64,000 nt of DNA from Neelides folsomi (Eukaryota; Arthropoda; Collembola; Neelipleona; Neelidae): contig JAQGBZ010000208.1 of assembly GCA_034687125.1 (NCBI GenBank), positions 46,999 through 110,998 of the forward strand. The letters run 5' to 3'. Shown piece after piece: positions 1 to 64,000 of this stretch (position 1 is its first letter; every line of letters starts with the position of its first letter). Under the pieces are notes generated by a model. The model was not told where the DNA came from. It saw nothing but the letters and a program-made list of their open reading frames with translations, and made no database searches. The position numbers and the translations under genes were made by a program.

Positions 1-538
1 GAAGAAGTTAGCTTCCAAAGAAAACGCATACATACATACAGGTCAAACGCATACTCCTTTCGGTAAAACCTCAGTCGTAAAAATGCCCAATCGGTGCGGA
101 TTGTTTTTGTAACCAAATGTATGCAAAAGCCCCTCTCAGAGCACTTGTTAATACTACATATATTTTTTATGCAACTATGGGTCCTTGGACAGGCGAAATA
201 AAGAAGACAGTAATTAAAAGTCCAAAAAATCGTTAATTATCGTTAATATCTATTAAACATAAGGTTTATTCAAAAAATTGAAACCTAAATCAAAATAAAA
301 TGCCATTTCAGATTGGATTAGTATATAAACTTGTATGAAAATGTCGATAGATTTCTATTTCTAGGAGTTTTAAAAACCCTCCACTTGACGAAGTTTTTTT
401 GAGGAAATGGAGAACTTTTAAAAAAAATTAACTACTATCGACTTCAATCATCCAAATCTGAACAACTTATGTATTTGAATTTTCTCAAAATATTGAGCCA
501 AAAACTTATTGCAGGAGCTAGACTTAATTACCTTTGTG

Positions 539-616
539 TACAGGGTGCGCCATAATTATCTTTCTTTTTTAATTAGACAAACATTTAAAAAAGAGATACT
601 TATGACGCACCCTGTA
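539..616. mobile_element. Palindromic MITE, copy 1
   Basis: Starts TACAGGGTGCGCCATAATTA and ends with its imperfect reverse complement, GACGCACCCTGTA. The two arms are about 33 bp with a short centre. Eight related copies occur in this window. Confidence 0.85.
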
Positions 617-634
617 CATTCACTCTTAATGGCA

Positions 635-746
635 ATGTTTCCATCATCGTTCCCGCGAACAATATCTCAGGCATGGGAACGTTCCCGGGAATTGGGCATA
701 CTCCCGGGAAGGTTCCCATGGGCGTTCCCGACGAGTGGCAAGCTTA
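635..746. repeat. Cluster of GGGAACGTTCCC-type palindromes (cluster 1)
   Basis: GC-rich island in AT-rich intron with repeated variants of GTTCCCGCGAAC, GGGAACGTTCCCGGGAA and CTCCCGGGAAGGTTCCC. A related cluster lies at 11956-12160 in the opposite orientation: both have a gccactc next to an agctta/aagctta edge. Likely the same repeat family. Confidence 0.7.
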
Positions 747-779
747 GTGATATCTAATGTTTATTAATCGTCTTACAAG

Positions 780-1309
780 GCTATTCGTGATGATGTCGAA
801 GATAAAAGTCAGCATGTTTCAACTACGCTTGATCAAGTTCGTCATCTTGTTGCAACTGGTGGAGATGTTCTCTCAGCTGAAGAAATTGGAACATTGGAGA
901 AGAATGGACGAACACTCAAAACACGTTTTGATCGTGTTCAATCTCATTCAGAAAAACTTTACAGAAAGTTGCTTTCTTCATCTGACGAACTTAAAAAATA
1001 CAAGTAAAATTTAATTAACAAGCATTTAAACCATTATTTAAAATATTTTAAATTAAATGGAAAGGAAAAAAACTTTTAAAAATAATATTCATATATTTAT
1101 ATTTCATTTCACTAAGGACCGAAGTTTCTACTTTCAAAACTTGGATGGAAAAAGCCATTAGAACTCTCGAAGACCGAGAAAAGAATATCAGCAACTTGAG
1201 CACAAGCGGAAGAGACAATACAAAAGAGTTTGTGAGTGATGTAATGGCCCATCAAGGGGATCTTCGCTTCATTACAATGTCAGCTCAGAAATTCATGGAT
1301 GATTCAAGG
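780..1309 (+). CDS. shot: Spectraplakin exons 780-1003 and 1117-1309 (spectrin-repeat helices)
   Basis: Two small coding exons that long open frames do not reveal, because an overlapping frame is also open. The exon at 780 follows a tacaag acceptor and reads [20 protein letters not shown] onward. It ends two bases into a codon at 1003 before gtaaaa. The exon at 1117 completes that codon and carries [20 protein letters not shown], a helix with the buried Trp expected in spectrin repeats, ending at 1309 before gtgatt. The next exon (1420) begins in phase 0. Upstream of 780 no coding exon was recognised, so 1-779 is read as intron. Confidence 0.82.
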
Positions 1310-4300
1310 GTGATTATAAATTAAATATTAATTTCTTAAATCCTTAAACATTTTTAATTAAAAATATTATTTTAATATATTTATTTTCTAATAAAATTTT
1401 ACATTTATCATATTTGAAGGATTATCTTCAAACTCTCAATGAATTCCGAACCAATTTGGCCGATCGACTTCCATTCCTTGAAGCTCGTGAATCTTCCATT
1501 AAAGGAGAAGTGAAAGATCTGACCAATACATACAGCGACCTTTTGAACCGAGCCAATAAACTCCTTGATAAACTTTCCAATCTTGGAAGTAAACAAAAAG
1601 ATTTCCAAGATGCTCTTAATAAAGCTATGGGTTGGCTCCAAGAACTTCAACCTCGTGCACAGAAAATCCTTTCTGAACCACCAGCCGCTGACACAAGAGG
1701 AATTGAAGAACAATTGGCCAAAACGAAGAGTCTTCAAAATGAAGTTTTGTCCAATGGACGGCTCATTGATGCTGTTCGACTTGCTGCAAATAATCTTCTC
1801 AAGGGAGATGATCTTTCTCCTGCAGAGAGAAATGCTGTTGAAGGAACAACCCAAGAACTTGAAAAGAAATATCAAGGTTTTCTTGACGCCCTTGCTACAC
1901 GAGTTTCTGATCTTGACGCTGCACTTGTTCAAACTCAAGGAGTTCAAGATGCCGTGGATTCTGTTTCTAATTGGCTCACTTCTGCTGAAAATCAACTTAA
2001 GAGTATTTTCAAACCAGCGAGTTTGATTCGCGAGCGGCTTGATGAACAATTGCGTGAAGTGAAGCTTTTACAAGCTGATATTGATTCTCATAGACCAAGT
2101 ATTGAGAGCATGGCAAGAGCAGCGGATGAACTTCTTCGTTCTGGTGGTGGAAGATTGTCACAGAGAACAGAATCTAAATTGAAAGATGTTCTTTCTCGTT
2201 ATGAAAAATTGGTTGAAAAACTTCTTCAGAGATCTGTACATCTTAATGATGTGTCAGCAAGTTTGGACAGTTTTATGTTGTCGACGAGCCATTTCGATCA
2301 ATGGTTTTCGGACATGTACGACCTCATTGAATCTAAAGTCGTCGGTGATGGAGCTGCCAATGTTCTTGAAGAAATTATGAGGAGAAAGGAAGAAAGAAAG
2401 AAGGACTTTGATGAAATGCTCGCAGCTGGTAGAGCTCTTCTTGCCAAAAGAGATATTACGGATACGGCTCACGTTAAAGACAAAATTAAAGTAAGATTTT
2501 AATTTATTTTATGTACAGGGTGGGCCATTAGTATCGATCTTTTTTTAGGTGTAAAACAATGGTATAAAAAAGAAAGCAACTTATGACCCACCCTGTATAA
2601 ATTATTGATTAGAATTTTAGAATTGTTATTTAAATTAATAAAGTAAACCAGAATATTTAAATTAAAATATTTTATTTTATAGGCTCTTGAAAATCAATGG
2701 AGAGATTTGACCGGAGTTTTGGATGAAAAATACAAACATTTTAAGATCCGTTTAGAACAAATGAACAATTATGACAAACTTCGAGAACAAGTTTTGGCCT
2801 GGTTGAACAATATGGAGCGAAGGATTGAAAGTTTGAAACCCGTTGCATTGGATTCTGAAGTAATTCGCCAACAATCTGAAGAACTCCGGCCGCTTATTAA
2901 AGAACATCGGGATTATGCACAAACAATTGAAAAATTGAATGATCTTGGCACAGCTGTTGAGTCTCTTGTTAGATCCGAATCTCCTCGTCGTCGAGGTCCA
3001 ACACCAACCAAGAAACCAAGCATTCGCTCCTCAGACCATCGTTCTCCATCACCAACAAAAACATTTGGAGGAACTACGCCCTTGTCACCGGGCTCTTCTG
3101 GATTTGGAAGTCGTCGTGGAAGTGGAGATGGAATTCTCGAGGACTCCTCTCCTGTACAATCTCAATTGCATGACATTAACAATCGTTACAATTTGATTGG
3201 AATGAAACTCAACGACCGCCAATCTGAAATTGATTCTCTAAGAGATGAAATAAAAAAGATTCAAGAAAATCTTAAAATGTTGAATCAAGCTCTTGAAAAG
3301 GAAGAACGTGCTTTTCCAAAAGATTCCGTTCCACATTCAAAGGATGAAGCAAATAAACTTCTCAGAGCTGTTAAAAATATTCTTGAAAATCTTATGGACA
3401 GACAAGGACTTTTGGATTCTACCAAAACTCACATTTCGGATATTTTGAGAAGGAAACCGAATGTTGCTGGAAGTGCTGAACTACAAAATGAATTTGAACG
3501 TTTGAATTCCCGATGGAAGGAGCTTCAAGATAAATGCAAGGGAAGGATTTCATTTTTAGAAACAGTCAAAGACTTCCATGAAAATCATGACAATTTGAGT
3601 TCATGGTTGGGTGCTAAAGAGAAAATGATGTCGGTGCTTGGGCCAATTGCTTCCGATCCTCGGATGGTTCAAAATCAAATGGAGCAAGTTCACGTTATGA
3701 GGGATGAATTCAGAGCACAGAAACCGATCCTTGATGCTTTTAACAACAATGGGGATACAATTCTCTCATCCTCTCCTGCCCAAGCTTCACCGGACTCTTC
3801 AAGGAAAGTTGAAGAGAAACTTTCCAATGTTAATGAAAAATGGAATGATCTTCTCACTCGTCTTGATGATCGTGAAGGAAATTTGGATGCGGCTGCAGGA
3901 GCAAGTCACGATTTTTACAACAGTTTAAATAAACTTCAAGACAATTTACATAAAATCTCTGATGATCTTGATGACCTCATTGCTGATAAAGAAAAATTAG
4001 ACCCAGAAGAACTATTAAAAAGAATATCAGGAATTGAAAGGAATTTGGAAGCACAGAGACCTTTATTGGCGGATGTTGAAGCGGCTGGAGAAGCCCTTTG
4101 CCGAATTCTCAACGATCCTGCAGCTAAAGCTGACATTAAGCAAAAATTGGCCCAAGTTGGAAGATTGTATAATCAATGTCAAAAGAAATTGGATAATTGT
4201 AAAGCAGAGCTTGAAAATTCCAAACGTGAAGTTGTGGATTTTAATAATTCATGTGAAGCTGCCGCTGAATGGCTTGCAGACCAATTGAACCAACTGTCAG

Positions 4301-7300
4301 ATAAATTCCTCGTTTCTGCTGACCGGGACGAACTCCGAAGACAAGTTGATGAATTTGAGCCAACTTATCGTGGAATTTTATCCAAAGAACATGAAATTAT
4401 TATGATTTTGAACAAAGGAAAAGATTTGCTTTCTAAATTAACTCGCAAAGCTGATCATCGCCCGATTCAAACTGCCATTGAGAAAGTTACGAAAGCATGG
4501 GAGAAATTAAAACAAGAAGCTTCTAATCGTCATTCTAGACTTCAAACTGCAACTGAACATTGTAGGAAATATGATCGTGCACGTGACAGTTTCATTAATT
4601 GGCTCGAAGGTGCTGAGAAGAAATGTGACAATTTGAAATTGTCCCAATTTAAGAAACCTGACATTGACAAAGCACTTAAAGATCTTTCGGCCCTTAAGAA
4701 TGACATTTGGCGGCATACTGGAGATTATGAAACAACAAGGAATCTCGGTGAAACTTTCTTAGCTGCGACTGACAAAGACAAGGAAGGAGTTAAGGCCGAA
4801 TTGGAAGATTTGAAAGAAAGATGGGAAGGTTTGAATTCTGACATTCATAAGAGAACTTTGGATCTTGAAGAAGCTGCAGCCAAACTCGGGGAATTTACCG
4901 ATTCTTGCCGAGATGTGAAAAATGCCTTGGGAAGTTGCGAAGACAAATTGGCTTCACATGACTCTTTGGGTGAAGCTGGAAAAGATCCCAAATTCCTTCA
5001 AAGAATTAAAGGTTTATTGGATGAAGCCAAGAAGCTGGAAAAACCATTGGAAAATGTCCGAGCTCAAGGAGATGATCTTTGCAATAGAGCCCATGGACAC
5101 AATTGTGATTCTCAACATATTCAAGATGCTGTGGATGATTTAACGGATCGTTTTGACACTTTGAAGGCCAAATTGGGAGATCGAGCTTCTGATTTGGAAT
5201 CTGCTAAAGAAGCCATGGCCCGATTCAATGAAGATGTTAAAGCCATTTTATCGGATCTTTCAGATCTTGATAAGGAATTGAATGGGATGAAACCACCAGG
5301 GAGAGATATACCAACTGTTAAAGGACAAATTAGAGAAATGGAAGCATTTAGTCAAAAACTTTCTAAGAGGAAGGAAGATGTTGCGAGAGCGGCTCATGCG
5401 GCTGAAGATTTAATTAAGAAAGGATTTGCTTCTGATGTTAAAAGCACAAAGGATACAATTTCTAACATGCAGAAACAAGTATTGAACCTTGATAAAAAAG
5501 CAAGGAGTCGAGAGGAAGATCTTGATAAGACGCTTGCAAGACTTGAAGCATTTTATCATTTGCTCCACAATACAGATGAAGAAATTGATGAGTTGGTGGA
5601 TGCTGAGAGGAAATTTGGAGGGAGAGCTGTTGGAGGAGACGTTGAATCCATTCGGGCTACTCAAGCTCAATTTAAAGAATTCAGAGCTAAATATGTTGAA
5701 GCTGTTGGGAAGTCGGTGGATGAATGTAATAAGAACGGCCAGGGATTGATCCAATCTGCACATCAAGGAGTTTCAACTTCAATTCTTGAAAAGGATTTAG
5801 AAAAATTAAATGAGAAGTGGAATGCTCTTAAGGAAAGGATTAATGAACAGGAAAGGAAACTCGATGGGGCTTTACTTCAATCTGGAAAATTTCAAGAGGC
5901 TTTGGCTGGACTTGACAAATGGTTGTCTGACATTGAAGAAATGGTCGCGAACCAAAAACCACCATCGGCAGATTTCAAAGTTGTCAAAGCTCAATTACAA
6001 GAACAAAAGTTTTTAAATAAAATGTTGGCCGATCGACAGCCCTCAGTTGCTTCTTTGTTTAAAATGGGACGAGAAATTGCGGCTTCTGCTGAACCTGCAG
6101 AGAGAGCTCATATTGAAGGCCAAATGGCGGATTTGGGAGGTCGATATGATAATTTATGTGAAGGAGCCAAAGAAAGACAGAAGGCTTTAGAAGATGCCAT
6201 GAGAGTCGCAAAGGAATTCCAAGACAAATTGGGCCCACTTTCTGAATGGCTCGATAAAACTGGGAAGAAACTTAAAGACATGAGTTTGGTCCCAACTGAT
6301 GAAGACAAAATCCAAAAGAGGATTCGGGAACACGATGCGCTTCATGATTCAATTTTGAGGAAACAACCTGACTTTAATGAATTGGCTGATATTGCTTCGG
6401 CTCTGATGGATCTTGTGGGAGATGATGAAGCGGCGATGGTGGCTGATAAACTCCAAGATGCCACGGACAAATATGGGAGACTTGTGGAAGAATCTGAGGC
6501 TTTGGGAGCTTTGCTTAAAGGATCCAAAGCAGCTCTTCGTCATCTTGTCTTGTCTTATGAAGAACTTGTAGCTTGGATGGACTCGATGGAAAAGAGACTC
6601 AATAAATACAAAGTTGTTTCTGTCCATAAAGATAAACTTCTTGAGCAAATGGACCAATTAGTGGTAAATTATTAAAAATATTTACATTGAATTAATACTT
6701 AAATAAATGCTAAATTAAATAAATAATAGTACAGGATGGACCACAAGTTCCTATCTTTTTTATTAGATTTGTAATTTAAAAAAGAAAAGCAACTTATGGC
6801 CCACCCTGTAGTGTTCTTTTTGAAAAGTTTTTCTTATTTAAAAAAGAACACTACAAAGTAAACGGGCTGTACAGGGTGGGCCATATGTATCTTTCTTTTT
6901 TATATGGCGCACCCTGTATATGTCATTTAAATAATCTTTAAATATTTAATCATTAAATAATTTTATTGTATTTAATTATTATTAATTGATTAGAATTTGA
7001 CTGAAGAAATCAAAGATCATGAAAAACCTGTTGATGAAACTGTTGATGCTGGTCTTGATCTTATGAAGAGCATTTCCAACGAAGAAGCAATTCAACTTAA
7101 AGACAAACTTGATTCTCTCCAAAGACGCTTCCAAGACATTTCATCTAAAGCTGGGGAATTATTGAAGAATTCTCAAGATGCTCTTCCTCTGGTTAGCCAA
7201 TTCCACGCTGCTCATGAAACACTTTCCGAATGGCTTCTTGACACCGAAGGAGTTCTCCAATCTCTTGATTCGGCCAATCTTTCTGTTCAAGAGAAGGAAA

Positions 7301-10300
7301 TCACTCGACTTGAGCATGAAATTCCCGAACAAAGGAAGTTTTTGGATATTATTAATTTGATTGGACCTCAGCTTTGCCAATTGTCACCTGGCGAAGGAGC
7401 ATCAACCATTGAAGGTCTTGTAACAAGGGACAATCGAAGGTTTGATGCAATTTGTGAACAAGTTCAACGACGAGCTGAGAGAATCCAAATGGCCAAATCA
7501 CGCTCAATGGAAGTTTTGAGCGATTTGGACGATTTGCTCGATTGGTTCCGTGACATTGAAGGTCAATTGAAGGAAGCGGAAAAACCGAGCTGTGAACCTG
7601 ACATTGTTCGAGTCCAATTACAAGAACATCGGGCTTTGAATGATGAAATTACAAGTCAAAAAGTGAGAGTTCGAGATGTTTTGGCCACAGCTAAGAAAGT
7701 TCTCCGTGAAGGATCCCATGGAGAAGACACTGCCATTATTAGGGAGAAGGCTGACGACTTGAGAGAAACAATGGAAGTTGTCACGAAATTGAGCAGCGAT
7801 CGACTTAACGCTCTTGAACAAGCCCTTCCCCTCGCTCAACACTTTTTCGAAACTCATATTGATCTTAATCAATGGATGGATGCCATGGAGGAAGAAATTC
7901 AAGTTCTTGACGCTCCTGCCCTTCGTCCTGACCAAGTAATGAAACTTCAAGAGAAAACTCAAGTTTTTGTTACTGCTGTTAACGAACATCGGCCACTTTT
8001 GGAGAAGTTGAACAAAACTGGAGGAGCTCTTGTTAAACTTTGCAATGAAGACGATGGAGGAAAAGTAGAGGATATTATGGCTCATGATAATGAAAGATTC
8101 AATGCATTGAGAACTATGCTTAAGGAGAAACAACAAGCACTTGATAAAGCACTTCATGATTCTTCACAATTTAAAGATAAATTAGATGGGATGTTGAATG
8201 CTTTGGAATCCACAGCTGAACAGGTCAACAATGCTGAACCGATTTCAGCCCATCCGGATAAAATCAGAGAGCAAATGGATGAAAATAATGGAATTATTGA
8301 TGATATGAAAAAGAGAGAAGATGCTTTTAACTCTGTTAAGAAACAAGCTGCAGAAGTTATAAGTCGAGCTGCAAACAAGTCAGATCCGGCTGTGATTGAT
8401 ATTAAGAATAAACTCGACCGTTTGAACTCTCTTTGGGATCAAATTCAAAAAGCTACCAAAACCAGAGGAAAGAATTTGGATGAAGCTCTTGCTCTTGCAG
8501 AGAAGTTCTGGGCTGAGCTTCAAGCCATTATGGAAAAACTTGATGCTCTTAAGGACACCCTCAAGAGCCAAGAACCACCAGCAGTTGAGCCAAAGGCTAT
8601 TCAAAAACAACAGGATGTTCTTAAGGAAATTAAGAGGGACATGGATAAGACAAAACCAGAAGTTACTGCTTGTCGGCAAACTGGTCAGAATTTGATGAAG
8701 ATTTGTGGGGATCAAGATAAGCCTGAAGTGAAGAAGAACATTGAGGATCTTGATCGTGAATGGGACAACATTACTGCGTTGTTTGCTAAGAGGGAAGAAA
8801 ATCTGATTGATGCGATGGAGAAAGCCATGGAATTCCATGACACGCTCCAAGCTCTCATTAAGTTCTTGGATAGATCTGAAGAACGTCTCGGAAATTTTGG
8901 AATTATTGGAACGGATATTGATGCTGTGAAGAAGCAAATTAAGGAGTTGAAAGATTTCAAATCTGATGTTGATCCGATGATGGTTAAAGTTGAAGCTCTG
9001 AATAGGTACGTGGTCGATAATATTTATATTTTAATAAATATTTTCATTTTAAAATACTAAATATTAGATTCGATACATCCAAAGTCTACATATTAATTTT
9101 TAATACGTAAAATTATATTTAAGGCAAAAGTTGTAGACTTACATAGTTTTATTTTTGAATAGCATTAAATATTTCACCATCATGCATAGCTCAATACAAA
9201 ATGTGGGCCATAAGTTGCTTTCTTTTTTATGATTTTTTATTTAAAAAATAAAGCAACTTATGGTCCACTTTGTACATTACTAATAAATGATTAGTTGTAT
9301 TAAATATAAGGGTAATATTTATTAAAAATTTGCAATTTTTATGTCATTTAATATTTATAATAATAATTTTTCTCGGCTCCGTTTCTGGACACGTGTTTCG
9401 TTTCAACACAGGACATTGTGGAGGCAAGTTGATGCTTAAAGCATTAAATGGGACATTGTGTTGTTGTTTTTAATGAGTTTCTCGTTTTTATTATTTATTA
9501 TAGCTTTTTGTCATTTCATATTTGTGTCGTTTGTAGAAATATTTTGCATGAGGAATTAACACTTTAAAGAAGTTGGGCGATAATTAAAGTCTTTAAAAAG
9601 GTTAATTTTCAATTTATTTTGTAATTTTTTAATTAAAGTTATTAAAAAATAACTTTATTAAAAAATAAGTTAAAGTAAATATAATTGTCGCCTAATTTCA
9701 TGAGTAAGAAATTAACTTAATGTTTATGTTATTATTATAAACTATAAGTAGTTTTAACTGCACTAGGAAGCTCATAATTGATCTTCCTTGTGTCATTTAT
9801 AATTTTATGTTTATTTGATTTGTCTTTTATTATTTTAATGAAAAATTGTTTTTTAGCTTAAAAGAGAAAGTCATTTGATGAGATTTTAATTAAATTAATT
9901 ATTAATTAGGCAAGCGGCTGAATTAACTGAGCGGACATCACCTGACCAAGCTCAAAAGATCAAAGGACCATTAGGAAATGTGAACCGACGTTGGGATGAT
10001 CTTCTCAAAGGGATCGTGGAGAGACAAAGGGAATTGGAAAATGCCCTTTTGCGTCTTGGTCAATTCCAACACGCTCTCAACGAACTCATGGCTTGGATGG
10101 AAAGAACCAACAAAAATCTTGACACGCTTAAGCCCGTTTTCGGAGATCCCCAAGTCATTGAAGTTGAATTGTCCAAGCTCAAGGTCTTATCCAATGACAT
10201 CGCTGCTCATCAATCATCCGTTGACACTTTGAACGATGCGGGTCGGCAAATCATCGAGACAGAAAAGGGAACTGACGATGCTTCGAAAACTGCCCAAAAG

Positions 10301-13300
10301 CTTGTGGATTTAAATAAGAAGTGGAAAGCTCTGCAGGAGAAGGCCAACGGGAAACAAAAAGAGCTTGAAGATGCATTACGCGAAGCTGTCGCTTTCAATG
10401 GAGAAATCCAAGATTTATTACATTGGCTGGCCGATATTGACGGAGCTCTTTCCACCTCAAAGCCTGTTGGTGGATTGCCTGAAACAGCCGCTGAGCAATT
10501 GAGTCGTTTCATGGAGATTTACAATGAGATCGAAGCGAATAAAGCCAAAGTTGAAGGAGTTTTACAACAAGGAGCTGAATATTTGAAAAGATCTACCGAA
10601 GGAGCCGCAACCAATTTACAACACAACTTGAGAACATTAAAACAACGATGGGATTCCGTTCTCAATAGAGCAAATGATAAGAAGATCAAATTGGAAATTG
10701 CTCTTAAAGAAGCGAATGAATTCCATGCTGCTGTTCAAGAATTCATTGATTGGTTGACAGAAGCTGAAAGATATTTTGCCAATATTGAACCAGTTTCTCG
10801 AGTGCTTGACAGAGTTTTGGACCAAGTTGAAGCTCACAAGGATTTCCAGAAACAAGTGTCGGCCCATAGAGAATCAATGCTCAATTTGGAAAAGAAGGGA
10901 AATCATTTGAAATATTTTAGTCAGAAACAAGATGTGATTCTCATTAAAAACCTCCTTATTTCTGTTCAACACCGTTGGGATCGCGTTGTGTCCAAATCTA
11001 CTGAAAGAACCAGGGCTTTGGATCTTGGACTGAAGGAAGCTAAAGAATTCCATGATGGTTGGTTCTCATTGTGTAAATGGCTCGATGAGGCTGAGAAGAG
11101 TTTGGACGATTTAACAGCAGCGGCTGGAAACAACCCGGCTAAGATTAAAGCTTTACTTCAAAAGCATAAGGAATTCCAACGGACTTTGGCTGCTAAACAA
11201 CCTCAATATGATCACATTATGAAGGTTGGGAAGGCTTTGAAGGAAAAAGCTCCCAAAGTGGACGAACCTATTTTACGCCAAATGTTAACGGACCTTAAGA
11301 ATAAATGGAATGCTGTTTGTAATAAGAGTGTGGAAAGACAACGTGGGCTTGAAGAAGCTCTTTTAAGATCTGGACAATTTAAAGATGCTCTACAAGAACT
11401 TCTCGACTGGCTTAAGACCATTGATGGGCTGTTGGTAGATGATTCTCCGGTTCATGGAGATCTTGACACGGTTTTGGCCCTTATTGAACAACATAAGAAA
11501 GTGGAAGAAGAACTCCACAAGAGACGTGCTCAAATGGATGACATTATTAGGACAGCTGAGGAAATGATGGAAACAGCCCCGCCGGATGAGAAACAAAAAC
11601 TTCAAGCTCAAATTAGAGATGTGAAGAGTTCTTTTGATAAGGTTAAGGCCAAGTGTGAAAGTAGAAGTAGAAGACTCGAACAAGCACTTAAAGAGGTATG
11701 CAATAAATCATTTGAAATTCAATTTAAGTTTGGTTAGGATATGTTTTCTAATATTTATTTTATTTCAATTTTATTTTTTGGTTGATTTTATTTGTGGTTT
11801 TTTAAATTGTGCTGATTTTGATCCGAGCCAAAGTAATTCTGGGAATAAGCCGGAATAAGTAGGAATGGTTATTCCTCCTTATGCCAACTTTATTCCTCGC
11901 TATGCCCGGAATAAAATCCGAGCCAAAGTTAGGAATAGCGCTATTCCCACAAATCTAGAATAGCTTATTTGCCACTCCTTGGGAGCGTTCCCGGGAAGGT
12001 TCCCATGCCAGAAACATGATTCCCGAGAACGCTGGTGGGGACACATGTATGGGGGCGTTCCCATGAACGTTCCCGGGAACGCATATATGGAAATATATGG
12101 GAGTGTTCCCGGGAACGCTCCCATATGGGTGCGTTTCCGGGAATACGGCATGCCTGCTTATACCAGTCATAAGTTCTAATATGCCGATAAAAGGTGCGTA
12201 ATATGTAAGATAGGAAAATATCTATGGAAGAAAAATATATTTATTGTATGGCTTTGAAATTAATATTAATAATTTACTTGTCAAATTTCAATTTACACAT
12301 ATGCCTTATATCCAAATGAAGAGGGAATCATTGAGATTAAGTAGTGTGTAAATATTAGTCATATGGAAAGTTTTAATCTTTCAATATTTTTCGTCGTCAT
12401 TAATGATTTATTTTTTTGGTTCGTATATGAATTGGAATTCCATAATTCCACCTAACCTATACTGGAGTTTTCACAGAAGTATTTCCGTATTAAGCAGATT
12501 TCACAACTCAAGATTAGAGTTTAAAAAATATATTTAAAAAAAGTTGAAAATGGATTTTAAGTTAAATTAAACATTTTTAAGTCAATTGATATATTAACTG
12601 TCAATTATTTATCATATACCTATGTTTAATCCAATTAGTTAATTTCACATAAAAAGTGATTGAGATTTGGGTGAAAATAAAAAAAGAACTTTTTATGCCT
12701 AGCATATTCCCAAATTCGTGCTAAAGTGCACCGGGACTAGCTTATTCTAACTTATGCTCAAAATCATTTTGGCACGAATTGGAATAAGAAAAAGTTATTC
12801 TCTCTTATTCCTCGCTATCCCCGGACTCTGTCCCGGCCGTTTATTAATTGTAATTGTTTTTGATTGAATTATGAAAGTTTCTCACTTTATTTTTTCTGTG
12901 ATTTAGGCTGAAAAACTTCACAAAGCTGTTCATATGCTTCTTGAGTGGCTCTCTGATGCTGAGATGAGATTACGTTTCTCTGGGACTTTACCTGAAGATG
13001 AAGAATCATCGAGGAAACTTCTTGAAGATCACGAAAAATTCATGAAGGAACTTTTGATCAAAGAGCGTGAGAAAGACGACACGATCGAATTAGCAAAGAG
13101 CATCTTGGCCAAAGCTCATCCTGATGCAATTAATGTTATCAAACACTGGATTTCAATCATTCAGTCAAGATGGGATGAAATTTCTTCTTGGGCTAAACAG
13201 GTGATTATTTTTTTTTTCTATTCTGAACCGAATAATAATTTTTCCATTAAAACCCTTATTATTAAATAAATAATAAGGGTAATAATTAATAATAAATAGA

Positions 13301-16300
13301 AGAATGTTATGATAGAGTTAATTAATAATTATTTATTTTAGCGCCAAACCAAACTCCAAGCTCATCTTAATTCACTTCGAGATATGGAAGATCTTCTTGA
13401 AGAACTTATGAATTGGCTTCGGAGATGTGAAGATACTTTATCAGTCCTTGAAGCTGAACCTCTTCCTGATGATTTGGGAATTATTCAAAATCTCATTAAG
13501 GTTCGTTATTTTCATTTTCATTTCATAAACTTTAAAAAAACTTTTTAACCCGACATAAAAGAACGTTATAAAATTATAACTTGTAACATATTGGGCTTTT
13601 TACAATTTTCTACATTGATAAATTGAATTTTATAAATTTTAGGAGCATAAGGAATTCATGGAAGGAATGGCCAAGAGACAACCGGAAATTGATTCAGTTT
13701 GTAAGCCAAAGATGATGAGCAGACAGTCAGTTGGGCCGACAAGAGGAAAGATCGGAACGAGGTTAAGGAGCGCAACACCTGGGTATGGCAAATCATATAC
13801 ATTGAAAAACATTTTACCTTATCGGTTTTTTTGCACGTTCACATAGGTATTCCTATTTTTCATACTTGATTTAACTCTAGAAATGAAAGTCGTGAAGGGT
13901 CTCCTGATTTGGACTTTGCTCAACGTAGACTTAGGTTTGATTTTATTTTTTTCACCGTATTACTTTTTCCTGTTCCGTTCAACCCAATTCAAATTGAATT
14001 TTTCCCTGAGGACTCCCGTCGTTGTCTCATAGGATTTCCTTTTTTAGTAAATTCAATATACCTACTTCTTTATTTGATGGTATACAACTTTGGAATAAAT
14101 ATATGTATTTCCTTTTTTCATTCAATGTTGACTTCCGCTAAAGACCCTTTGTTCCCTCTCCATGGCCTTTAATTGTATATGTCGGATTTTCCCTGCTTTA
14201 ACAAAGCCTTCAACATGAAATTTACCTCTTAAATGAGGTGAAGGTTATTGAAGAAAATTCCCTGAGGTCCCTCGGCTCATTTTTCACAATATTGTTATTA
14301 TTTTCCCCCATTTTTATGTTTTCTCCTCGCTCTGCTTGCGAGAGTTCCAAAAAGCCTCTTTTGCACGTTTGAAGAAATCTCTCTGGTTCTCATTGCATGT
14401 TTGTGTGTTATTCTTTCCCTTCACTTCTGTTCGTGACGTGTTTAGTCCTGGGCGAGAAAAGACTCCAGATATGTTCGGCCACATCGGACCGAGATTTGAT
14501 CGTAGAGGAAGGTACAAATACATGGTTCTGCTTTTACACTCTTTGGCTTAATTCCTCACAACTTGCTTTTCCTTATGTAAAAAGTATTATTTATAATATA
14601 AATGTAAATGTATCGTTGAGTAATTTGTTATTAATTGTAAGTTGATTAATGAGTTATAAGTTATGACTTTATAATTCATATAACAAATCTAGAAATCTTA
14701 ACTATAACTAAAAAGGTTATGGAACTAACGGGACTGTTAAAATGAGATTAAAATGGAATTTTCAATTAAACTCGTTTTTGGAATTGATTTTCTGTAGTAA
14801 GGCCGTGGAACCACAAATTAAGAACCCGAAGGTGAAGGCTCTTTGGGATAAATGGAAGCATGTGTGGATGATGGCGTGGGAACGACAGAGGAGACTCCAA
14901 GACAAATACAACTACTTACTTGAACTTGAGAAAGTGAAGAACTTCTCTTGGGAGGACTGGAGGAAAAGAGTGAGGAATTTTTTTCAGTGATTTGATTTAA
15001 TTCAACGATTCAACAAATTGTAACATATAACAATGTGTTAAATGCCATTCCAGTTCCTCAAGTTCATGAACCATAAGAAATCACGAGTGACAGATTTGTT
15101 CAGGAAAATCGATCGAAACAACAATGGTTTGATTCCGAGAGAAGAGTTCATTGACGCTATCATGAAAACCAGTAAGATTAAAATCTTTTTTTCTATTTTT
15201 TGTTTCGCTTACTGACAGTTAACATTATTTATTTATTATCAATAGAATTCCCAACTTCACGGCTTGAAATGAACGCTGTGGCTGATATGTTTGATCATGG
15301 AGATCATCTGATTGACTACATGGAGTTCATTGCCGCTTTGAGACCTGATTGGGAAGAGAAAAAACCATCAACTGAAGCTGACATTGTGGACGATGAAATT
15401 CAACGACAAGTGATGAAATGCACATGTCGGCAGAAATTCCGAGTATTCCAAGTTGGAGAAGGGAAATATCGGGTAATTATTTTTTAATCATCATTAGCCC
15501 ATTTTTTGAATATTAATCAAGATAAAAAATTTAGAATATTTATCTCGATAGAATATTTATTCAGTCCATGATTAATTTATTGATTAATTATTTAATTGCA
15601 GTTTAATGGATATTTATTGGATTTTAATTAATTTAATTTTAATTTTTAGTTTGGAGATAGTCAAAAGCTTCGACTTGTAAGAATTCTCCGTTCAACGGTG
15701 ATGGTTCGAGTTGGTGGCGGTTGGGTAGCTCTCGACGAATTTCTTGTCAAAAATGACCCATGCCGAGGTAAGGATCTTATTGACTTTCATATTTAAGTAA
15801 ATTCTTTGAACGAAGATGATGGGAAATGGAATTTGAGGGAATCCACTTTACCATACTTTCACATCTTCATATTATACGCCATATACATTATACATGTATT
15901 CATTTTCTTATACGATTTTCGTATCATCACCATGATGGGAAAATCAATAAGAATTCTTATAAAGGCATCATCATTACATGAGTTCTAGGAAAATAGTTAT
16001 ATTACATAATATACAGATAGACCTCAATGTTCATCCATATCAAAATCTATTTTTTATTTTTTATTGTATTTCAATATGATGGAGAAATATGGAAAGCTGA
16101 AATCTAAAAGGGATAACAAAAATGTATTTTTTGTTCAAGAGATGTGAATTGTGGGATGTGGAACGTTCATTCAAATTTTTCAAATGCTGTCCTACTAATT
16201 TTGAGTTTCTTATGTAAATATTGTTATTCAGATGTGGAAAGCTTTTCCAACTTCGAGACGGTTTCAATTTTTTTTCTCATCATGCATTAAAACCCACTTT

Positions 16301-19300
16301 ATTGTGCATTCATTCATGCCATATAGTTTAAAGTAAATAAGATACTTTAAGTCTGGCCCAAATTTTGAATGGCTTATGTAAATTAAGAATCTGAACAATT
16401 TTATTTTGAAAAGCCAATAAAGAATAGGATATTGAGCATTATGCATTTTTAATAATACAAAAATGTTCAATACATTCATTATTCACTATATAAAATTTTG
16501 ACATAATTTCCAATTTCAAACTTATGTAATGTTAGGATAGGTTAGGATAGGAAGAACCATTTACGTCTTTAGGAATAGTTTAAATCTTTTCACGTCAAAA
16601 TTGTGTTTTAATGATTGGGAATGTTATGTATTTACCTTTACTTTGACTAGATAAAGGAAGAAGTCTTCAGAAGTTGTTCAGTTTCTTTGATCTTTCTTAA
16701 ATGAAAGTTGAAGGAATCTGAGAAGTGAGAACGAACTTGTTAACAACAAAATCTAAATGCTAAACATGAATTTTAATAGGAATAGGAATGAAAGGAATAA
16801 GTTTGTATTAATACACATTGAATGTCACTTTCTCAACTTTTGTCCCTCGTTACCGACTTCATTAATTACATACTTCCTGGAAATCCATGAATTTGTTTGT
16901 TCAACCAAAATAATCATTTTATACATGGCATAGCTTTAATAAAGGCAACTCCAACACGGTTTATAAACGACATTGAAAGGGAATTGATTTTAAGCACAAA
17001 TTCTGGTCATTCTTTTTAAGCACACCATAACCATATTTAAATATTATATTTAGTGATAGATATAACATTAGATAATGGCGCTAAGTACAAACTCATGTAT
17101 TTTAATCGTTGTACTTAGCAGTTTATACATTTATAAATATATCGAGTATAGTCGAGATCAATAATCAAATAATCCATAAATGTATTACATTATAAGGATA
17201 ACTCGCGGTAACTAAATGTTGTTAATGAACTTTGTTTCGTTATTGAAATTGTTCCTTTTCAATTGCCAATTAACTTCTTGGGTTTAATTAAACTTAATGA
17301 CAAATGAGATGGGGGAATTTGGGTTGGGTTTCTGCTTTTAACACATTTGACATCAAAGACTTGTTTTTGGTCTCTTTATTAATTATGTATGTACTAATAG
17401 TACTTATTTAGTACAGTAATAGTTAATTGTACTTATTTCATGTAATTTGTAATTTTACTAACTTGGAATGTTCTTGGTGGTTAAGTTGTAATCCATCTCA
17501 TGTCGGACATGATTGCGCCCATGGAACACGAGCTCACTTGTCCATCCTATGGATCACCGTGTCATTCAAGGAGCTGCTCTTGTAAGCGACAACTCCAAAA
17601 CCCACAAAATTGTATTCATTAACCTTTTTATTTCTTCCTTATTCTCAATTCCTCCCTTTGTTCTTATTATTTATTTGAAGTCATTCTTTTGAACTTATGC
17701 TACAACTGCTTTTTTATCGTTGGTGAATTGCTTGTTCCGAACAATTGTATTTTTATATGGAATGTCAGTCATGTGAAATGTCTGTTCTTTTTTTTCACAT
17801 TCACCGCCTTTTTTCGGTTATCGCTCTCTCGCTTTGATTCTTTTCTCTGAAATCTCTCAATAGTGAGAAAAAGGAAAATGGGAGCACGAGGCGATAAATT
17901 AGTCAATTTCTATTCAAGTGTACAGAGAATTTGCTTTGTTAAAAGTTTTCGAATCAAAACTTTTACTTGATATAAAAACATCATTTGGTTCTAGATTTTA
18001 ACTAAAAATGAATATTTTGATTACTCTATTAATTCTATAATTTTTAAATTACTAAATAAAAACATAGGAATATATTGTTGCAAGTCTCATATCGATTTAA
18101 AATTGAGAAAATTGCTATTGACTGTTTAAATCAAAATACATATTTTTATCAAAGTTGTTTTATCAATGTATTTTTATCAAGGATCTTTTATCAAGAATTT
18201 TTTAAATCCATAAAGAGAATTTTTTATTGGATTAATTTTTATTTAATAATGATCATTATTTTAACTAAATGTCAGACTATAGGGAATAATATATTGAAAG
18301 TTTAAAATCATCTTTTTTCGTGTCTCAATTAGGGGAAGTCAAAGAGGATTTTGAAACGATGAAGACGAAATCAAAGAAGTTTTAGTATTTATGAAATACT
18401 TTTGTATTTATTCTATGACTTTGGGGGAGAGTCATGGAAATGATGGGAAAGATTTTTGTCATGTCTTTGACTGGAACGGATCTTAAAAGATAATATATAG
18501 AATTTTGACTTTCGCCTCTCTTCAATCTCCTTTTTCTTCTTTGAGTGCTAACGAGGGCTTGTGAAATATTGAAATGAGTTTTTGTACTCCCCCTCATTGC
18601 TTTTCGGCGCCCCTGGGACTCCTGATGACTCTCCTTATTATTGCTCTCGCTCACAACTTGAGAGTCTCAACTATTATTGATCGGGGACGAAGTCAGAATC
18701 CCAATTTTTGATAAACGCCTTCCTTCCCCACTTTTCAGCTTCAATGGATTTTAATCATTTACCCTCAATTTTATCCTTCTTCCTTTTCTCCACAACCGCT
18801 TTACATCAAAAAACTGATGAGCGATTTTTCTTTTCATTAGTTTCAGAAATTCACAATGTTTTGTTTATGTTACATAATGTTATGCTGTAATTTTTAATAG
18901 AAGCATCTTTTCGCATATTTGAGTTTAATCTAACTATTGAATTTTTTAATTTGACAAGGTTAACCAATGGTTAATAACCATATTGCTCGGCTTTGCATTA
19001 TTGTGTCATGTCTGATCTTGAAATATCCTTGTTATGTTGCATAAAATATCCTCTGGATTATATTTTACATTGGATGTGGATTTGATGAATTACTTTTATT
19101 TTCATGTATAGCACGAGTATAGAATATAGTAATATTCACTTTTATGATTTGCATTATTTTTTTTTAGATTACATGTCTTCATATTGATTTATTTAACTAT
19201 ATAGTTAATAGTTAATTAGTTGTTTTAAAGTAGCTTTTGATAGTTTTATGCAATAATTTTTGTTATCGATGAATTTTAAGCCCACACGAATTATTCGAAA

Positions 19301-22300
19301 TTTTCGAATAATTATTCGTTAATTTTCGTATAATTGGCATTTAGCATTTTTACATTGCATGGTCGTTGATTTGATGACTTTTATATTCATTTTGTTTAAT
19401 GGATTGCAATTGCAATGATATTTTCCTATCATAGAAAAATTACTTTTTACGATTTTTATAAATTGATGATTTTTATGATTTATAGTTAATGATTTTTTTA
19501 ATGATTTGTTGTGTTGATTAAAATATTAAGCTTGTTTTGTTTGTGTGTGAATTAGCCAAAGGACGAACGAATATCGAGCTGAGGGAGCAATTTATTTTGG
19601 CCGACGGAGTTTCACAGTCGATGACTGCATTGTAAGTTTTCATTTTCTCCTAATACTGAACTAACCAGCACGGATTTAGATTTTTTTTAATTGAATAATT
19701 CAAACTGAATGGTAATTAACAGTAAGTCGAAGGCGAGTGGGAGCAGCATGTCGAGTGGGCCACGTTCGGCTCATTCTCTCCCAGCCGCTGGTCCCATCAC
19801 AAAGGTAATGTTTATGGCTTGGCCTGACCAATTTAACGCTTTCACTGCTTTCAGCGATAGAAACCCTTCCAAGTATTTGCTCTTAATATGTCGACAACGC
19901 GACGTGTAATTTACACAGAACGACAAGGGGAATTTATTCAGATGTGAATTAAAAGGACGGTGTGGAACAGCATAAATACAAATGGGAATTAAATAAATAC
20001 TTACATGTACAAATGTTCAGGACTGGGAGCATATACATAACTGACTATTTTAAATACATAGGACATGTACAGTTATATACATAAGACATTTTAAAAAGAA
20101 CTCGTGCATACATTGGATAGAAATGGAAATGAATGGTCACAAACGGCATTGGAAGTTAAACCAGTAGGGAAGCGGTAATTAGAGGGAAATGGCCAACGTT
20201 TCCGCCCGACGTCCTCCAAGTTATGGGAATGAGGAGAGAAGCTCCCTTTCACTCTCATAATGAATGAATTGGCGAAGGTTCAAAATCCCGTTTTTATCTT
20301 TTCCTCATTTTCTTTCTCCGCCTGATCTAAATGAAATGGCGAGAGAAATGAGGAGTTTTGGGGAAACTTTACTAAAATTCTAAAATGGCTCAAATGGTTC
20401 AATTTGTTTATTTATCAAAATGCTCAATTTGATTTCTTTTAAGTGTGAAAAAAGTGTTGTTAAAACTTTCTTTAAAAAGAGTTAAAAAAGTATTGGTTTT
20501 GGGTTTTTCCTTTTTCGTGTAGCTGAGTTCATAATGGCACAATTGAGGCCAATATTTGAAGCGTTCCGGAAGGAGAACTTTGAGGGTTGTGGACCGAAGT
20601 CTGAATCTTCACGTTGGCGACCGATTGCCCATTGGGTTCGTTTACTTATTTCCCGGAACTTCCGTTGTTTTGAGTGGATAGTGAAAAACTAATCGCCAAG
20701 TTCCATTTCTCTTTCTTTTACTACTAGAAGTGAAGAGAAGCATGTTGTGGAATGATGGATTCCTTTTATTAATAGTATTATGAGTTGTAAATATTGATAC
20801 AATTTCATAGTTTGTCTTCCCTCAGCTCCAATTTAACAACTTTTGAGGGGGAAATGTATAAAGAGTATGAAAAAATAAAAGACTTGACAAATGACGTTGA
20901 AATTGAGTTTGCTTCTTGTGCTTGTTCGCTTCTGGCACTTTTTACCACAATGATTAAAACTTTGTCAAATGTTGATTCTGAGGGTTTGATTAGGTGAAAG
21001 AGAAAAGCATTCGGAGTGTACCGATGGGTTCAACTCGGGCGAGGTCAACTGACCGAACAACTCCGGACTCGACATTTAGTGACGATGGATTTGCTTCAAG
21101 ATATTCGAGAAAATCATCTGCAGGCCCTGGCCGTAAGAAATTCAATAAAAACCTCATTTTTTATTATGGGGAAAAACAAAAAAATATTTGATATCTTTAT
21201 ATTATACATATCTTGTTACATTTATGTAGGTATTAGTATGTGTATGTTATGTGTAATATTTGTAGTTCATATATGAAAGATATTAAAAAATTTATAGGAA
21301 GCAGCCAGCCGGGAAGTCGAACTGGAAGTAAACCGCCGAGTCGAGCTGGATCCCAAGCTTCACTTGATTCAGGTACTAATTAATTTCCCTACTAATGATC
21401 TTACTTTTTTGCAATTTTTTAAAAAGCTAAAAGTTTATTTTTTGAATATTTTAAGTATTATTTTAACTATGTATTTAATTATTTAAGATTACATTTATTT
21501 TAGATTATATATTTTAATCATTTTATATTGGATGTGTAGAAGAAGGAAGTCGAATTCCAGTAAGAAGATCAACAAGTTTGAAACGTGGAAGCAGTGGTGG
21601 ATTTTCATCTCGTCCGCTCGCATCTTCAACTCCCACACGTCCATCTTTCTCCCTCAATACGAATGTGAACGGAGGAAGCGGAGCGAGTCGGGGAATGAGT
21701 CCTGGACCATCAACAGAACGGTACGTGGTTTTCTATTCAACCTTTTTTGAGCAAGATGATTGAGGAAGACGGAGTGGAAAATAGTAGACGAAGGAAAGTA
21801 TGAGGAAAGCTCTGTCAAAAGATCTAATCAACTTTCATCACTTCCTTCCCAAGAGAGAGAGGGAAAAACCCAGGGCTTCTATCAAAATACTTTCAAAAAT
21901 CTCAAAATTGTGTAATTAACCATTTATACTTGTTTGCAATAAGGGAAAAAATGAGTATTTGAGGAGACGGGTAATTTAAAAGAACTTGAATTACTCTTTT
22001 GATTTACGATGGATGAATAATGTACCATATACGATATACCATATAATACCATACATTTTTACCATATATTGTAAGTACTATATATTTATATAACTAACTG
22101 TACATACATATAATATATATATATATATATGTAATACATAGAGCTCGGTCTTTCATAAAACCTCCGAGTGGGATCCAAAGAACGGGATCGGCCTCTTCAC
22201 TCTCATCGCTCAATAACTCCGGGAGTCGGTAATTTGAATAACCCGCCTTTTTGCTTTATTTAATTATAATTAATTATTATAATATTTTTAACTCTTTTAA

Positions 22301-24365
22301 CTCACATGAAAGAGTCTCATTTGGGACACTTAAAATTAAAATTAAACTTAAACTTAATATGACTTTGGGTGGAAGTTTAGTTTTGTATAGAACATGGTTA
22401 GGTAATCGATATTGCTTCTATAGGCCTTCTCGTATCCCCGTCTTTGTTGGTGGCGGAGGAGACGAGTCGGGGAGTCTGCCGAGGTAAATTAATATAAACG
22501 AGAGCTTTTATAATTTGGACCAAGTTGTTTAACCTGACTTTTAATAAGTCGAAATAACTCAAATAACAATTAATGTAAATGTTACTAGGTCAAGAACTCC
22601 TTCTAACAGTAACATTCCAGTCGCTGTGGCTCAACAAAGTCCTGGAAGGTGAGCTTTAATAAACACAAATGAAAATACTTAAAGATGCTTTAGAACATTA
22701 AGTTTGTATATAAAAAGATCCCGGGACGCTCTTGGAGCTATTTTACTAAAAAATAATCTTTTTTTTACACATAACCTTAAACCTTACATTTGGTTACATG
22801 GGTTTGCAAAATAATTGCAAATATTGCGGAAATATATTAAATGTTATAATTACAATGCTATATAATACAACACTTAAATATTATAATATACCATATACAA
22901 CATTTACTTACATAAATAGTATATGGTATATTGTAGGATACTATCTGTATATTAGGTATTTAATACATTTAAACTGTATTTATACATGACAGTGTTTGTA
23001 TTACTTAAGTAGCTATTTTACCAAACAAGGTTTGGATAAAAGCTTTTGAAATTAATTGTTAAAGCATTTGCAATTTGGTTAATGGGAGTGGAATACTTAT
23101 ATAATACACTTTAACAATGAGAGTTGATCTAAAAGGAGGAATTAGGGTTCAATGTAGGCCATATGATCTTTTCATTCTATGGGAGAAGATTTTGGGTCAA
23201 AGACGCGAGGATGAGCTAATGCTATCTAAATGAATTAAGACAAGATGTAATTTCGGATCTCCTTTTAACTTTCTTCAATTTACTTGGAATTTGATTAAAT
23301 GAATCTTTAAGATTTCCCCTTAAGCTTTTCTCCTCAATATAAATATACATAATTAACAAAGTGCTACACACATATTCAAATTATTTATCTGTATATTGGA
23401 GCAGATTTATTTTGTACAATTACAGATTTATTCCTACAGAGGTATAAGTATACTAGGTCTATAACAATCTTTTTACTCATCGTGTGTGGTTAATTTATGG
23501 AGGTTTTATTCATAATCTTCTTGAATGAATTTGTTTTAAATTTTCGACGTGCTTCCCTTCCATGTTGATGACGGCTTGACACCGCCTCTTCCATGCATCA
23601 AAGACAGTTCTTGTCGTAATGTCGAAACTAGCCCACACCTCTTTCAATACCTTCCAAACTCCATTCAATGTCTTCGCTTTCCTCTTCGACAAACGTTGTT
23701 TAAGAAATCCTTCTTGGAGTAAAGTTTTGGGAGTTCCTCTTCGAGAAATGGTTTTAAAACATTATTTATATAAAAATCTTGATTCACTTTGGTAATCATC
23801 GGAACTTGGATCAAAGGAAGGGGTCCCCTACCTCACATGGCACCAACAACCATGAAGCGCTTTCCGAACCGTTCTTTCCAATCTTCGGGAAGATCCTCAC
23901 CAATTTTGCAGTAGCACAGAATTTAGGATATGATAGAAGAATAAAAGAAATCCCGCCAATATATATACCGCCAAAGATAATTTATGCGCGAATGATTTGA
24001 CTTTACAGGCCGCGTAAAAAGATTGTTATAGACCTGGTAGTATTCGAGTTTTATTTACTTTATTTAAAAGAGGTTTCCCGTAATTGAGTTAGAAGATTGT
24101 GACCTTATTGGTTATTTTCTAGTTCATGTGACATGAAAGTCATTCATGACAATTTTATTACTTTTTTGTCTCTTCGGTAGGGATTATATTTTAATAAGGT
24201 CATGTTCACAAGTAGCCACATGGCATTCAATTTTAATATTAAATTCATAGGGCGACGACTCCTTCAGGGAACGTGACATTTTCAACGTCAACAACTGAAG
24301 GTCCTGGGCGAACAACAACAACGACGACGACAACAACGAAATCGAGCGAATATTCCTCCAAATAG
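780..24365 (+). CDS. shot: Spectraplakin (short stop / MACF / dystonin family), 3' part of gene
   Basis: Giant cytolinker joining actin to microtubules. The 5' part (actin-binding CH domains, plakin domain) lies outside the window. I phased 24 coding exons: 780-1003, 1117-1309, 1420-2490, 2683-6663, 6994-9005, 9910-11695, 12907-13200, 13342-13500, 13643-13782, 13881-13934, 14446-14511, 14798-14969, 15054-15171, 15246-15472, 15650-15767, 19556-19631, 19723-19804, 20994-21132, 21298-21372, 21540-21720, 22142-22228, 22424-22483, 22589-22648, 24251-24365. All have AG/GT borders, phases agree at every junction, and the total of 11490 nt is divisible by three, with no stop before TAG at 24363. Domain order is spectrin repeats, EF-hand pair, GAS2, Ser/Gly/Arg tail, the spectraplakin C-terminal order. 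Stretches such as [19 protein letters not shown] identify the GAS2 domain. The two small exons at 13881 and 14446 are the least certain and may be alternatively used. Confidence 0.93.
1420..6663 (+). CDS. shot: Spectraplakin rod, exons 1420-2490 and 2683-6663
   Basis: Two exons of 357 and 1327 codons, both phase 0 at each end, encode consecutive helical repeats of about 105-115 residues. Regularly spaced Trp residues (for example [31 protein letters not shown]) sit where spectrin-repeat helix A and C tryptophans belong. The second exon is one uninterrupted 3981-nt block. A Ser/Pro/Arg-rich non-helical insert, including the segments GPTPTKK and SPSPTK, breaks the rod near 2971-3165. The 192-bp intron between the exons contains a palindromic MITE (2514-2597). 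Opposite-strand open frames here are shadows of the coding bias. Confidence 0.93.
2514..2597. mobile_element. Palindromic MITE, copy 2
   Basis: TACAGGGTGGGCCATTAGTA at the left, ACTTATGACCCACCCTGTA at the right. It fills nearly half of the 192-bp intron between two spectrin-repeat exons. Confidence 0.88.
6730..6811. mobile_element. Palindromic MITE, copy 3
   Basis: TACAGGATGGACCACAAGTT at the left and AACTTATGGCCCACCCTGTA at the right, with poly-T/poly-A arms. It lies in the spectraplakin intron 6664-6993, close to copy 4. Confidence 0.85.
6870..6918. mobile_element. Palindromic MITE, copy 4 (internally deleted)
   Basis: TACAGGGTGGGCCATATGTA followed by ctttcttttttat and then straight into ATGGCGCACCCTGTA. 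It keeps both ends but lacks most of the right inner arm: 49 bp instead of about 80. Confidence 0.8.
6994..11695 (+). CDS. shot: Spectraplakin rod, exons 6994-9005 and 9910-11695
   Basis: Two further spectrin-repeat exons of about 671 and 595 codons. The first starts after an attag acceptor with [10 protein letters not shown] and ends AAT AG before gtacgt. The second completes the codon with G and continues [19 protein letters not shown]. Repeat signature segments include [48 protein letters not shown] and [12 protein letters not shown]. The intron between them (9006-9909) holds a degenerate MITE copy at 9195-9274. The open frame running past 11695 into the intron is read-through and not coding. 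Confidence 0.93.
9195..9274. mobile_element. Palindromic MITE, copy 5 (degenerate ends)
   Basis: TACAAAATGTGGGCCATAAG at the left and CTTATGGTCCACTTTGTA at the right. The inner arms are well matched (gttgctttcttttttat against aaaataaagcaac), but the outer GGGT has decayed. Confidence 0.8.
11815..11955. repeat. Interspersed repeat with GGAATAAG / CTTATTCC motifs (copy 1)
   Basis: Contains opposed GGAATAAG and TTATTCC motifs and two CCGAGCCAAAG motifs. The string ttattcctcgctatgcccgga recurs almost exactly in the repeat at 12696-12838. Probably a decayed non-autonomous element. Confidence 0.55.
11956..12160. repeat. Cluster of GGGAACGTTCCC-type palindromes (cluster 2)
   Basis: At least six overlapping variants of GAACGTTCCCGGGAACG, GGGAGCGTTCCCGGGAAGG and ATATGGGAGTGTTCCCGGGA, including near-palindromes such as CCATATATTTCCATATATGC on one strand. 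GC-rich island in an AT-rich intron. Confidence 0.7.
12696..12838. repeat. Interspersed repeat with GGAATAAG / CTTATTCC motifs (copy 2)
   Basis: Shares ttattcctcgctatccccgg with 11815-11955 and has internal inverted segments (aaattcgtgct and ggcacgaatt). Ends are not defined. Confidence 0.5.
12907..14511 (+). CDS. shot: Spectraplakin, last spectrin repeats and linker exons
   Basis: Exons 12907-13200, 13342-13500, 13643-13782, 13881-13934 and 14446-14511. The first two carry the final spectrin-repeat helices ([33 protein letters not shown]). The third has [18 protein letters not shown], the segment that in MACF-type proteins precedes the EF-hands, and then a basic linker. The two following small exons supply [17 protein letters not shown] and [20 protein letters not shown]. 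They join in matching phases but have little homology support and could be alternatively spliced. Confidence 0.75.
14798..15472 (+). CDS. shot: Spectraplakin EF-hand pair, exons 14798-14969, 15054-15171, 15246-15472
   Basis: Exon 14798 encodes the helix before the EF-hands ([20 protein letters not shown] ending FSWEDWRKR). Exon 15054 begins [20 protein letters not shown] and holds EF-hand 1, whose loop [12 protein letters not shown] has acidic or amide residues at positions 1, 3, 5, Gly at 6, Ile at 8 and Glu at 12, so it should bind calcium. Exon 15246 holds EF-hand 2, whose loop reads [11 protein letters not shown]: one residue short of the usual 12 and lacking the central Gly. The same exon then begins the GAS2 domain ([20 protein letters not shown]). 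Confidence 0.93.
15650..19631 (+). CDS. shot: Spectraplakin GAS2 (GAR) domain, exons 15650-15767 and 19556-19631
   Basis: Exon 15650 encodes [20 protein letters not shown] followed by [19 protein letters not shown]. This is the conserved core of the GAS2-related domain, which binds and stabilises the microtubule lattice in spectraplakins. After a 3788-bp intron, exon 19556 adds [20 protein letters not shown] and QSMTAF, the end of the domain. Phases (1 nt, then 2 nt) match. The family is strongly conserved here, so the call is secure even though the exons are short. Confidence 0.95.
15768..19555 (+). other. Long spectraplakin intron
   Basis: 3788 bp of AT-rich DNA within the GAS2 domain coding region. 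No convincing exon was found except a weak candidate at 17500-17581 whose phase would fit the next exon. GTTAGGATAG is repeated at about 16533-16551. No transposon ends were recognised. Confidence 0.6.
19723..24365 (+). CDS. shot: Spectraplakin C-terminal Ser/Gly/Arg tail with SxIP motifs, eight exons
   Basis: Exons 19723-19804, 20994-21132, 21298-21372, 21540-21720, 22142-22228, 22424-22483, 22589-22648 and 24251-24365 encode a disordered basic tail. It includes [19 protein letters not shown], the GSR/PSR style typical of shot and MACF tails. SRIP occurs in exon 21540, SRIP in 22424 and SNIP in 22589. SxIP in a basic Ser-rich context is the known EB1-binding signature, so plus-end tracking is expected. 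Most junctions split a codon after AG or CG, so these cassettes could be skipped without losing the frame. The last exon ends with a poly-Thr run and SSEYSSK before TAG at 24363. Confidence 0.82.
22105..22135. repeat. TA microsatellite
   Basis: Run of alternating T and A just before a spectraplakin exon acceptor at 22141. Confidence 0.7.
23451..24039 (-). mobile_element. Mariner/maT-type DNA transposon remnant (minus strand)
   Basis: Ends in TACTAGGTCTATAACAATCT... at the left; the right end is its inverted partner (...AGATTGTTATAGACCTGGTA). One mismatch in about 26 bp, with TA at both outer edges as expected for TA target duplication. On the minus strand a segment near 23840-23760 reads FMVVGAM, stop, [17 protein letters not shown], and 23692-23510 reads [14 protein letters not shown] then [19 protein letters not shown]. 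Both resemble the middle and the extreme C-terminus of Tc1/mariner transposases (Rxxavi..G pattern). The catalytic centre is deleted, so it is a dead copy inside the last spectraplakin intron. Confidence 0.82.
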
Positions 24366-27300
24366 CTAACGTTGTGAGGAAATTCAACAGATATGAAAAA
24401 AGACTAACATTCTCTCTCTCTTTCCCCTTTCCCAAATGTATTTTTACAAATAGGAATAATTCTTCTTTCACCCTGGCCTCAATTCTAATCGTTAATCCTT
24501 TGGATGATTCTCAAAATCCCTTGATCGACGGCAGGCCAAGTGTGCCATTTGTATTAATTATATTAATATTCTAGTTTTTAATTAATATTTGTTCAGTAAA
24601 CACATAAGGTTTTCTACTTCCGCCCTCTCCCCAATTCTCTGTTTTTATAATATGAAATAATATTTAGCTTTTTAAACCCATTTGCTCCATTCGTATGTTT
24701 ATATTAACGCATTTCTTGATATTTGGAGCCATTGTTTGCGTAAATATGTACGATTTATGTATGAGAATTTTGGGGATGTAATTTTTCATACATTTTGCCA
24801 TTTTTATGAATGTGCGACATTTAAGAGATAATTTGCTTTTAAGTTTGTCTATCATAGGAATTAATAGGATAGGAATTAATTTTGTAAGATTAGTATTTGT
24901 AATTAAAAGCATTTTAAGATTTAAGATTCTCACAATAATTGTGGTTGTGAGTTTTTGATAAATATAATTAATTCTAAATACTTGGTTAGTTTCTTAACAT
25001 TGTGAACATTTTGTGTTCTTCTTTCATTTTTTCTTTATTTAGAAGATTTTTTTATTGTCATTGTGGATCAAAAGATTTAATTCCATTTGATCCATTTCTT
25101 TAAATAACCAAATAAGATTTTATAAAATGTATTAATTTTTCATGTTCTTTATTAATTTAGTGGAATTTTAAGCAAATGATTTATAGTGTGAAATAAAATA
25201 AATAACGTTTTTAGGAATTTTAATACATTTAAGAATTTCGCAAATATTTAGAGTTTAATAAAGCAATTTAAATATCATTTAATTATCATTGTATTAACGA
25301 ATTTTACTGATAATATGTATAGATACAATGCTTTATGATCGAATGACGTTTAGGAGTATAGTAAATGTGTACAGATAATTATTGTTTAAATATGATATAT
25401 TCATATAACGTGTTTAATTAACTGTTATTATAATCCTTGTATATTATATAACAGAATAATATGCATTTGTGGAAATGATCAAAATGTAATCGTGGTATTA
25501 TATTCGTTAGATAAATTAACTAATACAATTTTCGATGATATAAATAATGTATATTTAGAGTATTATGATAAAATAGTTTAGTAATTGTAGTTGGATAAAA
25601 ATTTATAAAGTTTTACGATAATTATATTAAAAGAATACTTGTAATTAAATTTACAAATAATCGAATTGTTAATTCTACTACATATACTTAATATATTAAG
25701 ATATGTTTTACTAATTAATTACAATTACCCATATCGCTTTATGAGACTAACAGAAACACTTAATTAACTATATCAATATATTTACTAAAAAGTTGTCTCT
25801 ACATGTGTGAAGAAGTTGTGAAGTAATTCTTCGGCCCTTTGAGAGAAACACAAGGCAATTAATAAACGGTAATAATTAAATTCTGGTTCTATTCATTTGC
25901 TAATTAATTAGATGAAAAGAAAGTGAAAACCTTTGAGTGTCGCAGAGAATCCGGGAGAAAACCCGCATTGTATGCAGCCACTTCATTTCATATAAAATAC
26001 ATACAAGTCATATAAAATTCATATAATTTATATAAAATACATACAATTCATATATATTAAAATTAAAATTCATATAAATTACATATTATATAATACCATT
26101 GTGACGATTTTGATTCTTCCGACCCTAAGGTTTAAATATTAAATTGTATGGAGAAGTAAATGACAGAGTTTTCCTCCATTGAGATTAAACGACCACTCAA
26201 CTTTTCCCTTCAAAACGTCAACTGCGGCTGTGGGTCGAGTAATCTCAAGTTGAGTAGTTGAGCCATCCTCAACGCCCGACCGACTTCTATCGGTCCTTTA
26301 CTTCTAGGCGATTAAACACAGGTAAGGAGGAATCTGATAATGGCAAAATCGTCGTTGTTTCACAAGAGTTGTAAACACGAATTTCATCTCATAACTTTCG
26401 GCCCTGAACATCAAGATTTTCCCAAGTGGAAATTAATATACCAAATTTTATGTAAGGAAGGAACCGTATTACTTATTGCATAGTTGTAGATATAATACAG
26501 GTAGTAATCTTTTGTTACTTTAAATAGATTTAATTTTTGGTTTTGAATGCTTTACCATTATTCATATAATTATACAATATGTAACTGCATATTAATCATT
26601 TACAGAATTATACCATTAATTAAGCATGTATACCTGGGTATGTATACATATGTTGTACATGAATAAGGATATATAATACATATTTGCCATTACTTTATTA
26701 CAAATTACATCATTTAATATATTGGTATATTCCGATGTGGATCTTTTATTAGCAATTTTATTCAACTGAACACATGAAATTTTATACATTTTGTTTCCAT
26801 TTGTTATGAATTTTGGAAAGGGCTCAAGGAGAAATAAGGGTAATGAAAAGCTGGATATGATTCCTACAATAAACTTAAACTTCATTTTACGGCCCACTTT
26901 CCTTTTTACTGTTTAAGAAACATTCGAACTGGTTAAACATATTATTAGGAGAATTAGGACCTGTGGTGCATTCGAACTTTACTCTATATACAGATGCATA
27001 GTAATATTACGTATGAATGTATTGGATATATGTTACAATATATTGGAAGCTCCTTTGTCACAACCTATGCATAATCGTCTTACAAATACAGATACTAATA
27101 CAGTACTAATACTTTTATCTATAGCCATGTTAAATGTGTATTTGAAGGGCATAGATGGGGGAGAATGAATGTCACGAGTGTAAGGTATTTAGATGGTTTA
27201 ATTGAAGTAAACATGTTTTGTATTGTAATGGTGAACATAAGTCAGTGGTAAGATAAGGACAGCACACGGGATGATTTAAATTTGTTAACCACCTGAGGGA

Positions 27301-28331
27301 CCACTTTGTCTAATTAAATCAACAGGCAGAATGGGCCACCGAGTCCAAAATCCCAAAACTTCTCAATCTTCATTTACAACTTAAGTTAGGTTTCCTCATT
27401 GGCATTCACGGCCTTTTCCTTCCATTTACACCCCAACCAGAGAGGAAATATGTTGGGAATGAAGAAGGATGGAAGTGAAAAATCGTTGTTGGAGAAGAAT
27501 TTCAATTCGCATTCTTTTTTTATGATTCGAACAAGAGTCATTTAATAAAAACATTTTGCAAATCACTTCCGCTTTCAAAGATCAAAATGATCATTGTTAA
27601 ACAATGACACAAATTCTTCTTCGCTCACGTATTTAAGAAATTTCCATTCCTAAATTAATATTTGATAAATAAATTAATCAACAATTGGTTGAATAATTAA
27701 ATAACTTATGAACATTAATTAACTTTATGAATTATGAACATAATATTAATTATTGAATTTTAATGATTTTAAAATATGCTTAATTACATTCTTAGACTAT
27801 TTTATTGCTTCATAAATACATAAGCAATTATGCAATTTGCGAATGATTTATAATGTTAATAATGTAAAAGTTCGTAGCATCTAGGATCAATATAAAAGCA
27901 ATATTTGGACATTTGGACATTGTGCATTAGTTAAAGTAAAAATCTGTGGATCATATATTATAGTTGTAAAACTGTCATGCAATTTGGTTTATAAAATTAT
28001 TCCTATATTTATGTATCAATAAAGGTCAGTTTAAAGTTTTCCCATTCATGGACTCCCATTTGAACTATATATATTTATTGTCCTGAACATTTCTTTATTA
28101 TCATAGCCATAAATATGGTTAGAGTACTTTTAAACATGAATTGATTCTTCCTTGGCTAAAAGAGTCTCAGTAGCTCAATTAGAGTTAATGTAAGATAAAA
28201 TGGAGAGGAATAATGGGAGTGAATGGGAGAATAAAAGATTGTTAATTGAATTATTGAGTCAGATTGAATATTGAAGGGAGCGGAGAGGAGGAGGAGTTTG
28301 AGATTCTTCGTCTTCCTCCGTTCTTCCTCAG
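24366..28331. other. Intergenic AT-rich region
   Basis: About 4 kb between spectraplakin and the GPCR locus. Spectraplakin 3' UTR must start here, but its end was not located. 25980-26095 is a low-complexity tract of imperfect CATATAAAATACATA-like units. No open frame with recognisable content on either strand. Confidence 0.6.
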
Positions 28332-28445
28332 CTCCGCGTTCCGGTCCGCCCCAGTCAAGAAGGAAACCTCGGCAGGGAGAGATCTCATTACGGAACAACA
28401 CGGACCTCCCTGACTTTGCATTCATTCCAACGGGGGTTCCATCAG
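28332..28445 (+). other. Probable 5' untranslated exon of the GPCR gene
   Basis: A long pyrimidine tract ending ttcttcctcag precedes position 28332, and a consensus donor (atcag/gtaagg) follows 28445. The GPCR start codon at 29575 is itself preceded by an acceptor (aacatttag, ending 29551), so an upstream leader exon is needed. Splicing this exon to 29552 puts a stop in its one long frame before the ATG, so it is better read as leader than as coding. An overlapping frame is open through the exon, so a different gene cannot be excluded. Confidence 0.45.
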
Positions 28446-29574
28446 GTAAGGAAAGACTGGCAGGTCAAGGAAATCACATAATCAGCAATAACAATATACA
28501 CACCTGTATATACTACCTGTAATATAATATTGAATATTTATGACACAACTTGCTCAAATTATTTTTCCTCATCTCTTTATTAACTTATTCTTCTCCTCAT
28601 CCAAATCAATCATTTTGGAATATTTTCATACAAGATTTTAATATATTTATATTTTATATAAGCAATTTTTTTATATTATTTATATACAGTATTTTAATAT
28701 ATTTAATATGTATTTATATACAGTATAGTTTTAGATTTTGTAGTACTTTGATTCAGATTTATAGGATACTTCATTTTTTGATTTTATTGACAAATTGAAA
28801 CAATCAATCTCAAGTGTCTTCTTTATTAAATTAAATTTTTGGCATTTGGGAGAATCTTGGGGACAAATTTTGTAATTGGTGTACCTTTGAACTAAAGTAG
28901 GATTAAAGGAGCACTTTATTAGAGTTATTAGAACCATAAAGGTCGGGAGGAAATGGGGAATTGGGGTTTAATAACGTTGTGTGAGTTAATGAGTTAGTTG
29001 AGGTTTTGTTGTTCCAAAGTGAGTTATTCTTTACAAGTGGTCGTAAGATTTATCAAGTTGGTTCTCTCCAATACTTTGTAGAATCACAATGATGGATCAC
29101 AGAGAGAGCGAGACAGGTCGAAAGGAACAAAGATTCCATGATTTCCTGGAGAGAAAAGCCGTAAATTGACGCCCAGTGTCTCCGAAAAAACCAGAGTTGA
29201 AAAAAATGCTAAAAGGAACCGAGGAGATTAAAGGAGAGCCTTTTAGGGTCAACTTTGACTTTCTTTTATAAATGAGCCTCAACCCATTGTTCCCTCGAGA
29301 ATGATCAAAGGCGAAGCTATTAAGCTTACAAACCTCGTTCCTCCCTCACAAAACCTCCAACCGCAGTGATAAGAACTCCAATTGAGCTCTTGTTGTTTTC
29401 TTACTCACTTTTCAAACTCCCTTTAAATGGGAAATAATACAACATATTTTAATATGAAATATTACTTAAATATTATTTAAATGTTAAATAATAATTTGTC
29501 TAACCTAACCTAAGTAAATATAACAGAAAGTGACTGAAATTAACATTTAGGCTTTCACTTGTGACAAGTTCATC

Positions 29575-32500
29575 ATGGGCTCCACTGCGGGCCCCGATTT
29601 TGTCGATGAATTCGAAGGATCCGGGGCGGGGATGAACGATTCGGATTGTTTAAATGCTTACTGTGTTGGAGAAGATGATTACGAACTTATGATGGAAGAT
29701 CACATCTTCCCAACAACGTCAGAGTGGTTTCTCGTCTCTGCACACATTATTGTCTTCATCGTTGGACTGGTTGGGAATTTATTGGTAAGAAATCTCATTT
29801 TTACTTTATTTTCCCATTACATCCAAAATAATGTACTCGTACAATTTGTGAATATCAGTACTTATACAATTCGTGTAACAATTTCTGTATTTGTTCCTTT
29901 ACCACTAAAATTCTTAGCGCGAATTTTCAATTATTCTCTCATTGTTAACAATGTTAACATTACATAAATTTAAGTAATACTTATGTAAATAATACAATAT
30001 AATCATATTCTGTAATAAGTGTTCCTACTTATGTAAAATAATAAATCACATTGTAATAAAGTGAGATGAATGGACAATGTAAAGAGGCAAGTAATTGATT
30101 ATAACATTTATTATCTAAGGTTTGCGTTGCCGTGTACCGTAACTCTTCAATGAGAACGGTGACGAATTACTTCATCGTCAATTTGGCAGTTGCAGACTTT
30201 ATGGTGATTCTTTTCTGCCTCCCGCCGACCGTCGTTTGGGACGTGACGGAAACTTGGTTTTTGGGCGAATTGCTCTGCAAGGTCGTCCTTTACTTCCAGG
30301 TCACTTCTTCATTTATTTTCCATTTTATTCTCCATTTATTTCTCATTTTTCGCCATTTTTTCACCATTTTTTTCATGTTTTTTATAATGTGGGCTGATGG
30401 GGGTGAAAGTGGGAGCGGGTCGTTCTGGTCTTTGGCCCCACTTTTTCGGAATTGTGTCTTTCCCCCTTAAACCTCCTCTACATCTCTCCCCATAACTTCT
30501 CGTTCCTCTTCCGCTTACATTATGCGTGTCCTAAAGCTTTTTCCGTCCTCGAATCTTTCAGGAGCTCCCAAGAGCTTTGTCAATCCACTCATGAAATCAA
30601 TTCTAAAACAAGAGTTTCAAATACTCAAAGCTTTGTGTTCCCTTCTTTTACTGAAAGCCTTCTGGGTCTTAAAGCTCTAATGCCTCTTAGCATATTCTCA
30701 ATTCTACTAAAGTAAAGAGAAATAGTTAAACTATCTGACAAGACACTTTTACATTTTACAGTCATAATACTTACAAACTCACAATACTCTCACAATACTC
30801 ACAAAGTGATACAGATTTTCTTTTGTTCCATTTATACATTTGGTATACATTTATCAAATTGAATGGTTACATTCGAAATAAAAGATAAAAGAAATATATC
30901 ATATATATAAAATACTTAAGTAGTTATGTATGTTAAGTCTGTATATAAAATATAGATATGTGTAAAATATACAAGATAGAGTTTATTAAGAAAGTAAAAG
31001 GATAAGTTGAGGTTTTATGGAAACCTTAAGGGGTCGTTGAAAGTTGTTCGTTGAAGTTCCTTCACATTCACCCATTTCCTTTCTCTCATAATTCATGGGG
31101 GAGAGAAAATGAAGCGGAGGTTTCTTATGGAGTTAATTTATCATTCATTGTCATATGGTTAGCAGGGAATCTTCATGGATGTGTTTAAGATGGTCGTGGT
31201 CGGGAATGAATCACGTTCCAGATACCATCCTGTACATTTAACTACGTATAGATTATAGAGACTTGGCTCACCCTGACGATTTTGATTCATTTCAAAAAGG
31301 AGATGAATGGGAAGGAACGTGGAGAAGAGTGGGAAATAAATTGGGGAGAAAATCGGTGCTCAGGAGGGAAGAAGAAATATATGGAGATGAATTTCTCCAC
31401 TTTGTATAACCCCTATATACTCAATACTCATACGGATAATATACATATCATACATATATTATACAAGTATTCATATATATTATATAACCATTCATATATG
31501 CCACTTGTGATCATCTCCTTTACACTCTCAAAGGGAAACTCATAAATGAGGAATTGGAGGATTCCTCTCAAAGTTCCTTTATAAGGGTATTTATTCCCTA
31601 ATCCTCCTCTTACTCAGACTGCTTTTACATTTCTAAATTCCCGGGTTTTCTTATCTCATCGTCACCGGAAAGTTGAATTAATCGCCCTTTTCTTCCACCA
31701 TTCTCCCAATGCATTATTGAGGAAAAGATTTAATTATACACACCATTCTCCATTCACGTGTTGTTCATGAACATAAATCAACTTTTACTCATATTTTATT
31801 GTTGGAAGTCAAATGATCATTACTATTAGACATGCTCATATTTAAATTCTTTATGCTCATATTAAATATACCTTAGTATTTATGTCCATATTTAATATAT
31901 TATGCTCATATTGGTATTATATATATTATGATTATATAATATGTACAGATACTGTATTTAATATATAATGATTATGGCTCGTACATTGTTCGACGATTTG
32001 AGTATGAGAGAGGTTAAATAATTTATTAATTCAGTCAGAGGTCGAGTAATTAGACAAGTGTGAGTTTTGGAGGCCAAGAGTGTCGCCGAGGGTGCGGCAA
32101 ATACCAAATAAGGGGAAATCTCACCATCGCCACTTCCAATCCCTGGGTTTGTAATCAATCAGAGGCAACTTGGTCCGTCACGTCTACCATTCTCCTCATT
32201 ATTTATTTCCACTTTAGCTCACTGAAGGAGTTACACAGGATATCGATTTGAGTCCTTATTACTCATATGGTGACGTTTGATCACACCATGAGGGAACATC
32301 TTGGATGGACCAAGTGCCTTCGTCAAACTTCTCTTTTTCCATGCACCTTAACAAATAACTATTTTTCTCATAACTATTTGTAATCAATTACTATTCTTTT
32401 AACAAATATTAGATAACCATTCTTCTAATAACTAATATTATCTTAGATAACTTTTAATAAATATTCGATAGCTATTCTTTTAATATTGGTAATTACTCTT

Positions 32501-35500
32501 TTAATAAATATTAGAGACTTTTAGACTTTTAAGAACTTGAATGGCTTTTTAACTAAGGAAAGTATTTTGATTCCAAAGTTTTGTTTTCACTCAAAGTGCC
32601 CCCCGACATTGAAGAGGAGTTCCACGGGCGGATTGGATAAAATTTAATTGAGGGATCAGGAGCCGAACGACTTTTCATTTAACGGAATTCTTTTTATTTC
32701 CTATTGAGATTCCTACAGTCCTTAAGAGGGAAATCTTTCCCATCCCTCGACAGAGACGAATGTGGGATGAGGGCGGGTTGTCGGAAGTTTTAACTTCCAG
32801 TCCTTCTTTTTAATAGAAACTTATCTTTGACTGTAGCGAGGAAGAGCTGCTGATCTCAACGCTTTCTTTCCCCCTTGTTCATGGAAAGAAAAACTTATTC
32901 TTTCGGGTTTTTTGGCTCCCCCAATGGAATGCGGGTAGAGAAATGGGTTTTCATAATAGGGATCATTATATACACTACTTAGACTTCTGCACAATTTCAA
33001 GTCTCAAGGAAATTGCTCTCCCTGCACACGTTATTTCCGTTATTAGAGAGCCCATGAAGTTAAATATAATTGAACGCAATTGCCCACGCGAAACAGCATA
33101 GCCTTATTTACTTATCTATTATAATCTTCTTTCTAATCCTTTCTACTAATTTTAAACTAATATTACATTTACATTACGCTAGGCATTTATGTAATTCTAT
33201 ATAATTGCCAATTTAATAATGATATGTTACATTTAAAATATCTAACATAAAAGGCACAAGATGGAATTTCTAAGATCTTATTCATCTTTGTATTTACTAC
33301 TAACAAAAGTAAAAGTAAGTAAAACATGTAATTGTATAAGATTTATATAATAATATATCAAAATGATTTAACTAACATTATACAAATAATAATATTTATA
33401 AAGATTTTTACAATATTGAAGATGGGATTGTAAATTGAGTTTAATTTTTGTATTTATTCCGGTATTAATGAATCTAATATTACATAGTATCTGTATTTAT
33501 TGGAAAAATTCCAAGAATTCAATAAATTACTTCTAAAGACAAGGAATTTTGATGTAATTACAGTAAGTACTGTGAAATTAAGCACAGTAGTATATTTATA
33601 CAGTAATAGGGTATAATTTATAGTCATAGGCAAGTACGTAAGATGAATTCCAAAAAAGGTCTACTAAACGAATAGAATCCTAAGAATGTAAAGTAATATG
33701 AGAAGAATAATTAAATGGCCATAGCCATAGGCCGTTCACAATTGGAGCCTTTGTAGAGAATTTGGGAAATAAAAAATTGAGTTATTGAACTTTGAGGTCG
33801 TTTGTTGCATAAATAGACTATAATATTGACAAGATGATTACTTACTTTCTCATCTTAACACTTACACCGTACTTACACATAATATACTGTAATGTATTTA
33901 CTACACTGCATGCATTTTTCAACATTGTAGTAAAAAGAAAGAAGTTTAGTTCTCAGGGGCATAACTTGGCTAAATTATGATCATTCTTTTACTTTCACTT
34001 CGAATTGAACCCAATATTGAAAAGGAAAAAAAATCGAATGTGATGCATTACTTTGTGATGTTAATCCTGTTTATTTCATCGTTAAATACTATTTTAATTG
34101 AGATTAAATAAAACTGTATTCATTAAATTATGAGCTGCTCATTAATGATGTACAATCATTACATGATATACCATACATTTACAATCATTAATAATGTATA
34201 ATCATCAATGATGTATAAAAATTAATGAGTATAAGTCTGTAAAATGCGTAAATATGTAAATAACTAAGGGTAAGTATAAAGTTAATGTTTAAGCAAGTTG
34301 AATGTTTAAGGTCTCCTTTTCCAAGTGAGTGAAAGTGTTCATTGACGCATCACATCTTCACATCCATATATACTTATATACTTACATACATAGAGTACTG
34401 TATTTACTTTCCCTTGTCCAAACAGTTAACCGCGTCATTTTCCTTCGCTAAAGATCTTTTAATTAGGCTCAAAGACCCCCTAAATACTCACGCACTCAAT
34501 TTTACATCATGATAAATTAACCCTAGCTTCTGTTACAACATTACTACTTTAATAAATGATTTATCAAAGTACTTAATTACATACACATGTACAGGGTGGG
34601 CCATAAGTTACTTTCTTTTTTAAATAAACAATTGTATAAAAAAGAAAGCAACTTATGGCCCACCCTGTACTATACATTACATAGCAATACCATACAAATA
34701 TAAGTATCAGTACATAACATTTTATAATTACAAATATATATAGTATGATATGCAGTATGTAGTATACCTACAAATAGTATGATATGTATGGTATATCGTA
34801 TCATACACACAGTTGAGATATTTAAAGCTAGTTTACGCATTTTGTCCATATTTGGTAGTTTGAACGTAAGCGACATTTAAGATGAAAGGGCAAACAAACG
34901 AGTTTGAAATGATCTTTTGGGGACTCTTGGGAGGAAATGAGGAAATGGTCGAAAGTGAACTTTTCCTTACTACGAGGATTCATGTCATTCTACATACATT
35001 GACTTGACTCCATTCCAAACTCTGCTTCTTTCCAATGTTCTCTCCAAAATGTTCGAATGCTTAAAGAAACCAAGTTCTATTTTTTCTTTCCTTGGGGCTT
35101 TCTTGGACCGTTTTTTAGAAAGGAGAGTTGAGTGGGTTGTTTAATGTTTTTCAGACGGTGTCGGTGTCGGTGTCGGTGTTGACTCTGACAGTCATTTCCG
35201 TCGAACGATGGTACGCCATCTGCTTTCCTCTCAAATTCAAAGCAACAACCAGTCGGGCGAAGAGAGCTATTGTAGGCATTTGGATCATTTCTCTCGTTTT
35301 TGGTAAGATTATTTTATCCCAATTAAGGCTTTTTATGAATAAACTGAAAAAGGTTTATTAATTCCGTATAAATTATATTTAATAAGTTATTAATTAAAAA
35401 ACTTCATATATCAAAATATCCAGATTTTACCATATGTATTTGGTAGTTTGTATTAAATATGCATATTGTACAAACTAGTATTATGTAGATTCATGTATTA

Positions 35501-38500
35501 TTTATTATATGGATTATATGGATTACGTACGTATTTATATATTTAAAAGTGGTATATTACTTTCGGATGTCCGCGTTTTGATTCATTCATCAAAAGTTCC
35601 TTTAAAACTTTGCTGAACCAAAGTTCAAACTTTTCCTTAACGCCGTGACGAACTTCCAGAGTTTTATTCTAATTAAATTTCCTATGATGGATGATGTCTG
35701 AAATTGGTGTGACTCCGTGCTTCAATTCCTATCAATTTCATTTCCGCCTGGAGAACTATTTAGTTGTTAAATAATCGCCCCGTGTAGATTCGTCCAAAGA
35801 TAAACCAACTTTAATATACGAAATAATAAGCAATTCTATCAAATACTATAGATTAGATTATGTTTTATATCAAAACGCCCACTTACATTAAAAATTAATA
35901 GTCGAGACATGTTATGCTATAAAATAAAGTTATATAATAATTAGATATATCAAATTATGTATTATATTAAAAAGTATCCTTGTAAGTACATAATACATAA
36001 TACATGTATATATTGGTATTAGATTTACAACACATTTTTCATATTATTGTAAGGATTGGATTAATTGTGGTCTTATCTATTTGATCAGATTTACTTTCTT
36101 AAAATCGATACATTAATATGTCCATTATCCAATTGTATAATGCATGTCCCGAGAAAGCAATTTTGGGAAAGAGAGATTCATCCGAGAAAGGAAAATAGGA
36201 TCTTTTGCGACTAACGTTTAGCCATTACCCCGCAAATGAATTTTCATAAGAGACGAGAATTGATATAAGCTCCTTATAACAAGCTTCTTATTTGCCCAAA
36301 AGGAAGAGCTTAACAGCTCAAAGAATAGGTTTAAGAAAAATGATATTTTGTGGAGAAACCTTTTGGATTTGTTCGAATGTGACCCAACATGTCAATTGGG
36401 AATCCAAGAAAAGAATCATCTTTCCTTTCTTTGTCAATTACGATCGGTCCTTTCTTATGATTTCAGTTACTCACATTGAATTACCTACAATATCCATTTC
36501 ATTCCACATCAATTGTATCAATTGTGCCCTCAAGACCCAATTTATTTCACATTTGATATCCAATATGTAATATGTTTTATAATAATAGCGAAATACATAA
36601 TTATATAATAAGTCAGGGGTCGCAGAAGATCAAATATCTTGTAATTATTTGTATTTTAATATTAACAATTTTTCATTTTTCATTCCTCAGGGTCTTTATG
36701 TATTTAAGCAATAATATCTGTATTTAATATATAAAAATCCATTATTATTTAAATATCAAATGCGTAGGCGTATGGTCCAATTACATGTTCATTTTATTTT
36801 TTTTCTAATAAAAACACAATTGAAGGCAATGAAATTTGATACCCTTGGAATTGGATGATGAAAAGAAGCCTGGAGTGATCAATGATTTTGAGAGATTATG
36901 GGAGGGATTTAAGGTTTTAAATATATAATTTCATTCTATCATGATTTGCGTAGTCTGCATACATAAATCCGGTTTATTGGCTTCGAATCTCACGGAATAT
37001 TTGCTTTGTAATTTATATCCACCCTATCTGGAAATTGGATTCGCTCACTTAAATAATTGGATTGAGTTCCTTCGCCCTCACGATCCGGATTCACCATATT
37101 ACTCCGGATCCTAAATTTAAATACATACAAGACTATACATTTCACAATGAGTTCACGCTTACTCTAATTCAGCATAATTTGCGAGATTATATGACAGAGA
37201 ATCATGATAATTTGAATATTTGCTCATTTCCTTCTCGTTACTCCTAAACGCTCTCAAATAATTATTTTGTTAAAATTTCATCACCAAATTAATTTCATGC
37301 AATTATGCAAAATCTATCTTTATAAAAAATTTTATTAACAAAATAGTTAATCATTTTCAATTATAACGTTAACATTTTAAAATTGATATTATTTTACTCA
37401 TTTACAAAATCAATAGCTTCAACGAGTACCAATATACTAGGTGAGGCGTTCAAAGTGTCCGACTTGCCCAATTTTTACCTTTCTTTGGGTTTTGCACAGG
37501 CTCCCCGCAGCCCCTTTAATGGGAAAGGCTCGCCACGGCGTGCCGTTCATCCCCCCCCCCCCACACGCCACTTTTATTAAACGCCAGAAATCAAATGGCG
37601 AGCACAAAACAAAAGTGCGGTGTAATTCAAACTTCAATTTTCAAGCTTTTTAAAGATTTTTACAATTGAAGCGCACTTAAATAAGCAAAACGATAAAATC
37701 TACCAAGGATATTCCAAAATCAATGAGAAAAGTTACTCGTCAGCATCATCCAGCGTCGGTAATGATTTGGGTTGGAGTAAGTTGGAGAGGGAAGACCAAA
37801 ATTCCCTTTGTCGAGCAGGGTGTGAAGCTTCGTGCAACGAATTACCAGTCCGATATCCTGAACCGATTGTTCTTCCACTCAACAAAGGCCTTTTTGAAGA
37901 TAAAAACTGGAAATTCATGGAGGATTCTATCAAGCAAAGCAGAATCAGGAATGGTTGAAAAACAACGTTCCCAATTTTATTTCTAAGGGAGATTGGCCCT
38001 CGGCGTCTCCAGATTTGAACCCATTGGACTACAACATATGGAGTAAGTTGGAGCTGGATGCCTGATCAAAGCGTCATTAAATCTGGTAAGCCTCAAAAAA
38101 GATTTGAAGAAAGCATGGAAGAAATATCCAATCGTTCAAATTCGTTCTGCGATTGACAAGTGGATCCCGCGTCTTAAGGAGTGTGTCAAGCACCAAGGAG
38201 GAATTTTCGAATAAGTGATATGGTGTTTTAATCGTCACATATTAAGCTTCAATTTGATACATTATTCTTGGAAAAAATGTTAATAGTTTTTTAAAAAATC
38301 GAATATTACTGTTGGACATTTTGGAAGCACCTTCCTAGTATATAGTAGTGTACATAGTGAGCCGTAAGTTGCTTTCTTTTTTATGCGATTGTTTATTTAA
38401 AAAAGAAAGCAACTTATGGCCCACCCTGTATAAAAGTTAAGTTAAGCCTTTAAAAACAGCAACCAACAAGAACACTTTTAGGAAAAGTTTGTGGTTCACC

Positions 38501-41500
38501 TTAACATGGGGCACCAAGTTCAGAATATTTTGTTGATCCGATTTACATGTAAGTACGTAATAGGATTAATTCCTTCGATGAAATTCGGACACATTACATG
38601 AAACACTCATTCACATGTTCTAATGTTTTAGACAAAAGGACAAAACAGAAAACATTCAGTGACATGAAATTTAAAACGATACCATTAATGGAATAACCAC
38701 AAATGGAAACTAAAACTACTTAAAAGTAAAATGAAAATTCCATATTCAATATAATCTATTTCACAATATGAGTTTGGTCATTTAGGATAGTTTGGATATT
38801 CTTTTCAATTCCATTTATTTCAGATATTCTGCTACATTAAAATTAATGTAACATTTGATAATTCAATTAAGCTGTAACATACAACAAAGACAATAAATGT
38901 TCTTCGTTTTGTTCAGGGCATGAAATGGAAATGAAAAATAATCACCAAAGGCATATTTAAGTATTTAAAATATTTTGGTCATTTCTACGTATTTGTGATT
39001 TGTATTCTGCAATGAAAAAGCTTCAATTATTTCTCATCAGATCTCATCTGAGTAAAGACCTTATAAAGATAAAAGTAAAGTTATACTTTTTATGTATTTT
39101 ATTGTATTATGATAACTGTTATGCTACTACTACCCAAGAGCATAAAGTTTTGCGCGACCCCTCGTCTAACATTGAACAAAGGGAGCGCAAGCCTTTATGC
39201 TTTATGTAATGCAAATCTAACACAAGTACATATTATTATGTATTTATTAACTATACATATCAGTACTTATATTATGTATGTATGTATGTATGGTATATGT
39301 AACTCAACAAAAAATTTTAGTTTATACGCTTTAATTTAAGCACAGGTATTTGGTATTTTCACTCTTTGAATCATTTCATAAAAAGAACGTTCCACTAACC
39401 TTGAACAAAAGTTGATATGGTTTATTTCAAAGTTGAGATTATTAAAATGTCAAAATCCATATATTTACAATATTTGCCCAGATGCGCTCATTTCCATACA
39501 TTTAAGCCCCAACGACCAAATATGTATCCTTTACATGTTTCAATATTCGCAATTTCGGTGAAAGTTATTATTTTGAGTTCCTTTCAAAAATAGTCCATAA
39601 AGTCTTTTATTTACCTTGTTAATACGATTAACTTCTCAAAAATGAACCTTTGTATTGTTCAAGAGAGTTATTGAATGACTCAACGGTCCCCGAATTTTCA
39701 TCCGAATCCAATTAGTATTTATTTCAAAATTCGAAGAATCCGGATTTGAGCCAAACACATAAATAAATTCCCACCGATTTCCAAGTTCCTCCCCCAAAAC
39801 CTTATAAATTACAAGCTCATTAAAAGTTATGGAATTTCAAATTTATCTCTTTAGTAGGAAAACAAGGACGATGAAGGTGGGAATTAGGGAATTAATTTTC
39901 CAGTCACAATTTATTTTGGTTGAAAGGACGGAAATTGAATTGAATAAACTTTCCTTCTCCGGTCATAATACCAATCCGTTTATATCCGTTTATAATAAGG
40001 TAAACTGAAGTGAATTATATCTGTCAAATGTCTCTTGTAAATTTCAGACATTCCTGAACTCATCGTCCTCGAGACGTCTCCACGTGAGGGGATGAAAGTG
40101 TCAACCATTTTCTTCACCCAATGTGCTCCTTCCTGGGGATGGTCGTATGATATTACATACAGCTTCGTGAGGATCGCTCTTCTTTATCTTCTCCCTCTTG
40201 TCTTCATGTCTTTCGCCTATTATCAAATTGTGAGGGTTCTCTGGTCATCGGCGAATATTCCTGGAGCTCGGAGATCTTCTGGTGACACCCCGCCTTCTTC
40301 GAATAGATCACAATGTAAGATTCAAAAATTTCCTCAGGGTAAATCTCATATCTCAAAGAAACCACACGTATCTATTCTATTCTTGTATTATCCTTCTATC
40401 AAAGTCAGTCAGTGAGCTATAGACAAGACTGTAACTTTTGTATGGTACCTATTACGTACTGTACTTAAGTAAATGCGTAAATGCTTGACTTGAATATATT
40501 TTTTGATATATTTCACTCCCATATAAATTGAATACTTAGGAATATCTGAGTAAATCTTTGAAGTTTACACAAAAGCTTATTCCGCCTACAACTTGAAATA
40601 TTTCAAATTTATACATAATTTCGCATATATTTTTACATATGTATATTATAGAGCTGATCTTGGTATATATTATGTACAGGGTGAGCCATAACTATCTTTC
40701 TTTTTTATACGATTGTTTATTTAAAAAAGAAAGATACTTATGGCCCACCCTGTATAATACGTATGGTATACAGGATGTAATGTATGTACTCTTTAGGCAT
40801 TTATTGTACAATGGAGATAAAATACTTAATGTTTTATAAAGAATTGGATATTTATTATCTGAATGTGTCAATGCTCTAATTTGTTTAATGTTTGATGGCG
40901 AATATAATTCTTATTTAATGTAATATGATATTTTAAGGGTATTTGAACTATTGGCTTACTTTATAAATACAGAGATAGGAAATTGTACATACGATATGAT
41001 ATAGGAATTCCTTCTATGGAGCAATAAGAAATTAGTCCTTTTGAGAATAAGTGGGATAAAGGGAGTTATTATGCCTGGAAGTGATTGTGGGTCTTGCGGA
41101 GTTGGAGGGAATTTGTGAAATTTGAGAACTAAAGCCGTTATTTCTCTTATCTTCCTCGTCTTTCCCCAATAAAGAATATTTCTATCCTAATTGCTACGAA
41201 GAGATTTTCCCCATAAAAATGCAAATTGGCGGGATTAGCATACGTGGAGATCATAAACCGCGTTTGGAAGTGAGTCGGATCAATTTCCCTCGAACTGTCC
41301 CATCATAAAAGGACACTTCCCCGCAAATAGATTCTGCCCACATATAATAATGCATCCGAGGAGATCCAAACCTGAAGATTCTCCAACTATCCCAATATAC
41401 AATCCTCATAAAACTCGTGGAGAAATGAAGTGAGTCAATGGTCGTTAGGGCACTCAGGGATATTACGAGGACGTTGTTCTGGTCCCTTCACCTCGCGTGC

Positions 41501-44103
41501 GAACATTCGCAAGCCAACAATAACAAAAGAGATAACAATAATGTGGGCGTGTGTGTGGTGAGTGTAAACCCAACATCAATTTCTTTTTACTTCTTCAACA
41601 TACTAAATACACATACAGATGTATATAAAAATATAAAGTATACCATATACTGTACTACTCGTATCATACATATTATATATCTTGTATATCTTCTTGGCAT
41701 TTTAGAATTTAGATCCGTCTTATATATGGTTTATGTAGGATATATGGTTTAGGGTAAATGAGAAAGGTGCGAAATGGATATAGTGTACAGTTTATGTACC
41801 CTACATAATGTATATAGGTAATGTATATGGAACTTTCTCAACATTCTCTCATCGCGAAATTGAAACTTTTGATGAAATTCGCAAAGACGAGGGTTCTGGT
41901 AAAAGACCAGACTTTTCATTTTCCACATATCTCTTTGTCGTTACTTACTGGAACTGTGAGGGAGCCATAATAAATCAATCATTTGAGTGACAATAAATGT
42001 TTTACTGCTCCTATCATTAGCTATTTGATCCACTACCCACACACGCCATATATTAGCTACAATATAGATATAATAGGTATAATACAGATACATTGAAAGA
42101 GCTATCCGTTTCACATCTGCCTAAAGGGCGAATAAATACTTTTTTCCCAATCGCCTTTTCCGCACTTCCGAATCCTCACCAGAACCCCAACTCCAAAGTG
42201 TAGGTAAGAATAGTGTTTATTTAAACCTCAGGGAAAAGTCTTTAACTCTTTAAACACGGAAATATTCAAATTGAGAGTTATTTGCTACTAAAAGCACTTT
42301 TATGTTATGCTTTACACTATTAGTATTATCTTTTTAAACACCGTTTAATATTATTCTATGTATGCATATGCACCTAAGTATGTACATACCTATACCATAT
42401 ACAGTATTGAACAGCAGCTAAATATATATAATATACCTATTGTAAAATATGTATATATTGGATATGTAAAGATCATATTGTAAATGTGGGTTCATTGAAT
42501 TTGAGGAACGCGAGTTGAAATTAAATTGATATTGGAAGTTTGGGAAGTGAGAAGTAAGGAAGAGAGGAAGAGCAATAAATAAGGATAAGGAAATTTGAAG
42601 CTTGAAAGTCAATCTAACAAAGACACTCCTGGATTAATCCGAGAAGCTTAATTAAAATGGCAGGGGTTTGGAGTAATTAATTTATTGCGAGTTAGAAAGG
42701 GAATTGAGTGATGAGGTTTAATTGAAATGTATGGAGAAACGAGGAGGGACGTCCATTTCTTGTTTACAAATATCAAATAAGTTAAGGACTCCCTTCCGAG
42801 GGAAATTATTCAATAAACGGAATTAATTTAATCCTCTTCATTTATCTCCATTTACACGCGAGGCAGGGGCGGATACAGGAATTGGGAATGGGGGGGGGGG
42901 CTAGATCAAAATATGCCATTATATGTATCTAGTCTAAATTATCAAAATATTACCAACAAAAATATGAAAAAATTTAGGTTCCGAGAATTTTTTTTAATAA
43001 AACTCACTAATACGTGAATTGACCGGACCTTTAGGTCCGGAGAATTTTTTTTTAAATTTACGATTCTACTTTCATAAAAAAAATAATTAAAAGCTTAATT
43101 AATTATAAATTTATAAAATTTTACTACATAGTTTTGCAACCTCAAGGGGGGGGGGGCTTGAGCCGCCTAAGCCCTTACGTGGATCCGCCCCTGACGCGAG
43201 GGGATTTGAATTTAATATTCTTCCCTTTTCAAATTATCAAATATAAATTCTTTCTTACATTACACCTGTCGCTTGTTTGATTAGTGTAATTGCTAATTGC
43301 TAATTAATATATACACAAGCACATAAATATGTATTGTATACCATATACACATACAACATCTTATACAGGGTGCGCCATAAGTTGATTTCTTTTTAAAAAA
43401 AATCGTATAACAAAGAAAGCAATTTTTGGCGCACCCTGTATAGTACCGTATTAATTAAAAATAATTGTATCTTTATTTATAAATTAGTGTTGGTGCCAAT
43501 GAATCGTGGTTTGTCGAATTCACAAGGTCACGCTGTTGATTTCCAAATGAAGTCCAGAAGAAAAGCTGCCAAGATGCTTGTGGCAGTTGTCACAATGTTC
43601 GCCGTTTGTTATCTCCCAGTACACGTTTATTCAATTCTCAAGTAATTCTCAAAATAATCAATTTCGACATAATTCGCCAATTATAATGAACTAATTTATT
43701 ACGACTACGATTACGATTCTAAAGATGAAGATTTATTTATAAAGTATGTTTTTTATTTACATAATACATTTTATGTTTTAAAATAGCCTTTTAGTGAACA
43801 TCCAACAAGATGAAGTGATCGGCGCGGCTGTTTTGGTCAGTCACTGGTTGCCCTATGCCAATTCTGCAATGAATCCGATCATCTACAACTTCATGTCAGG
43901 TGAGTTTTGGGCGTGGGTGTCTCCTCTTCCTCTGTTCATCTGTCCGCTTCTATCTCATGTTGGCTCCAGGGAAATTCCGGAGAGAGTTTGCACGGGCCTT
44001 TCAGTGCATGTGTGTCTCACATGCTTATATCCCTGCCACCTCCCGCGTCTACTCCTACAACCTCCGGGACCAACTGAGGACCCGGCAGACGAATCGCGTT
44101 TGA
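29575..44103 (+). CDS. Allatotropin/orexin-type neuropeptide receptor (class A GPCR)
   Basis: Seven exons (29575-29784, 30120-30299, 35155-35302, 40048-40314, 43488-43641, 43787-43899, 43970-44103) join in phase to 401 residues. The acidic N-terminus has an N-glycosylation site (NDSD). TM1 contains VGNLLVCVAVYRN, then SSMRTVTNYFIVNLAVADFM (TM2) and the conserved Cys of LCKVVLYFQ. TM3 is followed by VERWYAICFPLKF, in which ERW replaces DRY, as in orexin-type receptors. TM5 ends YYQIVRVLW. Loop 3 ends KSRRKAAKMLVAVV, TM6 has the FAVCYLP motif, TM7 SAMNPIIYNFMSGKF (NPxxY), and the tail has CMC for palmitoylation. RTVTNYFIVNL and HWLPYANSAMNPIIYNF match the orexin/allatotropin receptor group. Which peptide it binds is inference. 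Introns are up to 4.9 kb and loaded with MITEs. Confidence 0.88.
30300..35154 (+). other. GPCR intron 2
   Basis: 4855 bp, AT-rich, no exon recognised. Holds MITE copy 6 (34590-34669). The open frames at its 5' end are read-through from the preceding exon. Confidence 0.65.
34590..34669. mobile_element. Palindromic MITE, copy 6 (best preserved)
   Basis: TACAGGGTGGGCCATAAGTT with ACTTTC at the left; GAAAGCAACTTATGGCCCAC and CCTGTA at the right. The arms pair over about 33 bp around a loop of about 12 bases. Confidence 0.92.
37435..38340 (+). mobile_element. Mariner/maT-type transposon with decayed transposase
   Basis: The left end TACTAGGTGAGGCGTTCAAA is matched in inverted form by the right end (...TTGGAAGCACCTTCCTAGTA), with TA at both edges. 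Plus-strand coding remnants follow transposase order. 37723 onward reads HHPASVMIWVGVSWRGKTKI (the IWxG..W.GKT block), then WKFMEDS in another frame, then WLKNNVPNFISKGDW with SPDLNPLDYNIW (the second catalytic Asp block). After more breaks comes SLKKDLKKAWKKY to IPRLKECVKHQGGIFE and a stop near 38214. At least three frame changes and several stops show it is inactive. A run of 12 C lies at 37551-37562. Confidence 0.88.
38351..38430. mobile_element. Palindromic MITE, copy 7
   Basis: TACATAGTGAGCCGTAAGTT at the left, AACTTATGGCCCACCCTGTA at the right, with inner arms gctttcttttttatgcg and aaaaagaaagc. The left outer end is diverged, the right end intact. Confidence 0.88.
40675..40754. mobile_element. 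Palindromic MITE, copy 8
   Basis: TACAGGGTGAGCCATAACTA at the left, GATACTTATGGCCCACCCTG then TA at the right. Lies in GPCR intron 4. Confidence 0.9.
42864..43193. mobile_element. hAT-type MITE with 8-bp target duplication
   Basis: 330 bp beginning CAGGGGCGGATACAGG and ending TGGATCCGCCCCTG (inverted partner). It is flanked on both sides by the identical 8-mer ACGCGAGG (42856-42863 and 43194-43201). An 8-bp duplication and CAGGGG termini are hallmarks of the hAT superfamily. Homopolymer G tracts lie near each end, and internally the motif GGT(T)CCG(G)AGAATTTTTTTT occurs twice. No coding capacity. Confidence 0.93.
43364..43440. mobile_element. Palindromic MITE, copy 9
   Basis: TACAGGGTGCGCCATAAGTT at the left, AATTTTTGGCGCACCCTGTA at the right. 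It sits 48 bp upstream of the GPCR exon that starts at 43488. Like copy 1 it has GCGCC rather than GGGCC in both arms, so the arms changed together. Confidence 0.9.
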
Positions 44104-45330
44104 GGAGACAACGCCGGACTTGAATTAAATGTACTTCCCTCACAAACACACTCACTTGTCAAAACTGACCACGGCCGGAGGACCCAACCACCATAAAGAT
44201 CTCTTCATTATTTACAGCCAAGTTCCGGAAGGCTTTTTTGAGGAATTTCAACTGCTGCGGTCTTCGACGGCGTCGCCCGAGGATTAGGAGGCAAACGAGA
44301 TTCAGATCAGTTTCCAGAGGACCCTCGTCATCTCTTCCAATGCATACCATAAGGACAGAAATTACAATCGCCCAAAGAATATGAAATCTTAAATACAACA
44401 CTTCTCTATATATTAAATATATGTTAAAATGATACAATCCTATTACATACACGTCTACTCTATTTGAATAATAAATGTTATGTATTTCGTTAAATATGGA
44501 TTTCATTTTGAATTACATGAATACACATATTTTATACCTATATATGTATTTGGTATTTGTCCTCGTCATTTACTAGATTATTTCATAAATCATCCACCCA
44601 TTTTAAATACAGATTTTGTATAATTAATTTAATGTAAATATTATGTTTATTTTCAATAATTTTTCAAAAACCTATCGTCTAACCTAACCCCTTTCTTTGC
44701 ATTGATAATATTAATAGAATCTTAATTATATTTATGTCAAAATTAATTTTATTTAATTCAAAATTATTGAAAATGTTAAACCAATCATTAATTAATCATT
44801 TATTAAAAAATTAAAACTTTAATTAAAACATTGTATAAAGGAAGAACGTGAAGATTCGGGGTGGGATGAGAAATTGATATGGATAATTCAACTAAACCAA
44901 TGGTAAATGCGCGCATAGTGTATATATTATCATCCGGAATTGAACAAAAGAGTTAAATGTTAAAGTAAAGTTTAAAGAACTGGCTATATGGTTTAATTAA
45001 CCATATGAAATGTTGTTTAGTTTAAGTTTAAAATGGGTTAAATATGGATATAAGAGTTTGAAGTAATGCATAGGTTAAATGAAAACATGGGAAGGATGTG
45101 TCAATAGCCGCTACAAACGTCTACTTTAACGTGAGTAAATTTCAATGTTTATAATTCGGATTAAGGTTTAAATTAACTTTACAAATTTTTTAAATCAAGG
45201 TTAAAACAATTATATTATCTTAATTACGCGCAAAAACATACCTGAATATTATAATAACAACTTTATTTGTAAGTTTACTATTTTAATAATGAACTACAAT
45301 TTAATTACCTTAAAATGTATTTTAGAGAGA

Positions 45331-47169
45331 ATGGAAGGCCAGGAAGGCTACAGCCGTTTTCACACCCATCACGGTTCAAACATTATTCTTGAATCGGATC
45401 AGACTGTTGCAGTGAGGAATAGTTCGTTCGCGAATGCTCTGACATTCAGCGAAAAACCTCTTGAGCCTGGAGAAATCTTTTTGGTCGAGATTGAAAACAA
45501 TGAACCGGGATGGTCAGGTCATATGAGAATTGGACTCACTCAAATGGACCCAAATTCTTCTTTCAGACTCCCACTTTATGCACTACCTGATCTCGTAAGA
45601 GTCAAAAATAAAGAATTATTTTTAAATAAAGAAATTAACAATTAAGTTTAATTTTTACTTTAAAATGTTCTAATGATATTTATTTTTCTAGGTGTCGATG
45701 GGCCCTTGTTGGTTATTTGCAATAACCAAAACCCACAATAATATGTATGAAGGACGTCAGCAAAATCTCCAAGTACTTGATGATTATGAGAATTTGGGAA
45801 ATTTGGACGAGCTCAATTTGCAACCTGAACCTGAAGAGCAACAAAGGAAGATCGTCATTATTCGTAAATAAGTTTTATATTTAATTATTAATAATAATAA
45901 TTAATTAACACAATTATAATTACCGTCATTGGCCCAAAGATATCCTGGGACATCTTTAAATTTTTCGGACCCGGATATCTTTCGGGCCCCGGATATCTTA
46001 AAATAAATTTACAAAAATGGAATAAAAATTCCCTTTTCTCCTCCGGAAGTACCAAGCTTTTTGCCCATATTGTTAATTAAAATGATATGCAATTCGATTT
46101 AAACGACATTTTTATATATGTTTATGAATGTTCTATTTTAATTTTAATATAAAATCAACAGTAAATCCCTTTTTGGGCATTTTAAATATAAATATTAAAA
46201 GGGAAATGGGATAAAAATGTAACTATACGTTGTATATTATGCGCTTTTGCTATCAACATACAATATGTACCCGGGTACCCGGACATCTTTTGTGACCCGG
46301 ATATCTTTAAATAAAATTGTTTCACCCCCCGGATATCTTTCGGTCAATGGCGGTACGTATATTTGTAATATGTATAAACTTACTATACTCTATTCCATTT
46401 GAGAAGATTATTGAGAATTGAATCATGTTACTTGACAAGTCATTAGAAATTCAAATAAACCGATATTATTTCCTGTAGAAATTATTTCCGGGTGACATGA
46501 CATTCGATTGCCCGGTCAAGTAACATGATTCATTTCTCAATAATCTTCTCAAATGGAATAGAGTATAATTCTAAGATTTAAATTCAATAAAATATTTTTT
46601 AATTAAAGGTGAAGGAAATCTAGTTCAAACTCCACGAGGATTTATCCACGCTCAAGTACTTTACGGTGAAGATAAGAAAGACGAATCTCAGCTGCTCCCA
46701 ACAGACGTTGGTTCTCGTATAGGAGTCATGTTCGTCCCCAATTCGCAACAAAACAAGGCCGATATGCATTTTATTATTAATGGAGAAGATCAAGGCCCGT
46801 GCGCTCAAGATATACCTTACCGCGATGCTCCTCTTTACGCTGTCGTTGATGTTTATGGATCTACAAAGAAAGTCAGAGTTTTGCAACTTCATGGTAAGCA
46901 AAATTACCTTCATTTTTATTTTTTAATAATATTACCCATAAGTTTTTAAATTAGATTTTAACCAATATATTTTAAATGTACTGTAATAAGTGTAATAAAA
47001 GTAATAATTAAAAATATTTTATTTTTAAAACGATTAATTTTTTATTTTAGCAACGTCGCTTTCACTCAAGACGCTCTGTCGTGAAGTTATTATTAAATCC
47101 ATCAAGACTTCAGGTGTAAATTCGCTTCCGCTTCCTAAAGTACTGAAAAACTACTTACTTTATAAATAG
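45331..47169 (+). CDS. NEURL2: NEURL2-like protein (neuralized repeat + SOCS-type box)
   Basis: Four exons (45331-45594, 45692-45863, 46609-46893, 47051-47169) join in phase to 279 residues, close to the length of vertebrate NEURL2. The NHR domain begins [18 protein letters not shown] and continues [20 protein letters not shown], then [20 protein letters not shown]. After a variable stretch come [16 protein letters not shown] and [20 protein letters not shown]. The C-terminus [16 protein letters not shown] fits the SOCS-box helix that recruits elongin B/C in the vertebrate protein (the Ozz E3 ligase adaptor). The start at 45331 lies just inside an exon with an acceptor (ttttag) six bases upstream, so a leader exon exists upstream. 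The second intron carries two unrelated inverted-repeat elements. Confidence 0.88.
45921..46355. mobile_element. TA-flanked non-autonomous element with GGATATC motifs
   Basis: The left end TACCGTCATTGGCCCAAAGA (then TATCC) pairs in inverted form with the right end (GGATATCTTTCGGTCAATGG then CGGTA). TA lies at both edges, suggesting a Tc1/mariner-like MITE of 435 bp. GATATC-type motifs followed by CTTT are repeated at least six times near both ends. No open frame. Lies in a NEURL2-like intron. Confidence 0.8.
46384..46567. mobile_element. Long-terminal-inverted-repeat element, 184 bp
   Basis: The first 52 bases, starting TATACTCTATTCCATTTGAG, are matched with very few differences by the inverted last 52 bases, ending AAATGGAATAGAGTATA. 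The loop is about 80 bp. This is a MITE-like foldback structure directly after the element at 45921-46355. Confidence 0.85.
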
Positions 47170-47842
47170 TTGATGAACCCTTATTGGTCAAAAATATCAA
47201 TGCTGTTATAATTTTAAGCTCATTGTATTCATAATACGTATTTGTATGTATTGCGTACATGCATTACAAACATTTACCTAATACTTGGTTGTGAGTTTGT
47301 TTTAAAAGGTTAATGTTGTGATTTTAAATATAACATAATTACTTGGAATGTATTTAATTAATTTCAGTAGGATTGTTTTTAGAATTATGTAATTGCAAAG
47401 ATATTAGTAGAATAATTAGATTTAGTTTATACGTTATACACGTTATGAAATATCAATAGTTTAAGTTTTATGCATTTACTAAAATTAACAGTAAGTATTT
47501 GTGTTTTTGTTTCAACCTAATATGCAAAACCCGGATTTTTAAATATTTGCATTGTATAAAAATGGATTAAATACCTATATTTATATACTCATGTCGTAAA
47601 TAACGATTAAGCATGCAAAGCTCTTATATTTAATATTGCAATGTATGATGTAAAAAATTAACACAAGTAAATTACCCAAATAAAAATTTATGTGATTTAG
47701 TTGAACATTTTTAAACAATATTAGTAATTAAATCAAAAATTAAAAGTCTTATAAAATAAACAAACATTTATTTATTTAATAATTTGATCACACTAATTAT
47801 TTTACATTAACTCATTAATCATCAATTATGTATAAATAAATA

Positions 47843-48951
47843 TTATTCAATTTGCTTCAATTCATTTTCACCTCTGAAGAATTTGCTATATGTCGGCCAT
47901 TGTTTCAAACAAATGTGTCTTCCATATCTTATATTTTTATAAAAATTTTCCGATGCACATTCTGTACAATTGTCCGTTGATGTTTTTTCATATGCAAAGG
48001 GCGGCAAACAAGGCTGGCAATGATAATTAATGAAGGAATGTCCAGCCTTACAATCGCAAATTCCATTAATGCACTCCAACCCAGACGGACAAACGTCTTC
48101 AAATTGGCCAACGTTCTTTGCACATTTGTCTCCATGTTTTAAATGCCAAACACATGTGGAATTTCTCTTCATTTTCCCAATTGAACAAAGAGTATGACAT
48201 GAAAAAACCCCAAGTTCATTTGCCATATTTTCATAATCATTATTGTTCAATTCGTCAAAACTGTCCCAAATGGATTTCCAATTGTAAATGTCAACAATCC
48301 GATCGTAATGTTTGATCATTGTGCTATGCCAACTGTCTTTGGCTTTTCTTCCTCGAGAGCAAATGCAATTTTTCATAGGATGAGGAAGAGACACTTTGTC
48401 TTTTTTAACACAATTTCTGAATTGAGTTTGTCCTTTGAATCCGGTAAAGCACTTTGTTCTCCAAGCGTACATGCATTACAAAATACATTACATTGCTTCA
48501 TAAACATCATCATGAGGGCCATCAGGATTGGGAGATTCTTCAGCGCAGAGATAATCTTTGTAAATTGGTAGGCAAAATGCTTCCTTTCTTCTTTCTTCTC
48601 CCTAAATATATATAATACATTTGTGTATTTGTATACCTAATACCTATGATTTTATAATATGACTGATATATGATTTATATAGTAGATAGTATACATAGTA
48701 GATAGATAGATTTTTACATAATAGGTAATGAAAGGTATGCCGTATCCTTTATAGAAATCACAAACACATCTGGAAGATTCGGAGTGGTTAACTATTTGTT
48801 CGAGTCTTTGGCATGAAAATCCGAGTTCATGATTACATTCCCTTGTTATGTTGACTCCACATAGTGCAAATGGTTCGAGAAAGTCTTGATTTGAACTTAT
48901 TTCATTTAAAGATGCTAAGATGCTGATGAGCCAAATACAATTATATTTCAT
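47843..48951 (-). pseudogene. Cysteine-rich secreted protein gene, frame interrupted
   Basis: First exon (48951-48718): a signal-peptide-like start MKYNCIWLISILASLNEISS, then a Cys-rich segment with FALCGVNITRECNHELGFSC and CVCDFYKGYG, ending before gtaaaa. The second part starts near 48590 with EAFCLPIYKDYLCAEESP and continues to EAM, where two in-frame TAA codons occur within five codons. The same frame then reopens as WRTKCFTGFKGQTQFRNC, MKNCICSRGRK and finally an EB-module-like block, DVCPSGLECINGICDCKAGH, to the stop at 47843. The mixture suggests a secreted multi-domain protein of unknown function. The double stop is either a degenerating gene, an unusually short or unrecognised intron, or an assembly error. 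Confidence 0.55.
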
Positions 48952-49591
48952 ACTGGGTCATATAAATGTGTTGTTTATGAAATCAAGGTTTAAAAATATG
49001 TAACTTGTTTTAATCATAACTTGTTTGCTGTAAATTGTTATGGAGAAATGACAAAAATAATAGATAAAAATAAACATAAATTTTGTAGAAAAGTAAATAA
49101 CGATTTAGAAACGACGTTGATTGTCCAGTTCAAGATCGACCCAAGTTCGCTCCAATGTTTTTCATTTTAGGGTCTTTTATATTTCTTTATACGTTAATAA
49201 TTTAAACCCTCATTTGATTGAGCCAATTAAACATTACTAAAAAATACATAATTACAACATTATATTGATTCACGCAATAAATAATTATTTTATAGCTGGA
49301 TGAACATGAATGATGATGAACTTATATTCAATTTTTTAAAATTGAATATTAATTTAATTTCAGCGAATCGTTAAAGTTTTTGATTCTGAAGTTGAAATTA
49401 CTTGGACAAGAATTTGATCAAAATGATGATATTTATTCTACTTTATTTAATTCTACTTATATTTATCTCCTATACTTAATTATGTTTTCTACCAAAAATA
49501 TCTTTTCTGAAGATGGTAGCTTTATTATTATTTATAAAAGTTAAACAGCTTTAAATTCAAACGCAACTGAAATTTTTATATATATAGCAGA

Positions 49592-49636
49592 ATGAAATTA
49601 TTATACCTACATATATGGTACAATTTGTTGGTAATA
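49592..49636 (+). CDS. Candidate signal-peptide exon of the ankyrin kinase
   Basis: ATG opens [15 protein letters not shown], a Lys followed by a hydrophobic stretch, and stops at a phase-0 donor (ata/gtaagt). The next exon starts in phase 0 at 50864 after attatag with [17 protein letters not shown], which has two N-glycosylation sites. A TATATATA tract lies about 10 bases upstream. This is the best leader I can find, but it is short and unproven. Confidence 0.4.
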
Positions 49637-52600
49637 GTAAGTTTTATATATATTATGTATTAACGGATTATTTTTTCAATAAATATTCCTAACCGCACAA
49701 CCACTTGCATCAAATTTGGAATAAAGACATCATTCCTCGACTTACAAATATGTATGCAATAATACATTTACTTCTTAATTAATTTTCACACGAAACTAGA
49801 CATAATATCATAATAAGTTATAACATTTTAAATCAATAATATTATTAATTTGCTTTCATTTTTATAGCTAATTCTTTTAAAAAAATGAAAAATAAAACTA
49901 ACTGGATAATTGTCCAAATTCATGTTTATTTAAAATCTATTATAATACTAAACTTTAAATTAACTTAATATTACCAGTAGTCATTAGTAATACCCAGAGT
50001 AACATATTACCAGGATAGGAGCTTTACGATTAGAGTAGCAGCATGTACTCGAGTACGTACTCATGTACTATGTACTCATGTACTCAGTACATTGGGCATG
50101 GCTATGTACTCACTCAGTACATGAGTACATACCATATATGGACATACAAGAGTACATAGAAGAGTGCTAAATTTGAATTTATGTACTCTTAAGTACTCCT
50201 ATGTACTGGCATTACTTAGGTTGATTATTGCTATGTACTCATGTACTATGTACTCCTCAAACGGCATCTCTATTGATGATATATACTCACATTTGAAAAT
50301 TATTTAAATTTGTATTCGATATTTAAGTGTTCTTTAAATTTGGAAGTTATTGTTTTTAAATTTTGCTTTGCTTGTAAAAATGCAATCTATATTCATTTTG
50401 TGTATATTTATACAATACAGTATCATTGTCTGTATTCAAATCTATTTGTACAAGAGGGATGTTGAATGTTGATGAGAAACCAAAGCGGAAAGTTTTCTCA
50501 AAAATTAATTTGAATCAGAAGGAAAAAATCGTTAAAAGTGAATTTTATAGGAAAAAATAAATTATTTTAAAATCTGAGGAAAGATTAAATAATAAGAAAA
50601 TTTTAATATTATAAATAGTTTGTAACTTAAAAGTTTTACTTTAGTTTGTCAAAATGTTGTGTATGAGAAAACAGAATAATTGACAAAATATTAAAGATTC
50701 GTTTATTTTTGAAAAATATTAATAATGAATTTTAGAAAAACTAAATATTTTTCTTTATTCGAATTTGTATTGTCCATTTTAATAATTGAAAATGTAATTA
50801 CAGTTAAAAAAATATTTAATTTACATTGATTTAAAATAAATAAAAATTGTTATTTAATTATAGGTTAGATGCAATGTTTCTATTTACGTTAATTTTACAA
50901 TTACAACGGAAGATTTTGAAATCTTAGACAAAATTAAATATATGATTAAAGAAAAGGTTAAATTAGATTATAATAATATCTTTAGCAAAGATCCTTTAAT
51001 AATTTCTTTAAAAGTTCAAGATTTTCAATTTTCAAAAGAATTGATAAATAAAAACCTTGGAATTAATTCGACCGATCAATTTAATTCTGCCCCTCTTCAT
51101 TATGCTGCATTTTACGGTAACGAAGAAATTGTGAATTTAATATTAATACACAAGGGAGATGTAAATGCTAAGGATATTAATCAAGTCACACCATTACATT
51201 TGGCCGCAACTAACAAAAATACGAAAGTTGCAGAATTGCTTTTGAAAAAAAGTGCTAAAATTGATGCAAATGATAAATATTGTTTTACACCATTGAATTA
51301 TGCAATTACCAAGGGAAACTCCGAAATGGTTAAGTATTTAATAAGTCAGGATTCCAATGTGAATTTACAATCGAGCAATTACGGAACATATTTACACCAA
51401 GCGGTTGGATTTGGAAACCTTGAAATTATTCAAATTATAATACAAAATGTTGGTGACATCGATTTCATAAATTTAGAAGGACAAACGCCTTTGCATTTAT
51501 CAAGTGCAATTGACTTTGGACTATTCGAAGTTGCTGAATTATTAATAAAAAATGGAGCCAACGTCAACATGAAGGATTCAAAATTTTCAAGCCCTTTGCA
51601 TTACGCCTGTTTAAATGGTAATATAAGAATCGTTGATTTATTACTACAAAACGGTGCTAATGTTAACGAAATTAATCACATATATAACACCCCATTATCA
51701 ATTGCCTCCATTAATAGACATTATGAAATTGTTAAATTGCTTATTAATTACAAGGCTGATGTTAATGCTGTTGACTCCAATCTGGTATCACCATTAATGC
51801 ATGCCTCACACTTGGGCTATTTTGACACTGCAAAACTTTTGGTAAATAATAACGCCGAAGTGAATCTAAGAAATGTATGGCAATTACCAGCATTATATAA
51901 AGCAATTACAGCGGGCCACACGAAAATTGTAAAATTATTATTAGATAACGGGGCGTATGTTAATATTGGTGACAATCGAAGTTGGTATCCTTTGCATCAC
52001 GTAGTGGGTAATCTTTCTGTGGGAAATCGTATTCAAATTGTTAAATATTTAATTGAGAAAGGAGCAAATATAAATGTAATTAATCAATATCGCCGAACAC
52101 CTTTGCACATTGCAGCAAAAAATGGATTGGTTAAAGTTGGAAAACTCCTTATAAGAAACGATACAAAAATAAATGCCTTGGATGTAAATAAAGAAACGCC
52201 ACTACACTTAGCTGCACTTTATGGACATTATGATTTTATAAATTTACTCCTACAAAATAGTGCCGAAATCGATATTGTTAACACAAACCAATCGACTCCT
52301 TTACATTTGGCGGCATTCAATGAATCCATTCGACATCTTGAATGTGTCAAAGCTTTATTAAAATACAATGCAAGTATAAATGCATTGAATATTAATAAGC
52401 AATCACCATTGATCTTGCAATTGGTCCATGGTGGAATCGACACACCAAATGAATCTTTTGAAATATTAAAATTATTAATCTCACATGGAGCTGATGTTAA
52501 TTTACAAGATAATTCATATATATGGGGTTCGGTATCGGAACATTGATATTGTTCAATTCTTATTGAAAAATAAAGCAAAAATAAATGTTTACACAAAGGA

Positions 52601-55158
52601 AAAATTAACTCCTTTGCATTATGCAATATTTAAGGAAGATAGCCAAATGGCTAATTATTTGTTAGCAAATGGAGCCGAAGTAAATGCAAAAGATATCTTT
52701 GGTTCAATTCCGTTGCATATTGCTTTGGGCCTAGAAATGAATGAAATTGTAAAAAATTTATTGAATTATTCATCTGAAATCAATTTTAATGGACAATTTG
52801 GATGGACACCTTTGCACTTTGCGACAGCACAACAAAATATTGAAATTTTCAAAATTTTGATCACAAAAGGAGCGAATGTATATGCTCAAAATGATTTAGG
52901 AGAAACGTCACTCCATTTTGCATCTGTGAACGGAAATTTTGAAATAGCAAAAATATTGTTAGAAAAACATGCAAATGTTAATGCTTTTGATTTTAAAAAA
53001 CATCAAACTCCACTTCATTGTGCTTTAACGGTTTTTAGAAATAATTCATTAGAATTTTGTAAATTATTGTTAGAAAATGGAGCGAATGTTAAATCAGTTG
53101 ATATAAATCAAACTACACCGTTACATTTAGCTGCCAGTGGACCATTTTACGAGATCGTCAAAATGTTAATTAAAAATGGTGCATTAATTGATGCAGTTGA
53201 CATTAATCAAAAAACACCTTTGCATTTAGCTGCACAAAATGGGAATTTTAACATTGTTCAATTATTAATTAAAGAGGATGCGGATTTCGATATGGTTGAC
53301 TCAAATGGGAAAAATGCTTATGATTTAGCATTTTCGAATGGTCACATTAAAATTGGAAAATTTATTCTTGACATTAGGAGAAACTCTTTGGTTATTATTT
53401 CTTCAACTGCAGCTTCAATTGTATTTATATTTTTGATTTGCATTATAATTTTACTTGTTGTGAAATATAAAAGGAAGAAAACCGAATTGAATCGATTTTT
53501 AAATGAAGAAGAATTGCAAGCATTTAGAGAAGGGGAACACACATATGCAAATATATTTAGTGACAAAATTGTGAAATATAACAACTCTTATGAAATTTCG
53601 TTTAATCAAATTAAATTAGGTAATAATCGTATTATTTTTAATCTAATAAGTAATTTCTAACGATTAATGAAAAATTTTAATTTTGAAGGCACAAATGAGT
53701 TGGGAACTGGATGTTTTGGGCGTGTTATTGAAGGAGAAGTTTATATTGGACATGAACAAATTAAAGTTGCAATTAAAGTTGTTAAATCCGGAATTGAACT
53801 TGTTCACATAAAAACTTTATTGGATGAATTAAAAATAATGTCAACAATTGGAAAACATGAAAATATTGTTTCTCTTGAAGCTGCCTGTACAGAAAATATC
53901 CACAAAAGTGCGATTATAAACATATTTAATATTCTTACAATATCGATTTTTTAATAAAAAATTATAAATCATGATGAATTAAAATTAAATTAATTTAAGA
54001 TGAAGTGTTTGTCGCTGTTGAATTTTGCCAAAACGGAAGTTTGTTTGATTATTTTAAATCAATAAATGAAATGATTCAAATTGAAACTGATAAATTACAA
54101 TCGTAAATTGAAATATTTTAAATTTAATATTGCAATATACATATTTGATGTTAATGCTCTGTAAATGCTTAAATTACTTTAGTTTACTAAAATTGTGCTT
54201 TTTAAAATATGTATTTAGAAAGTTTATTGAATGGACTTACGGGATTGCAAATGGAATGAATTTTCTTGCGAAAAATAAAGTCAGTAGATATATAAATCCC
54301 TCATATTTTAATCAATTAGCATTAATAAAAAAAATTCATTATTTTTAGGTTATACATTGTGATTTGGCTTGCAGAAATGTTTTGTTAACTTTTTCATATA
54401 AAGTCAAAATTTGCGATTTTGGTCTATCAAGACAATTATTAAATGATTCAACATATTCTAAAAAATCTAAAGTAATTATTTGCTTTCTTTAAATAATAAA
54501 TATTTAAACTAATTTATAAATTGAGCTTTGTTAACTTTTCCCAAACTAACTTAAAGTGTTTACTACCATGGAAGTGGATGGCAATTGAATCTTTGGAATA
54601 TTTTACATTTTCTGAAAAATCTGATGTTTGGTCTTATGGAATCACATTATGGGAAATGTTCTCTTTTGGCAAATCTCCATATCCAGGAATAAATTGGACC
54701 ACTGCTTTTGTTGAAAGACTCAAATTAGGAATGAGAATGCATAAACCAGAAAATTCTCCCAACAACATGTATTAATATTAAATTGTTTCTAATTCATAAT
54801 TTAATACAAGATTCTTAGAAAATGATGGTAAAATTATTTGAATCAACCATATTACAATAACATATGTATTTAGTTACAACTTGATGTTAGATTGTTGGAA
54901 AGAAAATCGTCAAGAACGTCCAACATTTGAAGAAATTTTAGTTCGATTTGTAAATGAAAACGTATCTCTTCAAATTTCTCAAGTAAGTATATAACAACAT
55001 AACATTCTTATATCATAAGTATTTTAAGTATAAGTATATCAGTTTATCAGTACATAATGTAATAAGGCAACTTAGGTATATAACTAAAAATTAATAAACA
55101 AATTTTATTTAACCAATTTCCATAAATAATTGATTGAATTTAGGATATACTTGGATGA
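49592..55158 (+). CDS. Ankyrin-repeat transmembrane receptor tyrosine kinase
   Basis: Proposed exons: 49592-49636 (short hydrophobic leader), 50864-53619, 53689-53907, 54000-54102, 54219-54279, 54349-54471, 54557-54768, 54874-54982, 55144-55158. The large exon encodes about 22 ankyrin repeats (TPLHLAA..., LLL.NGA.VN), then a hydrophobic helix near 53385-53465 followed by KYKRKK, one TM segment. The kinase domain has glycine loop [13 protein letters not shown] lysine, DELKIM glutamate, HCDLACRN catalytic loop, DFG, and [20 protein letters not shown] with [14 protein letters not shown], closest in style to PDGFR/VEGFR-class tyrosine kinases. All kinase junctions keep phase. One frameshift occurs in the ankyrin part near 52510-52540, and there Ank spacing is several residues short. 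HRD is changed to HCD and APE to AIE. The leader exon is tentative. Confidence 0.8.
50030..50262. repeat. GTACTCATGTACT minisatellite-like array
   Basis: Irregular array of about a dozen TACTC/GAGTA and ATGTACT words, many forming GTAC-centred palindromes. It lies in the intron between the candidate leader exon and the ankyrin exon. Confidence 0.75.
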
Positions 55159-55711
55159 AATTGTCTTAAGAACTAACCATGTTGATTTTATTCATGGATA
55201 CGGAAATGAAATTTATTTTAAGAATTTAATTTACAATAGCATACTTAGTTTATATCACATCTTCTTAAAATTAATTATAATAATTAATATAATAATTTTA
55301 TTATTTAAGATTTTAACCAAATTTACAAAACATTTAATCATAATTTACTTTCATTGAATCTGCATACGTTTTGACTTAAAAATTTTATGTCATTCACTTT
55401 AGCTTAACAATTTTATTGCAATGACAATTCATTTTCAATAACAAGGTCTTTTGTGTTCCATTTCCAAATTTGATTTCTCTTGTTGTTATTCATTTATTCA
55501 TTGGGTCGTTTTTCTCAAATAAGTCAATTCTATGTTTAAAAATATTAAACCTAATGTGGAAATGGTCGAAGCTGATGCTGTACAAAGATAAAAATAAATC
55601 GAATAATGATCATATTTGTTTAATTTGTATTTGAATCATTAATAAATTATTTTGTCTCAAATCCGATTACTTCCAAATATCCTTGCTTTCCTTATTAACA
55701 ATTTTACTTGC

Positions 55712-57110
55712 AGGACCTTTTTGGAAAGCCGGAGAAAGTCCTTAAAGCGGTGCTCGCTGGTTCGAGCGCTTGTGGCGACGCTGAAGCGAGTTGGGGACGA
55801 CGGAATCCTCATGCACTCCTACGTTGTGAAGGAATTAAAAGACAAACTGCCTTCCGGAACACGGACATTGGCGGACTTTTCCCTTTGGCTGAGGAAGGAG
55901 GCAAGTGCGGTTAGCGACATGTTACTCATTGTTTCAGGATGGCCCGAACGGGAAAAGGAAAGTTCAGATAATCACTCTCGGAAGAAGATTTGGCGGATCC
56001 AAGGAAACCGAGGCTAAATCCTGCGACCACTGCCGCGATAAAGACCACTGCGATGGATTCCGAAAATTGGTCGTGTCGAATCGTTGGAAGCTGGTGAATG
56101 AGAAGCGGCTGTGCTCCAAGTGCCTGACCCACGGACACGACAGTCAGAGTTGTAAATTTGGCGGGAAATGCAGCAAGTGCCAAGTGCGGTCCCATCATTC
56201 GCTTCTCCACAATGAGCAGAAGAAAGCGGACTTTCCCCAGACGGTGGGTCATGCGAGGAAGAGCACGTTGGACGAGTCAAAGGATGTGCTCCTTCAGATT
56301 CTTCCTGTGAGGCTGAGGAATGGGAACATGATGTTGGACACTTTTGCTTTCCTCGACAATGGGTCCACTGTCACGTTGATAGAGTTCTCTGTGGTAAGGC
56401 GGCTGGAGCTCCATGGAACCAAAGACCAACTCTGCCTCGGAGGGGTCAATGGAATTCGGATTTCACAGCCGTCGGAGCGAATAGATCTTGAAATTGCAGG
56501 GCGGGACGGAAAATTCCATCGGATGCGCGAGGTGCGCAGTGTGGATAAGTTGGCCATTCCTTCCCAGACGGTGGGGAGGAAAACGTTGGCACGCTACCCG
56601 GAGCTCCTTGGACTTGAAATTGCTGAAATGGTGGATGCCCGGCCGACGGTCCTCATCGGGCAGGACCCGGCTGACTTGCTTCGTGTCAAGGGGAGCATCG
56701 GTGTGAGCTGTGCAGAAGGACTGGTTGCCTCAAACACGATGCTCGGCTGGACCCTCCATGGGAATTTGGCGTTAAAGAAGTCAAGGACAAGGACGGATTT
56801 CACTTTTTTTTATCTCCCGAATTTTGGACGTCAGGCCAGCAGCAAAAGATTAGTTTATGTGTGAGCATAAACGGGGCGGAGAGTGTAGTATCGTGTTTAA
56901 AGTGTAATGTATTGTCATAGGAATTAAGTAACGAGTTTTAGTTTAAAGTTAAAAACAATTTGTGATCATTCTGTCATTGTATTTTGTCCGAATCAGACCT
57001 CCATTTTTTCTCTCAATATAAACGTTCCTTTTCTCCGTTGTCCCCAGTTGACATCGCTGACCTTTTTATTTTCACTGTTCATTTTCGCATTTGGGAATTG
57101 GACTTTGAAG
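55712..57110 (+). mobile_element. Truncated BEL/Pao LTR retrotransposon
   Basis: GC-rich island in AT-rich DNA. Gag remnants appear in two frames (LFGKPEKVLKAVL near 55715; MHSYVVKELKDKLPSGTRTL from about 55810). The frame from about 55905 carries zinc-knuckle-like CDHCRDKDHCDGF, LCSKCLTHGHDSQSC and CSKCQVRSHH, followed by an aspartic protease with DNGSTVTLIE, the BEL/Pao gag-protease order. Reverse transcriptase, RNase H and integrase are absent. A purine-rich tract (ggggcggagag) ends at 56883 and is followed by TGTAGTATCG, a plausible start of a 3' LTR whose end I could not place. Frameshifts make it non-functional. Confidence 0.82.
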
Positions 57111-57479
57111 TAGGAAAAACCAGCCGAAACATTGCCGAAACATTGCCGAAACATTTGGGACAATATAAAATTTAGCATTTTTCACCTAAAAAAATCAATA
57201 AAATATGTTTATTCGTTTTGCGTATTATTTAATTATGATAGCGCTCACAATTAGAAACAAATTTTTAATAAATTTATTGTGATTGTCTAACATTAAGTTG
57301 TACCGCAATGGGCTGCAGAGGCAATTAAAATTTTATTAGTAAATTTATGAAATCGATGTCAACAAAATTTTGTATTATAATTTGAATGATTTCAAGGTTT
57401 CCAAATCCAACCGCTCGATGTAAATTTGTTCCTTAATTGCTCGATTGTAAATTCACATTGGAATATTGACTTATTAAAT

Positions 57480-57620
57480 ACTTAACCATTTTGGAGTTTC
57501 CCTCGACACACCAGACCCGACACCCGACAAGTCCAATTCCCAACCTATCTAACATACTCTACTCCAGATCCCGACATACCCCAGACCCGACACATGTCGA
57601 CCCTACATACACCAGTTACT
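57480..57620. repeat. Pyrimidine/purine-biased degenerate repeat
   Basis: CCAGACCCGACAC-like words recur three times with related CCCGACA words between. No coding content. A separate three-copy tandem of GCCGAAACATT lies just upstream at about 57120-57155. Confidence 0.5.
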
Positions 57621-58524
57621 TACTCCAATATGATAAAACATTTAAATAATTTAAATATGTCTAAAAAGAATAAAATAAATAACCATATAATAAGTATTAT
57701 AATAATAATAAGTATTTAAACTATATATATCATTTATGGATTTTCAATCATTTTGTATGGATTTATTTAGATGAAATAAATATAGCTGCCTCATAATTTT
57801 TAAATTTTCATAATTTTTATGAAATAATTTACTCTTACATGAAATTTTTCATCATACATTACCTAACCTAGCTTAACCAAACCTAACCTGACCTTACCTG
57901 TTTTAAATTAATTTGTGAAAAATTGACCAAATTGAGGAAACTTGAATTGTGGCATCTTGATGAAGTTCGTGAATTTCACATGAATGGAAATATAAACGGA
58001 ATTATTTATCCCGAAATTTTCATGAAGAATTTAAAACAATTGGGTTAATTGAATTTGATTTCTTGTTCCTGCGTCAACGATTATATTTGCGAAAATGGAA
58101 TCAAATTTGAGAATTTTGGATCTAGCGCCATGTTCGCCTAAAGACTGATAGAAATTTGGAGTGAAATTAACAAATGTGAGTTTTTAAACTTTAAATTATT
58201 TTAATTAATGCTTCCGATATTAATTTAGTTTTAATTAATTAATATATAATAATATTTAATCTCGATAATTTTATTCGGATAACAATTAAAGGTATAAATC
58301 ATTTGATTGCAAACAGTCCAAAGATCCGAAAAATATTTTTGCATGAAGATCCCAAAATTGTTTTAAACGAAAAAATGAGGAAAATTGTCATTTTCAAAAG
58401 GATTGAAAAGGTAAGAAAAATATATATTATTTTCCCATCTAATTAACACATTGTAATTATTAAATTGAAATTTTAAAATTTAATATTTTAATATTTTAAG
58501 TAAATTTTCCTTTAGGGATGTGGG

Positions 58525-60061
58525 AGTTGGGGTAAGGATATTTGGAACTAAAGTGGGTACATTGGTACACTGAACCTCAAATAGGGTACATTGAACCCTA
58601 AAAGAGGTACATTGGACCCTTAAACGGGCACATTTTAATGGGTACATGTGCCCTTGGACCCAAGGTGGGTAAATTGAACCCCCAAAGAGGTACATTGGAC
58701 CCTGTTTCTGTTAAAAAGGGTAAAAAGGGTACATGTAAAATTTTTTAATATTTTTTTGCATTATAAAATTTACATAATTATGAATATGCATAAAACGAAT
58801 TATTAAAATTTTAGTAACAGATACATACATATTATTTTTACAGGTTGTCAAATTTTGGGCTTCAAGGGTCATGGAAGACTCAATCATTCTATTAAATTTG
58901 TGGCGCGAATGCGTTTGATTGTTCCTGGATTGCATCACACGCTTTACAACATTGATCATCGAACCGGATTAGAATATGTAAAGATACATACAAATAATAT
59001 TGAAAGGATGTGGTTAGACTTAAAACAACATCTTAGAACTTCGAGGCAGCTGACAATGCTTAAAGGTTACATTGCATTATATTTGTATAAAAAGAACACT
59101 CTCGAATCTCTTCCATTTCACCATGGGCTTCGTTTTCAAAGATTATTAAATGATGTTCAAAGAGTTTTCCCAGGAATTAACACAATTGGCATAAGATCAA
59201 ATAATTGTAATTGCAATGAATGTGAAGAATAGATAAATTAATTTAAATTCTTAAACATATTGTTTAATAAGTTTAAATAGGGAATTAAGAGTTGTTATAA
59301 GAATGGCCATTTTTAACAAAACATTACTTTTTTTTTCAATACATATTCTTATTGAACTTTTTTTTTAAAAATATTTCCAAAAAAACTAAATCTCATTGCC
59401 TGTGAATTAAATTTTGTGAAATTATTTAGACAAAAGTTAATATAAATCACCATATATTTACATAGATACTAATTTTAAGGTTTATTATGTAAACATATTT
59501 AACAATGTATATAATTTTATTTTAACTGACAAGATTGATTAATTTGAATAGTTGTAACTTTTATAATACAAATTTAATTATTTATGATTTTTGGTTTTAT
59601 TTTATTATGAATTGTCATGAATTTTAATTACCTCAATATAAATTATTACTCTGATTTACAACTTACTTTACAAATTTAATTTATTAACTATGATTTGAGA
59701 CCGTATCATATGTATTTTACTGTATTTTAATTAACTTTATTATTCCTTTTTATTTAATTTACATTATTATTTATACAATATTAGATGACTTATATTACTT
59801 ATGAGATATTTTGTACAATTAAATTATATTTAATTTTGTAAATAAATAAATTAATTTTAAAAATGAACATTTATTTCTCATTGTTGAATACATAATAATA
59901 CATTATTTTAAACGTTACTCTGTTTCTACGGGTCCAAGGTTACATGAACCCTTTTTAACAGAATCAGGGTCCAATGTACCTCTTTGGGGGTTCAATTTAC
60001 CCTATTTAAGGTTCAGTGTACCCATGTACTCACTTTAGTTCCCAATATCCTTACCCCAACC
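58525..60061 (+). mobile_element. Merlin-like (ISXO2-type) DNA transposon, 1537 bp
   Basis: Long inverted repeats: left from 58525 (AGTTGGGGTAAGGATATTTG), right ending at 60061 (AATATCCTTACCCCAACC). Similarity extends well over 100 bp on each side through repeated GGGTACATTGGACCCT-like words. A direct 9-bp duplication GGATGTGGG flanks it (58516-58524 and 60062-60070). Merlin elements are known for 8-9-bp duplications. An internal open frame at 58855-59232 encodes KIHTNNIERMWLDLKQHLR, the ISXO2-like transposase signature (HTN.IE..W...K). The N-terminal catalytic part was not found, so the copy is probably truncated internally. Confidence 0.85.
58855..59232 (+). CDS. Merlin/ISXO2-like transposase, C-terminal part
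   Basis: 125 codons inside the inverted-repeat element. NHSIKFVARMRLIVPGLHHT leads into GLEYVKIHTNNIERMWLDLK, matching the last catalytic block of IS1595/Merlin transposases. A Cys-rich C-terminal NCNCNECEE follows. The frame is open upstream of the ATG as CQILGFKGHGRL and may start after an acag acceptor near 58844. Full-length relatives have about twice this length, and the first catalytic Asp blocks are missing. Confidence 0.65.
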   Translation: MGFKGHGRLNHSIKFVARMRLIVPGLHHTLYNIDHRTGLEYVKIHTNNIERMWLDLKQHLRTSRQLTMLKGYIALYLYKKNTLESLPFHHGLRFQRLLNDVQRVFPGINTIGIRSNNCNCNECEE

Positions 60062-60112
60062 GGATGTGGGTTGCTGGAATCTGATGAAGAGTCTAACATT
60101 GAGATGAGCTAA

Positions 60113-61162
60113 AGCGACTATAACAATGATGATAATTAGTAATTAGAAAGCAAAACCATTAAATCAAACATTTCTTAAACTAATTGTCAAAATCAAAATT
60201 GTTCAATATTATTATTATTTTTTATTTGAAACTTCTGAAATTAAACATCTAATAAAATATAACATTAAATATATTAAGTAACAATATTCTCAAATAATAT
60301 AATAGATTATAATGAAACTATAATAAAATATTTTTATTATTTTTTTATTTACAAAATATTCTTATGAGAATCAAATAATATAAATTTGTTAAATAAACGT
60401 GGTTTCACTTTTGATAAAAAAAGTTTGTGCTTTAGGATAAATAATTCCAAACATAGTTATTTAGTATAAGAATTGTTAAAATACTTAAATTTTTGTTTAC
60501 TCGACATTTATAACATTGTTAATATTTTATATAAAATGTAACATTACATTTTGATATGATATGATTTATTCATTAAATGTTAGGTTATTTATAATTTACA
60601 TTCTAATATCAGTGCTAAAATATGTCAATAAGTGAATTATAAAATAAAATTCATTAAAATTAATATTTTTACATCCTCGTAAAAATATGAAAATGTTGCA
60701 ATGTAATATTTGACAAATATTTTGCATTGAGGTTTGGAGAAAATAATTGGCTCATTCCAGTCTTGATTAGAATTTTCTTGTGAATTTTGATATTCAATTA
60801 TAGGTATAAGTGAGAATAAAATTTCTAATTAGTAATTTAAATACATGTAAATATGATTTTGAATTATAAAGTTAAATATTAAGTATTTTATATTGAATTT
60901 TAAGGTTTTTCACTATGAGTATTCCAGGAATTGTTTTTAAATTGTGTATTTATATCTAGTAGTTATAATTGTTGATTAAAAGATTTTAAGAGATTAAACG
61001 GAAATTTAAATGTTCACTAATCCGAAAAAAGGACAGAAAAATATTAAAATGGATTATAAGCCACCAATTAATCCTTTATAAGGATGGAAATATGGGAACA
61101 AAAAATATACGTGCTCTCACTTCAGAGACTGACTGTGAACGATTAGTATTGATATTTATATT
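60113..61162. other. AT-rich intergenic region
   Basis: No open frame, repeat end or RNA gene recognised. It lies between two genes pointing toward each other, so it should hold both 3' ends. Confidence 0.6.
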
Positions 61163-63340
61163 TCAAGACATTTCAATGCACATGACTATTGCTGCCATTA
61201 AAATTAACCCAGCAAAAAACAATAAAACAGTTGTTAAAGAATAAATTCCAATTGCGGTTTTTTCATTCATCAACTCCATTAAACCCCGCCTATTGTTAGG
61301 AACGGCTTTGGATGAAACACTGTAATTTTGATGTATTAAATAATTTACAAGGTTTACAAAATTTAAATAGCTTTTGTGGGAATCTATTTTCTGATAATAC
61401 AAATAATTAATTTTAAAAAAATTAGAAATTCCTGATTCACAAATTGAATGAATTGTATTTACATAGGCGTCGGAATATAAATTCCTTTCTATAACCCAAG
61501 GTATAATTTCATATTTTGTATTTCGATCAATGTTTCTAATTACAAAAATATCATTAAACATTGAAAATAATTTCTCATAATAATTAATTTTTAATTCAAA
61601 ATCTATGAAAATTAAGTTCTGGGGAAATTTTTCTTCAAAATAATAATTTTGATTTGATCGAATATCAAAGACTAAAGTCTCTCGGTTTTTATTTAAAGAA
61701 TCAAATTTAATACAAGTTATAGTTCTTATAAAAATTGAGAGTTCATTTGAATAAATGCCCATTCTTTTATGGTCATTAAACAATGTTAATATAGGTACTT
61801 GTTTTATATCTGAATAATTAAGATTATTCGTCCCTTTTTCAAATCCATATTCTTTGAGACAAGAGGTTGTAAATAGAGGAAAATTAAAAGATGGAATTTC
61901 CTGAATTGATTTAGGAACCCTTGGCAATATAACTGTTGAAATGTCTTTAAAAAGTCCGCTTTTATAAAAAATGCTAAGAAACATCACAAGCAAAATAAAA
62001 ATTCCAAATATTGTCAGAACAATTCCTGGAACTTTTTGTTTTACTAATCCCAAAATCAACCTTTTTCCTTGGTCAATAAAAGAGAAAAATATCAAGGAAA
62101 AATAATTGATGGATTCAATTATCAAAAAATTCCAATTTTTACGATAAATTGTAATTATAGGTAAAGCCAAACAAATTAAAATTGGTGTTAACAAGGTCAA
62201 AACCCACGTAGAAAGGTCAAAGGGAACCAAAAGTGTGAGCCAATTAAAAACCAGTTTTTGTTTGGCTAAAATAATAATAAATGAAAATTTTTCATATCCT
62301 ATGTCTATAGGGATCATTTCGTAATTCAGAGATTCAATTGAATATTGCAAAGGAAAGAGAAATGGCGAATAAATTGAATTGTAATATATGGAACCTGAGT
62401 AGATTTCATCATTCCGAAAAGCTTCTTCATAATAAGATAAATTATATTTCATTATTAAAACACTTAGTGTACAAAGCCTATCATAGTACATTGTCTTGCT
62501 ATTACATTGCGACCAATTAAATTTCCTCATATATAAATCATTAATATTTATGAATTTTCCTTTAAACCTTCTAATAATTTCTCTTACAAAATATCTGAGG
62601 TTTTTTACTGTCAACTTTCCTTCAAATGGGATTCCATCAATGAAACTTTTCGAATTCATGTTATCTTGTAAAACTTGTTCAAAATTAATTGGATGTATTG
62701 GCTGAATGTATATTGAAAATTTTATTGGCAATCCTTTTCCCTTTGAAATTAAAACAATTGAGGTTGAACGGACATAACTACTTAAATGCAAATGCTTCAA
62801 TGCATGATACTCTGAATAATAGCTTAGGTCTTGATTAAAAGATAATATTGTAAACATTGGGTTTATTAACGATGTTAAATCGTATCTAATTTGCATTAGT
62901 TGGTTTGATACATTATTATATTTTAAATCGTTTTGAGCCCCAATATGAAAAATATAAAATATCGCTATGCATTTCAAATGTTTCGTTTTGTAATAAGCTT
63001 TAGATTCAAATCTGCCAATTGTTGAATTTTTTAATTTCAACAACAATTTTTTGCCATTTTCATCTGTGGCGTGTAAAACTTGTGAAACATTGGATTGAGA
63101 AAAATATTGATTGTACAAATCCGAAAGATTCAAATCAGGTTCATTTAAATTCCAATTTCCAACTAATATATTAAGAAATTGATGGAATTGTTTTAAGTTT
63201 ACATCAATGTTTTTAAACATTTGATTGTGATACACAATTTTAACATTAGCGTCAATTTGAAATATTGTGAATAAAAGGAAAAGGACAAAATGTTTTAATA
63301 TCATTTTATTTTTTATATAAAGCGAATATTTTTTTATCAA
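61163..63340 (-). CDS. Divergent ionotropic receptor (IR)-like ligand-gated channel
   Basis: Single-exon gene of 725 codons. The second Met (63304) is the better start, because MILKHFVLFLLFTIFQIDA forms a signal peptide. A long extracellular region with several N-glycosylation sites is followed by LVPFDLSTWVLTLLTPILIC (TM1, about residues 371-395), a pore-loop-like segment (about 404-424), TM2 with LVMFLSIFYKSGLFKDIS (about 438-470), a second extracellular lobe, and TM3 near residues 690-720, ending MCIEMS. This is the ionotropic glutamate receptor layout used by insect IRs. The glutamate-binding residues of classic iGluRs are not evident, as in most divergent IRs. A chemosensory role is inference. 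Intronless structure differs from the multi-exon genes elsewhere in the window. Confidence 0.7.
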   Translation of the reverse strand: MIKKYSLYIKNKMILKHFVLFLLFTIFQIDANVKIVYHNQMFKNIDVNLKQFHQFLNILVGNWNLNEPDLNLSDLYNQYFSQSNVSQVLHATDENGKKLLLKLKNSTIGRFESKAYYKTKHLKCIAIFYIFHIGAQNDLKYNNVSNQLMQIRYDLTSLINPMFTILSFNQDLSYYSEYHALKHLHLSSYVRSTSIVLISKGKGLPIKFSIYIQPIHPINFEQVLQDNMNSKSFIDGIPFEGKLTVKNLRYFVREIIRRFKGKFININDLYMRKFNWSQCNSKTMYYDRLCTLSVLIMKYNLSYYEEAFRNDEIYSGSIYYNSIYSPFLFPLQYSIESLNYEMIPIDIGYEKFSFIIILAKQKLVFNWLTLLVPFDLSTWVLTLLTPILICLALPIITIYRKNWNFLIIESINYFSLIFFSFIDQGKRLILGLVKQKVPGIVLTIFGIFILLVMFLSIFYKSGLFKDISTVILPRVPKSIQEIPSFNFPLFTTSCLKEYGFEKGTNNLNYSDIKQVPILTLFNDHKRMGIYSNELSIFIRTITCIKFDSLNKNRETLVFDIRSNQNYYFEEKFPQNLIFIDFELKINYYEKLFSMFNDIFVIRNIDRNTKYEIIPWVIERNLYSDAYVNTIHSICESGISNFFKINYLYYQKIDSHKSYLNFVNLVNYLIHQNYSVSSKAVPNNRRGLMELMNEKTAIGIYSLTTVLLFFAGLILMAAIVMCIEMS

Positions 63341-63934
63341 TTTTCACAGTAAAATAATAAACTGATTTGATTGTTTCAGTTTTAACAAAACATTTTGTTG
63401 TTGGTAAATATTAATAAAGCCATGAAAGCGTCTATAGCTTAATGATGAGTTTGCTTAAATCCCTTATAAATAATAATAGTATTTTAAATAACAAATAAAA
63501 TAAAAAATGGATAATCAAAAATAATTGGTTTTTAGTAATATATTATTCAAGCTTAGGTAATTATGTTTATAGTAATATAGATTTACATTATCATTCTTTT
63601 CGTTGAAATCTATGGGTTATTTATTTAAGTTTTTGAAGATTTTCTTGGTGGTCGGCCGGTGGCCACTTAAGGTTGCTTGAAATTACACGCCATATTATGA
63701 ATTTTTTTACGCTTTATTGAATTAAATAATCACACAAATGACACAAATGATTAAAAAGTTTGTTAAAAGTTGAAAATAAATCATAATCTAAAAAATATTA
63801 AATTAATCCTTAAAAAATACAGAATAAAATGAATAAAAAAGAGAAATTATTATTTGAATCTTAGAAAAAATTAAGGAAAAAACGTTTCGCGGACTTATAA
63901 AATTTTGCAAGTCGTAAAGTTTAAAAAAAATAAG
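63341..63934. other. AT-rich spacer next to rRNA sequence
   Basis: No gene recognised. If the terminal 66 bases are the 3' end of 28S rRNA on the minus strand, this stretch starts as rDNA spacer and then becomes the upstream region of the IR-like gene. Confidence 0.5.
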
Positions 63935-64000
63935 GTGAGAATCCGTCCAACCATCAGGACGAATCCTCCAGTCAAGGGCTGAGTCTCAACGGATCGCAGC
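63935..64000 (-). rRNA. 28S rRNA, 3' end (partial)
   Basis: Read on the minus strand, the last bases give gctgcgatccgttgagactc and then agcccttgactggaggattc followed by gtcc. This resembles the conserved 3' terminus of metazoan 28S rRNA (a GCTGCGATC..(T/C)TGAGA.TCAGCCC.TTG sequence followed by GATTxGTC). The gene would run off the window edge. GC content jumps here against the AT-rich spacer. Either the edge of an rDNA unit or a stray rRNA fragment. Confidence 0.6.

Follow-up and report, generated by a model that had tools for sequence, protein, structure and literature searches.

Does this locus of the springtail Neelides folsomi encode a receptor whose ankyrin repeats face the outside of the cell, joined through one membrane helix to a tyrosine kinase? 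The window analysed was a 64,000-nucleotide stretch of contig JAQGBZ010000208.1. With a probability of roughly 0.8, we read the window copy as a broken-frame member of a large family of class III/V receptor kinases with a predicted ankyrin ectodomain and a putative role in ligand recognition.

Structure of the window copy

The window copy was found to contain 23 ankyrin repeats, a single transmembrane (TM) helix, the motif KYKRKK and a complete tyrosine kinase, in this order (Table 1). All eight introns of the gene model were of the GT-AG type, and the model ended with a stop at 55158. The ankyrin Pfam family matched both frame pieces of exon 2 (E 3.6e-97 and 4.6e-60), in which a purpose-built repeat HMM counted 14 and 9 repeats, respectively. 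The first-pass annotation had described about 22 repeats running into the TM helix; the repeats were recovered, while a frameshift within their exon had been missed. The hydrophobic helix with a KYKRKK stop-transfer directly behind it, and the complete kinase in small exons, were both borne out. After splicing, exons 3–8 matched PF07714 (PK_Tyr_Ser-Thr) at positions 5–256 of 258 (E 3.5e-80), with VAIK, HCD, DFG and the catalytic-loop Asn all retained.

Table 1. Features of the window copy, in window positions.
Feature	Position	Strand	Evidence or remark
Candidate exon 1 (a), 15 residues, signal-peptide-like, phase-0 GT donor	49592–49636	+	Competes with 50725–50793
Candidate exon 1 (b), 23 residues, signal-peptide-like, phase-0 donor, 70-nt intron	50725–50793	+	Same geometry as in L009
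Exon 2 (N-terminal region, 23 ankyrin repeats, TM helix, juxtamembrane region)	50864–53619	+	Frame broken near 52479–52546
Frame-break site (overlap of two reading frames), inside one ankyrin repeat	52479–52546	+	Frames, L009 alignment
TM helix (53385–53462), then KYKRKK	53385–53480	+	Predicted model: one helix with last ankyrin helix
Exon 3 (glycine loop LGTGCFGRV, VAIK)	53689–53907	+	Pfam, gene model, locus comparison
Exon 4, kinase	54000–54102	+	Gene model, locus comparison
Exon 5, kinase	54219–54279	+	Gene model, locus comparison
Exon 6 (catalytic loop HCDLACRN, non-RD; DFG; activation-loop Tyr)	54349–54471	+	Gene model, locus comparison
Exon 7, kinase; query for paralog search	54557–54768	+	Pfam, gene model
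Exon 8, kinase C-terminal end	54874–54982	+	Gene model, locus comparison
Exon 9 (last codons DILG and stop)	55144–55158	+	Gene model

Two candidates were obtained for exon 1. The start proposed earlier, at 49592, is signal-peptide-like and has a phase-0 donor, yet it remains ambiguous, as candidate (b) rivals it; in its 15-residue form it fell below the hydrophobicity cut-off of the signal-exon scan. In its geometry, candidate (b) matches that of the putative signal exon in locus L009, an ankyrin-only relative (60 nt, MNILHLYYILLFFIITKIQF, 62-nt intron, phase 0).

Frame break in the ankyrin exon

The frame running from 50864 to 52546 closes with a stop, and the ankyrin array resumes in another frame, open from 52479. 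L009 is open and collinear across the corresponding point: positions 15–549 of the first window piece align to 23–620 of L009, and 12–379 of the second to 627–992. The lesion is therefore small and local; it could stem from a disabling mutation or an assembly error, or represent an allele. Inspection for a bypassing intron, by eye only, yielded one candidate of about 49 nt, which would delete part of a repeat and was rejected.

The odds that the window copy is a pseudogene within an otherwise functional family appear about even. The break itself points that way, as do damaged relatives: ankyrin frames are broken in L012, L013, L014, L018 and L034, and stops were observed within the kinase reading of L013, L018 and L028. 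Large recent gene families undergo birth-and-death turnover, which such a pseudogene would fit. On the other hand, the splice sites are all canonical, the kinase frame is uninterrupted and keeps its catalytic residues, and the remainder of exon 2 is open; so short a break could also reflect an allele or an assembly error. The proposed ankyrin–TM–kinase architecture was upheld in its domains, splice sites and family context, but not as an intact reading frame in this copy.

Kinase class

When the kinase was compared with sequences of solved structures, 59 of the best 60 among 2358 matches were VEGFR, KIT, CSF1R or PDGFR, two of these CSF1R entries also naming FGFR1 chimeras; the top row was a tandem EGFR construct, scoring 134 bits per copy. 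By sequence, the kinase is placed with the class III/V group (VEGFR/PDGFR/KIT/CSF1R), whose arthropod members are called PVR. The juxtamembrane pattern of the family, YN..YE......L.IG, also resembles that of class III/V. The ectodomain did not follow the class: in place of Ig domains, ankyrin repeats with or without trefoil domains were found, and in five exon peptides from relatives without ankyrin no Ig domain exceeded the threshold (one sub-threshold match, E 0.019).

The catalytic loop was non-RD in all 24 loci covered at this site (22 HCD, 1 HGD and 1 YCD; the other 4 of the 28 examined lacked coverage there). Kinase exons of 219, 123 and 212 nt recurred in 21, 20 and 18 of the 28 loci, respectively.

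A receptor family across the genome

A search with exon 7 returned 43 close kinase-exon matches in the 75.1-Mb genome, the window copy included, and 28 loci were examined. For the TM-juxtamembrane region, the genome held 34 matches; 20 lay within open frames, 393–1495 aa long, and ankyrin repeats were found in every one of these 20 frames. The array comprised 12–35 repeats across the family.

Among 22 examined loci with ankyrin repeats, 16 had trefoil domains preceding the array. A Pfam scan of five trefoil-bearing exons (L010, L011, L025, L032 and L017) detected three trefoil stretches in each, with E values from 1.4e-25 to 1.8e-18; in L011 only the first kinase exon was clear and exon 7 had no match. 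In total, 66 trefoil matches were recorded in the genome, 47 of which lay, by hand count, inside the 16 trefoil-ankyrin loci that were read. The window copy gave no match to trefoil PF00088, either by Pfam or in the genome-wide trefoil search, and L009, L020 and L026 were likewise ankyrin loci without trefoils. Three further trefoil matches were located on contig C699, where a kinase of the family is also present.

In 11 of the 28 loci, a signal peptide (called by hydrophobicity), three trefoils, 12–28 ankyrin repeats and the TM helix were encoded in one uninterrupted exon. If a soluble ankyrin protein and a short TM kinase were encoded by distinct genes, this could in principle account for the frame break in the window copy and for the five loci in which no ankyrin was found upstream of the kinase (L019, L024, L030, L035 and L036). 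However, a single open frame covers both ankyrin repeats and TM helix in the second window piece, as it does at another 19 loci, and in most of those the kinase exons of conserved size come next. The two-gene reading is accordingly considered very improbable, and is disfavoured for the 11 loci in particular because signal peptide, trefoils, array and helix share one exon.

Topology of the ankyrin array

The normal place of ankyrin repeats, inside the cell, speaks for an array in the cytosol, with the TM call wrong or inverted; moreover, the window copy and L020 lack a certain signal exon, the search for a convincing one in L020 having found none. The order observed in the 11 single-exon loci nevertheless argues for an extracellular array, since a signal peptide and three trefoils stand before it and one hydrophobic helix after it. 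Trefoil domains are disulfide-rich and extracellular. Basic residues follow the helix, and the kinase requires the cytosol. A cytosolic array is thus regarded as highly unlikely, and a receptor tyrosine kinase with a predicted ankyrin ectodomain is well supported at the family level. For the window copy, L009, L020 and L026, which have no trefoils, the topology rests on homology and candidate signal exons; the earlier placement of the solenoid outside the cell is well supported for the family, while the window copy itself offers only candidate signal exons.

The AF2 model of the last repeats and TM segment, run without an alignment, had a mean pLDDT of 79.5 and formed one helix at 269–330, with confidence below 70 in its outer part; the remaining four models scored 44.5–55.4.

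Sequon excess and cysteine depletion were considered as extracellular signs. Family arrays contained 236 sequons compared with 160 expected from shuffling, and 44 Cys in 14375 residues compared with 151 in 6676 residues of the kinase part. A control ankyrin family from the same genome (six loci) displayed both features as strongly or more so (92 sequons vs. 28.6; 9 Cys in 3645 residues), and this evidence was therefore discarded.

Variation among recent paralogs

Selection was compared in six recent paralogs, 84–87% identical. They are under constraint: dN/dS was 0.33 for signal peptide and trefoils, 0.49 for the linker, 0.42 for the ankyrin array, 0.61 for stalk and TM, 0.14 for the juxtamembrane region and 0.38 for the kinase. 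Gaps between the arrays spanned 31, 101 and 158 residues, corresponding to whole-repeat blocks.

The most variable repeat positions were 13, 14, 2 and 3, which presumably belong to the surface through which designed ankyrin proteins bind their targets. At positions 2, 3, 5, 13, 14 and 33, a set fixed in advance, pN/pS was 0.84, compared with 0.28 in the framework. Replacement and silent counts in this set differed from those at all other positions with p 2e-9, and from those at other exposed positions with p 0.054. At positions 10, 13 and 14, chosen post hoc, pN/pS was 1.58; positive selection is not claimed for them, given this choice and p 0.063 against neutrality. The suggestion of an adaptable binding surface gains moderate support from the sequence comparison: whole-repeat indels and replacements at target-face positions agree with it, while the contrast with exposed positions and the test for positive selection were not significant.

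Proposed function

The function is inferred to be recognition of variable ligands. The concave ankyrin face would bind extracellular ligands differing between paralogs, and clustering driven by ligand would free the juxtamembrane region and turn the kinase on. Together with the small number of genes that have a PDGF/VEGF domain, the non-RD loop and the turnover of the array point to surveillance of ligands that vary and may be microbial, a role favoured over classical growth-factor sensing; by analogy, it may possibly be immune.

An ordinary PVR-type growth-factor receptor, in which ankyrin repeats and trefoils merely form a spacer without variable binding, would agree with the class III/V kinase and with the lack of significant positive selection. 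This appears unlikely when the 43 close kinase-exon matches are set against only 3 PDGF-domain matches in the genome (2 above the cut-off), and when variation is concentrated at presumed target-binding positions. Beyond variable recognition itself, an arthropod lineage may have exchanged a PVR-type ectodomain for a trefoil-capped ankyrin solenoid and multiplied it into dozens of paralogs differing in repeat number and concave-face residues, as a DARPin-like repertoire for immune or self/non-self recognition signalling through non-RD kinases; this broader scenario is tentative and less likely than not.

Comparison with known systems

Class III/V kinases (VEGFR, PDGFR, KIT, CSF1R), which include Drosophila Pvr, share with the family the best structural kinase match and the single TM helix. 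They differ in having Ig domains rather than ankyrin repeats with or without trefoils, and HRD rather than HCD; the C-terminal tail is very short in the ankyrin receptor family.

Kinases of the Shark/HTK16 type also combine ankyrin repeats with a tyrosine kinase in one protein, but are cytoplasmic and carry SH2 domains. In contrast, the present family has a signal peptide, a TM helix and a long repeat array, and Pfam found no SH2 match in the scanned window frames or in seven paralog ankyrin exons. Secreted arthropod ankyrin proteins of the latrotoxin type act outside the cell that makes them and thus share extracellular ankyrin arrays, but they do not form kinase-bearing membrane receptors. 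Among plant receptor kinases, non-RD types such as EFR resemble the family, without kinship, in their repeat-solenoid ectodomain, single TM helix and non-RD kinase; their repeats are LRRs instead of ankyrin repeats, and their kinase is of the Ser/Thr rather than the Tyr type.

Among the open-licence papers listed, no title or abstract opening described an ankyrin-ectodomain receptor kinase. Non-RD kinases have been linked with innate immune signalling in different kingdoms (PMC8463890), and the variable positions of DARPins lie on the concave repeat face (PMC8229355, PMC8683736). Extracellular display of ankyrin repeats in a receptor kinase family would represent a new kind of ectodomain for animal receptor kinases. 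The recent paralogs are close enough in identity for an experimental comparison of binding. Concave-face variable positions are shared with DARPins, which are artificial and soluble; if the concave surfaces do bind different ligands, the family would be their natural counterpart, and perhaps a variable receptor repertoire of an invertebrate.

Structure of the window gene

The gene model of the receptor ends at 55158, with GT-AG borders at all eight introns. A complete tyrosine kinase is encoded by exons 3-9; the spliced kinase matches PF07714 at E 3.5e-80. Exon 2 lacks a continuous reading frame: the one beginning at 50864 meets a stop at 52546, and the array resumes in another, open from 52479. 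With our own repeat HMM, 14 ankyrin repeats were found in the first frame and nine in the second. The break is local, because the paralogous locus L009 has an open frame of 996 aa collinear with both pieces. The first-pass annotation had proposed a receptor kinase with an ankyrin ectodomain; this idea was borne out for the family, and the window copy is imperfect. For the latter, there are two candidate signal exons.

Features of the receptor gene and its surroundings (window coordinates)
Feature	Position	Strand	Remarks
Giant spectrin-repeat protein, exons	1348-11737 and 45205-45645	+	plus Neuralized domain (E 1.5e-22)
Spectrin match	2683-6675	+	E 2.3e-80
Cysteine-rich frame	47843-48475	-	adjoins receptor gene; EB module (PF01683, E 2e-5)
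Candidate signal exon	49592-49636		
Short repeated motif	50045-50260	+	catgtactcatgtact; between the candidate first exons
Candidate signal exon	50725-50793		geometry as in L009 candidate signal exon
Exon 2	50864-53619	+	ankyrin array, TM helix, most of juxtamembrane region
TM helix	53385-53462	+	within exon 2
Open frame	55893-56864	+	just downstream of receptor gene; zinc-knuckle-like cysteines
Frame of ~725 aa	61163-63343	-	hydrophobic segments

Pfam searches of the last two frames gave no match; the first resembles a BEL/Pao retrotransposon, and the second has the look of a divergent ionotropic receptor.

Size and composition of the family

The assembly comprises 75.1 Mb in 840 contigs. The kinase exon-7 peptide gave 74 matches, 43 of them (the window's own counted) at E ≤1.6e-17 and 51-100% identity; the TM-juxtamembrane peptide gave 34, of which 20 lay within open frames of 393-1495 aa.

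In total, 28 loci were read (27 fetched plus the window copy). Trefoils and ankyrin repeats occurred together in 16, and ankyrin repeats without trefoils in five (window, L009, L020, L026 and the decayed L028). L014 has ankyrin repeats, its 5' end lying beyond the contig; at L027 a TM remnant is left. In L019, L024, L030, L035 and L036 the stretch upstream of the kinase yielded no ankyrin. These five loci belong to the same family, have multi-exon upstream regions and are candidates for an older form of the family.

Eleven of the 16 trefoil-ankyrin loci have a single exon whose frame stays open all the way from the signal peptide to the TM (L010, L011, L015, L017, L021, L022, L023, L025, L031, L032, L033). 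The exon of L016 is open and has two trefoils with no Met ahead of them; the frames of L012, L013, L018 and L034 are broken. Each of the five trefoil-bearing exons submitted to Pfam (L010, L011, L017, L025, L032) contained three trefoil stretches. Counted by hand, 47 of the 66 trefoil matches genome-wide fall inside the 16 loci, and three more lie on C699, a contig with a family kinase outside the loci read.

Ten of the 11 open loci also showed kinase exons as far as exon 7; in L011 the first kinase exon alone is clear, and the exon-7 peptide had no match on its contig. The kinase readings still contained stops in L010 (2), L013 (2), L015 (1), L018 (2) and L028 (4). In L010 and L015 these fall where the alignment around exon borders is poor, and they may be aligner errors.

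Family members lie two or three per contig on C532, C563, C682, C206 and C259, some of them within 10-20 kb of one another, a pattern that local duplication would be expected to give.

One contig of the assembly carries COX1 (Pfam). Within a single 4.3-kb stretch, ND2, COX1 and ATP6 are consecutive in one frame and COX2 is in another (names other than COX1 assigned by eye). The invertebrate code leaves these frames free of stops, but so do tables 4 and 9; the genome is therefore taken as probably that of an arthropod on the strength of its gene content and likeness.

Topology of the ankyrin array

In the 11 open loci a hydrophobic N-terminus is followed by cysteine-rich trefoils and the array, then by a single additional helix of strong hydrophobicity, with basic residues and the kinase beyond it; this order places the array outside the cell.

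Sequon and Cys statistics were dropped as a sign of an extracellular array, since a control ankyrin family of the same genome showed both signals at least equally strongly. This control family (L037-L042, on C235, C662, C517, C369, C365 and C459) has long, very regular arrays, Cys-poor and rich in NxT sequons in the six loci read.

Kinase relationships

Among the best 60 solved relatives, 59 were VEGFR, KIT, CSF1R or PDGFR entries; the top row was a tandem EGFR construct with two copies of 134 bits. In the midpoint-rooted tree, 23 rows including L006 separated from three outgroup kinases (100/98), and the 22 without L006 grouped together (97/91), with the ankyrin-less L019, L024 and L036 nested inside. 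The trefoil-plus-ankyrin label requires two changes on this tree, and ankyrin may therefore have been gained more than once.

The catalytic-loop Arg was absent in all 24 loci with the loop covered. L006 has HAD, and HRD was found in other kinases of the genome (L001, L002/L005, L003, L004, L007, L008). One paper connects innate immune signalling with non-RD kinases across kingdoms (PMC8463890).

Evolution of recent copies

Six recent copies, 84-87% identical, gave dN/dS values of 0.33 (signal plus trefoil), 0.49 (linker), 0.42 (ankyrin), 0.61 (stalk plus TM), 0.14 (juxtamembrane) and 0.38 (kinase); judged by these ratios, they are kept as proteins. Their arrays differ in length by blocks of 31, 101 and 158 residues (about one, three and five repeats). 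Amino-acid differences were most numerous at repeat positions 13, 14, 2 and 3. The pN/pS was 0.84 at positions 2, 3, 5, 13, 14 and 33. The remaining exposed positions had 0.46 (p 0.054 for the difference from the first set), and the framework had 0.28. These six positions (2, 3, 5, 13, 14 and 33) make up the target-binding set of designed ankyrin repeat proteins (DARPins). In DARPins the concave face is randomised, as two papers describe (PMC8229355, PMC8683736).

Proposed mechanism and relation to known receptors

The architecture, conservation and variation of the family are documented at the sequence level. In the proposed mechanism, the concave ankyrin face would bind a ligand, the receptors would then cluster, the juxtamembrane region would be released and the kinase would be switched on. 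The last repeat nearly abuts the TM (gap of 4 residues in the window copy, -2 in L009), and the predicted model has a single helix running from it through the membrane, with confidence <70 in the outer part. Such a continuous helix would stiffly couple array movement to the kinase. This coupling is not general, because trefoil members mostly have 37-45 residues between repeat and TM (L031 14, L034 16, L016 20). A PDGF-domain search of the genome gave three matches, two above the cut-off; by this search there is no ligand expansion matching that of the receptors.

The receptor kinase is of a known kind; as far as the literature searched can tell, the ankyrin ectodomain is a new variant of receptor-kinase ectodomain.
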